Origin: Myxococcales bacterium
GTDB lineage: Bacteria > Myxococcota > Myxococcia > Myxococcales > JAKAPL01
DNA: 61,588 nt
Assembly (NCBI GenBank): GCA_021783235.1
Contig: JAJXUD010000021.1
Span: 1 to 61,588 of the forward strand
Direction of reading: 5' to 3'
The notes beneath the pieces were generated by a model. The model did no database searches. It saw nothing but the letters and a program-made list of their open reading frames with translations, and had not been told where the DNA came from. The position numbers and the translations under genes are program-made. Below are positions 1-61,588 of this stretch, in pieces. Numbering within the stretch: position 1 is the stretch's first letter; every line of letters starts with the position of its first letter.

Positions 1-120
1 TCGCCGCCATGCGCAAACTCCTCTGCGCCGTCTACAGCGTCGCCAAGAGCGGCAAGCCCTTCACCCCACACCTCGCACCCACGGGGACCGTATGAATCCT
101 CTTGACGGACGTGACGGTAT
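1..120 (+). mobile_element. Right end of an IS110-family insertion sequence (partial)
   Basis: The window opens inside an insertion sequence. The only coding part is the last 30 codons of a transposase (stop at 93-95). About 25 bases later the sequence becomes a Ser/Thr kinase coding region that starts abruptly just before its catalytic loop. The element's right boundary should therefore lie between 96 and about 120. IS110-family elements carry short or no terminal inverted repeats, so none is expected here. The exact boundary and any target duplication cannot be fixed from one end. Confidence 0.6.
3..95 (+). CDS. IS110-family transposase, C-terminal end (partial)
   Basis: This is the last 30 residues of a gene cut by the window start. 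The visible peptide contains MRKLLCAVYSVAKSGKPF, followed by a short tail and a TGA at 93-95. A basic 'KLL..(I/V)(Y/F)..(K/R).G.PF.P' tail is typical of the extreme C-terminus of IS116/IS110/IS902 transposases, just after the PF02371-type domain. The catalytic DEDD and serine parts lie outside the window. The neighbouring kinase frame begins immediately after this stop, in the same frame, with its own 5' half missing. That fits an insertion into the kinase gene, although a window or contig edge at a repeated element would look the same. The family call rests on a short tail only. Confidence 0.65.
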   Translation, partial: AAMRKLLCAVYSVAKSGKPFTPHLAPTGTV

Positions 121-1895
121 CTCACGGGGCCGGCATCGTGCACCGGGACATCAAGCCCGAAAACCTCCTCTTGACGCGCGATCGGCGGCTCAAGGTCACG
201 GACTTCGGCATCGCCCACGTCCGCGGATCGAGCCTCGCGCGCACCCAGGTGGGCGCTCTCCTCGGCACGCCCAGCTACGCCGCGCCAGAGCAGCTCGCGG
301 GCCAGCCGGTGGACGGGCGCGCCGATCTCTACTCGCTCGGGGCCGTGCTCTACCAGGCGCTCGTGGGACGCCCGCCCTTCGAGGCGACGAGCCTCTACGA
401 GCTGATTCAGCTGGTCCAGACGCAGCCGCCTCTCCCGCCTCGGACCGCGGTCCCAGGGCTGCCAGCGGCCCTCGAGGCCGCGATCCTCCACGCGCTCGCC
501 AAGCGGCCGGAGGATCGCTTTTCCACGGCACGCGAGATGGCGGCGGCGCTCCAGCCCTTCGCCGCCTCCCCCGGAGCGGCGCCTCGTTCGGCCCCCGCAA
601 CGACGCTCGCCTCGGTCCAGACCGTCTGGACCAGCGGCGCTACGCCCCAGGAGCTCGTGGCGGGAGCGGTGCGTCAATGGCCGGCGACGCCGCTCGGGCG
701 CCGCCCCACCGAGCCCCTCCTCGCCCAGCTCGCCGAGCGACCGCTCCACGCCCCCGCCTTCTCCGGCGCGCTCGACGTGGGGACCGCCACCCTGCTGTAC
801 TACGACGGAGTCCTCTACGCGGCCTTCGCTCCATCGACCGGTCGGAGCGGGGATGAGGTGGTCGAAGGGCTGGCCGCCGAGATCGATGCGACGCTTCACG
901 CGGTCCCGCCCGGCGTCGAGCCGCGGCTCCCCTCGCTGCTGGCCTCCGTGCTGCGGCCCCACGAAGCGTCCTGGCTCGACGCCGGGGTGACCGACCTGCC
1001 GCGCCTCGCTGGGAAGCTCGCCGACGACGGGTTCGACGGCGCCCTGCGGATCGAACGGGGGCCCCTCCTTGGCTTCGCGCTCTTCAGCAAGGGCGCCCGC
1101 GTCCTCGACCTCGACCTCTTCGGCGAGGGGTGGCCCGCGGCCGCGGGCCGGTCGCGCTGGGAGCGCTGGATCACGGAGAGCGGTGCCCGGGCGCGCACCG
1201 AGCCCCGCCGGGCCTCGTTTCCGTCGCTCAGCTTCCGCCAGCAGCTCGCCGAGTGCCCCCTCGACGTCGTGCGTCCGGCCCCTCCCGGCGAGGCCGCGAT
1301 TCGATCGGACGCGGCGGCCGAAGCCCGCGCCATCCGCCTCGAGTCGCGCGGCCACTCGCTCCACCGAAGCGGCTCCTTGCTCTCGTCGCTCGTCGACGAG
1401 GATCCCGCCCAGGCCGCGGCGCGCTGGCTGCTCGCCGAGCTTCCGCTCCAGTTCGAGCAGTTCGGCCGGACCCCTCGCTGGCGCAAGCTCGTGGAGCCGC
1501 TCTCGGAGGTCCGCGAGGTACGGCTCCACCACGCCGCCCTCGGGGCCAATACCCTCCCGTTCGCCGCGGCGACCTTCGGGCCGAACGGGGACCTCTCTCA
1601 CCTCGTCGATCGCGCCGCCACGGGTAGCCCCGAGGCCGTTCGTGCGTTCGCCGATCGCGTGCTCGCCGTCAAGCAGGCGGGCGCGCCCAAGCTCGGCGGC
1701 GCGCTGCTCTTCGCCCCCCGCTTCTCGGAGGAGGCCCCCGGGGCCTACCTCGAGCTGCTGCGCGGCGCGAAGGCGCGGCTTTTCGGCGCCCTCTCCCACC
1801 GCGAGGGCTTCGTGCGGCTGGGTGTCTCGGACGGGGTTCACCTCCTGCTCGTCGAGGAGGGGGGCGAGCATCGCCGGCCGCTCGTCCCCGAGTGA
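102..1895 (+). CDS. Hanks-type Ser/Thr protein kinase, N-terminally truncated
   Basis: The catalytic loop (HRDIKPENL, HRD at 141-149), the DFG motif (201-209), an APEQL activation-segment end and the subdomain IX stretch (ADLYSLGAVLYQAL) identify a eukaryotic-type Ser/Thr kinase. The glycine-rich loop, catalytic lysine and C-helix are missing because an IS110-type end sits directly upstream. The TTG at 102 is only the first codon able to start and is not the native start. No transmembrane helix follows the kinase domain. The remaining ~430 residues are unrecognised and soluble-looking. They include two stretches ('FSGALDV..ATLLYYDGVLYAA' and 'GFDGALRIERGPLLGFALF') that resemble a duplicated small beta-rich module. 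The product cannot be an active kinase as it stands, so this is probably a disrupted gene. Confidence 0.8.
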   Translation: MTDVTVSHGAGIVHRDIKPENLLLTRDRRLKVTDFGIAHVRGSSLARTQVGALLGTPSYAAPEQLAGQPVDGRADLYSLGAVLYQALVGRPPFEATSLYELIQLVQTQPPLPPRTAVPGLPAALEAAILHALAKRPEDRFSTAREMAAALQPFAASPGAAPRSAPATTLASVQTVWTSGATPQELVAGAVRQWPATPLGRRPTEPLLAQLAERPLHAPAFSGALDVGTATLLYYDGVLYAAFAPSTGRSGDEVVEGLAAEIDATLHAVPPGVEPRLPSLLASVLRPHEASWLDAGVTDLPRLAGKLADDGFDGALRIERGPLLGFALFSKGARVLDLDLFGEGWPAAAGRSRWERWITESGARARTEPRRASFPSLSFRQQLAECPLDVVRPAPPGEAAIRSDAAAEARAIRLESRGHSLHRSGSLLSSLVDEDPAQAAARWLLAELPLQFEQFGRTPRWRKLVEPLSEVREVRLHHAALGANTLPFAAATFGPNGDLSHLVDRAATGSPEAVRAFADRVLAVKQAGAPKLGGALLFAPRFSEEAPGAYLELLRGAKARLFGALSHREGFVRLGVSDGVHLLLVEEGGEHRRPLVPE

Positions 1896-1949
1896 CCCGC
1901 CGCACCCACGCTCGTCGAGCGGTGAATCTTTCCGAGCGGCGCGCGGCTC

Positions 1950-1981
1950 TTGACACGGCATCCACGGGCGCCGCCTATACG
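1950..1981 (+). promoter_or_regulatory. Candidate promoter of the copper ATPase gene
   Basis: A perfect -35 TTGACA (1950-1955) is followed by a -10-like TATACG (1976-1981). The spacer is 20 bases, or 19 if the -10 is read as CTATAC. Such over-long spacers are characteristic of promoters activated by MerR/CueR-type metal sensors, which would suit the copper pump downstream. No clear CueR dyad was seen between the boxes, so metal control is inference. Confidence 0.45.
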
Positions 1982-2003
1982 ACCCGCGAAGGAGACGAAG
2001 GCC

Positions 2004-4292
2004 TTGACCGTCGAGACCAGCGCACCAGCGGCCCGCGATCCCGTCTGCGGGATGAGCGTCGATCCAGCCGCCCCGAAGGGCGGCAGCTACGCGCATGCGG
2101 GGACGACCTACTTCTTCTGCAACCCGAAGTGCCGCGCCCGCTTCTCGGCGGATCCCGAGGGCTACCTCTCGGGGAAGCCACGGCCCAAGGCGGCGGCGGG
2201 CCGCTACGGCTGCCCGATGGATCCTCAGATCGAGCAGGACGGCCCCGGCGCCTGCCCCATCTGCGGCATGGCGCTCGAGCCGCTCTCTCCCTCGCTCGAG
2301 GAGACGGGGCCCGATCCCGAGTACCTCGACCTGCGGCGCCGCTTCGCCGTGGGCGTGACCCTCTCCCTGCCCGTCCTGCTCCTCGGCATGATCCCGATCT
2401 TCCACGGGAGCGCCGTCGCCTGGGCGCAGGGGATCCTCTCGACGCCGGTGGTCCTCTGGGGCGGCCTCCCCTTCTTCGAGCGCGGCTTCGCGTCGCTCAA
2501 GACGCTCCGCTTCAACATGTTCACCCTCATCGCGCTCGGGGTGGGCATCTCGTACTCCTACAGCCTGATCGCGCTCCTCGCCCCCGGCCTCTTCCCGCCC
2601 TCGCTGCGACACGAGGGGCTGGTCGCCGTCTACTTCGAGCCGGCGGCCGTGATCACCGTGCTCGTCCTGCTCGGGCAGCTGCTCGAGCTGCGGGCCCGGG
2701 CCCGGACGCGCGGCGCCCTGAAGGCGCTCCTCGGCCTGCGACCGAGGACGGCCCGGCTCGTCCGTCCCGACGGCCGGGAGGAGGACGCTCCGATCGAGCA
2801 CGTGGCGCTGGGCGACCTCGTGCGCGTCCGGCCCGGCGAGAAGGTCCCCGTCGACGGCGCCGTCGTCCAGGGCCAGAGCTCGGTCGACGAGTCGCTGGTC
2901 ACGGGCGAGCCGCTCCCCGTGGAGAAGGGGCCGGGCGCGAAGGTCACGGGCGGCACCCAGAACGGCCACGGCAGCTTCGTCCTGCGGGCGGAGCGGATCG
3001 GCGAGGGGACGCTGCTCGCCCAGATCGTCCGGCTCGTCGCCGAGGCGCAGCGCAGCCGCGCGCCCATCCAGGGGATCACCGACCGGGTCTCGGGCATCTT
3101 CGTGCCCACGGTGGTCTTCGCCTCCGCCCTCACCTTCGCCGTCTGGTCGCTCGTGGGCCCCGAGCCGCGCGTCGCCTACGCGCTCGTCAACGCCGTGGCG
3201 GTGCTCGTCATCGCCTGCCCCTGCGCGCTCGGGCTCGCGACCCCCATGGCGATTCTCGTGGGCACGGGCCGGGGCGCCTCGGCCGGCGTGCTCGTCCGCA
3301 ACGCCGAGGCGCTCGAGCGGCTCGAGAAGATCGACACGCTGGCCGTCGACAAGACCGGAACGCTCACCGAGGGCAGGCCCCGGGTCGAGGCGATCGAGCC
3401 GACGGCCGGCGCCGGTGCCGGCGAACTGCTCGCGGTCGCGGCGGCGCTCGAGCGCGGCAGCGAGCACCCGCTCGCCTCGGCCATCGGGAAGGCGGCCGAG
3501 GATCGGGCGCTCGCCCTGCCGCCGCTCGCGGGCTTCGGCGCCGAGCCGGGGCGGGGCATCTTCGGCGAGGTGGGGGGCCTCTCGGCCGCGCTCGGCAGTC
3601 AGCCCTTCTTGCAGGCGCGCGGGGTCGCCCTGCCCGAGGCCGCGCTCGCGCGGGCCGGGGCGCTCCGGGCGGAGGGGCACGGCGTCGTCTTCGTCGCCCG
3701 CGGCGGGGTCTACCTCGGGCTCCTCTCGGTGACCGATCCCGTCAAGGAATCGGCCGCCCCGGCGCTGGCGGCGCTGCGCGCCCGCGGACTTCGGATCGTG
3801 ATGCTGAGCGGCGACGCCCGCGCCACCGCCGAGGCGGTGGCGAAGCGGCTCGGGATCGACGAGACGCTGGCCGAGCTCTCGCCCGCGCAGAAGGCCGAGG
3901 CCGTCGCGAGGCTGCGGGCCGAGGGGCGGCGGGTCGCGATGGCGGGCGACGGCGTCAACGACGCGCCGGCGCTCGCCGCCGCCGAGGTGGGCGTCGCCAT
4001 GGGGACGGGGACCGACGTCGCCATGGGCAGCGCCGGCATCACGCTCGTCACGGGCGACCTGCGCGGCGTCCTGCGCGCCCTCGCCCTCAGCCGCGCCACC
4101 ATGCGCAACGTGCGGCAGAACCTCTTCTTCGCCTTCGTCTACAACGGCCTCGGCGTGCCGCTCGCCGCCGGCGTCCTCTACCCGTTCTTCGGCCTCTTGC
4201 TCTCGCCGATGATCGCCGCCGCCGCGATGAGCTTCAGCTCGCTCTCGGTGGTGACGAACGCGCTCCGGCTCCGGCTCGCGCGGCTCGACTGA
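2004..4292 (+). CDS. copA: Cu+/Ag+-exporting P1B-type ATPase with YHS and HMBD domains
   Basis: An ATP-driven efflux pump of the inner membrane for monovalent copper or silver. From the N-terminus it has a YHS domain (residues 12-55, cysteines 15, 39, 43) and a CPM...CPICGM heavy-metal-binding domain (68-89). Eight membrane helices follow, with the CPC permeation motif (C405/C407), the phosphorylated aspartate D449 in DKTGT, a GDGVNDAP hinge, and late-helix YN and MSFSS motifs that mark the P1B-1 (Cu+) class. The TTG at 2004 is chosen because AAGGAG at 1989-1994 sits 9 bases upstream; an ATG at 1950 lies inside the promoter. The length of 762 residues is normal. The gene stands alone, convergent with dnaK. 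The YHS/HMBD pair replaces the usual CxxC HMA domains. Confidence 0.93.
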
Positions 4293-4293
4293 T

Positions 4294-4328
4294 CGCCCGC
4301 CTTCGGGCGCCGCTCGTCCCTCGAGCGG
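4294..4328. terminator. Two adjacent hairpins between convergent copA and dnaK
   Basis: CGCCCG (4294-4299) pairs with CGGGCG (4304-4309) across a 4-base loop. Then CCGCTCG (4310-4316) pairs with CGAGCGG (4322-4328) across a 5-base loop. They fill the 42-base gap between the two stop codons. No T-run follows on either strand, so this could be a bidirectional pause or termination element rather than a classical terminator. Confidence 0.5.
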
Positions 4329-4334
4329 GCTCGA

Positions 4335-6251
<1,917 letters not shown>

Positions 6252-6306
6252 GTCTGTCGCGCTCTCCTGTGGGCGGCGCCTCCAAGGGCACCGGCCGAAC
6301 GGCGCT

Positions 6307-6334
6307 AACCTAACCACCCATGGGATCGAGTCAA
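6307..6334 (-). promoter_or_regulatory. Candidate sigma-70-type promoter of dnaK
   Basis: Read on the minus strand: TTGACT (6329-6334), a 16-base spacer, then TAGGTT (6307-6312). The -10 box ends 55 bases before the dnaK ATG, leaving a leader with a good Shine-Dalgarno site. No sigma-32-type CTTGAAA / CCCAT pair with normal spacing was found. Confidence 0.5.
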
Positions 6335-6546
6335 CGCGTGAAATGGCTTCGCTTTCGAAGGGGGGGCCGACCGCGTAACCGCCTACGCGCGCCGCCACCC
6401 GCCCTACGCGCCCGCCGGCCCTCCGGGATGGACCCCTTCGCACCGAGCGTTGTGATTACACATACTTGCAGTGGCGACACCGAGACGAGCGGCTGGCATT
6501 TTTCATGCTTCACCCATTCCCCGGTCTGTGCCACCGGAGGCATCGA
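6335..6546. other. Divergent intergenic region between dnaK and the lipid-kinase-like gene
   Basis: This gap contains no gene. It holds two small dyads: CTTCG-cttt-CGAAG (6347-6360) and TGTG-atta-CACA (6451-6462). The second lies in a locally AT-rich patch with a weak promoter-like pair (TTCGCA at 6437-6442, CATACT at 6461-6466, spacer 18). Either dyad could be an operator, but nothing nearby names a regulator. Confidence 0.3.
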
Positions 6547-7662
6547 ATGCCGAACGACTCGGTCGCCGTCTTGCTGAACGCCAACGCGAAGCAGGTCTCC
6601 GACCGCATCCAGGGAGCCATCTCCCACGTCGTCCCCCCGGAGGACATCTTCCTCTCGCGGAGCCCCCGGGACGCCAAGGCGATCGCCCGCACCGTCCTCG
6701 ACCGCGGCTTCGGGACCGTCTTCATCGGCGGCGGCGACGGGACCTTCGTCGGCTTCGTCAACGAGATCTTCGACTTCCTCGAGCGTCCAGACCGGCCGGG
6801 TCCGGTCGAGGGAGTCGGGCGGAGGCCGTTCCAGGCGCCCGCTCCCTCGGTGGCGCGGCGGCCGAACAGGCCGGCCGGCGGCGCCGTCGTCCCGCGCTTC
6901 GGGATGCTGAAGCTCGGCACCGGGAACGCGGTCGCCGGCCTGCTCGGGGCCTCGCCCGTGCGCGGCGGCGGCATCCTCGACGACCTGCTCCGCGCCCGCT
7001 CCGGCGAGATCCCGGGCGTCTACGAGCTCGACCTCCTCGAGACCGAGGGGCGCTGCTGCCCCTTCGCCGGCTTCGGCATCGACGCCGCCATCATCAACGA
7101 CTACGCGGCGCTCAAGCGGCGCCTCGCCGGCGGACCGCTCGGCCGCTGGGCCACGGGCGGCGCCGGCTACGCCGCCTCCATCAGCGCCAAGACCGCCCCC
7201 CACTACCTCGCGGGCCGCGGCCACGCCGAGGTCGAGGTGGTGAACGAGGGCGGCCCCGCGGTGCGGCTCGGCCGGGGCGGCCGGCTGCTCGGGGCCTACG
7301 CGCCGGGCGAGATCCTCTACCGCGGCCCCTGCAACGTCGTCGCGGGCAGCACCGTCCCGAACTTCGGCTTCCACTTCAAGTTCTTCCCCTTCGCCGGCAA
7401 GGAGCGGGGCAAGATGCAGCTGCGCGTCTCGCGCGTCCCCGCGCTCACGGTCCTCCGGCACCTCGGGACGGTCTGGAACGGCAGCTACGCGAACGAGGAC
7501 GACTGCTTCGACTTCCTCTGCGACCGGGTCTCGGTCCGCTTCGACCGGCCGATGCCCTTCCAGATCGGCGGCGACGCCGAGGGCTACCGCGAGAAGATCC
7601 GCTTCGGCATCGCCGACCGCTCGGTCGAGATGGTGAGCTTCAACAAGAGCCTGCGAAACTAG
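6547..7662 (+). CDS. Diacylglycerol/lipid kinase family protein
   Basis: The protein has the DAGK catalytic signature GGGDGT about 60 residues in and a KLGTGNAVA motif, the nucleotide-binding core of the DgkB/YegS/LCB5 superfamily. It probably phosphorylates a lipid such as diacylglycerol or a sphingoid base at the inner membrane. The ATG at 6547 follows CCGGAGG (6534-6540). It is 371 residues, somewhat longer than YegS, with a Pro/Gly-rich insertion between the GGGDGT and GTGN motifs. No membrane segment is visible. The gene is monocistronic. The substrate cannot be deduced. Confidence 0.8.
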   Translation: MPNDSVAVLLNANAKQVSDRIQGAISHVVPPEDIFLSRSPRDAKAIARTVLDRGFGTVFIGGGDGTFVGFVNEIFDFLERPDRPGPVEGVGRRPFQAPAPSVARRPNRPAGGAVVPRFGMLKLGTGNAVAGLLGASPVRGGGILDDLLRARSGEIPGVYELDLLETEGRCCPFAGFGIDAAIINDYAALKRRLAGGPLGRWATGGAGYAASISAKTAPHYLAGRGHAEVEVVNEGGPAVRLGRGGRLLGAYAPGEILYRGPCNVVAGSTVPNFGFHFKFFPFAGKERGKMQLRVSRVPALTVLRHLGTVWNGSYANEDDCFDFLCDRVSVRFDRPMPFQIGGDAEGYREKIRFGIADRSVEMVSFNKSLRN

Positions 7663-7767
7663 CTCGGCGACGCGCGCAGGCTGCGCCGCCACGGGAGACG
7701 CTGGTCGCTCCCGCGGAGGGCGCCGATCCGAGCGGCCCGCCAGCCGAGCGACGAGCCTGCCGGAGCC

Positions 7768-8748
7768 CTACCCCCGAGCCTCCAGCTGGGGCGCCATCGG
7801 CTTGAGCCCGATGTCCCGCAGCAGCTGGTCGTCGGCGTTCAGCTCGGGGTTCGGCGTCGTGAGGAGCTTCTCCCCGTAGAAGATCGAGCTCGCGCCGGCG
7901 AGGAAGCAGAGCACCTGGGCCTCCCGCGTGAGCGAGCTGCGGCCGGCGGAGAGCCGCACGCGCGAGCGGGGCATCATGAGGCGGGCCACCGCGATGGTGC
8001 GGACGAGCTCCAGCGGGTCGACCGGGGGCCGGCCGGCGAGTGGAGTCCCCTCGACCGGCACGAGCGCGTTGACGGGGACGCTCTCCGGGTGGGGCGTCAG
8101 GTTCGCGAGCGTCACGAGGAGCGCGGCGCGGTCGCGGGGCCCCTCGCCCATGCCGATGATGCCGCCGCAGCAGACGCTGACGCCGGCTCGCCGGACGGCG
8201 CCGAGGGTCTCCAGCCGATCGTCGTAGCCGCGCGTCGTGATGATCTCGCCGTAGAACTCGCGGGAGCTGTCGAGGTTGTGGTTGTAAGCGTCGAGCCCGG
8301 CCTCCTTGAGCGCCTGAGCCTGCGCGTCGGTCAGCATGCCGAGGGTGCAGCAGACCTCGAGGCCGAGCGCCTTGACGCCGCGGACCATCTCGAGGACCCG
8401 CTCGAAGGCCGGCCCATCCTTGACCTCGCGCCAGGCGGCCCCCATGCAGAAGCGGCTGGCCCCGGCGGCGGCGGCGGCCCGGGCCGCGGCGAGCACCTCC
8501 TCGACCGGCAGCATCCGCTCGGCCCCGACGGCCGTGTCGTGCCGAGCCGACTGGGGGCAGTAGCCGCAGTCCTCGGAGCAGCCGCCGGTCTTCACCGACA
8601 GGAGCGTGCAGAGCTGGATCTCGTCCGCCTTGTGGTGGCGCCGGTGGACGGATTGGGCCTCGAAGACGAGGTCGAGCAGCGGCCGCTCGTAGAGGGCGAG
8701 CGCCTCCTCGACGGTCCAGTCGTGGCGGGTGGTTGGGTCGTTGGCCAT
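7768..8748 (-). CDS. bioB: Biotin synthase
   Basis: A radical-SAM enzyme that inserts sulfur into dethiobiotin, the last step of biotin synthesis. The CSEDCGYC motif carries the three cysteines of the SAM-binding 4Fe-4S cluster. Downstream are the conserved [24 protein letters not shown] and RLSAGR segments that bind SAM, substrate and the auxiliary Fe-S cluster. The 326-residue length is normal. No other bio genes are adjacent, so the rest of the pathway must be elsewhere. The ATG at 8748 has no Shine-Dalgarno site but lies 9 bases after an extended -10 box. Confidence 0.97.
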
Positions 8749-8757
8749 GGCCGCGAG

Positions 8758-8786
8758 CGTATAGCAGACGGCCGGGCTCGCGGCCA
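8758..8786 (-). promoter_or_regulatory. Candidate near-leaderless promoter of bioB
   Basis: On the minus strand an extended -10, TGC-TATACG (hexamer at 8758-8763), ends 9 bases before the ATG. A weak -35, TGGCCG (8781-8786), lies 17 bases upstream. No ribosome-binding site fits between the -10 and the start. No BirA-type operator was recognised. Confidence 0.4.
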
Positions 8787-8818
8787 GCCGCTGCGTGCCA
8801 CCAAAGATGCGAGAGCCC

Positions 8819-9505
8819 TCAGCGCTCGATCGCGAAGGGGATCTCGAGCGGGAACGGCGGCCGCCCCTCCGGGCGGGCCTCGAAGCGGAGCGTCAGCCGA
8901 CCGTGCCCGCTCGCCCGCTGGTCCAGCCGCTGGAGAAAGAGGTAGCCCTCGGTCCGGCAGCCTCGCGGGAGCGTGACGGGCCGCAGCCCGAAGGTGACGA
9001 GCTCCCGGATGCGGCGGTCGGGCAGCTCTGCCGGGGCGTCGGGATAGGGCCAGAAGCCCCAGTAGCCCCACGACGCATCGGGAACGACCCACGGGCTCAG
9101 CCCGGGCGCGTAGAAGCCTCCCGGCCCCGGCGCGATGGGCAGCGCCTCCTCGCCCGGTGTCTCGCGGCCCTGGGAGAGCGGGCCGCCGTAGAGCAGGCGG
9201 AGGAGATCTCCCGGCCGCAGCGCGGCATACACCCTCCCCGTCCCGTCGACGAGGATGAAGCTCCCGTACGAGACGCCGAGGGGCACGGAACCGTCGTTCA
9301 CGAGGAAGACGTAGAACGACGTCGCGAGCGATCCGACGTCCGGGCCGGTTCCGGGGCCGAGGGCGGTGGCGACGAGCGTCACGCCCTTGCCCTGGGCGAT
9401 TCCCGAGGAGCGGTCGCGACCCTGCTGCGTCCCGAGCGCGACGAGGCGGGGCGCGCAGGCGGCGCAGGCAACGGCGGCAACGACGATTCGCGCCCTGGGG
9501 CCCAT
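8819..9505 (-). CDS. Putative lipoprotein of unknown function
   Basis: This 228-residue protein starts at an ATG preceded by GGAG and has a short hydrophobic signal with a lipobox-like VACAAC, so it is probably a lipoprotein. The mature part is rich in Gly, Pro and aromatic residues (for example [10 protein letters not shown]). It ends in beta-strand-like segments reminiscent of an immunoglobulin-like fold. I recognise no family. The neighbours are bioB (downstream, same strand, 70-base gap) and the divergent small-protein operon. Nothing in the context reveals a role. Confidence 0.65.
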
Positions 9506-9600
9506 GTTCTCCTCGGCCCGCAAGCTAGCCATCCGCGCGCCGGTTGTCGCGCCAGCCGAGCGTGGCTACGTTCGCTCGGAATGACCGTTCGAGCCGCAGC

Positions 9601-9831
9601 GTGAACCAGCCGCACCTTTCGCCGCGGACGCCCGAGGCGGTGCGGGAGGATCTCGCCCGCGACCGCGAGGCGGCCGCCCGCTCCATCGAGGCGCTCGGAC
9701 GCGAGCTCACGTCGCGCTTCTACTGGCGGGTCGCCTACGCGAGGCGACCGTGGCGCTGGATCGGCGGCGCCTTCGTGATCGGCGCCTGGCTCGGAGCGCT
9801 GGGCTCGGCGGCGCGGGCAGAGGACGGCTAG
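9601..9831 (+). CDS. Small DUF3618-like membrane protein
   Basis: About 76 residues if the GTG at 9601 is used; an ATG at 9544 would add 19 poorly structured residues. An N-terminal segment (TPEAVREDLARDREAAARSI) resembles the amphipathic helix of DUF3618 proteins. A single hydrophobic helix (WIGGAFVIGAWLGALGSA) follows. It is the first of four consecutive small genes (9601-10720), probably one unit. Its TAG stop lies inside a TAGCTTTCTCG motif that recurs near 40885. The function is probably envelope maintenance or stress, by analogy only. Confidence 0.55.
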   Translation: MNQPHLSPRTPEAVREDLARDREAAARSIEALGRELTSRFYWRVAYARRPWRWIGGAFVIGAWLGALGSAARAEDG

Positions 9832-9839
9832 CTTTCTCG
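9829..9839 (+). promoter_or_regulatory. TAGCTTTCTCG motif, possible -10 element
   Basis: This 11-mer occurs upstream of the next small membrane-protein gene (ATG at 9908). It recurs exactly at 40885-40895 in front of the YihY-family gene, and as TAGCTTTC (8 of 11) at 60997 before the DksA-type gene. It fits a TAnnnT -10 box. No shared -35 was seen. Confidence 0.3.
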
Positions 9840-9907
9840 CGGAGGGACGGCGGCGCGGAGACATCGCCGCGCCGATCGTCGGCCCGCATCACGAGGAAGG
9901 AGAGACG

Positions 9908-10105
9908 ATGGCGACCGAGGAGATTCACGGCAACGGCAAGGCCACGCTGATCCACGAGCCACCCTTCGACTTGGGCGACGCGCGCCGCAAGCTCGAGGAG
10001 TGGAATCGGACGGCGCTGCGCTTCGTCCGCGAGCGGCCGGGCGCCTGCCTGCTCGGGGCGCTGGCGTTCGGCTTCGTGGTCGGGAGGATCGCCTCGCGGC
10101 GATAG
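9908..10105 (+). CDS. Small single-span membrane protein (DUF883-like tail)
   Basis: This 65-residue product starts at an ATG 5 bases after GGAGAG. A charged helical region (DLGDARRKLEEWNRTALRFV) leads to a C-terminal hydrophobic segment (GACLLGALAFGFVVGRIASRR) ending in arginines. The pattern of helix, 'RP' turn and a single glycine-rich helix is like the C-terminus of DUF883/ElaB-type proteins. The next gene starts 9 bases after its stop, implying co-transcription. The function is unknown. Confidence 0.65.
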   Translation: MATEEIHGNGKATLIHEPPFDLGDARRKLEEWNRTALRFVRERPGACLLGALAFGFVVGRIASRR

Positions 10106-10114
10106 GGGGAGAAG

Positions 10115-10426
10115 ATGGCCGACTCTTTCACCAACGACCCCGTAGGTCAGCTCCGGTCGATCGGCGGCGACGCGAGGGAGCTCGCCTCCGAGGTCCAGGA
10201 AGCGGCGAGCGAGGTCGCCGACCTCGTCCGCGGAGAGCTGGACGTACACCCCTACCGAACCCTCGGGATCGCGGCGCTCACGGGCTACGTCCTCGGAGGA
10301 GGACTCGCCTCGCCCCTGACGGGGCAGTTCGTTCGACTGGGGCTGCGGCTCGCGCTGATCCCGTTCTTGCAGTCGCAGATCGCGCAGCGGCCCACTGGCC
10401 AGACGGCCGGGGCGACCCAACACTGA
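10115..10426 (+). CDS. Small membrane-associated protein of unknown function
   Basis: 103 residues. An N-terminal amphipathic helix (ARELASEVQEAASEVADLVRG) precedes 'HPYRTLGIAALTGYVLGGGL', a short glycine-rich hydrophobic segment, and a second hydrophobic stretch. The architecture resembles phage-shock-type or actinobacterial/myxobacterial DUF1269/DUF883 relatives, but no firm family assignment is possible. It is third in the operon of small envelope proteins. Confidence 0.6.
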   Translation: MADSFTNDPVGQLRSIGGDARELASEVQEAASEVADLVRGELDVHPYRTLGIAALTGYVLGGGLASPLTGQFVRLGLRLALIPFLQSQIAQRPTGQTAGATQH

Positions 10427-10459
10427 CGGGCGGGCCTCACCCGCCGAAATGGAGGACGC

Positions 10460-10720
10460 ATGGCAGCCAAATGGAGCAACCTCGGAAACTGGAGCAAGGA
10501 CGACATGCTGGACGCGCTCGGACTGGCGCCCCGGCGGGGTTTCATGGACTACTTCTTCCCGGCGGTGGGGCTCTTCGGGGCCGGCCTGCTGCTCGGCGCG
10601 GGACTCGGGATGATCCTCGCGCCCCAGTCGGGCCCCGAGCTGCGCCGCAACCTCTTCGAGAAGGCGCGGCAGAAGGTGCCCGACGTCATCGATCGGGAGA
10701 TGCAAGCCCACCCGATGTAG
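10460..10720 (+). CDS. YtxH-like small membrane protein
   Basis: 86 residues. One hydrophobic helix (AVGLFGAGLLLGAGLGMILAPQSG) is followed by 'PELRRNLFEKARQKV'. The G.G...AP.SG.ELR motif is diagnostic of the YtxH family, associated with general stress and envelope. A GGAGG site lies upstream of the ATG. It is the last gene of the 9601-10720 unit and is followed by a strong hairpin. Confidence 0.75.
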   Translation: MAAKWSNLGNWSKDDMLDALGLAPRRGFMDYFFPAVGLFGAGLLLGAGLGMILAPQSGPELRRNLFEKARQKVPDVIDREMQAHPM

Positions 10721-10731
10721 CAGCCGTCCGG

Positions 10732-11718
10732 TCAGCCTCTGGGGCTCCGCGTCCGCGCGGAGCCCCTTCTCCCTCCCCAGGCGCCGGGCGGTCCCGACGC
10801 CACTCGCGCGGCGACGACCAGCCCGAGCACAAAGCCGAAGTCGTACCAGCCGCCGACGTTGTGCAGCTCGTAGATGCCGACGCGCTTCGTGAAGAGCGAG
10901 ATCAGGAACGTCACGGGCACGATGAGCCCGTGCCAGAGACCGAGCCAGAAGCCGGCGACGTCGCCCCGGGCATCTGGGACTCGCGCCAGCACGTTCGGGC
11001 CCGGCGCGCAGGCCGTTCCGGCGAAGCAGACGAGGGCGGTGAACCACAGGCCTCGGGTGACCAGCGGCGAGCTCGCCCTCGCGGCCGGCGCCGGACTGAC
11101 CTCCGGCGCCTTGGCCCGGAGCTGCAGCCGCCGGAAGACGTAGGCCGAGGCGACCGCGCTGGTCGGGACCGAGAGCAAGAGCCCCACGCCGAAGGCGAGC
11201 GCCCCGAGCAGGTTCACTCCGAGGAGGAGCAGCGCGAACCAGAAGAGCCGCCCCTTGATCCCCCGGGTGAGCCGCCGGCTCTCCCTCATGGCCTCGAGCG
11301 TCCTCCGTCTCCCGTCCACGACGGCGAAGCCGGAGAAGGCGAGCTCGAGCCCCCAGATCACCCCTGGCACGATGAGCAGCACCAGCCCCAGGCAGACGAC
11401 GAGGCCCTGGAAGATCATGGTCAGCAGGTAGGAGGGAAAGCCTTCCAAGAGCGCCCCGAGGGTCGCCGGTTCGAGCGGCAGCCCGTCGTGGACCCGGAGG
11501 GCGAAGCGGACCAGAACCATCGAGACGCAGAGCTCGAGGATCTCCGCGACGAACGAGACGAGGGCCTGCGGCGCGCCGGGGCCGCGGTATGCCCGCTGCA
11601 CGAGGCCCAGGAGTGCGGCGATTGCCCCCAGGATCAGAAAGGGGCCGAGCCGCTCTCTGGTCTTCGTCCAGCCGAACCGGACGGCCTCGAGGCTGGAAAA
11701 CGGACCGTTCACGCTCAA
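10732..11718 (-). CDS. Membrane protein fused to a small lipoprotein-like domain
   Basis: Residues ~1-200 form a polytopic region like the DUF975/glycerophosphodiesterase-membrane family, with several helices including FLILGAIAALLGLV and VVCLGLVLLIVPGVIWGLEL. After a linker, residues ~220-310 contain a second signal-like helix with 'TACAPGPN', then 'GFWLGLWHGLIVPVTFLISLF' and 'YELHNVGGWYDFGFVLG'. Such a C-terminal block is known to me as a stand-alone small membrane lipoprotein in other bacteria, so this looks like a fusion. The TTG start at 11718 has GGAGG 6 bases upstream. The last ~12 residues are encoded by the terminator hairpin of the opposite operon. Confidence 0.65.
   Translation of the reverse strand: MSVNGPFSSLEAVRFGWTKTRERLGPFLILGAIAALLGLVQRAYRGPGAPQALVSFVAEILELCVSMVLVRFALRVHDGLPLEPATLGALLEGFPSYLLTMIFQGLVVCLGLVLLIVPGVIWGLELAFSGFAVVDGRRRTLEAMRESRRLTRGIKGRLFWFALLLLGVNLLGALAFGVGLLLSVPTSAVASAYVFRRLQLRAKAPEVSPAPAARASSPLVTRGLWFTALVCFAGTACAPGPNVLARVPDARGDVAGFWLGLWHGLIVPVTFLISLFTKRVGIYELHNVGGWYDFGFVLGLVVAARVASGPPGAWGGRRGSARTRSPRG
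10741..10766. terminator. Strong hairpin, terminator of the small-protein operon
   Basis: An 11-bp perfect stem, GGGGCTCCGCG (10741-10751) with CGCGGAGCCCC (10756-10766), has a 4-base loop. It starts 20 bases after the YtxH-like stop and is followed by TTCTCCCTCC. It also overlaps the 3' end of the opposite gene. Confidence 0.7.
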
Positions 11719-11794
11719 GGTGAGGCCTCCCCATCGATGCCTCGAATCCTAGGCATGCTCGGGAGGGGGCGGCGCTCAGGAGGGCGGGCCCGCC

Positions 11795-12430
11795 TCAGGT
11801 ACCGGTGGGATCGCCGGGGGCGCGAGAGATCTCGAGCAGCCGCTCCCGGAGCTCGTCGAAGCCCGCGCCGGTCTCCGACGAGAGCGCGAGGGCGCTCTCG
11901 GCCGGCAGGCCCAGCCCCCGCTCGATCGCGCGGAGCGCCCCGAAGAGGCGGTGCTTCGAGAGCTTGTCCGACTTCGTCGCGACGACGAGCAACGGGCGGC
12001 GGCCCGAGATCCAGCCGACCATGTCGCGATCGAGCGGCGACGGCTCGTGGCGCGCGTCGACGAGCATGACGACCCCGCAGAGCCGCTCCCGCCGCTCGAG
12101 GTAGCGCTCGATCATGGGGCGCCAGCGCGCGAGCTCGGCCTTGGACGCCTTGGCGTAGCCGTACCCAGGCAGGTCGCAGAGGGAGACCGGGACGCGGGCG
12201 CCGTCGGCGAGAAAGGTGGCGGTAAAGAAGTTCAAAAGGCGGGTGCGGCCCGGCGTCCGGCTGACCCGCGCGAGCTTGCGCCGGCCGAGGAGCGCGTTCA
12301 GGGCGCTCGACTTGCCCACGTTGGAGCGGCCGACGAAGCAGATCTCGGGGAGCTCGACCCTCGGGGCCCCCGTCACGTCGCTGGCCGACGCGACGAACTC
12401 AGAGGTGGCGATCCGGACGTCCGCGGGCAT
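11795..12430 (-). CDS. engB: Ribosome biogenesis GTPase EngB/YsxC
   Basis: A GTP-binding protein needed for assembly of the 50S subunit. It shows the G1 loop GRSNVGKSS, G2 region TPGRTRLLNFF, G3 DLPGYGYAK, G4 TKSDK and G5 SSETG. The order and spacing are those of the YihA/YsxC family, and 211 residues is the usual length. It lies 6 bases after the resB stop, so it is the third gene of the cytochrome-resB-engB operon. Confidence 0.96.
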   Translation of the reverse strand: MPADVRIATSEFVASASDVTGAPRVELPEICFVGRSNVGKSSALNALLGRRKLARVSRTPGRTRLLNFFTATFLADGARVPVSLCDLPGYGYAKASKAELARWRPMIERYLERRERLCGVVMLVDARHEPSPLDRDMVGWISGRRPLLVVATKSDKLSKHRLFGALRAIERGLGLPAESALALSSETGAGFDELRERLLEISRAPGDPTGT

Positions 12431-12436
12431 CGGGGC

Positions 12437-13900
12437 CTAGCCCTTGCCGCCGTCGATCGCGCCGCGCAGCGCGGTCGACAGCTCCTCGAAGATCGTCTCG
12501 AAGGCCCCCTGGTTCTTGTGGGCGGCACCCGCGAGCACGACCTCACCGTCCGCTCTCACCCGCGCCCAGAGCCGGCGGTGCGAGCTGTAGAACGCGATGC
12601 CAAGACCGAGGAAGAGGATGCAGCAGCCGGCCAGCCAGAGGACGTAGCCGGGATCCTTCGCGACCTGCAGCCCCGTGAAGTAGAACGTCGAGAGCCCGCT
12701 GAAGTCGAGGCCCCAGACGTCCCCACGGTTCTGCGCGTCGAAGCCTGGGTAGCGCTGGAACAGCCAGAACGTGCTCTTCTTGCCCTCGGGACCCGTCCGC
12801 TCGATCTGGACCGCGGGGCCGAGTTCGGCGAAGCGCTCGGTGTAGCCGACCACTTTGAACCGGACCCCGTCGGGCAGCGTCGTCTCCTCGTCGCGCCCGA
12901 GCCGGATCTCGCGGGCAGGGCCGCCCCCGCGCAGACTCTTGATGGCGAGGGTGACGCGGTCCTTCGTCGGATCCGCCTGGTAGCTCGCCTGGTAGAAGGT
13001 CCAGCCGCCCCAGTCGAGCGGGTCTCCGACCGAGATGGTCTTGCGTAGCCCGTCGCGCCCGTTCGGCTCGAGGACGGTGAGGTCGCTCTCGAACGACCGC
13101 GGCTTGCCGTCGAGGTACTTCTCCAGCCGGAAATCGTCGACGCGCACCGCGAAGCCGAGCGGCTGCCGAAACGTGACCCCGTTCGCGTTCTTTCGGAAGA
13201 TGAAGTCGAAGGTGCCGCCGTCCATGGGGACGTTGACGACCCCTTCCATCCCCCAGATCCGGCCGATCAGGGCGCCGGTGAGGATGAGGAAGAGGCTCAG
13301 GTGGACGATCCAGACGCCGAAGCGAGAGTGGCGCCCTCGTTCGGCGAAGACGAAGGCGGTCCCGGCATCGGCGCCGCTCGCATCTCCGCGCAGGATCTCG
13401 GGCTCGAAGCCCCGGGCCCGCAGGAGCGCCGCGATGGCGCCCGCCTCCTGCATGGGCGCCCCCTTCGTCTTCAGCCGGACCGAGTGCTTGATGCCCCGGA
13501 GCTGCGCGTCGGAAAGGCGCCGCTCGGGACGGAGGGCGATCTTGAAGATGCGCGGCAACCGCTCGATCGTGCAGGCGGTCAGGTTGAGCGTCAGCAGGAC
13601 GAGGAGCAGGACGAACCACCACGAGTGGAAGAGGTCGTTCAGCTCGAAGAAGAGGTAGCCCGGGTACCACCAGGCGTGGCCGATGGCCGCCTGGATCTCG
13701 GTCATCGGACGGTTCTCGGGGTTCGCGAAGGTGCCGAGGGTGCAGGCGCTGGCGAGCAGGAAGAGCAACGGGATCGTCAGCCGCAGCGAGGCGAAGTAGT
13801 CCCAGAGGCCGTCGACGAGGTCGCGATCACGGCGCCGCAGCGCCACGCTCGGAAGCGCGGGGGCCGGGCCCCCGGAGAGGGTCGCGTCGGAGGCGCTCAC
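12437..13900 (-). CDS. resB: Cytochrome c biogenesis protein ResB
   Basis: A membrane protein of the System II (Ccs) cytochrome c maturation pathway, which delivers heme across the membrane. It has three N-terminal helices, a long extracytoplasmic domain and a last helix (YVLWLAGCCILFLGLGIAFY). The conserved phrases 'LGTFANPEN', 'WWF..LLLLTLNLTACTIERL' and 'GVWIVHLSLFLILTGALIG' are typical of ResB. It is 487 residues from a GTG at 13900 that overlaps the upstream cytochrome stop by 4 bases, with GGAGGAG in front. The partner ResC/CcsA is not in this window. Confidence 0.93.
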   Translation of the reverse strand: MSASDATLSGGPAPALPSVALRRRDRDLVDGLWDYFASLRLTIPLLFLLASACTLGTFANPENRPMTEIQAAIGHAWWYPGYLFFELNDLFHSWWFVLLLVLLTLNLTACTIERLPRIFKIALRPERRLSDAQLRGIKHSVRLKTKGAPMQEAGAIAALLRARGFEPEILRGDASGADAGTAFVFAERGRHSRFGVWIVHLSLFLILTGALIGRIWGMEGVVNVPMDGGTFDFIFRKNANGVTFRQPLGFAVRVDDFRLEKYLDGKPRSFESDLTVLEPNGRDGLRKTISVGDPLDWGGWTFYQASYQADPTKDRVTLAIKSLRGGGPAREIRLGRDEETTLPDGVRFKVVGYTERFAELGPAVQIERTGPEGKKSTFWLFQRYPGFDAQNRGDVWGLDFSGLSTFYFTGLQVAKDPGYVLWLAGCCILFLGLGIAFYSSHRRLWARVRADGEVVLAGAAHKNQGAFETIFEELSTALRGAIDGGKG

Positions 13901-14427
13901 GGTCGCTCCTCCGCCCCCGAGGCGCGCGGCGGGCCGACCTGAGCGGGCGCGGGTCTGCTCCAGTGGTCGATCAGCTTGACCCGGGCGGCGAAGTCGAACG
14001 GCTGAAGCCCCGGCGAGCCCGCCGCGTGGCAGGCGCGACACGAGCGCTCCCCCGGCGGATCGACGAGGCCGACGGCCCGGGCGAGTTCGGCGTCGCGCAT
14101 CACGTAGGCGGCGCTGTAGTACTGCCCGGCGCCGTGGCAGCTCTCGCAGGTGATCCCCGCGCGCTGCTCCGGTGTCGGCGGGCGCGCCCCGGCCTGCTCG
14201 GCGATCGGTTCGAGCGGCAGATCGGGGGCGTGGCAGCGGGTGCAGGAGGAATCCCGGCGCTGGGCGTCGGTGAGGCTCGAGGCCGCGTGCCCGTGGGGCC
14301 CCGCCTCCCAGGCGGCGACGGCCTGCGGGTGGCAGGCCTTGCAGGTCTGGACGCCCACCCAGTCGGCCGCCATGGCCGTCGCCGACAGGCCGAGCGCGAC
14401 GAGGACGAGGACGGGAAGTCGGTTCAC
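13897..14427 (-). CDS. Secreted tetraheme c-type cytochrome
   Basis: 176 residues with a cleavable signal (VLVLVALGLSATAMA) and four CxxCH heme sites: CKACH, CTRCH, CESCH and CRACH. This heme arrangement resembles the cytochrome c-554 type seen in deltaproteobacterial electron transfer proteins. It overlaps resB by 4 bases (GTGA), linking a substrate cytochrome with its maturation machinery. The GTG start at 14427 lies 9 bases from a -10 box, with no Shine-Dalgarno site. Its redox partner is unknown. Confidence 0.85.
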   Translation of the reverse strand: MNRLPVLVLVALGLSATAMAADWVGVQTCKACHPQAVAAWEAGPHGHAASSLTDAQRRDSSCTRCHAPDLPLEPIAEQAGARPPTPEQRAGITCESCHGAGQYYSAAYVMRDAELARAVGLVDPPGERSCRACHAAGSPGLQPFDFAARVKLIDHWSRPAPAQVGPPRASGAEERP

Positions 14428-14436
14428 GACCGGCGA

Positions 14437-14465
14437 GATTTAACGGAGATGACGCCCCCGATCAA
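14437..14465 (-). promoter_or_regulatory. Candidate near-leaderless promoter of the cytochrome-resB-engB operon
   Basis: Minus strand: TTGATC (14460-14465), 17-base spacer, TAAATC (14437-14442), then 9 bases to the GTG at 14427. The spacing predicts a transcript with almost no leader. Confidence 0.55.
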
Positions 14466-14477
14466 TCGTTCTGGCGC

Positions 14478-14483
14478 TAAGCT
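14478..14483 (+). promoter_or_regulatory. Candidate -10 box of tsaC
   Basis: TAAGCT ends 7 bases before the ATG at 14491. No -35 with good match was found at 16-18 bases, and no Shine-Dalgarno site precedes the ATG. It follows the same -10/start layout as other genes here. Confidence 0.4.
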
Positions 14484-14490
14484 CTCGTCC

Positions 14491-15105
14491 ATGACCGAGA
14501 AGCCAGAGCCCGAAGCGCTCGGGCGGGCGCTGAAGGCGCTGCGCGGAGGCGGCGTCGTCGCCTTCCCGACCGAGACCTTTTACGGCCTCGCGGCCGACGC
14601 GACCTCGCCCGCCGCCGTGGAGCGGCTCCACGCGCTCAAGGGCCGGCCGGCCGGGAAGCCCATCGCCTGCATCGTGGGCGACCGCTCACAGGTCGCCCTC
14701 CTCTGCGACCGCTGGCCGGCCTCCGCCGAGCGCCTCGCCGCCCGCTTCTGGCCCGGGCCGCTGACCCTGGTCGTGCCGGCCCGGGAAGGGCTGCCCGCTC
14801 CCCTGCTCTCGCGGGACGCGGAGGGGGCCTTCGTGGGGCTGCGGCTCTCTTCGCACCCCTGGGCCCGGGCGCTCGCCCTCGGCCTCGGCCTCCCCATCAC
14901 GGCGACGAGCGCGAACCTCTCCGGGGGGCCCGAGGCGAGCCGCTTCGAGGCCCTCGCCCCTTCCCTGCTCGAGAAGATCGACTTCGCCCTCGACGGGGGC
15001 CCGACGCCGGGCGGGCGCGGCAGCAGCCTCGTGCGCTGCGGCGCGGGCCTAACCTGCCTGCGCGAGGGTGCCATCCCCTACGCCGAGATCCTCGCGGGGC
15101 TCTGA
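14491..15105 (+). CDS. tsaC: Threonylcarbamoyl-AMP synthase (Sua5/YrdC/YciO family)
   Basis: It makes threonylcarbamoyl-AMP from threonine, bicarbonate and ATP, for the t6A modification of ANN-decoding tRNAs. The 204-residue protein is a single YrdC domain: FPTETFYGLAADA near the start, KGRP.GKPI, FWPGPLTLV, and late 'ITATSANLSGG' and 'GGRGSSLVRC' segments lining the active site. The Sua5 C-terminal domain is absent. Its last 57 bases overlap the tail of the convergent histidine kinase gene. Confidence 0.93.
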   Translation: MTEKPEPEALGRALKALRGGGVVAFPTETFYGLAADATSPAAVERLHALKGRPAGKPIACIVGDRSQVALLCDRWPASAERLAARFWPGPLTLVVPAREGLPAPLLSRDAEGAFVGLRLSSHPWARALALGLGLPITATSANLSGGPEASRFEALAPSLLEKIDFALDGGPTPGGRGSSLVRCGAGLTCLREGAIPYAEILAGL

Positions 15106-16341
15106 CCGGACGGGCAGCCGGATCTCGACGACCGTCCCCTTGCCCGGCTCGCTCTCGATTCGGATCTCGCCGCCGTGTTGGCGCACGACGCCGTACGCGA
15201 TGGTGAGGCCGAGGCCGAGGCCGTTCCCGGGAGGGCAGGTCGTGAAGAATGGCTCGAAGGCCCGCGTGAGCACCTCGGGGGGCATCCCCTGCCCCACGTC
15301 CTCGATTCGCAGCACGGCCTTGCCGTCCGAGATCCCGCCGCCGACGCGGAGCGGGGCGCCCTGGGGCCCGAAGCGCCAGGCGTTGTGCAGGAGGTGGTAG
15401 AGGGCCTCGTCGAGCGCCTGGGCGTGACCCCGCACGGGAAGAGCCACCCGGTCGTGGACCAGCGGCCCGAGATCCTTCTCCGCGACTTCGGCGCGCAGTC
15501 GATCGGCGGCCCGGTCGAGGCAGTCGGCGAGATCGACGGGCGCGGCCTCGCCGGTGCGCTCGTCGGCGAGCCGCCGGAGCGCGCGGACGATGCCTGCGAC
15601 TCGCTGCGAGCCTTCGAGCGCCTCCGCCACCCGCTGCGGCCCGTCGCCGGCGAGCGCCGAGAGCGCACGGAGCTGCGGCGCTCCTTGGAACCTCGCGAGG
15701 AGCGCGAGGGCGCCCTCGCGCTCGCCTCGGCCGAGCTGGGCGAGGGCGCGTTCGAGCGTCTGGACGACGACGCCGATTCGCTCGAGGTCCCGCCCCAGGC
15801 TCGCGACGTTTGCGATGACGAAGCTCAGGGGGTTGTTGATCTCGTGGGCGGCGCCGGCCGCGAGCCGTCCGACGGCGGCGAGCCGCTCTTGCTCCCGCGC
15901 CCTCGCGACGGCCTCCCGCTCGACGGTCACGTCGCGATGGCGCACGACCCACCCGTCCTTCGTGCCGACGAGCGGGAAGAGCGAGACCGAGAAGCTGCGG
16001 CCGGTCTCCGTCCGGATCTCGAAGCTCTGCTCCCGACCGACCGGCGCGCCCTCGGCGAGCGGACAGCCGAGGCAGGGCGTCGAGCGGCCAGCGACGAGCG
16101 CGTGGCACGTCCGTCCGGGGAGATCGCGCACCGAGATCTCCCCGGCGTTCGCGAGCGCCCGGTTGCCTCGGCGAATTCGCGTCCCCTCCTGGAGCGCGAT
16201 CGGGTCGTCGATGGCGTCGACGGTCTGCTCCCACTCCGCCTTCGCCCGGGCGACGATGACGAAGTGGCCGACGTCCGGGGCGCCGGCCGGCGGGGAGGCC
16301 TCCGCGCTGGGCAGATCGCCCTTCTCGCCCGGAGAGCTCAT
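15049..16341 (-). CDS. PAS-domain sensor histidine kinase with a CxxC cluster
   Basis: A soluble 430-residue kinase. The N-terminal PAS-like region (about 30-140) carries C79, C90 and C93 in 'CH..........CLGCP', a cysteine pattern seen in many deltaproteobacterial PAS domains and possibly a metal or redox site. The H-box AAHEINNP (H166) and an HATPase_c domain (PFFTTCPPGNGLGLGLTI) follow. The start at 16341 is 2 bases after the upstream response-regulator stop, so the two form a cognate pair. No transmembrane segment is visible, which suggests an intracellular signal. Confidence 0.88.
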   Translation of the reverse strand: MSSPGEKGDLPSAEASPPAGAPDVGHFVIVARAKAEWEQTVDAIDDPIALQEGTRIRRGNRALANAGEISVRDLPGRTCHALVAGRSTPCLGCPLAEGAPVGREQSFEIRTETGRSFSVSLFPLVGTKDGWVVRHRDVTVEREAVARAREQERLAAVGRLAAGAAHEINNPLSFVIANVASLGRDLERIGVVVQTLERALAQLGRGEREGALALLARFQGAPQLRALSALAGDGPQRVAEALEGSQRVAGIVRALRRLADERTGEAAPVDLADCLDRAADRLRAEVAEKDLGPLVHDRVALPVRGHAQALDEALYHLLHNAWRFGPQGAPLRVGGGISDGKAVLRIEDVGQGMPPEVLTRAFEPFFTTCPPGNGLGLGLTIAYGVVRQHGGEIRIESEPGKGTVVEIRLPVRSEPREDLGVGDGTLAQAG

Positions 16342-16343
16342 GT

Positions 16344-16904
16344 TCAGGCCGCCCGGATGCCCAGCGTCGCGGCGAACTGCTCGACGAGCTGGTCGTCGTC
16401 GATGACCACCGCGCCCACGGCGTCCCGATCGACGGCCGAGATCCCCGGGTGCTTCGCCTCGAGATCCCGGAGCAGATCCGACTGGCGCTTCACCGTCGCG
16501 AGCAGCCTCCGGTTCTCGCGCTCGAGCAGGAGTCGCTCGAAGCCGAGCCGGACGGTGAGCTGGAGCTCCAGCGGATCCCACGGCTTCGTGAGGAAGCGGT
16601 AGATCTCGCCTTCGTTGATGGCCGCGACGGCGGTCTCGAGGTCCGCGTAGCCGGTCAGGATGATCCGCAGCGTGTTCGGGTAGCGCTGGTGGACCTCGCG
16701 CATCAGCTCGAGACCGGTCATGCGCGGCATCAGGTGGTCCGAGAGGACCATGTCGGCCGGCTCCTTCTCGAGCAGCTCGAGCGCCTCGACGCCGCTGCCG
16801 GCGAAGCGGATCGAGCAGCCTTCCTCGCGAAGGGCACGCGCGAGCGCCCGGCGGACGTTCTCCTCGTCGTCGACGATCAAGAGGGATTTCGTGGCTGTCG
16901 GCAT
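16344..16904 (-). CDS. Receiver-domain response regulator without a known output domain
   Basis: 186 residues. The receiver domain (1-125) has the acidic pocket VDDEE, phospho-acceptor D56 (LSDHLMP) and the conserved Thr and Lys in TGYADLETA and FLTKPWD. The last has the look of RpfG/HoxA-type receivers. After a coiled-coil-like helix only ~40 residues remain, with no HD-GYP or DNA-binding domain. It may work as a phosphorelay or protein-interaction regulator. AGGAG precedes the ATG at 16904. It lies immediately upstream of the PAS kinase and behind a sigma-54-like promoter. Confidence 0.85.
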   Translation of the reverse strand: MPTATKSLLIVDDEENVRRALARALREEGCSIRFAGSGVEALELLEKEPADMVLSDHLMPRMTGLELMREVHQRYPNTLRIILTGYADLETAVAAINEGEIYRFLTKPWDPLELQLTVRLGFERLLLERENRRLLATVKRQSDLLRDLEAKHPGISAVDRDAVGAVVIDDDQLVEQFAATLGIRAA

Positions 16905-16945
16905 AGGGGGCTCCTGCCTGCGGAAGAGTGTTCGAGGGCTTCGAA

Positions 16946-16961
16946 TGCGATCCGCGTGCCA
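16946..16961 (-). promoter_or_regulatory. Candidate sigma-54 promoter upstream of the response regulator
   Basis: Minus strand: TGGCACG (16955-16961), 4 bases, TCGCA (16946-16950). This matches the -24/-12 consensus TGGCACG-N4-TTGCA at every position but one. It lies about 40 bases before the ATG. An NtrC-type activator is encoded nearby at 18321-19775. Confidence 0.5.
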
Positions 16962-17093
16962 GCCTTTGGACCCGAACAAGGTAGCACGCTTGCCTGGGGT
17001 CGGCACGGCGTTCGCCCGGGTTGGGGGCGACCGCGCGGTCCTTCCCGACCCACCCTCGCCCGCGCCGCTCCCGGACGCGGCCCCGAAATCTGC

Positions 17094-17099
17094 TACTCT
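17094..17099 (+). promoter_or_regulatory. Candidate -10 box of the receiver-kinase gene
   Basis: TACTCT, preceded by TGC (extended -10), ends exactly 6 bases before the ATG at 17106. No clear -35 and no Shine-Dalgarno site are present, consistent with a leaderless mRNA. Confidence 0.4.
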
Positions 17100-17105
17100 C
17101 TGGGC

Positions 17106-18317
17106 ATGACCGCGCCCGCACGCGCCGACGACGCCGGCCCAGCCGCTGCCGTTCCGAGCGAGCGCGTCGAGCGCGGTCCCGAGCCGGCCCGGCCTCGCGT
17201 CCTCGCCGTCGACGACGAGCCGCAGATCCTCCGCGTCCTCGAGCGGACGCTCGGCCCGGAGGGCTTCGCCGTGACCGTCGCGGCCTCTCCGCGGGAGGCT
17301 CGCCTGCGGCTCACGCTCGGCGAGTTCGAGGTCGTCCTCTCCGACTTTCGCATGCCGGGCGGGGACGGCATCGAGCTGCTCGAGGAGGTGCGCGAGCGGC
17401 AGCCGCGCGCGCGCCGGGTGCTGCTCACCGGCCAGGCGGATTTCCAGATCCTCTGCGACGCCATCAACCGGGCGTCGCTGCACCGCCTCTTCTTGAAGCC
17501 GTGGAACCACTCGGATCTCGTCCGGGCGCTGCGCGAGGAGTGCCGCCAGGCAAGCCTCGCGGACGAGGCCCAGGCGCTCGCGAGTCTCGCCGAGCGGCGC
17601 TCCCGCGAGCTCGAGCTCGCCCAGCGGCTCCTGCGGGTGCAGCGGCTCGCCGTCGTCGGGCAGCTCGCCGCCGGGATCGCCCACGAGCTGAACAACCCGC
17701 TCGGCACCATCCTCGCGTTCTCCCAGATCCTGCTGCGCGAGGGGAAGCTCGAAAAAGACGACCTCGAGGCGATCGGGCTCATCGAACAGGCGGCCCAGCG
17801 CTGCAAGCGCGTCATCGAGGCGGTGAGCCGCTTCGCGCGCGGCAGCGACGGCGTCCGCCTCCCCGTACGGCTCTCCGATCTGGCGGCCGAGATCCAGCCG
17901 CTCCTGCTCGCCGAGGCGCGCCGGGCCGGCATCGAGCTGAAGGTCGTCGTCGAAGCACCCGAGGCCACCGTGCGGGGCTCCGGCAGCGAGCTGCGGCAGG
18001 CGACGGTCGCGCTCGTGCGCAACGCCATCGACGCCTACGAGGGTCGCCCCGGGACGGTGCTCCTGCGCGTCTTCGAGCGGGGCACGAACATCTGCCTCGA
18101 GGTCACGGACTCCGGGCGCGGCATCCCGGCGGACATCTGGGATCGGATGTTCGAGCCCTTCTTCACGACGAAGCCCTCGGGCGAGGCCGCCGGCCTCGGG
18201 CTCATGCTCGTCGACCAGATCGCGCAGGCCCACGGCGGCCGCGTCGAGGTATCCTCGGCCGCCGGCGTGGGCTCGACGTTTCGGCTGGTCTTCCCGGAGT
18301 CACCAGGAGGCGCATAG
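17106..18317 (+). CDS. Hybrid receiver-histidine kinase
   Basis: 403 residues, soluble. An N-terminal receiver domain (about 30-145, D80 in LSDFRMP, K131 in FLKPWN) is joined by a coiled coil to a HisKA domain (IAHELNNP, H193) and an HATPase_c domain (DSGRGIP, PFFTTKP, GLGLMLV). Such receiver-first kinases usually act inside phosphorelays, integrating a partner kinase's signal. The receiver resembles that of the neighbouring regulator at 16344-16904, which is divergently transcribed. The NtrC-type gene begins 3 bases after its stop, so kinase and sigma-54 activator form an operon. Confidence 0.9.
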   Translation: MTAPARADDAGPAAAVPSERVERGPEPARPRVLAVDDEPQILRVLERTLGPEGFAVTVAASPREARLRLTLGEFEVVLSDFRMPGGDGIELLEEVRERQPRARRVLLTGQADFQILCDAINRASLHRLFLKPWNHSDLVRALREECRQASLADEAQALASLAERRSRELELAQRLLRVQRLAVVGQLAAGIAHELNNPLGTILAFSQILLREGKLEKDDLEAIGLIEQAAQRCKRVIEAVSRFARGSDGVRLPVRLSDLAAEIQPLLLAEARRAGIELKVVVEAPEATVRGSGSELRQATVALVRNAIDAYEGRPGTVLLRVFERGTNICLEVTDSGRGIPADIWDRMFEPFFTTKPSGEAAGLGLMLVDQIAQAHGGRVEVSSAAGVGSTFRLVFPESPGGA

Positions 18318-18320
18318 GCG

Positions 18321-19775
18321 ATGGATTCTGTACCCATTCGGCTGCTGATCATCGACGACGACCCCGGGGTCCTGAGCGCCATGCAGGCCCTCTTCCGCCG
18401 GGCGGGGCACCAGGTCATCGCCCTCGCAGACCCGTCCGAGGCCGCCGGCGCCCTCGCCGAGGAGGCGCCGGACGTGGTGCTGACCGACGTGCGGATGCCG
18501 CTCGTCTCGGGCATGGAGATCCTCGCGCTCGTCAAGGCCCAGCGGCCGGACGCCGAGGTGATCCTGATGACGGCCTTCGGCTCGATCCAGCTCGCCGTGG
18601 AGGCCGTCAAGAAGGGGGCCTACGACTTCTTGCTCAAGCCCTTCGACGACGTCTCGATCGTCGAGCTCGCCGTTCGGCGCGCGGCCGAACGGAAGCGGCT
18701 CCGCGAGCGGACGCGCGCGCTCGAGGCGCAGATCGAGGTCCGCGAGGAGTTCGAGGGGCTCGTGGGCGGCGCCCAGCAGATGAAGGAGGTCTACCGCATG
18801 GTGGAGACGGTGGCGCACACCGACGCCACCGTGCTCATCCTGGGCGAACGGGGCACGGGCAAGGAGCTCGTCGCGAAGGCGCTCCACCTGCGCAGCCCGC
18901 GCAAGGATCAGCCGTTCCTCGTGGTGAACTGCTCCTCCCTGCCGCAGGGGCTCATCGAATCCGAGCTCTTCGGCCACGCGAAGGGAGCCTTCACGGGCGC
19001 GGTGGGCGCGAAGAAGGGGCTCTTCGAGGCCGCCCACCGGGGCACGGTCTTCCTCGACGAGATCGCCGATCTGCCGCTGCCCGCGCAGGTGCAGCTCCTG
19101 CGGACGCTGCAAGAGGGCGAGGTCCGGCGCGTCGGCTCGGTCGACACGGTCCACGTGGACGTCCGCGTGGTCGCGGCGACCAACGTCGACCTCGCCGCGG
19201 CGCGGGCGAAGGGCAGCTTCCGCGACGACCTCTACGACCGGCTCAACGTGATCTCGATCCGGATGCCGGCGCTTCACGAGCGCGGCGAGGACATCCCGCT
19301 GCTCGCGCACCACTTCGTCCAGAGGTCGGCCGGGCGGCAGCGCAAGCCGCCCCCGAAGATCGGCGACGAGGTCATGGAGCTCCTGCTCCGCTACCCCTGG
19401 CCCGGCAACGTGCGGGAGCTCGAGAACGCGATGGAGCGGGCGGTCATCCTCTGCCAGGGCGACCGGCTGGTTCCCGGCGACCTGCCGCCGCAGATCGCCG
19501 AGAACGAGCTCCGCGCGCTGCCCGAGGCGCCCGTGCTCTCGGAGCTCCAGTACACGCTCGCGAAGCAGGCGGCGCTCTCGGCCTTCGAGCGGCGCTACCT
19601 CGGCGCCATGATGCGCCGCACGAAGGGAAATCTCTCCGAGGCGGCGCGACTCGCCGGCATGGACCGCTCGAACTTCCGCCGGCTGCTCAAGGCGGCCGGC
19701 ATCGACTCCTCGGGCTCGGTGCAGCCGCTCGCCACCGGGCCGGACGGAGACGGGAGCGACGCCGGGGCCGACTAG
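18321..19775 (+). CDS. Sigma-54-dependent NtrC-family response regulator
   Basis: 484 residues with three domains: receiver (1-120, D56 in LTDVRMP), AAA+ sigma-54 activation domain (Walker A GERGTGKE at 175-182, GAFTGA loop at 222-227 that contacts sigma-54, Walker B FLDEIA) and a Fis-type helix-turn-helix (GNLSEAARLAGMDRSNFRRLL). It would activate sigma-54 promoters after phosphorylation, probably by the upstream kinase. The stop shares the palindromic CTAG (19772-19775) with the convergent protease gene. Confidence 0.96.
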   Translation: MDSVPIRLLIIDDDPGVLSAMQALFRRAGHQVIALADPSEAAGALAEEAPDVVLTDVRMPLVSGMEILALVKAQRPDAEVILMTAFGSIQLAVEAVKKGAYDFLLKPFDDVSIVELAVRRAAERKRLRERTRALEAQIEVREEFEGLVGGAQQMKEVYRMVETVAHTDATVLILGERGTGKELVAKALHLRSPRKDQPFLVVNCSSLPQGLIESELFGHAKGAFTGAVGAKKGLFEAAHRGTVFLDEIADLPLPAQVQLLRTLQEGEVRRVGSVDTVHVDVRVVAATNVDLAAARAKGSFRDDLYDRLNVISIRMPALHERGEDIPLLAHHFVQRSAGRQRKPPPKIGDEVMELLLRYPWPGNVRELENAMERAVILCQGDRLVPGDLPPQIAENELRALPEAPVLSELQYTLAKQAALSAFERRYLGAMMRRTKGNLSEAARLAGMDRSNFRRLLKAAGIDSSGSVQPLATGPDGDGSDAGAD

Positions 19776-20503
19776 CTCCTGCGGCGGCGGAGCACGGCGA
19801 GCCCTAGGAGGACGAGCCAGCTCGCGGCGGGCCCCGCGCCCGTCGAGCAGCCGGCGCCCGCCTCGGCGGCGCTCGGCGCGCCGGCGTAGAGCGCATCGAT
19901 CCCCGCGACGTCGTCCCCGGTGAGCGTCCGCTTCGAGATCTCGCCGGGGTGGGTCGCCGCGAACATCACCGCGCTCCCGAGGCTGCTGTGGCCGAGCCCG
20001 ACCAGGTGGCCGACCTCGTGGCTCAAGGTGTTCTGCAGGTCGTCGCAGCCGGGGTGCGGCGCACCATCGCCCAGGATGGCCCAGTGGTGGGTGACGTCGT
20101 TCAACACGATGTCGGCGCGGACGATCTCGTGGTTGTCCGGATCCTCTTCCAGGATGGTCACCGCCTGGTCGTCCCCCTCGAAGCTCCAGCTCTCGCGCTC
20201 GAAGGACACCACCACCGGGACGCCGATCCGGGTCTCGCCGTCCTCCGGCGGCCCGAGGTCCGTCGGCCCGGCGTTCTGGAAGGCGAGCTTGCCGTTCGAG
20301 GCCGCCTGCCAGGCGGCGAAGGCCAGATCGACGGCGGGGACGATCTGGCCGTACTCGAGATCGCGGCTCCCCTGCCTGCTGACCTGGTAGGAGAGCGGCC
20401 CGCCGACTCGCTGGGTCGCGCCGGAGGGATCGGGCTGCAGCACGTAGGCCTGCGCGGAGGCGGCGAGGCAGGTCAGCAGGGCGAGGACGAGGGGACGGGT
20501 CAC
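19772..20503 (-). CDS. Secreted matrixin-like zinc metalloprotease with MYXO-CTERM-like tail
   Basis: About 243 residues from the GTG at 20503, giving a classic signal peptide (PLVLALLTCLAASAQA); an ATG at 20548 is the alternative. The zinc site HEVGHLVGLGH is the HExxHxxGxxH signature of metzincins. The C-terminus 'GAGCSTG...SWLVLLGLAVLRRRR' has the GC box, hydrophobic helix and arginine cluster of the MYXO-CTERM sorting signal, which directs surface anchoring in Myxococcota. The substrate is unknown. Confidence 0.9.
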   Translation of the reverse strand: MTRPLVLALLTCLAASAQAYVLQPDPSGATQRVGGPLSYQVSRQGSRDLEYGQIVPAVDLAFAAWQAASNGKLAFQNAGPTDLGPPEDGETRIGVPVVVSFERESWSFEGDDQAVTILEEDPDNHEIVRADIVLNDVTHHWAILGDGAPHPGCDDLQNTLSHEVGHLVGLGHSSLGSAVMFAATHPGEISKRTLTGDDVAGIDALYAGAPSAAEAGAGCSTGAGPAASWLVLLGLAVLRRRRS

Positions 20504-20690
20504 GGGCGGTCTCTCTTTTCGAAAGCGTTCGGGAGATCGCTTGCGCAACGGCCGTGCCGCCGGCCCTTCGCCGAAGAGCGCCGTCGTTTCGAGGAGATGG
20601 GCGAGATCGCGGTGGCGGATGACCCGGGTATCGCGCCGCTCTCCCGGGTCCTGGCGAACCCCGGCGGGCGGTGTTAGTCATTGGCCTTTG

Positions 20691-22298
20691 GTGCGCCTTC
20701 GGATCGGAAACCTGCCGCTCTGGCTCGACGAGCCCGACGAACGGCTTCGCTCCCGGGCCGCCGAGCGGCTCGGCGTCCCCGAGGGGAAGCTCGGGACCAT
20801 CCGCGTCGTCCGGAGGTCGCTCGACGCCCGAAAGAAGGGGAAGCCGCGCCACCTGCTCTCGGTCGACGTCGAGCTTCCGGACGAACTGGGGCTCGGCAGC
20901 CTGCCGGAGGGCGTGCAGCCGGTTCCAGACGATCCGCCGCCGCCGCCGCGGGCCGCCCGCGATCACCGTCCGCCCGTCATCGTCGGCGCCGGCCCCGCCG
21001 GGCTCTTCGCGGCGCTCGGGCTGCTCGAGCGCGGCGTCCGCACCGTCCTCGTCGAGCGCGGCCGCCCCGTCGGCCCCCGCCGCCGCGACGTCGCAAAGCT
21101 CTTCCGCGCGGGCGAACTCGACCCCGAGAGCAACATGAACTTCGGCGAGGGGGGCGCCGGCGCCTACACCGACGGCAAGCTCGGCACCCGCATCGGCCAC
21201 CCCGCCGTCCGCAAGGTCGTCGAGACCTTCGCCCGGTACGGCGAGCAGAAGGGGCTCGGCCGGATCCTCGTCGAGGCGAAGCCCCACGTCGGCAGCGACG
21301 CCCTGCCCTGCGCGGTCGAGGGGCTGCGCGAAGAGCTCGTCGCGAACGGCGTCGAGATCCGCTGGGAGAGCCGGGTCGTCGATCTGCTCGTCGATCAGGC
21401 GGGGCGCTGCCGCGGCGTCGCCCTCGCCGGCGGCGGCGCCATCGAGAGCGACCGGGTGATCCTCGCCCCCGGCAACAGCGGCCGCGAGCTCTTCGAGCTC
21501 TTCGCGCGCCGCGGCTGGGGCGTCTCGGCAAAGCCGTTCGCCGTCGGCTTCCGCGTCGAGCATCCCCAGGCGCTCATCGACGAGATCCAGTACGGCTCGG
21601 CCGCCGGCCACCCGAAGCTCCCGCCCGCGGACTACAAGCTCGCCGAGAACCCGAGGCTCGGCGCCGCCCCGCCCCGCGGCGTCTTCAGCTTCTGCATGTG
21701 CCCGGGCGGCATCGTCGTGCCGACACCCACCGAGGCGGGGCTCCTCTGCACGAACGGCATGTCGAACTCCCACCGGAGCTCCCGCTTCGCGAACGCCGGC
21801 CTGGTCGTCGCGGTCTCGCCCGAGGACTTCGCGCGGGAGGGCTTCACGGGGCCGCTCGCCGGTCTCGAATGGCAGCGGCGCTGGGAGCGGGCCGCCTACG
21901 AACTCGGCGGCGGCGGCTACCGCGCCCCCGCGATGCGGCTCACCGACTACCTCGCGGGCGCGCCGAGGGCCGCGCTCGGCGCCACGAGCTATCGGCCCGG
22001 CCTCGTGCTCGCCGACCTCACCCGCCTCTTCCCGGACGTCGTCCGGCGGGGCCTCATCGAGGCGCTGCGCGGCTTCGAACGGAAGATGCGCGGCTTCGTC
22101 ACCTCGGAGGCGCTGCTCATCGGCGTCGAGTCGAGGACCTCGAGCCCGGTGCGGATCGAGCGCGGCGAGGGGCTCCAGTCCGTCGCCGTGCCGGGCCTCT
22201 ACCCCTGCGGTGAGGGGGCGGGCTACGCGGGCGGCATCGTCAGCTCGGCGGTGGACGGCCTGAAGGTGGCCCAGGCGATCGGCCAGGAGCTCTCGTGA
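20691..22298 (+). CDS. FAD-dependent dehydrogenase (COG2509-like)
   Basis: About 535 residues from a GTG at 20691; TTG at 20688 is possible. After an N-terminal ~90-residue RNA-binding-like domain, a Rossmann FAD motif (VIVGAGPAGLFAALGLLERG) appears, then 'NMNFGEGGAGAYTDGKL' and the C-terminal flavin motif 'GLYPCGEGAGYAGGIVSSAVDGL'. The layout matches uncharacterised NAD(FAD)-utilising dehydrogenases, widespread proteins of unknown substrate. It overlaps the next gene by 4 bases. Confidence 0.88.
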   Translation: MRLRIGNLPLWLDEPDERLRSRAAERLGVPEGKLGTIRVVRRSLDARKKGKPRHLLSVDVELPDELGLGSLPEGVQPVPDDPPPPPRAARDHRPPVIVGAGPAGLFAALGLLERGVRTVLVERGRPVGPRRRDVAKLFRAGELDPESNMNFGEGGAGAYTDGKLGTRIGHPAVRKVVETFARYGEQKGLGRILVEAKPHVGSDALPCAVEGLREELVANGVEIRWESRVVDLLVDQAGRCRGVALAGGGAIESDRVILAPGNSGRELFELFARRGWGVSAKPFAVGFRVEHPQALIDEIQYGSAAGHPKLPPADYKLAENPRLGAAPPRGVFSFCMCPGGIVVPTPTEAGLLCTNGMSNSHRSSRFANAGLVVAVSPEDFAREGFTGPLAGLEWQRRWERAAYELGGGGYRAPAMRLTDYLAGAPRAALGATSYRPGLVLADLTRLFPDVVRRGLIEALRGFERKMRGFVTSEALLIGVESRTSSPVRIERGEGLQSVAVPGLYPCGEGAGYAGGIVSSAVDGLKVAQAIGQELS

Positions 22299-22654
22299 GA
22301 TACCTCGTGAAGGCACAGGGCGAAGGCGGGGAGCTGACCTTCGGCTCGCTCGCGGAGCTGCGGACCCTCTACGCGCAGGGCTTCGTCGCGCCCGAGGACC
22401 TCGTCCGTCCGGAGGACTCGGAGCGCTGGGTCCGCGCCGACCGGCTCTCGGGCCTGCGCGGGGCCGAGCCCCGCTCGACCAGCGAGACCCGCATGGCCCT
22501 GCGGCTCGGGCTCGCCATCGCCCTCTCGGTCGTTGTCGGCCTCCTCGCTTTGAAGTACAAGGGGCTCGCGCTCGCCGGCCTCGTGCTCGTCGCGGTCGCC
22601 TTGCCCTTCTGGCTGTTCCGAGGACCAGCCAGAGGGGGCCGCCGACAGGAGTGA
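22295..22654 (+). CDS. GYF-like (DUF4339) domain protein with two membrane helices
   Basis: 119 residues. The first ~60 (GGELTFGSLAELRTLYAQGFVAPEDLV, ERWVRADRL) resemble the GYF_2/DUF4339 domain, a small peptide-binding fold common at the membrane in this phylum. Two adjacent hydrophobic helices follow, ending in a basic tail. The GTG start overlaps the stop of the flavoprotein gene (GTGA), implying translational coupling. The role is unknown. Confidence 0.7.
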   Translation: MRYLVKAQGEGGELTFGSLAELRTLYAQGFVAPEDLVRPEDSERWVRADRLSGLRGAEPRSTSETRMALRLGLAIALSVVVGLLALKYKGLALAGLVLVAVALPFWLFRGPARGGRRQE

Positions 22655-22659
22655 TGAAC

Positions 22660-22968
22660 ATGCCTTCCGCATCCGCGTCCATCCACGGAGTGAAGCACGA
22701 GGTCCGCATCACCCGCGACCTCGCCGACAACTACGCGATCGAGCTGCTGCCGACCCCCGGCCCGCGCGAGCGCTTCCACGCCCACGAGGCCCCCGCCCCG
22801 CTCTTCATCTACAAGCTCAAGGCCGACAACTGGCAGGCCGCTGCCTGGGCGGTCCTCCAGAGCCTGAAGGAGCAGGGCGAGATCGACGACTTCCAGAGCG
22901 AGGCCGTTCCGCCGAAGCCCGTCCGCAAGAGCGCGGCGGCGGCCGACGACCCCGAGGCCGGCGAGTAG
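22660..22968 (+). CDS. Hypothetical small protein
   Basis: About 102 residues from the ATG at 22660, chosen because AGGAG (22647-22651) is 8 bases away; ATG 22654 and GTG 22651 are alternatives. It is hydrophilic and may contain a beta-rich core (HGVKHEVRITRDLADNYAIELL) and a helix (NWQAAAWAVLQSLKEQGEIDDF) before an Ala/Asp-rich tail. No family recognised. It is the third gene of the flavoprotein operon. Confidence 0.6.
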   Translation: MPSASASIHGVKHEVRITRDLADNYAIELLPTPGPRERFHAHEAPAPLFIYKLKADNWQAAAWAVLQSLKEQGEIDDFQSEAVPPKPVRKSAAAADDPEAGE

Positions 22969-22970
22969 TC

Positions 22971-23693
22971 TTACGGCTTGCTGGCCTGCGGCGCCTGCGC
23001 CGTCTGCGCGTAGGGCGGCTTCTGCGCCCACTCGCGCACGTGCTCGAAGAGCTTCGGCACCGACTGGCTGTTCCCCTTGTCCACGAGGAAGCCCGGCAAC
23101 GGGCTCTGCGGATCGAGGTGGACGAAGTAGACGGCATGCGTCGCCTTGCCGCCCCGGATGGGCTCGAGATCCCAGCTCCCTCCGACGTCGGTCAGCCGCA
23201 CGACGCCCTTGACCGGCGGGGGCGCCCGCGGGTCGGGCACGGCCTTCCAGGTCAGCCGGTAGGGAGGCATGCCGTCCGCCGGCCGCTTCTCCTCGGCGAC
23301 CCGCAGGATGTAGTCGCGGTCACTGATGATCGGCAAAGAGAGCCGCGCGTAGTAGACGAGCGAGCGGCCGTCCGGCGAGCGCTCGAGCACCTTCGTCACG
23401 GCCGTGTAGGGCATCGTCTTCGGGTAGCTGTCGACGTCCGCGATCATGGCGAACACCGCGGCCGGAGGCGCGTCGATGACCCCCTCGGCCTTCACCTCCT
23501 TGATGGGGCTGCCCACGACCTCCCGGTTGTAGACGGCGACGCCGTCCTCCTGGGCGCGGAAATTCCAGCGCGGCTCGGCGAGGGCGGGCAGCGCGCCCAG
23601 CAGCGCGACGAGGGGGAGGACGAGGCCGGCGCGTCCACGCGGACCGACGGGGCGACGGGAGGATCGGGGCGACGCTTCGATGGGAGTGGCCAT
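22971..23693 (-). CDS. Secreted START-domain lipid-binding-like protein
   Basis: 240 residues with an N-terminal signal peptide (LVLPLVALLGALPALA). The mature part is a START/SRPBCC fold: 'WNFRAQEDGVAVYNREV', 'GVIDAPPAAVFAMIADVDSYPKTMPY', 'ISDRDYILRV' and a C-terminal amphipathic helix. Secreted START proteins of this kind are frequent in Myxococcota and probably carry lipids, but the ligand is unknown. It is convergent with the preceding operon; the stops are 2 bases apart. Confidence 0.85.
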   Translation of the reverse strand: MATPIEASPRSSRRPVGPRGRAGLVLPLVALLGALPALAEPRWNFRAQEDGVAVYNREVVGSPIKEVKAEGVIDAPPAAVFAMIADVDSYPKTMPYTAVTKVLERSPDGRSLVYYARLSLPIISDRDYILRVAEEKRPADGMPPYRLTWKAVPDPRAPPPVKGVVRLTDVGGSWDLEPIRGGKATHAVYFVHLDPQSPLPGFLVDKGNSQSVPKLFEHVREWAQKPPYAQTAQAPQASKP

Positions 23694-23780
23694 CCCGTGG
23701 TCGTACTCCCCCGGATCGACCGCCGTCAACGGCCGGCGAGCGGCGGAGGAAGGGACTGGCGGCCGAAGCGGCCTTCTTGC

Positions 23781-23786
23781 TACGCT
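23781..23786 (+). promoter_or_regulatory. Candidate -10 box of the 23794 lipoprotein gene
   Basis: TACGCT, preceded by TGC (extended -10), ends 7 bases before the ATG at 23794. No Shine-Dalgarno site is present. The layout equals that at 17094, 14478 and 46961. Confidence 0.4.
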
Positions 23787-23793
23787 TCGCCGC

Positions 23794-24372
23794 ATGAGGT
23801 CCCTTCCGCTCGCCTACCTTCCGCTCGCCCTCGCCCTCGGGCTCGGCTGCCAGTCGTCCCGGCTGCCCTGCGCGCAGTCCGACGGCGGCTGCCTCCCGGT
23901 CACCGGCAGCTACTACGTGGTCTTCGACCCGGCCATCCAGTGCTACCAGTGGGAGCAGCAGATCCCGTCCTCGTCCGTGATGCAGGCGACGCTCAGCGGC
24001 AGCAACCTCACGCTGAGCCTCTGGCCCAACACGGCGAGCACGCACTCGCTCACCGGCACGCTCTACGACGACGGGACGATCTTCGTCACCGAGAGCCAGC
24101 TCAACGTGACGATCGGCCTCCCCTACGCCACCGTCTCCGGCCGCTTCCAGGGCCAGGGGGACGGCGGCGCGAACACGCCGCCCTTCTACCTGACGGGCCA
24201 GCTCGTGCTGCAGGGCGGCGCGGGCGAACAGGCGGGCACGCCGCCGCCGGGCGGCGCGGTGAACAGCTGCGCCACGGCGGTGTCGGTGAGCGCCCAGCAG
24301 CAGACGAGCCAGGTCATCGACCTCGACGGGGGAGCTCTCCCGTCGGACGGCGGCATCGACGCCGGGATCTAG
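23794..24372 (+). CDS. Lipoprotein of unknown function
   Basis: 192 residues. The signal (LAYLPLALALGLGC) ends in a lipobox cysteine at residue 19. The mature region is rich in Ser, Thr and Gly with alternating beta-type segments (SLTGTLYDDGTIFVTES), suggesting a beta-sandwich, and closes with DGG/DAG motifs common in myxobacterial lipoproteins. No family recognised. It stands alone between divergent and convergent neighbours. Confidence 0.75.
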   Translation: MRSLPLAYLPLALALGLGCQSSRLPCAQSDGGCLPVTGSYYVVFDPAIQCYQWEQQIPSSSVMQATLSGSNLTLSLWPNTASTHSLTGTLYDDGTIFVTESQLNVTIGLPYATVSGRFQGQGDGGANTPPFYLTGQLVLQGGAGEQAGTPPPGGAVNSCATAVSVSAQQQTSQVIDLDGGALPSDGGIDAGI

Positions 24373-24380
24373 CGGGCGGC

Positions 24381-24405
24381 GCGGGTCCCGTCTCCCGGGA
24401 CCCGC
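24381..24405. terminator. Perfect 10-bp hairpin between convergent genes
   Basis: GCGGGTCCCG (24381-24390) pairs with CGGGACCCGC (24396-24405) across TCTCC. It lies between the lipoprotein stop and the stop of the small basic protein, so it can serve both strands. No T-run. Confidence 0.6.
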
Positions 24406-24411
24406 GGCCCC

Positions 24412-24546
24412 TTACTTCGCGGCGGCCTTCTTGCCCGCGGCCGTGGCCGCGCTCTTCGCGCGCGCCTTCTGCCGCTTGGTCCGCGCCTTCCACTGCTGGC
24501 GGCGGCGGCTCTTCATTCGGTTGTGCTTGCTCCTCGAGCGGGCCAT
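24412..24546 (-). CDS. 44-residue Arg/Lys-rich small protein
   Basis: This frame is too short for routine gene calls but well supported. The ATG at 24546 has AGGAGA 5 bases upstream and the frame ends at TAA (24412-24414), just before a hairpin. The product begins MARSRSKHNRMKSRRRQQ and contains about 18 Arg/Lys, ending in an Ala/Lys-rich tail. It could bind RNA or the ribosome, or DNA as a histone-like tail. I recall similar tiny 'MARSRSKH.R' proteins in Myxococcota but know no function. It follows the P1 peptidase gene by 48 bases. Confidence 0.75.
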   Translation of the reverse strand: MARSRSKHNRMKSRRRQQWKARTKRQKARAKSAATAAGKKAAAK

Positions 24547-24594
24547 CGGTCTCTCCTGTGACGACGGGAAGAAAGGGGAACGTCTACCACAGCT

Positions 24595-26028
24595 TCAGCG
24601 CTTTGGCTCCTGCTTCGACCCCTCGGGCTTCCCGGCGGGAGCCGCGGGGGCGGCCAGGGGCGCGGCCACTGGCTTCGGCGGCGGGGCGGCAGAGCTGCCG
24701 GCCTTCGCGGCGGGGGCCATCCCCTCCGCGCCCCGCGTGTCCGAGGGGCGGATGGCGGCGGCGCGCAGCTCGCTCGGCGGCTCGGCCGGCGGCTTCTGGG
24801 CGGGCTTCGGCGGCGCCGGGTGGAGCGCCAGCGCGCAGCCCTGCACGTAGTCGCGCACGATGTCGAGCGGCAGCGCCGGGCAGAAGTGGCCGTTGATCCC
24901 CTCGATGTCGCGCGCCATGCACATCGAGTTCAGGATGGCCTCCTCGGTGCACTCGATCACGGCCTCGTAGAGCGCGTCGAGCCGCCGGTCGAGGAGGACC
25001 TTGATCCGGTAGACCATCTTCTGCGTCTCACGCGGGATCCGGTTCGCGGTGGAGAAGCAGACGATGATCTCGCCCGAGCCGTGGGCCGCGAACGAACCGG
25101 CCCGGCCGATGCCGAGCGAGACACGCTTCGCGAGCCGGCCGAGCTGGTGCGACTGGAGCGGCGCGTCGGTGGCCACCACCGCGATGATTGACCCGTAGTT
25201 GTTCTCACGCCGCGGCAGGCTCGCGTAGCGGTCGGCGAGCAGCTCGCCGATGGGCAGCCCGGCGATGCGCAGGTTGTGCATCAGGCCGAAGTTGCTCATC
25301 ACGAGGACGCCGAGCGTGTAGCCGCCGAGCAGCTCCGGGAGCTTGCGCGACGAGGTGCCGATGCCGCCCTTGAAGTCGCAGGTGATCATCCCGGTGCCGC
25401 CGCCGACGTTCCCCTCGGCCACCGGCCCCTCGGAGGCGGTGCGCAGCGCCTCGCGCACGTGCTCCTCGCGAACGTGGCGCCCGCTGATGTCGTTGAGCCA
25501 GGAGTCGTCGCACTCGCCGACCACCGGGATGATGACGTCGTGCTCGTCGCCGATCCCCGGGTTCGCCTCGATCATGCACTGGATCGCGGCGTCCGAGACC
25601 GACCCCACCGAGAGGGTGTTCGTGAGGAAGATGGGCGTCTCGATGAGCCCCCACTCCATCACCTGCGTGAGCCCCGAGACCTCGCCCGCGCCGTTGAGGA
25701 CGAAGCCGCCGCCCGTGACCCGGTTCTCGAAGACGTTGCCGGACTCGCCCATGGTGGGGATGATGGCGGTGACGCCCGTCCGCACGGGCCCCCGCCCCAC
25801 CTTGAGCGGCCCGGTGCCGCGCATGATGGTGGAGTGGCCCACCGCGACGCCCTTCACGTCGGTGATGGCATTGTAGCGGCCCGGCCGGTAGCGGCCGAGC
25901 GGGATGCCGAGCTCCCGCGCCCGCTGCCGCGGCGTCGCCGGCCAGGGGAGGCTCGCCGAGGCCGTCGGGGGGGGGATCTGGTTCGCGTCGCTCACCAACC
26001 GGCACCATACCCCAGCCGCGCCGCCCAT
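24595..26028 (-). CDS. P1-family (DmpA/BapA-like) aminopeptidase
   Basis: About 477 residues; the ATG at 26028 has AAAGGTG upstream (GTG 25995 is an alternative). It matches the P1/S58 peptidases, Ntn-type hydrolases that cleave themselves before a serine: 'GNVGGGTGMITCDFKGGIGTSSR', 'YTLGVLVMSNFG' and 'NNYGSIIAVVATDAPL'. The expected cut is G279-S280, making S280 the new N-terminal nucleophile. The family releases N-terminal D- or beta-amino acids from small peptides. The last ~75 residues form an unusual Ala/Pro/Lys-rich tail. No signal peptide is evident. Confidence 0.9.
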   Translation of the reverse strand: MGGAAGVWCRLVSDANQIPPPTASASLPWPATPRQRARELGIPLGRYRPGRYNAITDVKGVAVGHSTIMRGTGPLKVGRGPVRTGVTAIIPTMGESGNVFENRVTGGGFVLNGAGEVSGLTQVMEWGLIETPIFLTNTLSVGSVSDAAIQCMIEANPGIGDEHDVIIPVVGECDDSWLNDISGRHVREEHVREALRTASEGPVAEGNVGGGTGMITCDFKGGIGTSSRKLPELLGGYTLGVLVMSNFGLMHNLRIAGLPIGELLADRYASLPRRENNYGSIIAVVATDAPLQSHQLGRLAKRVSLGIGRAGSFAAHGSGEIIVCFSTANRIPRETQKMVYRIKVLLDRRLDALYEAVIECTEEAILNSMCMARDIEGINGHFCPALPLDIVRDYVQGCALALHPAPPKPAQKPPAEPPSELRAAAIRPSDTRGAEGMAPAAKAGSSAAPPPKPVAAPLAAPAAPAGKPEGSKQEPKR

Positions 26029-26218
26029 GGCGCACCTTTCCAAGAGGCCCCAGCCCCGCCCGAGCGGCGCGGTCGCCCGGTCGTCCGGCCGGCCGTTTGC
26101 CGAGTGGCGACCGACGGTTACATGGCGCGAGCGGCCCCTTCGCGGCTCGAGACGACCGCTCGTTCGGAAGAGGCGGCCGATGTCTTCGCGCGGCCAAGTC
26201 TTGCAGAGCAGCGACCGC
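26029..26218 (-). other. Intergenic gap between the ligase-like and P1 peptidase genes
   Basis: 190 bases with no convincing gene, hairpin or promoter. The peptidase may have its own promoter here or be read through from the ligase-like gene. Confidence 0.4.
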
Positions 26219-28276
26219 TCAGCCGACCGCGGCCGCGCCCCGCTCCTCGCGCCGACGCTCGCGCTCGCGCTCCTGGTAGCGGCGAATGCCGCAGGCGAGG
26301 ATCTCCCCGATGAGGTCGCGGTAGGAGAGGCCGCCCGCCTGGGCGATGAGGACGAGGTCGCTCCAGCCCGGCGTCAGCCCCGGAAGCGGATTGCACTCGA
26401 GGAAGTAGATCTTCCCCGCGGGATCCATGCGGAAATCGACGCGCGAGACGTCGCGGCAGCCGAGCGCCATGAAGACCCCTCGCGCCGCCCGCTCGATCTC
26501 CCGCTGCTGCGCGGCCTCGAGCTTCGCGGGCGCGTCGTAGCGGACGCGGTGGGTCCAGTCGAGCTTCGCCGAGAAGTCGTAGACGGGCGTCGGATCCTCC
26601 CCCGTGAAGACGACCTCCATGATGGGCAGCACCTTGGGCCGCCGCTCGCCCAGCATGCCCACCGTGAACTCGCGGCCGCCGATGTAGCTCTCGACGAGCG
26701 CCGGCTGCCGGTAGCGGGCCGCGAGCTCGCGGGCGAGCTCGCGCAGCTCGGGCTCGGTCTGGACGACCGACTTGCCGAAGACGCCCTTGGACGAGCCCTC
26801 GGCGACGGGCTTCACGATCACCGGGAAGCGTAGCTCCTTCGGCAGCCGCTCCTTGCCCGTCTGCATCAGGACGAAGTCGGGCGTCAGGATGCCGTGCTGG
26901 CGCACCATCTTCTTCGCGAGCGCCTTGTCGAGCGCGATCGAGAGCGCCGCCGGGTCGCTGCCGGTGTAGGGGATGTCGAGCAGCTCGAGAACCGCCGGCA
27001 CCTGCGCCTCGCGGTTTCTTCCCTTGAAGCCCTCTGCGATGTTGAAGACGAGATCCACCGGCGTGGCCGAGAGCCGCTGCGGCAGCTCGCTCGTCGCCTC
27101 GAGGTCCACCACCTCGTGGCCGTGGCTCGCGATGGCCTCGCGGATCGCCTGGAGCGTCTTCGGCGAATCGTACTCGGCCTCGGCGTCGCCCTCCCCCTCC
27201 CCGCTCGGCACGACGCGCTTCACGTTGAAGGAGAAACCGACGCGCAGGGGGCCGCTCTTGCGGGTGGGGCGGCTGCGCGGCGCCCGCGAGTCGCGCACCT
27301 TCCAGCGCGCCGCCGCCGAGGTGATGACCGCCTCGAGGACGCCGTCGAAGTGGATGCCCTCGAGCGCGGCCGCCGCGTAGATGCCGGCGCCCGGCTCCAG
27401 CGAGGGGAGCGCGTTGATCTCGAGGAAGTAGAGCTGCCCGTCGTCGCCGAGCCGAAAGTCGATGCGGCCGAGGTCACGGCAGCCGGTGGCGCGGAAGACG
27501 GCTCGCGCCGCCCGCGTCGCCTCGGCCTGGACGGCCTCGGGGATCTGCGCCGGCGCCTGCACCGAGACGGCCTCGCTGTGGAGTGTCTTCAGCGCGAAGT
27601 CGTAGATGGCGTGCCGGCCGCGGTGGGCCGGATCGACGAGGTACTCCACCGGCGCGAGCACGCCGCCGCGCTCCTTCGCGATCGCCTCGAGGAAGGGGAC
27701 GGTGAGGTCGCGCCCCAGGACGAACTCCTCGACGAGGAGCCCCGCCGGGTACTTCGCGAGCATCCCCTCCACCACGGCGCGCAGCCGCGCGGGATCCTCG
27801 ACGACCGAGTCCTGCGTGATGCCCTTGGAGGAGCCCTCGAAGTTCGGCTTGACGATGAGCGGAAAGCGGAGCGCGAGCCCCTCGAGCTGCGACGGCTCCT
27901 CGACGAAGCGCCAGCCTGGCGTCCGCACGCCGTGCTGCGCCACGACGAGCTTCGTGAGCTGCTTGTCGAGCGTCAGCGCGAGCGTGTACGGGTCGCTGCC
28001 GGTGTAGGGGATGCCGAGCTCCTCGAAGAGGCCCGGGTAGAAGGCCTCGCGGAAGCGGCCGCGCCGACCTTCGGCGGTATTGAAGACGAGGTCCGGGTTG
28101 TAGGCCTCGAGCCGCGCCACCGTGCGGGACGCAGGCCCCGAGACCTCGATCTTCTCGACGCGGTGGCCGAGCCGCTCGAGCGCCGCCGCGAGCGCGTCCA
28201 CGGTCATCGGCGTGTCGAACTCCGCCTCCTCTTCCGAGGTCGAGAGCTGGAGGTTATGGGAGAAGGCGATGCGCAT
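26219..28276 (-). CDS. Tandem D-Ala-D-Ala-ligase-like ATP-grasp protein
   Basis: 685 residues made of two full D-alanine-D-alanine-ligase-like units, about 1-330 and 344-685. Each has an N-terminal Rossmann half, the 'GIPYTGSDP' or 'DIPYTGSDP' turn, the ATP-grasp loop EGSSKG and the metal-binding end 'FLEINALPSL' or 'FLECNPLPGL'. Both copies keep the ATP and metal residues, so both may be active. Ordinary Ddl is a ~310-residue homodimer; this is a covalent double. The substrate may be D-Ala or another amino acid, for peptide or peptidoglycan-like ligation. It is 13 bases from the RDD gene, in the hemB operon. Confidence 0.9.
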   Translation of the reverse strand: MRIAFSHNLQLSTSEEEAEFDTPMTVDALAAALERLGHRVEKIEVSGPASRTVARLEAYNPDLVFNTAEGRRGRFREAFYPGLFEELGIPYTGSDPYTLALTLDKQLTKLVVAQHGVRTPGWRFVEEPSQLEGLALRFPLIVKPNFEGSSKGITQDSVVEDPARLRAVVEGMLAKYPAGLLVEEFVLGRDLTVPFLEAIAKERGGVLAPVEYLVDPAHRGRHAIYDFALKTLHSEAVSVQAPAQIPEAVQAEATRAARAVFRATGCRDLGRIDFRLGDDGQLYFLEINALPSLEPGAGIYAAAALEGIHFDGVLEAVITSAAARWKVRDSRAPRSRPTRKSGPLRVGFSFNVKRVVPSGEGEGDAEAEYDSPKTLQAIREAIASHGHEVVDLEATSELPQRLSATPVDLVFNIAEGFKGRNREAQVPAVLELLDIPYTGSDPAALSIALDKALAKKMVRQHGILTPDFVLMQTGKERLPKELRFPVIVKPVAEGSSKGVFGKSVVQTEPELRELARELAARYRQPALVESYIGGREFTVGMLGERRPKVLPIMEVVFTGEDPTPVYDFSAKLDWTHRVRYDAPAKLEAAQQREIERAARGVFMALGCRDVSRVDFRMDPAGKIYFLECNPLPGLTPGWSDLVLIAQAGGLSYRDLIGEILACGIRRYQERERERRREERGAAAVG

Positions 28277-28289
28277 CGGCGAGGACCTT

Positions 28290-28910
28290 TCAGCGCTGCG
28301 AGAGGGGCGCCACCGCCGAGGCCAGCGGCACGGCGTCACCCACGACCACCTTGGCGTCGACGACCTGGGTGTCCGCGAAGACGTCCCCGATGCGGATGCC
28401 GAGCGAGTCGGAGGAGACCATGTAGGTCTCGAAGGCGAGCAGCGGAAGGCCGACGATCACGAGCAGGATCCAGCCGACGATGGGGACCGCGTAGAAGAGG
28501 AAGGCGAGGCAGAAGGGGCCGTTGCGCACGACCGACTGCCCGAGCCCCGCGGGCGTGCGGCTGGGCACGTGGACGACGCGGAGCCCGGCGAGCCGCTTGC
28601 CGATGCTCTGCCCGTGCCAGAGCGCGTCGGCGAGCGCGAGGTAGAGCAGTCCCGCGAGGACGCCGGCCGCCGCGAAGCGGGCGCCCTCGTCGTGCGAGGG
28701 CAGGAGGAAGAGGTAGGACACCGCGGAGGCGAGGGCGAGATCGGTCGCGCGGGCGACGACGCGGGCGAGGAGCCCCGCCTTCGGGTACGGCGAGCCCTCG
28801 CGGCGCGCTGAGCGGACGGGCGCGGCCCCGGACTTGAGCGCCGCGACCTGGCGGAAGACCGGCGGCCCTGCGGGCGGAGGGCGCCCTTCGGCGGCGAGGT
28901 CGAGCGTCAC
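28290..28910 (-). CDS. RDD-family membrane protein
   Basis: 206 residues with a cytoplasmic N-terminal arm and the RDD fold of about four helices ('[23 protein letters not shown]', '[14 protein letters not shown]', '[18 protein letters not shown]'). RDD proteins are small transport or assembly helpers of the inner membrane with poorly known roles. The GTG start overlaps the DUF4177 stop by 4 bases. Confidence 0.85.
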
Positions 28911-29104
28911 GAGGAGGCCTCCTCGTCCGACTCTCTCGTGAAGAGCACGAAGGCCATGCTCGGCCGCTTCGAAGACTCGCGCATCGCGAACTGGATGCCG
29001 TCGGGCCGCCAGCCTCGGGCGGACCATTCGTTCAAGATCCGCTCGAGCGCTTCGTCCGTCACGGTGGACGCTTCGACCACCTTGTAGAGGGTCTTCGGCG
29101 GCAC
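28907..29104 (-). CDS. DUF4177-like small protein
   Basis: 65 residues. '[21 protein letters not shown]', followed by '[11 protein letters not shown]' and a closing 'MAFVLFTRE', has the beta-alpha-beta layout of DUF4177 proteins, whose function is unknown. The GTG start lies 3 bases after the hemB stop, and its stop overlaps the RDD start. Confidence 0.8.
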
Positions 29105-29107
29105 CGT

Positions 29108-30109
29108 CTACGAACCGACGAGCGCCTTCGCGGCTTCCAGCGCGAAGTAGGTGACGATGCCGTCGGCGCCGGCCCGCTGGATGGAGGTGAGGGACTCCAT
29201 CATGGCCCGCTGCCCGTCGAGGAACCCCGCCTGCGCCGCCGCCCGAACCATCGAGTACTCGCCCGACACGTTGTAGGCGAAGACGGGGACGTCCAGCCGG
29301 TCGCGCAGCTGCCTCACGACGTCGAGGTAGGCGATGGCGGGCTTCACCATGACCATGTCGGCGCCCTCGTCGAGGTCGAGCTCCACCTCGCGCAAGGCCT
29401 CGCGCGCGTTCGCCGGGTCCATCTGGTAGCCGCGCCGGTCGCCGCGGGCCGGCGCGTTGTGCGCCGCCTCGCGGAAGGGGCCGTAGAAGGCGGAGGCGTA
29501 CTTGACGGCGTAGGAGAGGATCGCGACGTGCGAGAAGCCGGCCTCGTCGAGACCGCGGCGGATGGCGCCGACGCGGCCGTCCATCATGTCCGAGGGGGCG
29601 ACGACGTCGGCGCCGGCGCGGGCGTGCGTGAGCGCCTGCTCGACGAGCAGCGGCAGCGTCGCGTCGTTCCGGACTTCGCCCTCGGGCGTGAGCACGCCGC
29701 AGTGGCCGTGGTCGGTGTAGTCGCAGAGGCAAACGTCGGTGACGACGGGGAGCTCCGGCGCGGCCTTGCGGATCGCCCGGATCGCCTGCGGCACGAGCCC
29801 CTCCGGGTCGCGCCCCGACGAGCCCGTCGCGTCCTTCTGCGTGGGGACGCCGAAGAGGAGGACGCCGCCGAGGCCGAGCGACGAAGCCTCGTGGGCCAGC
29901 TCGGCGCAGAGATCGGGCGACTGCCGGAAGATCCCCGGCATCGACTGAATCGGCTCGCGCACGCCGCTGCCCGGCACGCAGAACATCGGGTAGACGAGCC
30001 GCTCGGGGGCGAGGGTGTGCTCGCGGACGAGCCGCCGCAGCCCTTCGGTGCGCCGCAGCCGCCGCGGGCGAATCTGTGGGAACGAGCCCATCGCTGGGGC
30101 GCGGAGCAT
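29108..30109 (-). CDS. hemB: Delta-aminolevulinic acid dehydratase (porphobilinogen synthase)
   Basis: Condenses two 5-aminolevulinate molecules into porphobilinogen, the second common step of heme synthesis. The zinc site [14 protein letters not shown] has the three-cysteine form of metal-dependent enzymes. The Schiff-base lysine is in MVKPA, with '[14 protein letters not shown]' and 'YNVSGEY' also present. Length about 333 residues; ATG at 30109 or 30091. It leads the hemB, DUF4177, RDD, ligase-like operon, an unusual company. Confidence 0.97.
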
Positions 30110-30140
30110 GCCCCCCCCGCGCCGCGAATGCAAGGGCGCG

Positions 30141-30169
30141 TTGACACGCCGTCGAGCCACGCCTATATC
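30141..30169 (+). promoter_or_regulatory. Promoter of the thiSGE operon, leaderless type
   Basis: Perfect -35 TTGACA (30141-30146), 17-base spacer, -10 TATATC (30164-30169), then six bases to the GTG start of thiS. The predicted +1 is the start codon, leaving no room for a TPP riboswitch or a Shine-Dalgarno site. Confidence 0.65.
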
Positions 30170-30175
30170 GGCCGC

Positions 30176-30376
30176 GTGCTCGTCCGCTTGAACGGCGAGC
30201 CGCGCGAGGTTCCAGCGGGCTGGTCGCTCGCGCGGCTGATCGAGGATCTCGGGCTCGCCCAGGCGAGGCTCGCGGTGGAGCGCAACCGCGAGATCGTTCC
30301 CAAGGCCGAGCGCGCCCTCACGGCGCTCTGCGAGGGCGACGTGATCGAGGTCGTCACGTTCGTGGGCGGGGGCTGA
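30176..30376 (+). CDS. thiS: Sulfur carrier protein ThiS
   Basis: 66 residues with the ubiquitin-like beta-grasp pattern: '[20 protein letters not shown]' near the start and a C-terminal '..VVTFVGGG' tail whose terminal glycines are normally adenylated and thiocarboxylated. It donates sulfur for the thiazole ring of thiamine. GTG start at 30176. thiG begins 9 bases after its stop. The activating ThiF is not in this window. Confidence 0.9.
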
Positions 30377-30385
30377 AGGAGAACC

Positions 30386-31186
30386 ATGTCCGAGCGCTTC
30401 GCAGAGGCCGTCCCCGAAGCCGAAATGCTCACGCTCGCCGGGCGAAGCTTTCGCTCCCGGCTGCTCGTCGGCACCGGCAAGTACCCCGACTTCCCGACGA
30501 TGAGGCAGGCGATCGAGGCCTCGGGGGCCGAGATCGTCACCGTCGCGGTCCGCCGGCTCGACCTGAAGGCCACGGGCGATCGGTCGCTCCTCCACTGGCT
30601 GCCCCAGGGCAGCACGCTCTTGCCGAACACGGCCGGCTGCCAGACCGCCGACGAGGCGATTCGCACCTGTCGCCTCGCCCGCGAGCTCGGCATGAGCGAC
30701 CTCGTCAAGCTCGAGGTGATCGGCGATCCGAGGACGCTCTTCCCCGACACCGCCGAGCTCCTCGCCGCGGCGAAGACGCTCGTGAAGGAGGGCTTCGTGG
30801 TCCTGCCGTACACCACCGACGATCCGGTGGTGGCGAAGCGGCTCGAGGACGTCGGCTGCGCGGCCATCATGCCGCTCGGGGCCCCCATCGGCAGCGGGCT
30901 CGGCCTGCAGAACCGGGTCAACCTCGAGATTCTCCTCGAGACCGTGAAGGTTCCGGTGCTGGTCGACGCGGGCGTCGGCACGGCGTCCGACTGCGCGGTC
31001 GCGATGGAGCTCGGCTGCGCGGGGGTCCTCCTGAACAGCGCCATCGCCGGGGCGCGAGAGCCCGTGCGCATGGCGCGGGCGATGCGGCTCGCGGTCGAGG
31101 CGGGGCGCGACGCCTTCCTCGCGGGCCGCATGCCCCGCCGCCTCCACGCGAGCGCATCGAGCCCGCCCGTCGGGCTCGTCGCCTAG
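30386..31186 (+). CDS. thiG: Thiazole synthase ThiG
   Basis: 266 residues. It forms the thiazole phosphate moiety of thiamine from DXP, dehydroglycine and ThiS-bound sulfur. The (beta/alpha)8 barrel shows '[11 protein letters not shown]', 'LPNTAGC.TADEA', 'VKLEVIGD' and '[11 protein letters not shown]', with '[13 protein letters not shown]' near the C-terminus. AAGGAG precedes the ATG. Part of thiSGE. Confidence 0.97.
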
Positions 31187-31189
31187 CGC

Positions 31190-31837
31190 TTGTTCGAGCT
31201 GCTCCTCGTCACCGATCGGCGCGAGGCCGCGCTGCCGCTGCCGGCCGCGGTCGAGGCCGCGCTCTCCGCCGTGCCTCCCGGCGCCGCGGCGGTGCAGCTG
31301 CGCGAGAAGGATCTCGGCGGCGGCGCGCTCGCCGAGTTCGGCCGCGCCCTCCTGCCCCTCTGCCGGGCCCGCGAGGCGCCGCTCCTCGTGAACGACCGCA
31401 TCGACCTCGCGCTCGCGCTCGGCCTCGACGGCGTCCATCTGGCGCACAGCTCGGTCGCGCCTGCCGAGGCGCGGCGGCTGCTCGGTCCTGCGCGGCTCGT
31501 CGGCGTCTCCTGCCACTCCGAGGCGGACGTCCGCGAGGCTACCGGCTGGGCCAGCTACGCGACGTTCGGCCCCGTCTTCGAGACGCCATCCAAGCGAGCC
31601 TTCGGCCCGCCGCTCGGCCCCGCCGCGCTCGCCCGCGCGGCCCGCCTCGGGCTGCCGCTCTTCGCGCTCGGGGGCGTCGGGCCAGAGACCGCCGAACTGC
31701 TCGAGGCCGCCGCCGGAGTCGCCGCCATCCGCGCGGCGCTCGGGGGCGCGGATCCCGCGGGGGCCTGCGCCGCTCTCTACGCCGCCTGGAGCCGCGGGCG
31801 CGCTCGGGCTCAGCGCCCGAGTTCGAGCGGGACGTAG
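31190..31837 (+). CDS. thiE: Thiamine-phosphate synthase
   Basis: 215 residues, TTG start 3 bases after thiG. It couples HMP-PP with thiazole phosphate to give thiamine phosphate. Motifs are 'LLLVTDR' (first strand), 'VQLREKD' for diphosphate binding, 'LLVNDRIDLALALGLDGVHL' and 'YATFGPVFETPSK'. The last 28 bases overlap the end of the convergent secreted-protein gene. With thiS and thiG it covers the thiazole branch and coupling; thiC/thiD are not in view. Confidence 0.93.
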   Translation: MFELLLVTDRREAALPLPAAVEAALSAVPPGAAAVQLREKDLGGGALAEFGRALLPLCRAREAPLLVNDRIDLALALGLDGVHLAHSSVAPAEARRLLGPARLVGVSCHSEADVREATGWASYATFGPVFETPSKRAFGPPLGPAALARAARLGLPLFALGGVGPETAELLEAAAGVAAIRAALGGADPAGACAALYAAWSRGRARAQRPSSSGT

Positions 31838-32697
31838 AGAAGCGCGTCGCCCGTCGTCGGCAGACTCGTGGCGGCGACCTCGCGGCTCAGGCAGGCGGCG
31901 AGTCGCGGATCCTCCGTGGTGTCCATCGCGACCTGGACGTCGTGCGCCCCGCTCTTTCCAGCGACCGAGAGGATGACGGCGCCGGAGGCCTCGGGATCGC
32001 GGTCGAGCGCCTCGGCGTAACAGCGCCGGAGGGCCGCGTCCGTCTCGAGCCTCGAGGCGAGCCCGGCCTGGTCGACGCCGCCCGAGGCCACGACCGCCGG
32101 CAACACCTTGAGGGTCGGCGCCCCGCCCGGCGGGCGAGGCTCCCAGTCGCCCGCGCCCGGGAGCGCCAGCTTGCCTCCCTCGGCCACGAACGCGAGCTCC
32201 CCCGGCTGGGCGCCGAGCGAAAAGGCATGGGCCATGGGGTCGCCGGCGCAGCTCCCGCTCGGCCGGAACCGCACGAGCAGGGCGCCGTCGCCCGAGGCGG
32301 CGGCCCGAACCACGCGACGCGCCTGCTCGGGCGTCGCCCGAAGCGCGAAGCCCGATCCGTCGCCGTCGCCCGCCGGGTAGATGGCGAGCGCCCCGCCGAT
32401 CGCTCCTAGCGCGAAGCGGTCGTCGATCCGCAGCGACTCGTTCTCGGCGTCGTACGAGCGGAAGTGGAGCTGCCGGCCCGGGACTCGCAGCTCGTAGCTC
32501 CGATCGAGGGCCCTCCGTCGTCGCTCGGGACGCGCCGCCGCTTCGTCTGCCCGTGCCACGGGATCCGAAGAGACGTCCCCACCGCCACGCGCGAGCGCCC
32601 GACAGAGGGCCTCGACCTCCGCCGGCGTGGTCAACGCCGCCGGCCCCTTCCCCGCCGCCGCCAAGCCCAATGCCACCGCCACGCTCAAGCCGAGCAT
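31810..32697 (-). CDS. Secreted hypothetical protein with AgmX/PglI-like C-terminal region
   Basis: 295 residues; a weak signal (LGLSVAVALGLAAAG) suggests export. The C-terminal ~90 residues ('VVASGGVDQAGLASRL.T...LRRCYAEAL', 'GAVILSVAGKSGAHDVQV' and 'LAACLSREVA') resemble the TonB-like AgmX/PglI C-terminal family seen in myxobacterial motility and other envelope proteins. The central part has no known fold. Assignment is by recollection of the pattern and is tentative. Confidence 0.6.
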   Translation of the reverse strand: MLGLSVAVALGLAAAGKGPAALTTPAEVEALCRALARGGGDVSSDPVARADEAAARPERRRRALDRSYELRVPGRQLHFRSYDAENESLRIDDRFALGAIGGALAIYPAGDGDGSGFALRATPEQARRVVRAAASGDGALLVRFRPSGSCAGDPMAHAFSLGAQPGELAFVAEGGKLALPGAGDWEPRPPGGAPTLKVLPAVVASGGVDQAGLASRLETDAALRRCYAEALDRDPEASGAVILSVAGKSGAHDVQVAMDTTEDPRLAACLSREVAATSLPTTGDALLYVPLELGR

Positions 32698-32764
32698 CCC
32701 GTCCCCCGCCGAAGCCCCGTGCGGAACAGTAGGGAGCGGATCGAACGGGCGTAAGGGGAGCAGG

Positions 32765-32806
32765 GAGGCTCTCGCCCCCGCGGGGGGCGCCCGCCCGGCG
32801 AGCCTC
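32765..32806 (-). terminator. Hairpin after the sigma-54 regulator gene
   Basis: GAGGCTCTCGCC (32765-32776) pairs with GGCGAGCCTC (32797-32806), allowing one bulge. A perfect CCCCCGCGGGGG palindrome sits inside the loop. The hairpin directly follows the stop codon (32807-32809) of the minus-strand regulator. Confidence 0.5.
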
Positions 32807-34158
<1,352 letters not shown>

Positions 34159-34162
<4 letters not shown>

Positions 34163-35202
34163 GCGGGCCTCCCGGGCAGGACGACGCAGAACCTCGCGCC
34201 ACGCTCGGAGGACTCGTGACGCAGCTCGCCGCCGTGGCCCCGCGCGATCCGGCGGGCGATGGCGAGCCCGAGCCCCGAGCCGCCGCCCCCAGACCGGAAC
34301 GGCTCGAAGAGCGTCGGCAGAAGCTCCCCCGGCACGCCGGGGCCGTCGTCCTCGAGCGCGATCTCGACGAGCTGGTTCGCATGGCTGAAGCGGACCGTCA
34401 CCCGGGCCTCGGCCCCCGCATGCCGGACGGCGTTCTCGAGCAGGTTGCGGAAGAGCTCGCGGAGCAGCGTCGGGTTGCCCTGCACCGCGCCCGGCGTGCC
34501 CTCGACGCGGGCGGAGAAGCCCGGCACGCCGAGGCTCACCCGCACCTGCTCCTCGGCGTCGCGCAGCGCCCCCTCGAGCAGGACCCGCTCTCGCGGCTCC
34601 GGGACGTGCCCTGCCCTCGCGACCTGCAGGTGGGCGTCGAGCACCGAGGAGGCGCGGCGAAGCGCCAGCTCGGCGCGCTCGAGGGCCGCGACGGCCCCGG
34701 GAGCGCCGGCGGCCCGAGCCAGCGCCTCGTCGAGCTGCAGCGCCAGCTCGTGGAGCGGCGCCCTCACCTCGTGGGCGACCGCCGCCGCGAAGCGGAGGAG
34801 CTCGGCGTTCCGCTCCTCGACCTCCGCGCGGAGACCGCGGAGCCGCAGCTGCGCGCGGATGCGCGCGAGGAGCTCGGCTGGGTCGAATGGCTTCGTCACG
34901 TAATCGTCGGCGCCGAGCTCGAGGCCGGCCAGCTTCTCGCCCATCTGCGACCGGGCGGTGAGGAGGATCACCGGAAGCCGGGAGGTCGACTGGCGGGAGC
35001 GGAGCTCGCGGAGGACGGCGAGGCCGTCCACCTTCGGGATCATGACGTCGAGGAGCACGAGCGAGATCCCCGGCGAATCGGCGACGCGGAGCGCCTCCTC
35101 GGCGTCGGCGGCGCTCTGGGTCGCGAGCCCCGCGAGATCGAGCTGCTCGGCCAGCATGACCCGCATCCGCGGGTCGTCGTCGACGATGAGGACGGTGTCC
35201 AT
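34159..35202 (-). CDS. Hybrid receiver-histidine kinase
   Basis: 347 residues, soluble. The receiver (1-120) has D52 (LDVMIP) and K104 (YVTKPFD). A HisKA-like region with AHEVRAPL (H144) and an HATPase_c domain (NLLENAVRH, GPGVPGELLP, GSGLGLAIARRI) follow. It ends 4 bases inside the NtrC-type gene. It is divergent from the membrane kinase at 35249, with only 46 bases between, so the two operons share a promoter region. Confidence 0.9.
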
Positions 35203-35248
35203 GGGAGACGCCGCGACATGCTACCATGCCGCCGCCTTGGCCTTCAGG

Positions 35249-36691
35249 ATGACCCTCACCGCGAAGCTCGGCCTGGCCTTCGCCTCGCTCGCCGCGGTCG
35301 CCGGCCTGCCCGGCCTTTTGCTCCTCGGCGGCGTCTCCCGGCTGCAACGTCAGACCCACCGCTCGCTCGCGGAGCTGGCGAGCCGGGACGCCTGCCAGCA
35401 CGCGCGCGCCACGGCCGTCGCCGCCGTGGCGGCCCTCCGCAGCCACGCGCTCTTTCCGAAGGACCCGCGCTTCACCCAGTCGGCCCGCGCGAGCGTGGCC
35501 GCGGCCGAGGAGGCGGTGCGTGCCGCCGCGCTGGCGCTCCCGGCGGCAGAGGGCGTGGCGCTCCAGGCGGAGGCGGGTACGCTCGCCTCGTCGGCGGAGG
35601 CCTTCCTCGGCGCCGCTGCGATCGGGCCGCCCCCCTCACCCGACCCGGCGCGGGTGGCCGGGGATGCCCTCGTCGCGCACCTCGACCGGCTCGTCGCGGC
35701 CGACAACGAGAACCTGGGCCGGCGCGGCCAGCTCGTGGCGGAGACCATCGATCGGCTCGCCGTGGTGGGCGAGGCCGGCCTCGTCGCCACGGTCCTCGCG
35801 GCGCTGGCGCTCTCGCTCGCCATCGGGCGCGCCTGGGGGCGGCGCATGGCCACGATCCGCAGCGGGGTGGAGCTGGTCGCCTCCGGGGACCTGCGCGTCC
35901 GGATCGACGATCGCGAGAGCGACGAGGTCGGAACGCTGGCGAGGACGGTCAACCGGATGGTCGGCGAGCTCCAAATCCTCGAGGAGATGAAGAGTCAGTT
36001 CGTCGCGGTGGCCTCGCACGAGCTGCGGACGCCGCTGACCCTCATCGAGGGCTACTGCGGCATCCTCCTCAACCCGGCCAAGGGGCCCGTCTCCGACTGG
36101 CACCGGCAGCGGATCGAGCGAATCCACGAGCAGGTCGTCGAGCTGCTCTCGCTGCTGCAAGATCTGCTCGACGCCGAGCGGCTGCAGACGCGGGCCCTCG
36201 ACCCGGTCCTCGAGCCGCTCGATCCCGAGGCCTGGGCCCGCGGGATCGTCGGCGGCTTCGACGGCGCCGCGCGGGCGAAGGAGATCGCGCTGCGCCTCGC
36301 CGTGGCGCCGTCGACGCCGCGGACGGGCCTCGCCGACGTCCGCGCCCTCACCCGCGTCCTGCGAAACCTGGTCGACAACGCCCTCAAGTACACCGAGTCG
36401 GGCGCGGTGGAGATCTCGCTCTCGGGGCGCCCCGACGCGCTCGAGCTCTCGGTCGAAGACAGCGGGCTCGGCATCCCCGCCGAGGAGCTGCCGCGAATCT
36501 TCGGCCGCTTCTACCAGGTCCACGACGGCCGCACGCGGCGCGGCTTCGGCCTCGGCCTCTCCATCGTCCGGGGGCTCGTCGAGCGCAACGGCGGGACGGT
36601 GCAGGCGCGGAGCGAGGTCGGCAAGGGCTCCACCTTTTCGGTGGTCTGGCCGCTGCGCTCGGGGCCTCTCGAGCAGAGGCAGGCAGGATGA
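35249..36691 (+). CDS. Membrane sensor histidine kinase with HAMP domain (GlrK-like)
   Basis: 480 residues. Two membrane helices (8-28 and 172-193) bracket a ~140-residue Ala-rich, probably four-helix sensor domain. A HAMP domain (about 194-245) is followed by HisKA (ASHELRTPL, H257) and HATPase_c (NLVDNALKYTE, DSGLGIP, GFGLGLSIVRGL). The next gene, a lipoprotein, overlaps by 4 bases. A kinase followed by a lipoprotein, beside a sigma-54 regulator, recalls glrK-qseG-glrR of enterobacteria. Partnership is inferred. Confidence 0.9.
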   Translation: MTLTAKLGLAFASLAAVAGLPGLLLLGGVSRLQRQTHRSLAELASRDACQHARATAVAAVAALRSHALFPKDPRFTQSARASVAAAEEAVRAAALALPAAEGVALQAEAGTLASSAEAFLGAAAIGPPPSPDPARVAGDALVAHLDRLVAADNENLGRRGQLVAETIDRLAVVGEAGLVATVLAALALSLAIGRAWGRRMATIRSGVELVASGDLRVRIDDRESDEVGTLARTVNRMVGELQILEEMKSQFVAVASHELRTPLTLIEGYCGILLNPAKGPVSDWHRQRIERIHEQVVELLSLLQDLLDAERLQTRALDPVLEPLDPEAWARGIVGGFDGAARAKEIALRLAVAPSTPRTGLADVRALTRVLRNLVDNALKYTESGAVEISLSGRPDALELSVEDSGLGIPAEELPRIFGRFYQVHDGRTRRGFGLGLSIVRGLVERNGGTVQARSEVGKGSTFSVVWPLRSGPLEQRQAG

Positions 36692-37413
36692 GACGAGTGC
36701 GATCGCTGGGACTCTCGTTGCTCTTGGCGGGCTGCGCCCACGCGGTCGTGCCGCCTCCCGCCCCGCCGCCGATCCCGCCTCGCGCCGAGGCGCCCGCTCG
36801 CTCGCCCGTCGACCTCTCTTGGGATGCGGTCCAGGAGCTGCTCGCCGAGGGGCGCTTCGCCGCGGCCGAACGGGACTTCACCACCTTCGCCGCCGCGAAC
36901 CCTTCCGATCCGCGCACCTCGCTCGCCAGGCTCGAGGCGGCGCTGCTCGCGCTCCTCGAGATCGACGAGGCGGCCGGGCTCGCTCGGGCCGCCCCGCTCG
37001 CCGAGGCCGCGGCGCCCGCGCTGGGCCACGAGGACGTGCTCGCCGCCATTCGGCTCCTCGTCGCCGCCCGGAGCCGCGCACTCCGAGAGAAGGAAGATCT
37101 CACCGGCCAGCTCGCGAGCTGCAAGAAGGGGCTCATCGGGCTGCAAGACTCGCAGAAGGAGCTCGCGCTCGCCCGGGCGGGCCAGGCGAAGCTACAGCAG
37201 GATCTCGCCCGCAAGGACCGGGCGCTCGAAGACGTCAAGCAGCGGCTGCTCGAGATCCAGGAGCTCGCCGCCGAGATGCTGGGCGCGAAGCCGGCCCGCC
37301 CCCCCCCGCCGGCCGCGCCCGCCACCGCGCCCCAGCGGCGATCGTCCCCGAGGACCCATCCGAGGCGGAGGCGACCCCGCGTCGCGCCGCTCGGCGCCGG
37401 AAGGGCTCAGTAG
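36688..37413 (+). CDS. Coiled-coil lipoprotein downstream of the sensor kinase
   Basis: 241 residues. Signal 'LGLSLLLAGC' with lipobox cysteine at residue 16, a Pro-rich linker, a helical repeat-like region (TPR-like, 'LLAEGRFAAAERDFTTFAA') and a coiled coil (about 135-180). The tail is rich in Pro and Arg. The start overlaps the kinase stop (ATGA). By position it may be a QseG-like partner that tunes the kinase from the periplasm. Sequence similarity to QseG is not demonstrable by eye. Confidence 0.75.
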   Translation: MRRVRSLGLSLLLAGCAHAVVPPPAPPPIPPRAEAPARSPVDLSWDAVQELLAEGRFAAAERDFTTFAAANPSDPRTSLARLEAALLALLEIDEAAGLARAAPLAEAAAPALGHEDVLAAIRLLVAARSRALREKEDLTGQLASCKKGLIGLQDSQKELALARAGQAKLQQDLARKDRALEDVKQRLLEIQELAAEMLGAKPARPPPPAAPATAPQRRSSPRTHPRRRRPRVAPLGAGRAQ

Positions 37414-38501
37414 ATCCGGACGATCGACGTGCCCGGGTAGTAGTGGGCGAGGATCTCCCGGTAGCCGCTGCCGGCGAGCGCCATGGCGCGCGCCCCCCAC
37501 TGGCAGAGCCCGGCGCCGTGGCCCGCCCCGCGGCCCTCGAAGACGAAGGCGCTGCGCTCGGCCCGCACGTCGAACCAGAGGCTCGGCAGCCGCGCGTAGC
37601 CGAGCAGCGCCCGCAGCTCCGAGGCGCCGATGCGCCGGGGGCCCGAGGAGGTCTCGACCAAGAGCGTCTTCGCGCGGCCCGTCGAACTCCGCGCCACCAC
37701 AGAGAGCCCGCTCACCTCTGAGCCTCCGAGCAGCCGACGCGCGAGTCGCGAGAGCTCGTCCGGGGTGACCCGCACCGACCAGTGAGACCAGGGCGAGTGG
37801 CCCCCACAGGGGCAGCTCACCGAGCGCAGGTAGGGCTGCTCTCGCCCGAGCGCCTCGGCGCCGGTCTCGGTCCGCCCGCCGCAGCTCGCGTGGAAGTAGG
37901 CCTCGACGGGGAAGTAGCCGACCGCGAGGATCTCGCCGCGCGTCGCCCGGGCGGCCTCCTGGGTGCGTGGATCCTCCCAGCCGGCGCCACGGTAGACCTG
38001 CGAGAGCGCGGTCGAGTCGAGGTGCCAGGCGCGGCCCTGCGTCCGGGCCTCCATCTTTCGCTCGATGGCGTAGGTCCGGGCGGCGACGGCCTGGGCCTCG
38101 AGCGCCGCGCGCGGAAAGGAGGGTGACATCTCGCCGCCGAGCACCGCCGCGAGGTACTCCTCGATCGGAAGGACGTTGATGGCGGTCCAACGGTCTTTGG
38201 CGCAGCGGAGCTCGATCTCGCCCCGCAGCGAACGGCCGAGTAGCTCGAGCTTGCCGTCCGCCCGGAAGGTCGCGCCACGCAGAGCGGATGGGAGCCCATC
38301 GCCGTGCAGGGAGCCCGAGCGGCAGGAGAGACTCAGCCGATCGGGGTGGACCGCCCTGGCGGTCTCGCCGTCCCGCTCGAGCCCGCGCCCGCGGAGCTCG
38401 AGGGTCCCGTCGCCTCGCGCGACGAGGATCCGGACGTCCTCGCCGTCGTCAGCCGAAAAAGGCGCGGCGAGCGCGAGGAGGACGGCGAGCGCGACGGGCA
38501 C
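37407..38501 (-). CDS. SpoIID/LytB-domain protein
   Basis: 364 residues with a short signal (VALAVLLALAAPFSA). The SpoIID domain is clear: 'LPIEEYLAAVLGGEMSPSFP', 'ALEAQAVAARTYAI', 'VYRGAGWEDPRTQEAARATRG', 'AYFHASCGGRTE' and the C-terminal 'GRGAGHGAGLCQWGARAMA'. The family are lytic transglycosylases acting on denuded peptidoglycan, known from endospore formers but common in Myxococcota. A glutamate in the 'EEYL..VLGGEM' segment is the likely catalytic residue. GTG start with GGGGAG before it. Confidence 0.9.
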   Translation of the reverse strand: MPVALAVLLALAAPFSADDGEDVRILVARGDGTLELRGRGLERDGETARAVHPDRLSLSCRSGSLHGDGLPSALRGATFRADGKLELLGRSLRGEIELRCAKDRWTAINVLPIEEYLAAVLGGEMSPSFPRAALEAQAVAARTYAIERKMEARTQGRAWHLDSTALSQVYRGAGWEDPRTQEAARATRGEILAVGYFPVEAYFHASCGGRTETGAEALGREQPYLRSVSCPCGGHSPWSHWSVRVTPDELSRLARRLLGGSEVSGLSVVARSSTGRAKTLLVETSSGPRRIGASELRALLGYARLPSLWFDVRAERSAFVFEGRGAGHGAGLCQWGARAMALAGSGYREILAHYYPGTSIVRIY

Positions 38502-38548
38502 CTCCCCATGCTACGGGCAGCCCGTAGGCGCGCAAGTAACCGACTGGC

Positions 38549-38812
38549 TCAGGCCTCGAGCTTGGGGCCGGCGACGATGACGAGCCCGGGCTCGCACGCC
38601 GCGCCCTCGGCCTCGCCTCGCATCTCCTGCGTGACGAGCTCGATGAGCTCTGTCGCGAGCGCGAGGATCTGCTGAGGCCCGTGGCCATTCGAGCGCATGT
38701 CGCGGAAGAGCGAGCGAGCGAGGATGCGCGCGGCACGCCCGTCGGCGGTCGCGGGCCGCTCCTTGGCCTGGACCTGCGGCTCCTTCGCCTTCGCCAGCGC
38801 TGACTTCGGCAT
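38549..38812 (-). CDS. Hypothetical small protein
   Basis: 87 residues from the ATG at 38812, backed by GGAGGAG (an upstream ATG at 38854 has none). The N-terminus is Lys/Ala-rich and disordered. The core (SLFRDMRSNGHGPQQILALA and the adjoining helix) is alpha-helical and probably the conserved part. No known family. It is monocistronic, behind a possible sigma-54 site. Confidence 0.6.
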   Translation of the reverse strand: MPKSALAKAKEPQVQAKERPATADGRAARILARSLFRDMRSNGHGPQQILALATELIELVTQEMRGEAEGAACEPGLVIVAGPKLEA

Positions 38813-38879
38813 CGTGCTCCTCCGATCGGCCCTGACAACCCTGGGGAACGCCACCCCGATTCCCGGCTCCCCCCTTGAC

Positions 38880-38894
38880 GCAAGCTCCGGACCA
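38880..38894 (-). promoter_or_regulatory. Weak sigma-54-like promoter
   Basis: Minus strand TGGTCC-GGAGC-TTGC: the GG and GC doublets are 10 bases apart as required. The -24 element deviates from TGGCAC. It lies 68 bases before the ATG of the small gene at 38812. Confidence 0.25.
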
Positions 38895-39020
38895 AGCGTT
38901 CGGCCTCGTCATTCCAGGCGCTTGCATCGGCGCGCGTAGCCGGCTTCGCACCCCCAAGGCCGAGGGACTGCGTAGGACGCTTCTCAGCGGCCGGGCGTCA
39001 TCGGCGGCGCGGGGAGCCGC

Positions 39021-39050
39021 TTGACCTCTGGCCTCCCATGGGAATACGAC
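39021..39050 (+). promoter_or_regulatory. Promoter of coaE, leaderless type
   Basis: TTGACC (39021-39026), 18-base spacer, TACGAC (39045-39050), then six bases to the GTG start of coaE. The predicted +1 is the start codon. This is the same layout as the thiS promoter. Confidence 0.55.
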
Positions 39051-39056
39051 GCGGCC

Positions 39057-39680
39057 GTGCGCCTTCTCGGTCTCACGGGTGGCATCGCCTCGGGCAAGAG
39101 CACGATCGCCCAGATGCTTCGCGAGGACGGCGTGCCCGTGATCGACGCCGACCTGCTCGCGCGGGAGGTCGTCGAGCCGTGGGGTCCGGCGATCGACCGA
39201 ATCCGCGCCCGCTGGCCGGACTGCGTCGGCCCAGACGGGCGGCTCGATCGGGCGCGGCTCGGCGCCCACGTCTTCGACCGTCCCGAGGAGCTCGCCGCGC
39301 TCGAGGCGATCGTCCACCCGCTCATCGAGGCCGAGGCTCGCCGCCGCGCGGATGCCCTGGCTCGCGAGGGCCGGCCCCTCGCCTTCTACGAGGCCGCGCT
39401 CATCTTCGAGAAGGAGCTGGAGCGCGGGCTCGACGGCGTCCTCCTCGCGGCCGTGAGCCCGGAGATCCAGCTCGCCCGAGTCCAGGCCCGCGACGGGCTC
39501 TCCGAGTCCGACGCGCGAAAGCGCCTCGCCGCCCAGCTCCCGCTCGAGGAGAAGCTGCGGCGCGCCAGGTACGTCGTCTGGACGGACGGGCCGATCGAGC
39601 AGACGCGCGGCCGGGTCCTCGACCTGCTGCGGACCCTTCGCCGGCCGGAGTCGCCGGCCCACCCCGAGGAACCCAAGTGA
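39057..39680 (+). CDS. coaE: Dephospho-CoA kinase
   Basis: 207 residues. It phosphorylates dephospho-CoA, the last step of CoA synthesis. The P-loop GGIASGKST is near the N-terminus, followed by 'VIDADLLAREVV', 'LEAIVHPLI' and 'YEAALIFEK', all typical of CoaE. The GTG at 39057 is preferred because the TTG at 39021 is the promoter's -35. The stop overlaps the start of the SDR gene by 4 bases. Confidence 0.95.
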   Translation: MRLLGLTGGIASGKSTIAQMLREDGVPVIDADLLAREVVEPWGPAIDRIRARWPDCVGPDGRLDRARLGAHVFDRPEELAALEAIVHPLIEAEARRRADALAREGRPLAFYEAALIFEKELERGLDGVLLAAVSPEIQLARVQARDGLSESDARKRLAAQLPLEEKLRRARYVVWTDGPIEQTRGRVLDLLRTLRRPESPAHPEEPK

Positions 39681-40870
39681 CCCCACGCAAGGCCCCTGCC
39701 GGCGAGCGCAGAGCCATCCTCGTCACCGGCTACCCCGGCTACATCGGCAAGCGGCTCGCCGCCCGCATCGCCTCGGGCGAGCGGCACACCGACGTCTACC
39801 TGCTCGTGCAGCCGAAGTTCCTCAAGGACGCGCGCCGCTACGCCGCCGCTCTCTCCGAGGGGCGCGGCAATCGGATCCGGCTGCTCGCCGGCGACATCGT
39901 CGACATGCACCTCGGCCTCTCCGGCACCGAGTACCGCGACATGGTGAGCCGCCTCACCCACATCTTCCACCTGGCCGCGGTCTCCTACCTCGGCGCCGGC
40001 CGCTCGCAGATGTTCCGGGTGAACGTCGAGGGAACCCGAAACGTCCTCGAGCTGGCGCGCGACGCCCGGCGGCTCGAGCGGCTTTGCCACTTCTCGACCT
40101 GCTACGTCGCGGGCGACCGGACCGGGGTCATCGACGAGGACGAGCTCGAGGCCGGGCAGCGCTTCCGCAACGCCTACGAGGAGTCGAAGTACGAGGCCGA
40201 GCGGCTCGTGCGCCGCGCCCAGTCGGCCCTGCCGGTGACGATCCTCCGGCCGAGCGCCGTCATCGGCGACTCGCAGACCGGCGAGATCGACCGGTTCGAG
40301 GGGCCCTACTACCTCGCCATCCAGCTCGCGACCTCGCCCATCAACGTACCGCTGCCGCTGCCACAGAACGCCGACGCCCCCCTCCACGTGGTGCCGGTCG
40401 ACTGGGTGGTCGAGGTCGCCTACGCGCTCGCGAAGGACCCTCGCGCGAGCGGGCGGACCTTCCACCTCGTGGATCCCGCGCCGATGAGCACCCGCCGCAT
40501 CTACCAGCTCCTCGCCGATCGGACGCAGCGCAAGGTCCGGCATCTGCGCGTGCCGCCGGGGCCGACCAGCGCGATCCTGCGGCTGCCGGTCCTCGAAAAG
40601 CTTCTGCGGCCGCAGCGGACCGCGCTCGAATACGCGAACCAGATGGTCTTCTACCGCTCCGCCAATACGATCGAGCTGCTCGACGGGACCGGCATCCGCT
40701 GCCCGCAGCCGACGCAGTATCTCGACACGCTCGTCCGCTTCGTCCGCGAAACGGCCCGCCGCAAGCGCGACGAGCGGATCGAGGACGCCCTCGACCGGCC
40801 CGCCGAGCCGCCGGCCGAGCCGGCCGCTAAGCCGGCGGCCGGCGAGGCGCCCGGCGGGCCGCGGCGCTAG
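39677..40870 (+). CDS. NAD-dependent epimerase/dehydratase (extended SDR)
   Basis: 397 residues. The Rossmann motif 'TGYPGYIGKRLAARI', the 'HLAAVSYLG' strand, 'STCYVAG' and the catalytic Tyr/Lys in 'YEESKYEAE' place it in the extended SDR/NAD_binding_4 group, like fatty acyl-CoA reductases and polyketide reductase domains. The ~45-residue C-terminal tail is Ala/Pro-rich. Coupled to coaE. The substrate is unknown; lipid or acyl metabolism is plausible. Confidence 0.88.
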   Translation: MTPRKAPAGERRAILVTGYPGYIGKRLAARIASGERHTDVYLLVQPKFLKDARRYAAALSEGRGNRIRLLAGDIVDMHLGLSGTEYRDMVSRLTHIFHLAAVSYLGAGRSQMFRVNVEGTRNVLELARDARRLERLCHFSTCYVAGDRTGVIDEDELEAGQRFRNAYEESKYEAERLVRRAQSALPVTILRPSAVIGDSQTGEIDRFEGPYYLAIQLATSPINVPLPLPQNADAPLHVVPVDWVVEVAYALAKDPRASGRTFHLVDPAPMSTRRIYQLLADRTQRKVRHLRVPPGPTSAILRLPVLEKLLRPQRTALEYANQMVFYRSANTIELLDGTGIRCPQPTQYLDTLVRFVRETARRKRDERIEDALDRPAEPPAEPAAKPAAGEAPGGPRR

Positions 40871-40884
40871 CCCCCTCTCGCCCC

Positions 40885-40895
40885 TAGCTTTCTCG
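40885..40895 (+). promoter_or_regulatory. TAGCTTTCTCG motif (second copy)
   Basis: An exact copy of the 11-mer at 9829-9839, here 34 bases upstream of the YihY-type TTG start. Read as a -10 (TAGCTT) it gives a short leader carrying an AAAGGGG-type ribosome-binding site. Confidence 0.3.
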
Positions 40896-40929
40896 GGAGA
40901 CGAACGACGGCCCGGGAAAGGGGCGAGGC

Positions 40930-41886
40930 TTGCCGAAGGTCCTCCGCCGGCGACGGCGGGTCCAGCCGCTCAGGTTCGGAAGGCGGCTCATCACCGAGGT
41001 TGGCCGCAACAACCTCTTCGGCGTCGCGGCCCAGCTCGCCTACAACTTTCTCTTCTCTCTCTTCCCCTTCCTCATCTTCCTCGTGGCGCTCGCGGCCTTC
41101 CTACCCGTGAAGGGGATCGTGGACCGACTGTTGGGCTCCGTGCGGCCGTTCGTACCCACGAGCGCCTTCGATCTCGTCGCGAGGAACCTGCGCGCCGTCG
41201 TGACCCACCGACACGGCGAGCTCCTCGCGATCGGCCTCCTCACCGCGATCTGGTCCGCCTCGAACGCCATCAGCTCACTGATGACCGGGCTGAACCTCGC
41301 CTATGCCGTCCAGGAGACCCGCCCGTTCTGGAAGACCCGCGGGATCGCCCTCGCGGTCACGATCGGCGGCGCGGTCGCAGGCCTCCTCGGCATCTCGGTC
41401 GCCATCCTGGGGGGTGACGCCGGCCGCTGGCTCTCGAGCCAGATCGGCGCGCCCAATCTTTACAACGACGCCTGGGCGTTCTTGCGCTGGCCGATCCTGG
41501 CCCTGCTGCTCATGATCGTGCTGGCCTTCCTCTACTGGATCTGCCCGAACGTGAAGATGCGCTTTCGCCTCGTCACGCCGGGCTCCCTGCTGAGCACCGT
41601 CCTCTGGCTCGCGGCCTCGGTCGGGTTCAGCTTCTACACGGACCACTTCGGCAACTACAACGCGATGTACGGCTCGCTCGGCGCCGTGATCGTCCTCTTG
41701 ACCTGGTTCTACATCACGGGGCTCATCCTCGTGCTGGGAGGCCAGGTCAACGCGCTCCTCGCTCTGCTCGATCGCGAGGACGCGGCCCTCGCCCCCTCCA
41801 CGGCTCTTGGCGATTTGGGCCCCCCCACTACGCCAACGCGCGCCCGAAGAGGTCCACCGCCTCGTCGAGATCCGCAGGCTCGATGA
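40930..41886 (+). CDS. YihY/virulence factor BrkB family membrane protein
   Basis: 318 residues with six membrane helices. Family features include 'AAQLAYNFLFSLFPFLIFLVAL', 'ASNAISSLMTGLNLAY', 'YWICPNVK' and 'SLGAVIVLLTWFYITGLILVLGGQVNA'. The family is often mis-annotated as RNase BN; its transport role is unknown. TTG start at 40930 with AAAGGGG upstream. Its tail overlaps argD by 59 bases, tail to tail. Confidence 0.9.
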   Translation: MPKVLRRRRRVQPLRFGRRLITEVGRNNLFGVAAQLAYNFLFSLFPFLIFLVALAAFLPVKGIVDRLLGSVRPFVPTSAFDLVARNLRAVVTHRHGELLAIGLLTAIWSASNAISSLMTGLNLAYAVQETRPFWKTRGIALAVTIGGAVAGLLGISVAILGGDAGRWLSSQIGAPNLYNDAWAFLRWPILALLLMIVLAFLYWICPNVKMRFRLVTPGSLLSTVLWLAASVGFSFYTDHFGNYNAMYGSLGAVIVLLTWFYITGLILVLGGQVNALLALLDREDAALAPSTALGDLGPPTTPTRARRGPPPRRDPQAR

Positions 41887-43015
41887 GGAGCGACGGCGCG
41901 AAGCGGACCACCTTCTCGCCGGCGAGGTTCACGATGAGGCCGAGCTCGCGACAGCGGGCGACCAGCGAAGCCGCGTCGCCGTCGAGCTCGACGCCCCAGA
42001 GCAGGCCGCGGCCCCGGATGGCGGCCACGCGCGCACCCACGCGCCGCTGCAGCTCGTGGAGCCGCCCCTCGAGGTAGTCACCCGAGCGGCGGCAGTTCTC
42101 GAGCGCCCCCTCCTCGTCGATCGTCCGCAGCAGCGCGAGCGCGGCCGTGCAGGCGACCGCGTTGCCGCCGAAGGTCGAGGCGTGCGTCCCTGGGGTGAGC
42201 GCCGAGCCCACCGCCTCGGTAGCGACCATCGCGCCGATGGGGAGCCCGTTGCCGAGCGCCTTCGCGAGCGTCATCACGTCCGGGACGACCTTCTCCTGCT
42301 CGTGGGCCCAGAGCGTCCCGGTGCGGCCGACGCCCGTCTGGACCTCGTCCAGGATGAAGAGCGCGCCGCTGGCGTCGCAGATCTTCCGCACCTCGGCGAG
42401 ATAGCCGCGCGGCGCGACGCGCACCCCACCCTCCCCCTGGATCGCCTCGAGCATCACCGCGGCGGTGCGCGGGCCGACCGCCTGGCGGACGGCCTCGACG
42501 TCGCCGTAGGGGACGAACGAGAAGCCCGCCGGCAACGGCCCGACGCCCTGCTGGTACTTCGGCTGCCCGGTCGCCGCGAGCGCGCCGAGCGTCCGGCCGT
42601 GAAACGACCCCTGGGCGCAGACGAGCTCCACCCGCTCGGGAGCGCCCTTCGAGAAATGGAAGCGGCGCGCCACCTTGAGGGCCGCCTCGTTCGCCTCGGC
42701 GCCGCTGTTGCAGAGGAAGACCCGCTTGCCGAAGGAACGGCGGCAGAGCTCGTCCGCGAGCCGAAGCGACGGCTCGTTGTAGACGCCGTTCGAGGTGTGC
42801 CAGATGCGCCGCAGCTGGCCCTCCACCGCCGCCACCAGCTTCGGGTGGCAGTGGCCGAGCGCGCAGGTGGCGATCCCACCCAGCATGTCGAGGTAGCGGC
42901 GCCCGTCGGCGTCCCAGACGCGGGCGCCCTCGCCGCGCACGAGTTCGATGGGCTGCTGCTTGTAACTCGGGGTGAAGACTCGCTTTCCGAGATCGACCGC
43001 TTCGGCGTTGGTCAC
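41828..43015 (-). CDS. argD: Acetylornithine aminotransferase-type PLP enzyme
   Basis: 395 residues of class III aminotransferase fold. Motifs: 'LFILDEVQTGVGRTG', the PLP-binding lysine in 'TLAKALGNGLPIGA' and 'TFGGNAVACTAALALL'. It probably transfers the amino group of N-acetylornithine (arginine pathway) or a related omega-amine. GTG start with GGAGGAG. It is the third gene of hslV-hslU-argD; this linkage is common in Myxococcota and Deltaproteobacteria. Confidence 0.9.
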   Translation of the reverse strand: MTNAEAVDLGKRVFTPSYKQQPIELVRGEGARVWDADGRRYLDMLGGIATCALGHCHPKLVAAVEGQLRRIWHTSNGVYNEPSLRLADELCRRSFGKRVFLCNSGAEANEAALKVARRFHFSKGAPERVELVCAQGSFHGRTLGALAATGQPKYQQGVGPLPAGFSFVPYGDVEAVRQAVGPRTAAVMLEAIQGEGGVRVAPRGYLAEVRKICDASGALFILDEVQTGVGRTGTLWAHEQEKVVPDVMTLAKALGNGLPIGAMVATEAVGSALTPGTHASTFGGNAVACTAALALLRTIDEEGALENCRRSGDYLEGRLHELQRRVGARVAAIRGRGLLWGVELDGDAASLVARCRELGLIVNLAGEKVVRFAPSLLIEPADLDEAVDLFGRALA

Positions 43016-43027
43016 GGCTGTCTCCTC

Positions 43028-44386
<1,359 letters not shown>

Positions 44387-44388
44387 CG

Positions 44389-44913
44389 TCACACCTCTTC
44401 GAAGGTCAGATTTGTGTTGGTGTAGATGCAGATGTCGGCGGCGATCCGCAAGGCCGCCTCGGCGACCGCTCGGGCGTCGAGCGAGGAGTGCTCGAGCAGC
44501 GCACGCGCCGCCGCGAGCGCGTACGGCCCGCCCGATCCCACCGCCGCCGCGCCGCCATCCGGCTCGAGCACGTCGCCCGCCCCGGTGAGCAGCAGGATCC
44601 GCTCCCTGTCCGCGACGAGCAGCAGGGCCTCGAGCCGCCGCAGGAACCGATCGGTGCGCCAGTCCTTCGCGAGCTCCACCGCGGCGCGCGAGAGGTTCTG
44701 CGAGTGGGCCTTGAGCTTCGCCTCGAACCGCTCGAAGAGCGTGAAAGCATCGGCGGTGGCCCCCGCGAACCCCGCCACGATGGAGCCGTCGCCGAGCCGC
44801 CGCACCTTCCGGGCGGTGTGCTTCATCACCGTCTTGTCGAGCGTCACCTGCCCGTCACCCGCGATGACGGTACGGCCGTCGCGCTTCACCGCGAGGATGG
44901 TGGTCCCGTGCAT
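44389..44913 (-). CDS. hslV: ATP-dependent protease peptidase subunit HslV (ClpQ)
   Basis: 174 residues, proteasome-type N-terminal nucleophile hydrolase. The sequence starts MHGTTI; the propeptide MHG should be removed to expose threonine T4 as nucleophile. Conserved '[10 protein letters not shown]', '[12 protein letters not shown]' and '[14 protein letters not shown]' follow. It leads the hslV-hslU-argD operon and, like other genes here, lacks a Shine-Dalgarno site and starts close to a promoter. Confidence 0.98.
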
Positions 44914-44921
44914 GGGTGAGA

Positions 44922-44950
44922 GGGGTAACCCCGCGGACCGCGAGCGTCAA
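44922..44950 (-). promoter_or_regulatory. Candidate near-leaderless promoter of hslVU-argD
   Basis: Minus strand: TTGACG (44945-44950), 17-base spacer, TACCCC (44922-44927), then 8 bases to the ATG of hslV. The -10 is poor but the -35 and spacing are good. Confidence 0.45.
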
Positions 44951-45027
44951 CCACGGAGAAGAGAGCGCCACGAACGGGGAGATCGGCGCCAAGGAGCCGA
45001 GACGACGCGCCGCCGGACGCCAGCCGA

Positions 45028-46887
45028 TCAGAGCCGCTCGGGGAAGAGCCTCCGAGGGTACGTCCCCAGATCGAGCTCTCGCCGCAGCTTCGGCGAGAGT
45101 CCCGCGAGCAGGAGCGGGATCGACGCGTTGGTCCAGCCGAAGCCGAGCGCCTCCCGCGACGGCCTGCCCGTGTAGCGGCCGCGGTCGTTTCCCTGGTTCA
45201 CGTACTCGGCCGACACCTCGACGGTCCGGTGGACCACGTCGTACTTCTCCTTGATGAGGCCGTTGTTCTGGCCGAAGATCCGCAGGACCATCCAGAGCCA
45301 GCGGTAGGCGATCTCGTCGGCGAGGGCGGCGTGGCCGTAGCGGCGCAGCCCCTCGACGGCGAGGACCTGGAGCGGCGCCCAGCCGATGGGGTGGTCCCAC
45401 TGGTACTTCTCCGGCCCGCCGCGCCGCCGGGACTCTGCCGTGCTCGTGACGAGCCCGCCCTTCACGAGGAAGCGATCGACGCCACGCGCCACGGCGTCCG
45501 CTTGCCGCTGGCTCGCCGCCCCCGCCCAGAGCGGGTAGAAGGTCGCGAGCGTCTCGTAGGTCGAGAGCCTCCCCGTGCGCAGATCGAGGTCGAAGTAGAG
45601 CCCGGCCCGCGCGTCCCAGAGCAGGGCGTCGATGCGCCGCCGCCGCGAGGCGGCCCGCCGCAGCCAGTCGCTCGCCCGGCGGCTCTTCGGCCCCTCGAGC
45701 CGCTGCCAGAGCTCCGCGAGGTCGGATTCGGCCCGGTAGAGGAGCGAGTTGAGGCAGACCGGCGCATGCTGGTGGGCGGCCCGGCCGAAGCGGTGGGTCA
45801 GATCCCAGCCCGACTCGCGCAGCGCGCGATCGTGCCGGCAGTACTCCCGGGTCCTCGGCTTGCTCGAGTAGAAGGCGGCGGGCACCTCGGGGCACGGCCC
45901 CTCGGCCTCGTCGAAGTAGCGAGACAGCCCCGCGTCGGTGCGGCGCGGGGCGCGATCCCAGACGCCGTGCAGCTCCCGCTGAATCGCCGCGATGCCCCGC
46001 CGCAAGAACTCGCGCGCGCCCGGCTCCCGCCTCGTCGCGAGCTCCGAGTGCACCGCCGCGACGAGCGGGGCAAGGAACGGCGGCTGGCTGCGCGAGAGGT
46101 GGTAGCTGCGGTTGCTGTTCGGGACCTTGCCGTAGTGCCGGACCGCGTAGATCTGGTTCTCGGCGAGATCCTGGGCGAGATCGAGCCGCCCGGCCGCGAG
46201 GGCGCCGCGCGCGTGGAAGTAGCTGTCCCAGCCGTACATCTCGCGAAAGCGGTCGCCGGGCACGACGTAGGGACGAGGCAGGTAGGCGACGCCGGCGTTG
46301 CGTGCGAGCGCCTCGTGCTCGCGGGCCCCCCGCGCGCGGGGCAGGGCCACGACGCGGACCTGGCGACGCCCCTTGGCCTCGCGCCGAAGCCGGGCGAGCG
46401 CCTCGGGATCGCTCTCGGGAACATAGAGATAGGCCTTGCCGTCGGCCGCCCGCGTCCGCCCCTCGCCGACGGCGGCGAGCAGGCCGTCGATGGACTGGAC
46501 GCTGCGCGCGAGGTCGCCCCAGGCGCGCGCGACGGCATCGAGCGCGGCGTCGACGCGCCCCTCGAGAAGCCGGTTGAGATCGATCGGCGCGAGGCCGTTG
46601 CGCTTGCGGGCCTCGCTTCCGAGGACCGAGGCGAGCTGAGAGAGCCGCTCGGCGCCCTGGACCCAGAGCTCGAGCCCCGGCCCGAGCTTGAGCTGAAAGC
46701 TGCTCCGGCCGTTCCCGGCCCCCCGCACGTCCGAGCCGGTGATCCGGCCGTCTCGGTCGCGGTCGGCGCGGCGAAGCAGGGCCGACAGGAGCTCGCCCGC
46801 GTCGAGCTCCACCGACTTTCCGGCCGGCAGCGGCGCGGACACGGGCGGCCGTCGTCCAAAGCCCCCTCGTTCCCGCTGCTGGCCCAT
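45028..46887 (-). CDS. Trehalase (GH37) with N-terminal EF-hand
   Basis: 619 residues, start at ATG 46887. It hydrolyses trehalose to glucose. The GH37 signatures 'PGDRFREMYGWDSYF' (210-224) and 'QWDHPIGWAP' are intact. The catalytic acid/base pair expected for the family lies in the region between and after them. Residues 42-53 (DRDRDGRITGSD) form a perfect EF-hand calcium loop, as in fungal neutral trehalases such as Nth1. No signal peptide, so it is cytosolic. Its start is 85 bases from the divergent gene at 46973, and it sits beside otsA/otsB. Confidence 0.9.
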   Translation of the reverse strand: MGQQRERGGFGRRPPVSAPLPAGKSVELDAGELLSALLRRADRDRDGRITGSDVRGAGNGRSSFQLKLGPGLELWVQGAERLSQLASVLGSEARKRNGLAPIDLNRLLEGRVDAALDAVARAWGDLARSVQSIDGLLAAVGEGRTRAADGKAYLYVPESDPEALARLRREAKGRRQVRVVALPRARGAREHEALARNAGVAYLPRPYVVPGDRFREMYGWDSYFHARGALAAGRLDLAQDLAENQIYAVRHYGKVPNSNRSYHLSRSQPPFLAPLVAAVHSELATRREPGAREFLRRGIAAIQRELHGVWDRAPRRTDAGLSRYFDEAEGPCPEVPAAFYSSKPRTREYCRHDRALRESGWDLTHRFGRAAHQHAPVCLNSLLYRAESDLAELWQRLEGPKSRRASDWLRRAASRRRRIDALLWDARAGLYFDLDLRTGRLSTYETLATFYPLWAGAASQRQADAVARGVDRFLVKGGLVTSTAESRRRGGPEKYQWDHPIGWAPLQVLAVEGLRRYGHAALADEIAYRWLWMVLRIFGQNNGLIKEKYDVVHRTVEVSAEYVNQGNDRGRYTGRPSREALGFGWTNASIPLLLAGLSPKLRRELDLGTYPRRLFPERL

Positions 46888-46898
46888 CGGAGCCCCGG

Positions 46899-46927
46899 AG
46901 CCTACGGGAGATCCAATTGGAACGCAA
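46899..46927 (-). promoter_or_regulatory. Candidate promoter of the trehalase gene
   Basis: Minus strand: TTGCGT (46922-46927), 17-base spacer, TAGGCT (46899-46904), then 11 bases to the ATG at 46887. This gives a very short leader. Confidence 0.5.
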
Positions 46928-46960
46928 AGAAGCGCTGATCTCCGCCGGCACAGCGCGTGG

Positions 46961-46966
46961 TAGCGT
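46961..46966 (+). promoter_or_regulatory. Candidate -10 box of the GT-C-like membrane protein gene
   Basis: TAGCGT ends exactly 6 bases before the ATG at 46973. There is no Shine-Dalgarno site. A CTGATC at 46935-46940 is 20 bases upstream, so the -35 is weak. Confidence 0.4.
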
Positions 46967-46972
46967 GGCCGA

Positions 46973-48832
46973 ATGGCCGCGGGATTCGCGACGGGAACGT
47001 GGCCGCTCGGCCTCCTCGAACTCTCGCTCGCCGGCGAGCGGCTATCGGCCGCCTGGCTGCCCCGCGGCTCGCTCCGCGAGCGGCTCGCGGCGGCCGCGCT
47101 CCTCTCGGCGGGGCTCGCGACGCTCGGGCTCCGACTCCTCGCGGGGGTCGGCTGGCTTCGCCCCTGGGAGATCCTCGCCGCGGGAGGCGCGGCGCTCGCG
47201 CTCGCCGCCCTGGCCGCCCACCGCCGGGGAGCCGCGGCCATCCGACCCTCCGGCGCCGAGCGGGCGGACCTCGCGGCCCTGCCGGCGCTCGGGGTGGGGC
47301 TCTGCGCCGTCGGGCTCGCGATCGGGGCGGCGGCGATCCTCCCGATCTGGCAGTGGGACGCCCTCGGCTACCACCTGACGTTCGTCGACCTCGCGCTCCA
47401 GGGCGGCTCGCTCCGGGCGATCCCCGCGGAGCTGCCCTACATCGGCAGCTACCCGCACGGCGTCGAGCTACTCTACCTCGGCCAGCGGGCGCTCCTGCCG
47501 GACGATCGGCTCGTCGACCTGGCGCAGCTACCGATCGCCCTGCTCGGAGGGCTCGCGGTGGCGCTCCTCGCGAAGCGGGCTGGAGCGCCGCGCGGCCTCG
47601 CGCTCGGGGCCGGCGCGCTCTGGCTCGCGCTCCCCGCCGTCTTCCTGCAGCTCCCCACCGACTACCTCGACGTCGCCTCCGCCGCCTACTTCTTGCTCGC
47701 CTGCGAGGAGGCGCTCGCGCCGACGACGAACGAGAGCATCCTCCTCGCGGGGCTCGGGCTCGGCCTCTTCCTCGGCTCGAAGCCGACGGCCCCCGCCGCC
47801 GCGGGCGTCCTCGGCCTCCTCCTCGCCGCTCGCGCCCTCCGCGCGCGCCGCCCTCTCGCCCTCGCGGGGGCGGTCGCCTGCGCGCTCGTCGTCGGGGGCG
47901 AGTCCTACCTCGTCGATCTCTTCCGCTGGGGGAACCCCATCTGGCCCGTGGCGCTCTCGCTCGGGCCGATCCAATTACCGGGGCGCTACTCGATGGGGCA
48001 GCTCCTCGGCTCGGGCAGCGAGGCGCCCCACCTCGTCGGGCCGCTCTGGTCTCGCCTCTGCCGCTCGTGGATCGCGCTCCATCCGCTTCCCGCCTTCGAC
48101 ATGCGGGTGGGCGGCTTCGGGCCGCTCTTCCTCCTCGCCGCCCTTCCCGGCGCGATCCTCTCGCTCGCGCGGCGGCCGAGGCTCGACTGGATCGTCTGCC
48201 TCGGCGCCTCCGTCGCCACCGCGAATCCCGCGATCGCCCGCTACACCTTTGCCCTGCCGGGCCTCTGCCTCGCGCTCGCCGCCGCCGAGGCCGGGCGGCT
48301 TCCGGCCGCCTGGCGGTCCGCCGCCTCGGGCGTCGCCGCGGCGCTCGCGGCGCTGGGGCTCGCCTGGTCCGTCCCGGGCCTCACGGGCAACGGCCCCTCG
48401 CTCTTCGCGATGGCCCGCCTCTCTTCCCGGGAGCGACTCGCCGCCCTGGAGCCCTCGGGGCGGGCCGCCGCGTTCGACGACCTCCGCCGCGCGCTCGGCC
48501 CCGGCGAGGCCATCGCCTACGACGACAGCTTCGAGCTCGCCCACCTGCTCTGGAACTCCGAGGGGTCGAACCGAGTCCTCCACGTCCCCGCGAGCCTCGC
48601 GGAGGCCGAGCTCGGCCGCTGGCTCGAGCGGGAGCGGGTGGGGGCCCTGCTCGCCGGAATGGACTCCCCGGCGCAGCGACTCGCGCGATCGCGCCCCGCC
48701 CGCTGGATCGCCCGTTTCTCGTGCGGCGGAAGCGAGTCCTCCTGCGAGGTCTACTCGCTCGCCGCGGCGGCCGGCTCGGTCCGGTCGAGCGCCAAGAGCA
48801 GCGCGTCGAGCAGCTCGTCGATCCGACCTTGA
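46973..48832 (+). CDS. Large polytopic membrane protein, GT-C glycosyltransferase-like
   Basis: 619 residues with about ten to twelve hydrophobic helices in the first 480, then a soluble C-terminal domain of ~130 residues. A 'IWQWDALGYHLTFV' loop between early helices is reminiscent of the acidic loop of GT-C-type lipid-sugar-dependent transferases; no family is certain. It lies between the trehalase and otsB, and its last 82 bases overlap the end of otsB (opposite strand). The Ser-rich C-terminus encoded in that overlap is probably unselected. Confidence 0.6.
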   Translation: MAAGFATGTWPLGLLELSLAGERLSAAWLPRGSLRERLAAAALLSAGLATLGLRLLAGVGWLRPWEILAAGGAALALAALAAHRRGAAAIRPSGAERADLAALPALGVGLCAVGLAIGAAAILPIWQWDALGYHLTFVDLALQGGSLRAIPAELPYIGSYPHGVELLYLGQRALLPDDRLVDLAQLPIALLGGLAVALLAKRAGAPRGLALGAGALWLALPAVFLQLPTDYLDVASAAYFLLACEEALAPTTNESILLAGLGLGLFLGSKPTAPAAAGVLGLLLAARALRARRPLALAGAVACALVVGGESYLVDLFRWGNPIWPVALSLGPIQLPGRYSMGQLLGSGSEAPHLVGPLWSRLCRSWIALHPLPAFDMRVGGFGPLFLLAALPGAILSLARRPRLDWIVCLGASVATANPAIARYTFALPGLCLALAAAEAGRLPAAWRSAASGVAAALAALGLAWSVPGLTGNGPSLFAMARLSSRERLAALEPSGRAAAFDDLRRALGPGEAIAYDDSFELAHLLWNSEGSNRVLHVPASLAEAELGRWLERERVGALLAGMDSPAQRLARSRPARWIARFSCGGSESSCEVYSLAAAAGSVRSSAKSSASSSSSIRP

Positions 48833-49533
48833 GAGCGGAGCCGGTACTCCGCCGCCGACGGGCCCGATCCCACGTGGATGGCCACGAGGGGCCAGGGAAC
48901 GCTCCGGGTGAAGACATCCTCATCGGTGACGTCGTCGCCCGCGAAGAGGAGCGCCTCGCAGCCGACGGCGCGCCCGATGAGCTGGAGCGCCGAGCCCTTG
49001 TCGAGGCCGACCTCCGGCAAGACGTTCAGGACCTCCTTGCCGGGGACCAGCCGGGCGCCCGGCAACCGCACGGCCTCCCGGTGGACGCGGTCGCGGGTGA
49101 GCGGGCTCGCGCCTCGGAGGTGCAAGGAGAGGGAGAGCCGTTTGTCCTCCACCCGGATTCCGAGCGCCTCGAGCGGCTGCATGGCGTCGAGCCAGCCGGC
49201 CACGCGCGGCGCGGCGAGCTCGACGACGGCTCGATCGCACCGCGGCAGCCCTTCGCCCTCCCACTCGAGGCCGTGGTTGCCAATTCGGGCGGCGGTGGGG
49301 ACCCCCTCCACGAGCGGCGCGAGGTCGGCGAGCGCCCGGCCGGTGACGAGGACGACCGGACGCCGCGACGCGAGCGCCACGAGCCGGCGCTTCGTCGCAG
49401 CGCGCATTCTGGCGCGCGCGGCGTCGCGGACGATCGGCGCCAGGGTGCCGTCGTAATCGAAGGCGAAGAGGGTCCGCCGAGCGCCGAGCCCATCGAGCAG
49501 CGGGCGGTGGCGAGGCGCGAGCAGATCTTTCAC
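48751..49533 (-). CDS. otsB: Trehalose-6-phosphate phosphatase
   Basis: 260 residues, HAD superfamily. Motif I 'FDYDGTLAPI' carries the nucleophile aspartate; 'LVTGRALADL', 'GNHGLEW' and 'GDDVTDEDVF' are motif II, substrate and motif IV regions. It removes the phosphate from trehalose-6-phosphate. The GTG start overlaps the otsA stop (GTGA), so the two are translated together. Confidence 0.95.
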   Translation of the reverse strand: MKDLLAPRHRPLLDGLGARRTLFAFDYDGTLAPIVRDAARARMRAATKRRLVALASRRPVVLVTGRALADLAPLVEGVPTAARIGNHGLEWEGEGLPRCDRAVVELAAPRVAGWLDAMQPLEALGIRVEDKRLSLSLHLRGASPLTRDRVHREAVRLPGARLVPGKEVLNVLPEVGLDKGSALQLIGRAVGCEALLFAGDDVTDEDVFTRSVPWPLVAIHVGSGPSAAEYRLRSQGRIDELLDALLLALDRTEPAAAASE

Positions 49534-51773
49534 GAGGCGCGCGCCGCCTCTCGCAGCCGCTCGCTCAGCCGACCAGCCAGCCGGTTGCGAGCCGCGTCCA
49601 CGAGCATGCGTTCGGCCCAGCGGTAGACGTTGAACTCTCCGAGGAAGCGTCGCATGGCCTTCATGCGGGCCTCCTGCTCGGCGACCGGCATGTCGAGGGC
49701 CGCCGCGAGCGCCGCGCTCGACCGGTCGACGTCATAGGGGTTCGCGAGGAGCGCCTCGGTCAGCTCCCGGGCCGCGCCCGTGAAGGGGCTCAGGACGAGC
49801 ACGCCCCGGCAGTCGTCGCGGGCCGCCACGAACTCCTTCGCCACGAGGTTCATCCCGTCGTGCAGGCTGCTGACCGAGCAGAGATCGGCCGCGCGGTAGT
49901 AACGGAAGACGGTCGGCGGCTCGTGGTGCTGGCGTAAGAGCTGGATTGGCTTGTAGCCGGGACCGCCGAAGCGCCGGTTGATCCGGCTGGCGACCTGGTC
50001 GATCTCGTCGTTCATCTGCTGGTAGCGCGGGATGGTGGAGCGACTCGGAGCGCCGAGCTGGGCGAAGACGAAGCGGCCGCGAAAGCGCGCCTCGCGCTCG
50101 AGCAGCCGCTCGACGGCGAGGAAGCGCTCCTCGATGCCTTTCGTGTAGTCGAGCCGGTCGACGCCCACCCCGAGCAGCATGCCTTCGCGCAGGCCGAGCT
50201 CCTGGAAGACGCTGCGGCGGCACTCGTTCACCGGGGGCGAGTCCGCGAGCCAGCGGGGTGGCCACTCGATCGAGATCGGGTAGGGCCGAACCAGCGTGGC
50301 GCGGCCGCCCAAGACCACTCCCATCCGCTCGCGATCCACGCGCGCCTCGAGGTAGCGGTCGGCGGCCTCGAGGAAGTTGTTGCAGTGGAGCTGGATGTGA
50401 AAGCCGAGGATGCTGCTGCCGAGCAGCCCCTCGAGCAGCTCCGCGTACCAGGGGCAGATGGCGATCTGCTCGGCGTGAGGCCAGGGGATGTGCCAGAACG
50501 AGAGGATGGTCGCGCCGGGGAGCCGCTCCCGGATCATGCGGGGGGCGAGCGCGAAGTGGTAGTCCTGCACGAGGACGATCGGGTCGGGTCCCTCGGCCTC
50601 CTCGCAGACCGCGTCGGCGAAGCGCTGGTTCACCTTCCGGTAGTGCTCCCAGTCGGCCTTGCGGAAGATCGGCCGGGCGTGGGCGAGGTGGCAGAGCGGC
50701 CAGAGCCCCTCGTTCGCGAAGCCGAAGTAGAAGCCCTGCTCCTCCTCCTTGGAGAGCCAGATCCTTCGCAGCGTGTAGGCGGACTCGCCGGGCGGCGCGG
50801 AGAGCCGGCCGCGCCGGTCGGCGGTCTCTCGGTCGGCGGTGCCGCTGCCGTGGGCGATCCAGACGCCGGAGCAGGCCCGCATGACCGGCTCGAGGGCGGT
50901 CACGAGGCCGCTCGCCGGGTGCCGGACGACGATCTCCCCGTTGGGCGCGCGGTCGTGGATGTACGGCTCGCGGTTCGCGACCACGAGGATCTTCTCGCCG
51001 CGGAGGTGGCGCCGCAGCGTCTGCCGCAGCCGCTCCGGGGTGCAGACGGGCCCGCCTCCGTCCTGCGACTCGTCCGCGAGTTGGGAGACGAGCTCCTGGA
51101 CGTCCTGCAGGAGCGGGTGGAACTCCGGCCGGCTCGCCTTGCCGCCCAGCATCCGGCGGAGCTCGTCCGTCCAGTCGCGCCAGAAGAAGCGGTAACCCTG
51201 CAGCGCCCCGATGGCGCCGAAGAGGCCGATCAGGCCGAAGAAGATGGCGATGAAGTCCTCGAGCCGGGCGACCCGCCGCTCGGCGTAGCCCATGCGCTGC
51301 ACGAGCACCGCGACGCCGAAGGTCCGCCCGTCCTCCTTCACGGGCTCGGCGGTCACCTGGACGCGCTCCCCCTCGAGCTGCTCGAGGCCGGACCAGGGCC
51401 TCCAACTCCAGCGCCCCCTCGGGGCACCGGGCACGGCGAGGCGGCTGCGCGCCCCGACCGAGGCGCAGCCGAACTCCGTCGGGTAGTCGCGCGTCTGGGC
51501 CACCCGCTCGAGGTCGGCCGTGCAGAGGAGGGCCCAGGCGATCGGGGATTCGTGGGTGAGCGCCGCGAGCTGCCGGCCGAGGGCATCCCGGTCGCCGCGC
51601 CGCCACGAGGCGAGGAGCCCGTCTCGCGCGCCGCCGAGCGCTACCTGAGAGCGCGAGACGGCGTCGTTGACCATCCAGCGCCAGGCGGTGGTCTCGACGA
51701 CCCAGGAGGCGAGCCAGCCGAGGCAGCCGACGACGACGAGCACGGGAACGACGACCCGGAGATTCCTCAGCAT
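49530..51773 (-). CDS. otsA: Membrane-anchored trehalose-6-phosphate synthase
   Basis: 747 residues against ~470 for classical OtsA. Residues 262 onward are the GT20 catalytic domain: 'HIPWPHAEQ', 'DRLDYTKGIEERF' (UDP-glucose-binding Arg/Lys), and 'SLHDGMNLVAKEFV'. The extra N-terminal ~250 residues hold a transmembrane helix (7-26), a ~140-residue extracytoplasmic domain with cysteines 84 and 103, a second helix (172-194) and a juxtamembrane helical stretch, like a sensor kinase front end. The enzyme thus seems tethered to the inner face of the membrane and possibly gated by an external signal. Operon partner otsB. Confidence 0.92.
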   Translation of the reverse strand: MLRNLRVVVPVLVVVGCLGWLASWVVETTAWRWMVNDAVSRSQVALGGARDGLLASWRRGDRDALGRQLAALTHESPIAWALLCTADLERVAQTRDYPTEFGCASVGARSRLAVPGAPRGRWSWRPWSGLEQLEGERVQVTAEPVKEDGRTFGVAVLVQRMGYAERRVARLEDFIAIFFGLIGLFGAIGALQGYRFFWRDWTDELRRMLGGKASRPEFHPLLQDVQELVSQLADESQDGGGPVCTPERLRQTLRRHLRGEKILVVANREPYIHDRAPNGEIVVRHPASGLVTALEPVMRACSGVWIAHGSGTADRETADRRGRLSAPPGESAYTLRRIWLSKEEEQGFYFGFANEGLWPLCHLAHARPIFRKADWEHYRKVNQRFADAVCEEAEGPDPIVLVQDYHFALAPRMIRERLPGATILSFWHIPWPHAEQIAICPWYAELLEGLLGSSILGFHIQLHCNNFLEAADRYLEARVDRERMGVVLGGRATLVRPYPISIEWPPRWLADSPPVNECRRSVFQELGLREGMLLGVGVDRLDYTKGIEERFLAVERLLEREARFRGRFVFAQLGAPSRSTIPRYQQMNDEIDQVASRINRRFGGPGYKPIQLLRQHHEPPTVFRYYRAADLCSVSSLHDGMNLVAKEFVAARDDCRGVLVLSPFTGAARELTEALLANPYDVDRSSAALAAALDMPVAEQEARMKAMRRFLGEFNVYRWAERMLVDAARNRLAGRLSERLREAARAS

Positions 51774-51779
51774 TCGCCC

Positions 51780-51808
51780 GGGATAGCAACTGGGGCGCGA
51801 AGGAGCAA
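51780..51808 (-). promoter_or_regulatory. Promoter of otsAB, leaderless type
   Basis: Minus strand: TTGCTC (51803-51808), 17-base spacer, extended -10 TGC-TATCCC (hexamer 51780-51785), six bases, then the ATG at 51773. The predicted +1 is the start codon. Confidence 0.5.
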
Positions 51809-51874
51809 TCCCTCGACGGTTCAGGCGGGCGCCACCAGGGCGTTGAAGCGATCGGGCGGTCCGGCGTCGAACCC

Positions 51875-51904
51875 TTGGCAGCCCCGAACGCTCGGAGGTA
51901 AACT
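51875..51904 (+). promoter_or_regulatory. Promoter of the GT2 gene, leaderless type
   Basis: TTGGCA (51875-51880), 18-base spacer, TAAACT (51899-51904), then seven bases to the ATG at 51912. A GGAGG at 51894-51898 is too far upstream for a ribosome-binding site and lies inside the spacer. Confidence 0.55.
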
Positions 51905-51911
51905 CCCGATC

Positions 51912-53240
51912 ATGACGCGCGCCACGCGAAAGAGATGGCTCGAAGCCTTCGACGCGTTCCTCGGGACACAGCCTGCCGTCGGCATGATCCTCTGCTCACT
52001 GCCGATTCTCGCGGGCACCGGCCGCGTCATCCAGACCTCGCATGGCATCTTGGGAGCGGCCCGCGCGATCGCGACGCACCCCCTGATGGCGCTCCTCCTC
52101 ATCCAGGCCTCGTACTTCCTCCTCGAGACCTGGCTTTGGCTCCGCTACCGCCCCTTCGTGGCCCCCGATGGCGTGCCGCTTCCCCGCCTCTCGGTCATCA
52201 TCCCGGCTTACAACGAGGGGCCCATGGTCGAGCGGAGCATCCGCTCGGTGGCGGCGGCGGACTACCCGAGGGAAAAGCTCGAGATCCTCGTCGTCGACGA
52301 CGGCTCCCGCGACGACACCTTCTTCCACATGGAGCACCTGAGGCTCGAGTTCCCCGGGCTCGTCCGGCTCATCCGCTTCCGCGGCAACAAGGGAAAGCGC
52401 GCCGCGCTGCACGCTGGCTTTCGCGCGGCCAGCGGCGAGATCGCCCTCACCATCGACTCGGACAGTGAGATCGAGCCGCAGACGCTGCGGGAGATGGTGG
52501 CGCCGTTCCAAGCGGACGAGCGAATCGGAGCGGTCGCCGGGCGCGTCGTCGTCCTCAACCGCGACAACCTCATCGGCTCGATGCTGGACGTGAACTACGC
52601 GCTCACCTTCGACTTCGGCAGGGCCGCCCAGTCGACCTTCCGAGCCGTCGCCTGCTGCCCGGGCGCGCTCTCGGCGTTCCGCCTCGCGGTGATCTCGCCG
52701 GCCCTCGACGAGTGGACCCAGCAGCGCTTCCTCGGCCGCCCGGTCAACCACGGCGAGGATCAGGCGCTCACGAACCTGGTCCTCCGCTCGGGTTTCGACA
52801 CGGTCTATCAGCGCCACGCCATCGTCCAGACGCTCGTGCCGCGAAGCTACCGGCAGCTCTCCCGGATGCTCCTCCGCTGGGACCGCAGCTACGTCGTCGA
52901 GGGCTTCTCCTTCGCGAAGTTCATGCTCCGCCGCTACCGGCCGGACAACCGGCTGCTCCCGGCCACCCACTTCCTCATGGGCACGCTCCGGATGATCCTG
53001 CTCTACGTGGGGCTCGTCGGCCTCCCGGGCCTCGTGCTCACCCACCCGGGAGCCCTCGCGAGCGTCGCCTGGGGCATCCTCGTCGGGGCGACCTTCACCG
53101 CCCTCTACTACGTGCGCAGCCACCGGAGCCCGCGCTTCCTCTACGGCGTCGTCTATGCCTTCTACTCGGCGCTGTTCCTTCAGTGGATTCTTCCCTGGGC
53201 GATCGTCACGGTCCGCGACGAGCGCTGGGGCACTCGCTAG
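51912..53240 (+). CDS. Family 2 glycosyltransferase, processive membrane type
   Basis: 442 residues. Two N-terminal membrane helices, a GT2 domain with 'SVIIPAYNEG', 'VVDDGSRDD', the DxD-type 'TIDSDSEIE', the acceptor base motif 'HGEDQAL' and a '(R)LLRWDRS' variant of the QxxRW motif, then three C-terminal helices. This layout is that of processive beta-glycan synthases (NodC, HasA, IcaA, cellulose-synthase-like), but the variant motif leaves the polymer unclear. Divergent from otsA, with 138 bases between starts. Confidence 0.9.
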   Translation: MTRATRKRWLEAFDAFLGTQPAVGMILCSLPILAGTGRVIQTSHGILGAARAIATHPLMALLLIQASYFLLETWLWLRYRPFVAPDGVPLPRLSVIIPAYNEGPMVERSIRSVAAADYPREKLEILVVDDGSRDDTFFHMEHLRLEFPGLVRLIRFRGNKGKRAALHAGFRAASGEIALTIDSDSEIEPQTLREMVAPFQADERIGAVAGRVVVLNRDNLIGSMLDVNYALTFDFGRAAQSTFRAVACCPGALSAFRLAVISPALDEWTQQRFLGRPVNHGEDQALTNLVLRSGFDTVYQRHAIVQTLVPRSYRQLSRMLLRWDRSYVVEGFSFAKFMLRRYRPDNRLLPATHFLMGTLRMILLYVGLVGLPGLVLTHPGALASVAWGILVGATFTALYYVRSHRSPRFLYGVVYAFYSALFLQWILPWAIVTVRDERWGTR

Positions 53241-53288
53241 TCCGCCGCCGCTCCCAGGCGGCCGCTGCGCGAGCGGCTCGAGAGCCGA

Positions 53289-56200
53289 TCAGGCCATTTC
53301 GGGCAGACGATCGGAGGCCCCGCCGCCGAGGACCCGGCGCAAAAGACCGTCGGGGAGCCCGAGCCGCTCCGGACGGATCGAGTCGCCCTCCCCCTCGAGT
53401 ACGCCGGCCTCGACCAGCGCCTCGACGATGACGCCCCCCGCCTCGTCGGCGCGTCGAGTGAACTCCTCGGGGACCAGGAGCCGGTCGAGCCCGAGCCGAG
53501 CGAGCTCCGACTCCATCGCCCGTGAGACCACGGCCCGCAGCGTCCCGACGGCGATCCAGCGCTCGCGAGCGGCGGTCCGTAACGCGACCCCGACCGGGCT
53601 CAGCGAATCGGCAATCTCCGACTCGATCCAGACCCGCGAGGGCGCGCCCTTCTCCCCCTCCCGCCGAAGCGCCGCGCGGACCCCCTCCATCCCGATCTCC
53701 ATCGCGCCGAGCGCCCCCTGCCGCGCGCGCTCTGGGTCGTAGAGCTCGAGGACGGCCGACCCCACCCGCCGAACGAGCAGCGGGACCCCTTGCGACTCGC
53801 GCACGAGGAGCTCGACGGCGGGCTCGGCGAATCGGATCCCTTGCCGCGCCCCGAGCGCGCGCATCATCGCGAGCGCGGCGTCGTCGGGCAGCCGCGGCAC
53901 GCAGAGGCGCGGAAAGGCGCCAGCGAGCGACTGGCCCCCCAGGGTCGGAAGAGGCGCCCAGAGCACCGGGTGGAATGCCCCGCAGAGCAGGACGCCCGTT
54001 CGCAGCCCACCGGCGAGGGCTGGATCGCCGAGCGCCGCCCGCAGCCGGCCGATCGCCACCGAGAACGACGCGAGCGCCGCCTCGACCCGCTTCGCCTCTC
54101 CGCCGAGGGCCTGCTCGATCTCGTCGAGGACCAGCACGGCGGCCGCCGGCCGTTCATCGGTAGCGGCCAGGTAGGCTCGCGAGAAGCCGTGGAGCCACTC
54201 GGCGAGCCGGCTCGCGTCGAGCGGGGTGCCCTCGGCCGGAAGCGCTGGGGACGCTGGCTCCCGCGGCGATCGCGAACGAGCGGAGGCGTCGAGCTGGACG
54301 CAGACGTAGCGGAGGATCGCGTCGGAGGCCGCGTCTCCGCCTTGGGCGAGTTCGTGGTGGAAGCCCGCGAGGTCCACGTACGCGGACGGACCCGTCAGCC
54401 GGCGCGACACCTCGAGGGCGAGCGACGACTTGCCGAAGCGGCGCAAGCCCGTGACTAGAATCCAGTGGCCAGACTGGGCGCTCGCGAGGAGCCCCGAGAC
54501 GAGCCGCTCGCGATCGAAGAACTGGCTCGACGAGGTGATCCGGCCTCGGACTTCGAAGGGATTCCCACGCAGTGAGGTCTGCTCGACGAGGTCGAGCAGA
54601 TCGTCCGACCCCCGGGCCCAGCGGAGACGATCGGCTGGCACGGGAAAGACATGTACGGCGCGGCCAGGGCCCCGGGCAGCCCATTCGAGCATCGAGCGAA
54701 CTGCTCCGAGCTGCGGCGCAGCCCCCTCGTCGTGGATGAGCAGGGCCAGCTCGGCGTCGATGTCTCGAGCCGCCGAGCCCGCCGCGCCGACGTCCCGCTC
54801 CGTCCACTGACCTCCGCCGGCGGCGCGGACGATCGCCGCGCGGCTCCCCCAGCGCTCCCAGGCCAGCCCCGCGGGCAGGCGCGCCGCGAGGCGGCCGAAA
54901 CGCGCCGGCCGCAGCCAGCGCCAGGGGTCCTCGCGCGGGCTCAGCCCGATGGCCTCGACCGTCCGCACGAGCTCGCCGATCCAGGGCGCCACCCGCCGCC
55001 GCGCGCGCACGACCGCCACCGCCCAGGCGAGCAGCACGACGAGCAGGAGTGCCGCCGCGAGACCGAGCTCGAGGTCGCGGTCCCAGCGCTCCCAGCGGCG
55101 CCGGAGCCGGTCGCGAAGGTCGCAGTCGTAAGAGGCCACGCCCGTCTGCTCGCACAGATCGCAGCGCGCCGCCGCGATTCCGAGCGCCGCGCAGGCGGTG
55201 CGCCGCGAGAAGAGGTGGGCCACCCAGGCCCGCAACCGCCGCGCCCGCGCGAAGCGAGCGACCTCGACGGGGGCTCCGTTCGCGGCGTCGGCCTGCCACG
55301 GCTCGGCTGCCGGCGCCTCGCCGAATCCGGCTGCGATCCGGACGACCCGGGAGAAGTCCACGGGGAAGGAGGAGCCGCCCCGCCGTTCGGCGCAGAGGCT
55401 CCGGAGCCGAGCGATCGCCGTGGGCGCCCCCGGGGTCACCTTGCGAACGATCTCCTCGGCGGAGGGCGGCCGATCGAACGACGGTGGGATGGAGGCGCCG
55501 GCGCCAGCCCAGAGGAGATCCGCCAGCGCGGCGCACGCCCGCAGCGGGGCGGCGCTCTGGCTGCCCAGCTGCCGGCGCATCGGAATCCAGGCCTCGAGGG
55601 CAGCCCTGGTCTCGTCCGGCAGGCCACACGCCATGGGCTGCGGCAGCGTTTGCAGGGATCGGGCGGCCCGCGCGCAGAGATCCTCCGGGCCGCGATCCAC
55701 CCAGCGGCCGCGAAGATCTTGCACGCGCTGGAGCGTCTCGTCCGTCAGCGTGTTCGGGCCGGGCAGCCGGCCGTCGAGCCAGCTGGAGAAGGACGTCCCG
55801 GCGGCCCCGTCGGAGAGGAAACAGGCGTAGAGCTTCGAGAAGCCCGCGCTGCCGAGCCTGCGCCAATCCTGATCGGCCAGCGCGACCTGAGCCGCCGGAA
55901 TCTCCTGGAGCCATCCCAGGATGGAACTCGGCTCGAGCGCACGGCAGTCGGTTGCCCAGATCGCCTGCTCCCGTTGCTGGAGGACGAGTGGCGCGCTCGA
56001 TTCGAGCAGGCCCCGGAGCTGGAGCGCCCGACGGCACTCCCCGGAGGCCGTCCCGGGGCCACAGCGGGTCAGCGCCACGAACGACTGGACGAGCCGCAGA
56101 GCCGTGAGAAGGGGCGGCCCCTGGTCCGCCGGGCCGGGACGGGCGGCCTGGCCGCTCGCGCTCTCGACGAGCGCCGCGTCGAGCGGCCCGACGGCCGCGA

Positions 56201-56828
56201 ACCAGCCATCGATGGCCGCGCGACCCTGACCGGCGAGCCGACGCCAGAAGCCAGGGGCGACCCGCTCGATCGCCTCGACCAGCAGCCGGCGAAACAGAAG
56301 CGGTGGCTCGCCCCGCCGGCCGCCGAGCAGCCGAGCCATCAGCTCCGCCAGACGGCTGTCGGGCCTCTCCCGCGGAGCCGATGGAGCCCGGCCAGTCTCT
56401 CCCGCCGCAAAGGCGTCGAGCGCCTCGAGCTCCGTCTTGGTGCGGGACCAATCGGCCACGAGCCGCCCGAGCGCGACGAGATGCTCCTTGGGCACGCAAG
56501 GAGAGAGATCCTCGGGCAGCGGCTCTGCGAGCAGGAGCCGCTGCACGACCGAGCCGAGCTCCCCGCAGACCGACTCTCGCTCCCCTCCGAGCCGATCTCG
56601 ATCGCGGGCGCACTCGGAGAGCCGCGTCTCGTCGCCGGCCGCCCGCTCGGCGCACGACGAGAGGCGACGCTCCTCGGCCTGCCCTTGCGCCTTGCAGGCC
56701 GCGAGCCCTCCCTGAAGCACTTCGATCTCCGTCGCCTCCGCCGTGCAGGAGGGGCCGGCATCGGGGACGGCCTCTGCGCGAAAGGAAACCAAGACGGCCG
56801 AGAGGCCGAGCGCGAGGGCGAGCTTCAT
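53289..56828 (-). CDS. Transmembrane STAND-like ATPase with a cysteine-rich extracytoplasmic domain
   Basis: 1179 residues, unrecognised overall. A signal peptide (1-20) leads into an outer domain (21-586) with about 18 cysteines. Its first part is coiled coil-like, with C45, C59, C73 and C88 at 14-, 14- and 15-residue intervals; a 'CDLC' pair (556-559) and C569 lie near the membrane. A single helix (587-607) crosses the membrane. Inside, 'SLRGNPFEVRGRI' introduces a P-loop ATPase: Walker A GLRRFGKSS (794-802), Walker B VLVLDEIE (898-905). The C-terminal part (about 990-1179) looks winged-helix-like. This is the layout of a signal-transduction ATPase, but no effector domain is seen. It lies 56 bases downstream of xerC. 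Confidence 0.75.
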   Translation of the reverse strand: MKLALALGLSAVLVSFRAEAVPDAGPSCTAEATEIEVLQGGLAACKAQGQAEERRLSSCAERAAGDETRLSECARDRDRLGGERESVCGELGSVVQRLLLAEPLPEDLSPCVPKEHLVALGRLVADWSRTKTELEALDAFAAGETGRAPSAPRERPDSRLAELMARLLGGRRGEPPLLFRRLLVEAIERVAPGFWRRLAGQGRAAIDGWFAAVGPLDAALVESASGQAARPGPADQGPPLLTALRLVQSFVALTRCGPGTASGECRRALQLRGLLESSAPLVLQQREQAIWATDCRALEPSSILGWLQEIPAAQVALADQDWRRLGSAGFSKLYACFLSDGAAGTSFSSWLDGRLPGPNTLTDETLQRVQDLRGRWVDRGPEDLCARAARSLQTLPQPMACGLPDETRAALEAWIPMRRQLGSQSAAPLRACAALADLLWAGAGASIPPSFDRPPSAEEIVRKVTPGAPTAIARLRSLCAERRGGSSFPVDFSRVVRIAAGFGEAPAAEPWQADAANGAPVEVARFARARRLRAWVAHLFSRRTACAALGIAAARCDLCEQTGVASYDCDLRDRLRRRWERWDRDLELGLAAALLLVVLLAWAVAVVRARRRVAPWIGELVRTVEAIGLSPREDPWRWLRPARFGRLAARLPAGLAWERWGSRAAIVRAAGGGQWTERDVGAAGSAARDIDAELALLIHDEGAAPQLGAVRSMLEWAARGPGRAVHVFPVPADRLRWARGSDDLLDLVEQTSLRGNPFEVRGRITSSSQFFDRERLVSGLLASAQSGHWILVTGLRRFGKSSLALEVSRRLTGPSAYVDLAGFHHELAQGGDAASDAILRYVCVQLDASARSRSPREPASPALPAEGTPLDASRLAEWLHGFSRAYLAATDERPAAAVLVLDEIEQALGGEAKRVEAALASFSVAIGRLRAALGDPALAGGLRTGVLLCGAFHPVLWAPLPTLGGQSLAGAFPRLCVPRLPDDAALAMMRALGARQGIRFAEPAVELLVRESQGVPLLVRRVGSAVLELYDPERARQGALGAMEIGMEGVRAALRREGEKGAPSRVWIESEIADSLSPVGVALRTAARERWIAVGTLRAVVSRAMESELARLGLDRLLVPEEFTRRADEAGGVIVEALVEAGVLEGEGDSIRPERLGLPDGLLRRVLGGGASDRLPEMA

Positions 56829-56884
56829 GCGTCCCTCGTTTCAAACAGAATCGCGCTGGCGAGACAAGCCCATCTTCTAGGCCA

Positions 56885-57799
56885 TCAACCCTTCGCCTTG
56901 GGGTGCGCCTTGTCGTAGACGGCCATGAGCTGCCGCAGGTCGACCTGCGCGTAGCGCTGGGTGGTCGAGAGCGAAGCGTGCCCCAACAACTCCTGGATGG
57001 AGCGCAGGTCCGCGCCGTTTTCGAGGAGATGCGTGGCGAAGCAGTGGCGCAAGAGATGCGGGTAGGTGCGCCGGCCCACGGCTGCCGCGAGGCTCGCCCG
57101 CCGCAGCACCGACCGGACCACCGTCGGGTCGATCCGGCGGCCCCGCTCGCCGACGAAGAGCGCCCTCTCCTCGGGCCTTGGCCGAAGCTCGATCCGCCGC
57201 TCGATGAAGCGGGCGAGCGACTCCGCGGCGGGGCCTCCAAACGGCACGATCCGTTCGCGGTTTCCCTTGCCGACGACGCGGACCTCGCGTCGGTCGAGAT
57301 CCAGCCGCTCGACGTCGATGCCGCAGAGCTCGGAGACGCGTAGGCCGCTCGAGTAGAGCAGCTCGAGCATCGCGCGATCGCGCAGCCCGACGACGCCTCC
57401 GTCGTCGGAGGAGGCCTCTACCAGCGCCGAGACCTCCTCGGGGCGCAGCAGGTCGGGTAGCCGGCGCGGCACCTTCGGAGAGCGGAGGCGCGAGGCGGGA
57501 TTCTTCTCGACGAGCCCCCGGCGACGGCAATGGCGGTAGAAGCTTCGCAGCGCGGAGAGCTTGCGAGCGAGCGAGGCCGGTCCGTTCCGCCCGCCGCGCG
57601 AGGCCAGAAATGCGCGGACGATCCGGTGATCCGCGGTCAAGGCGTCGGCGCCCACCGAGTCGAGGTAGCCGAAGTACTGCTCGAGGTCGGTGCGGTAACT
57701 GCGCAAGGTCTCCGGCGAGGCCCCCCGCTCCCGATCGAGGTGGAAGAGGAATGCCTCGGCGGGCTCGGGGAGCGGCACGCCTTCGAGGCTACTCCCCAT
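56885..57799 (-). CDS. xerC: Tyrosine recombinase XerC
   Basis: 304 residues. It acts with XerD on dif to resolve chromosome dimers. The N-terminal core-binding SAM-like domain is followed by the catalytic domain with R of 'SSGLRVSEL', K of 'GKGNRERIVP', the HxxR of 'HLLRHCFATHLLE' and a final 'LGHASLSTTQRYAQ' holding the nucleophile tyrosine. Length and tail are XerC-like. It follows the propeller lipoprotein by 89 bases in the trmFO operon; trmFO and xerC are commonly linked in this phylum. ATG at 57799. Confidence 0.93.
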   Translation of the reverse strand: MGSSLEGVPLPEPAEAFLFHLDRERGASPETLRSYRTDLEQYFGYLDSVGADALTADHRIVRAFLASRGGRNGPASLARKLSALRSFYRHCRRRGLVEKNPASRLRSPKVPRRLPDLLRPEEVSALVEASSDDGGVVGLRDRAMLELLYSSGLRVSELCGIDVERLDLDRREVRVVGKGNRERIVPFGGPAAESLARFIERRIELRPRPEERALFVGERGRRIDPTVVRSVLRRASLAAAVGRRTYPHLLRHCFATHLLENGADLRSIQELLGHASLSTTQRYAQVDLRQLMAVYDKAHPKAKG

Positions 57800-57888
57800 A
57801 GGGCGAGCCGCAAGTTCGAGGATGCTTCGGAGACCGTGACTGAGCCCCCGGATCGGCTGCCGGGCGACGGGAGGGGGTTCACGCCCTC

Positions 57889-59484
57889 TCAGTGGACGCT
57901 GATGGCCTCGGCCTTGGCTGGGTCCGCCTCGTAGAGCCCCGCGCGCTTCGGCGCATCCACGAGGTAGGCGATCCGACCGTCGGCGAGCCAGCGCGGATGA
58001 GGCTCGACGCCGCGGTCCACGTAGCGCGGGAGGCTCCAGCCCCCGGAGGACGGGAGCACGGCGAGATCGACCGTGTGGCCGACGGGGTTCATGAAGGCCG
58101 TCCAGAGCCACTTTCCGTCGGTCGAATAGTCGTAGTCGGCGATGCCGGCCGCCACCCTCGTTGCCTTGCTCGGGGTCACGCCGCCATCCGGCAGCGGCGG
58201 CGGGCCCTCCGAGAGCGCGTGGGTGTCCACCGCCATGAGATCGCAGGCCTGTCCCCCCGCGACGCAGCCGGCCTTGAAGAGAAGCTTCGAGTCGTCCGGC
58301 GAAAAGTCGAAGGAGTAGATCGCCTGCCCGACGAAGCGGCGCTCGGCAGCCGCACCCGGCGAGACGAGGTAGAGCCGCTCGGTGTACATCGGCCGGGTCA
58401 CGGTTTCGAGGAAGGCGAGCCAGGCGCCCCGGTGCGACCAACCGAAGAGGCGCACCGCCGGCGCGATCAACGTGGCCTTGCCGGCGCCTGGGCGCCAGAG
58501 CTCGAGCTTCCCGGTCCGCGACTGGTCGTAGTAGTCGTCCAGGAAGGCGAGATTCCGGCCGTCCGGGGCGAAGCGATAGGCTCCCGCGCGGCTGCCCACC
58601 CGCTCCGCGGCCCCGCCCTCGACGTCGACGGCGTAGAGATCGCCCTCGAGGTAGTGAGCGCTGACTCCAGCGACGAAGGCGAGCAGCTTGCCGTCTGGAG
58701 AGAACTCGAAGCTCGGCGCCCCCTTGCCCAGGAGCCGCTCGCGCCCGGCCTTCCAGAGATGGAGCTCCGGGAGCCGGTCGGGGGTCTCGAGCGTGTAGGC
58801 GATCGCGCGTCCCTTCTGGTCGAAGCGGTAATCGGCGACCTGGCGAGCGACGACCACCGGCGCCCCATGCCCGTCCGTCGCCTCGATGACGAGTTCCCCC
58901 CCGAGCGCCGCGCGGCGCCGGTAGAGCAGCGTCTCCCCGTCGGCGGAGAACTCGAAGGTCGAGACGCCATCCGCGACGACCCGGGGAGCGCCGCCCGACA
59001 CGAAGGCGATCTCGAGCCGTCCCGAGGCGACGTCACCCAACCAGCGGCCGTCGGGGGAAAAGCCGAAAAAGGTCACTCCGCCCGCGACGATCCGGGGCGC
59101 TCCCCCTCCTGTGGGCGCCAGCGCGAGCTCGCCGGAGCTCGACTGGAAGTCGAAGTGGCGGAGAAACGCGACCTGACCTCCGTCGGGCGAGAAGAGCACG
59201 TCGCCCGCGAGGTTCGTTGCCCCGGGGCCGAGGGAGACCGGCTCACCGCTCGCGGGAACCAGCACCAGCTCGCCCAAGAAGAGATCCGACGGCATGAGCG
59301 GACCCTTGGGCTGGATCGGCTCCCGGAGATAGAGGGCAGACGAGCCTCCGGGGGCCACGAGCAGCGCCTGTCCCGCGCCCGGCGAGCGGCGCTCGCCGAC
59401 GTGGCGGAGGCCGCCAGCGCGCTGGGCCTTGCAGCCGGCGAAGAGCATCAGCGTCAGCGCGGCCATGGCAGCCCGGATCCTCAC
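57889..59484 (-). CDS. TolB/WD40-like beta-propeller lipoprotein
   Basis: 531 residues with a lipoprotein signal ([11 protein letters not shown]). The mature part has many repeats of ~40-45 residues of the form 'F.FSPDG..L.F' (for example [53 protein letters not shown]), which build a TolB/WD40-type propeller of perhaps seven or more blades. It probably scaffolds proteins in the periplasm. The GTG start overlaps trmFO's stop by 4 bases. Confidence 0.88.
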
Positions 59485-60887
59485 GAGACGACCTCCGAGA
59501 GCCCGGTGGAGACGTGAGCGATGGCCCTCGGCTCGGGCCCGCCCGTCGCGGCGAAATCGGCGCGCCAGGCGGCGAACTCCCGGCGCGCCCTCGCCACGAG
59601 CGCGCTGCGCCGATCGCCCTTCGAGAGCCGCTGGGGGATTGGCGGGAAGAGGCTGAAGGTGACGTTGGTCGGCTGGTAGGCATACCCGTCGGGATGGGCC
59701 TCGCCAGTGACGTGTCGGTAGAGGGCCCCGAGCGCGGTGGCCGCCGGAGGCGGCTCGAAACGAGCCCCGGACAGCCGGGACGCGACCGAGAGCGCCGCGA
59801 CGTGACCGCAGGCGCACGACTCGACGTAGCCCTCGACCCCGGTGATCTGCCCCGCGAAAAAGAGGCTCGGGCGACCGCGTAGCGAGAGATCGCGGTCGAG
59901 CAGCCGCGGGCCGTCGAGAAACGTGTTGCGATGCACCTGGCCGAGCCTCACGAACTCGGCGGCGGCGAGTCCCGGGAGCGTTCCAAGCACGCGCCGCTGC
60001 TCGGGCCAGGTGAGGCGCGTCTGAAAACCGACGAGGTTGTAAGCGGTCGCGGCCCGATCCTCTTGCCGGAGCTGCACCACTGCGTGCGGCCGGCGACCCG
60101 TGCGCGGATCGACGAGCCCCACGGGCTTCATGGGGCCGAAGCGGAGGGTGTCGTCGCCTCGTTCGGCGAGCAGCTCGATCGGCAGACAGCCCTCGAAGTA
60201 ACGAGCCTGCTCGAATTTGTGAGGCGTCACCTTCTCGGCGGCGCGGAGCTCGCGCACGAAGCGCTCGTACTGCTCCCGGTCGAGCGGAAGGTTCAGGTAG
60301 TCGGCACCGTCGCCCTTGCCCCAGCGGCTCTGCGCGAAGGCGATCGACCGATCGATGGTCTCCGCGGCGATGATCGGGGCGATGGCATCGTAGAAGTAGA
60401 GCGCCTTCGCGCCGACGGCCTCGCCGATGGCGCGGGCGAGCGGCTCGCTGGTGAGCGGGCCCGTCGCGACGAGGCACGGCGCCTCGACGTCGGGCAGCTC
60501 GGTGATCTCCTCGTGGCGGAGCTCGATGAGCGGCTCGGCGGCCACGAGCCGCTCCACCTCGTCGGCGAAGCGGAGCCGATCGACCGCGAGGGCGTCGCCG
60601 GCGGGCACTCGCGCCGCGTCCGCGGCAGCCAAGATGGGCGAACCGAGCGCGCGCAGCTCCTCCTTCAGGAGGCCGACGGCGTTCTCTGGATTGTCGCTGC
60701 GCAGCGAGTTCGAGCAGACGAGTTCGGCCAGCCGATCGGTCTGATGGGCTGGGGACCTTCGGCCGGGCTTCATCTCGAAGAGTCGGACGGCGATGCCGCG
60801 GCGCGCGAGCTGAACGGCCGCCTCGCAGCCCGCAAGCCCGCCGCCGACGACCGCGATCGTTCGCTCGGTTTCGATTTTGGAAGGCAT
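59481..60887 (-). CDS. trmFO: Folate/FAD-dependent tRNA (uracil-54) methyltransferase TrmFO
   Basis: About 468 residues from the ATG at 60887; a GTG at 60926 would add 13 residues and fit a promoter exactly 5 bases upstream. It methylates U54 of tRNA using methylene-tetrahydrofolate. The FAD motif '[20 protein letters not shown]' is followed by '[14 protein letters not shown]', 'YFYDAIAPI' and '[19 protein letters not shown]', all TrmFO (Gid) signatures including the conserved Cys. It leads trmFO, propeller lipoprotein, xerC and the ATPase. Confidence 0.94.
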
Positions 60888-60931
60888 CGGCTTCTCGGCG
60901 GGAGCCCAGGCGATCGGGCGCCGCACTCGCC

Positions 60932-60961
60932 GTCTTAGCAGGGGCGCTTCCAGCCTGGCAA
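60932..60961 (-). promoter_or_regulatory. Candidate promoter of the trmFO operon
   Basis: Minus strand: TTGCCA (60956-60961), 18-base spacer, extended -10 TGC-TAAGAC (hexamer 60932-60937), 5 bases to GTG 60926 or 44 bases to ATG 60887. If the GTG is used, this is another leaderless start. Confidence 0.5.
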
Positions 60962-60973
60962 GACGCTCGGCTG

Positions 60974-61002
60974 CTGTCGGGAGGCGTCACCCGGCTTAGC
61001 TT
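60974..61002 (+). promoter_or_regulatory. Candidate promoter of the DksA-type gene
   Basis: CTGTCG (60974-60979), 17-base spacer, TAGCTT (60997-61002), leaving a ~29-base leader with an AGGGGG site before the ATG at 61038. The -10 starts with TAGCTTTC, as in the 9829 and 40885 motifs. Confidence 0.35.
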
Positions 61003-61037
61003 TCAGTTTGATCGTGGGACGGAGCCAGGGGGCCAGC

Positions 61038-61427
61038 ATGCCGAACGACCGGGACATCGCTTCGCTTCGCCGTCGGCTGCTCGAGCGCCGCCGCCGACTC
61101 GTCGAATCGCACCGGAACACCAACCGAGACATCGAGCAGCTTCAGGATGCACCGAAAGATCCCGAATTCGAGGAGTCCGCCCAGCTGGCCCTGGCCGAGT
61201 ACACGCTCGAGCGGCTGACCGACTCGCAGCGGCGCGAGGCCATCCAGATCGACGCGGCGCTCGGCCGGATGGATGCCGGCGAATATGGCGTCTGCGAGGA
61301 TTGCGGCGGCGAGATCTCGCTCGAGCGGCTTCGAGCGCTGCCGTTCGCCACCCGCTGCACCGACTGCGCCCAAGAGATCGAGAAGGAGCAGGGACGAGGG
61401 GTGGCCTACGTCCCGGGGACGATGTAG
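61038..61427 (+). CDS. DksA/TraR-family zinc-finger protein
   Basis: 129 residues. An N-terminal coiled coil (SLRRRLLERRRRLVESHR, IDAALGRMDAGEYGVCEDCG) and a C4 zinc finger with CEDC and CTDC pairs form the DksA/TraR fold, which inserts into the RNA polymerase secondary channel. Classical DksA has two aspartates at the coiled-coil tip. Here the tip region reads 'DAPKDPEFEE', so acidic residues are present, but equivalence is uncertain. It probably modulates transcription during stress. Confidence 0.85.
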   Translation: MPNDRDIASLRRRLLERRRRLVESHRNTNRDIEQLQDAPKDPEFEESAQLALAEYTLERLTDSQRREAIQIDAALGRMDAGEYGVCEDCGGEISLERLRALPFATRCTDCAQEIEKEQGRGVAYVPGTM

Positions 61428-61547
61428 GTCCCACCAGACGAGCAGGCGCCTCGGTCTCTAGCCCCAATGCCGGTGAGTTAGGGGCGCAAGGTCCGAGAAT
61501 GACAGATGGTTGCGCGATCGTGCTCTCAAGCAGAGGAGAGTACGACG
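61428..61547 (+). other. Intergenic stretch before the last, truncated gene
   Basis: No gene is seen. TAGCCCC (61459-61465) and TTAGGGGC are roughly inverted around 61466-61484. The sequence could be the left edge of an insertion element, given the IS at the other window end, but no family is recognised. Confidence 0.25.
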
Positions 61548-61588
61548 ATGGGATTGGCCGCAGATCTTGAAGCGACGATGGTGGTGCG
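61548..61588 (+). CDS. Start of an unidentified gene (partial)
   Basis: ATG at 61548 follows AGAGGAGAG with normal spacing. The readable peptide is MGLAADLEATMVV, then the window ends. Too short for any identification. It may be a transposase or a further stress gene. Confidence 0.5.
   Translation, partial: MGLAADLEATMVV

Follow-up and report, generated by a model that had tools for sequence, protein, structure and literature searches.

What does a bacterium make with two units resembling D-Ala-D-Ala ligase (Ddl) that are joined in one polypeptide? The question is raised by a gene in a 61,588-nucleotide stretch of DNA of a Myxococcales bacterium (contig JAJXUD010000021.1), which is here called the window. 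An initial annotation had proposed that such a protein might act as a fixed dimer or join two substrates in sequence. We examined the anatomy, ancestry, active sites and genetic partners of the tandem protein (Table 1).

Table 1. Coordinates of the tandem ligase, its parts and its neighbours in the window
Feature	Position	Strand	Remarks
Tandem Ddl-like (ATP-grasp) ligase	26219..28276	-	685 aa plus stop; MXAN_4097 ortholog
N half	27287..28276	-	residues 1-330
Inter-half linker	27263..27286	-	~residues 332-340 modelled at low confidence
C half	26222..27262	-	residues 339-685
S58 (P1/DmpA-type) N-terminal-nucleophile aminopeptidase	24595..~26043	-	start TTG 26043, ATG 26028 or later
RDD-family membrane protein	28290..~28838	-	MXAN_4098-like by position; neighbour only in Myxococcia
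hemB, porphobilinogen synthase	29108..30091	-	neighbour only in Myxococcia

Two ligase units of separate ancestry

The reading frame runs on the minus strand from an ATG at 28276 to a final codon ending at 26222, followed by a stop at 26219-26221; the plus strand across 26219-28276 holds no single open frame. The initial annotation had placed two Ddl-like units in one polypeptide at 26219-28276 without giving a strand. The frame is present and the composition was borne out: the single 685-aa protein gave two matches to PF07478 and two to the NCBIfam Ddl models, and, as had been noted, each half carries one EGSSKG motif (residues 147-152 and 493-498) and one FLE(I/C)N motif (FLEIN, residues 284-288; FLECN, residues 625-629). 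Identity is 40% between the two halves and 27-29% between either half and E. coli DdlB. Full-length or near-full-length relatives (40-86% identity) were found in well over 150 genomes, which rules out an assembly artefact as the source of the tandem.

Across the phylum, a tandem or a large part of one is present in 132 of 195 genomes, and most Myxococcia examined have it at ~70% identity. Matches to the tandem, mostly over the full length, were also obtained in 35 of the 291 genomes from the phylum to which a Bdellovibrionales genome belongs, and it is present in a further group as well.

The window protein is an ortholog of an already noted family, whose name probably comes from the 2009 amidoligase survey by Iyer and colleagues. 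Two Ddl-type ATP-grasp units in a chain of ~680 aa and full-length orthology (~69% identity) identify it as an MXAN_4097-type tandem. MXAN_4097 of Myxococcus xanthus has been described as having two tandem DDL C-terminal domains, and disrupting it by insertion did not obviously impair growth, morphology or S-motility; the principal ddl of that organism is probably MXAN_5601 (PMC9108774). An 'MXAN_4097-like amidoligase' has also been named in a lichen Nostoc (PMC5987646). The MXAN_4097 papers that we found do not describe linkage to an S58 peptidase, the site signatures or the repeated N-half loss, and we found no account of the S58 linkage or of the family's catalytic activity in the open-licence literature. 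New here are S58, not hemB, as the conserved partner, the N half as an old separate lineage that was repeatedly lost or decayed, and the hint of beta-amino acids given by lysine-2,3-aminomutase-like genes that adjoin related ligases.

The initial annotation had suggested comparing the halves phylogenetically, and they proved to be separate lineages: in our careful tree, the N halves fall into one clade (100/100) that excludes the C halves, which disfavours a recent internal duplication. Nested inside the tandem C halves are seven natural single-domain C genes (L161-L167), all of which adjoin S58. A single origin of these solo C genes was rejected (p-AU 8.7e-7), and the tree forces at least four separate changes; a search with the N half of ten solo-C genomes and near relatives turned up no gene that outscored the solo C gene. 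The N half thus goes back to an old lineage of its own and was lost on at least four occasions, leaving the C half by itself beside S58.

Even where fused, the N half has lost metal or catalytic residues at L148/L149 (changed metal ligands), L156, L158, L176, L177 and L191, and is partly decayed at L157, L150 and L192. No comparable decay was seen among C halves, whose few odd residues are single changes or belong to cut sequences. Of the 83 tandems having an N half less than 65% identical to that of the window, 69 are more strongly conserved in the C half. The genomes of L156-L158, L176, L177 and L191 mostly have no S58 of this type; solo C genomes retain S58.

Active sites of the two halves

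For the residue survey, N and C halves, 127 of each, were aligned with DdlB. In the window, K105, K143, E147, S149, S150, E183, K230, R271, D273, E286 and N288 are intact in the N half, as are K451, K489, E493, S495, S496, E529, K571, R612, D614, E627 and N629 in the C half. Both halves therefore possess the Ddl ATP/Mg and catalytic residues (K97, K144, E180, K215, R255, D257, E270 and N272), in agreement with the earlier judgement that neither is decayed, and share the fold, ATP/Mg site, EGSS loop and R255/D257/E270/N272 equivalents with DdlB and DdlA (PF07478). Equivalents of K97, K144, E180, R255, D257 and N272 are kept in at least 121 of 127 N halves and at least 126 of 127 C halves. Conservation in nearly all copies rules out one half being dead in all relatives, the outcome against which the initial annotation had set its reading; in several lineages, however, the N half is decayed or absent, which it had not foreseen. 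By these residues, the two halves appear to be active, both in the window protein and in the majority of relatives.

Apart from having two units per chain, the tandem differs from DdlB and DdlA at H63, Y216, S281 and L282, which we take to be substrate-side residues. Neither half has the canonical set of these residues or the HGxxGEDG motif, S281 alone being present in the C half. The HGxxGED-type motif is replaced by AEGxxGRxRE, with GRxRE in place of GED and, at the H63 position, Glu in almost every copy of either half; the omega-loop Lys is retained and Tyr216 is replaced. The window N half has E69 (H63), D190 (E187), S292 (G276), A297 (S281) and G298 (L282), reflecting a family-wide D187/S276/A281/G282 signature in which Asp and Ser are fixed, Ala is found in most copies and the last position is mostly Gly. 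The window C half has E415 (H63), G633 (G276), S639 (S281) and D640 (L282), within an E187/G276/S281/D282 signature whose Asp at the L282 position is almost invariant. Because these acceptor-side residues are replaced, and differently fixed in each half, we expect neither half to act as a D-Ala-D-Ala ligase; the tandem is probably no such enzyme, and its two sites probably act differently.

The S58 peptidase and other neighbours

On the minus strand, the genes follow the order hemB, RDD gene, tandem, S58. The peptidase gave a full-length match to PF03576 and has a Gly-Ser autocleavage site, with cleavage predicted between G284 and S285 (numbered from TTG 26043). Like DmpA, BapA and PH0078, the S58 proteins beside the tandem have this site, the oxyanion Asn and the Ser-x-Glu, which are invariant (109/109). 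PH0078 (2drh) is the nearest solved structure to the window S58 (327 bits); BapA, a beta-peptidyl aminopeptidase, scores 231 bits, behind PH0078, 5tzb and DmpA. The region of DmpA Y146 is invariantly ECDDS in these proteins, and their specificity therefore probably differs.

The initial annotation had counted a P1-type peptidase among the operon members; its position was confirmed, and it turned out to be a widely conserved partner, lying downstream of the tandem on the same strand at 112 of the 116 loci that hold both. In several distant genomes the two genes are separated by a few bases or overlap. A consensus scan found no promoter or terminator between them, a result that is uninformative at this G+C. 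Among the 195 genomes of the phylum, 128 have tandem and S58, 4 the tandem only, 9 S58 only and 54 neither (Fisher p ~1e-33, a value uncorrected for kinship, so that related genomes overstate independence). All four tandem-only genomes are at most 86% complete, and several genera are without both genes while sister genera have both. In G008, the tandem is accompanied in the genome only by a distant S58. Since searches of several tandem-bearing genomes found no S58 of this type, the peptidase is not obligatory. Outside Myxococcia, S58 is the only recurrent ligase-specific neighbour, and no specific third conserved neighbour was found there.

The initial annotation had also placed hemB in the operon. 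Both hemB and the peptidase lie where it stated, but it missed the RDD gene between hemB and the tandem, and a functional partnership with hemB was rejected, its linkage being confined to Myxococcia; hemB is probably no functional part of the system. The order hemB, RDD-type gene, tandem also occurs in Myxococcus loci; unlike there, no sglS separates hemB from the RDD gene in the window. Further upstream, a divergent plus-strand cluster (window ~30300-31837) encodes a small ThiS-like protein and a ThiG-like protein (both by eye) and a ThiE-like protein that matches the thiE model just below its cut-off. Positions 32685-36691 hold a dense sensor kinase/response regulator cluster, one member of which is an NtrC-like regulator bearing the motifs GESGVGKE and GAFTGA (by eye).

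What the tandem and S58 may make

We hold at about an even chance that the tandem makes a small peptide as a carboxylate-amine ligase with two sites, and that the bond formed by the C half, or a precursor, is cleaved by S58. Fused in the protein would be two Ddl-like ATP-grasp ligases that diverged long ago, each of which would activate a carboxylate with ATP as an acyl-phosphate and then join it to an amine. The C half would be the core enzyme, forming an amide that is turned over or trimmed by the S58 aminopeptidase encoded downstream, and the N half would contribute a second, lineage-dependent ligation. Tandem and S58 would thereby make and recycle a small non-ribosomal peptide, possibly including a beta- or other non-standard amino acid, that is dispensable in laboratory growth. 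The picture of C half plus S58 as the core is incomplete, since decayed N halves occur mostly in genomes without S58, yet solo C genes keep it. A precedent for two ATP-grasp halves in one chain catalysing different phosphorylation steps is the large subunit of carbamoyl phosphate synthetase. Its likeness to the tandem is at the level of fold (Foldseek, 12-13% identity, rmsd >24 Å across both halves), and no glutaminase partner was seen at the tandem.

The fusion could instead merely stabilise a Ddl dimer, giving a fixed pseudo-homodimer with one reaction. Ddl enzymes are homodimers, and the halves are nearly equal in length and fold: AlphaFold2 returned two confident Ddl folds (mean pLDDT 87), and the best Foldseek matches of the model are Ddl structures. 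The mutual placement of the halves in the model is unreliable (pTM 0.51), and the inter-half geometry was not used. Two different reactions fit the distinct fixed acceptor-site signature of each half better than a symmetric dimer does, and natural single C halves exist, which makes the pseudo-homodimer improbable. Of the two modes initially proposed, sequential joining with a matched peptidase is accordingly the better supported, by signatures and S58 linkage, though without the part assigned to hemB. We also consider it quite unlikely that the tandem is a supplementary peptidoglycan enzyme that forms D-Ala-D-Ala (or D-Ala-D-X), and S58 a D-aminopeptidase that trims or recycles stem-peptide ends, in the manner of VanA and VanX. 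The Ddl fold and overall catalytic set of both halves would suit such a role, two of the nearest PDB S58 chains carry the name D-aminopeptidase, and Van systems likewise place a Ddl-like ligase beside a peptidase. VanX, however, is a metallo-dipeptidase, the tandem falls far short of the cut-offs of the Van ligase models, and the ligase residues differ. The H63, Y216, S281 and L282 positions are replaced in the tandem, whereas the same genome has a separate single-domain Ddl with the canonical signature at all four; the tandem is therefore probably not the housekeeping Ddl. Within ~5 kb either side of this canonical gene, we found no convincing MurC, FtsQ or FtsA match. The conserved neighbours of the tandem outside Myxococcia are not cell-wall genes. 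A cell-wall function was assumed for the MXAN_4097-like enzyme in PMC5987646, but in PMC9108774 insertion into MXAN_4097 left morphology and growth without obvious defect, and the role of main ddl is assigned to MXAN_5601.

A special case of the favoured two-site ligase is a beta-amino-acid peptide pathway, in which the C and N sites would ligate a beta-amino acid, for example beta-lysine, while S58 would be a beta-peptidyl aminopeptidase. Its unfused form would be an operon of aminomutase, C-like ligase and second ligase. In a sister clade (L168-L173, L194-L197 and L118), the C-like ligases are single and often have beside them another Ddl-like ligase, of W216/A281/G282 signature. This second ligase has A281/G282 in common with the N half and groups weakly with it (92/54, careful tree); the AU test did not distinguish the branching orders of the halves relative to the aminomutase-linked clade of solo C-like ligases (p-AU 0.25). 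A lysine-2,3-aminomutase-like gene adjoins related ligases at L172, L194, L195 and L196. At L172, L194 and L196 it forms an operon-like row with a C-like ligase and a second Ddl-type ligase, a row resembling an unfused counterpart of the tandem; the second ligase was not seen at L195. On a Thioflavicoccus plasmid (L199), a related ligase is accompanied by diaminobutyrate, diaminopropionate and aminomutase-like genes, and the five aminomutase-like genes at L172-L199 retain the YLYQCD motif. At L078 and L151, which are tandem loci, the upstream aminomutase-like gene is a more distant one and is divergently oriented. A third Ddl-like gene, of the W216 type, lies near the tandem at L148, L149 and L114.

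These linkages and the membership of BapA in family S58 lend weak support to the beta-amino-acid idea of the initial annotation. Against it, aminomutase-like genes occur in 30 of 30 Myxococcia searched, tandem-bearing or not, elsewhere in the genome; no S58 was found in either the L078 or the L151 genome; the grouping of N half and second ligase is weak; and BapA and DmpA are farther from the window S58 than PH0078 is. The window genome itself has two such genes (G000:C6:161656-162753 and G000:C47:55248-56399), and in relatives such as G013 the two copies are divergent neighbours, with or without a tandem. For the window, the aminomutase linkage is only a hint of unusual amino acids, and we regard the beta-amino-acid pathway as unlikely. 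Doubtful, too, is the fuller proposal of a two-gene system in Myxococcota and some Bdellovibrionota that would build a beta-lysine-type peptide by two successive different ligations, with S58 as dedicated hydrolase and the fusion derived from an aminomutase-ligase-ligase operon.

The tandem and S58 pair probably makes and degrades a small peptide rather than building cell wall. The annotation 'D-alanine-D-alanine ligase' is misleading for the tandem, and tandem genes annotated ddl should not count as cell-wall ligases; the S58 link and the lone C halves turn their function into a testable metabolite question.
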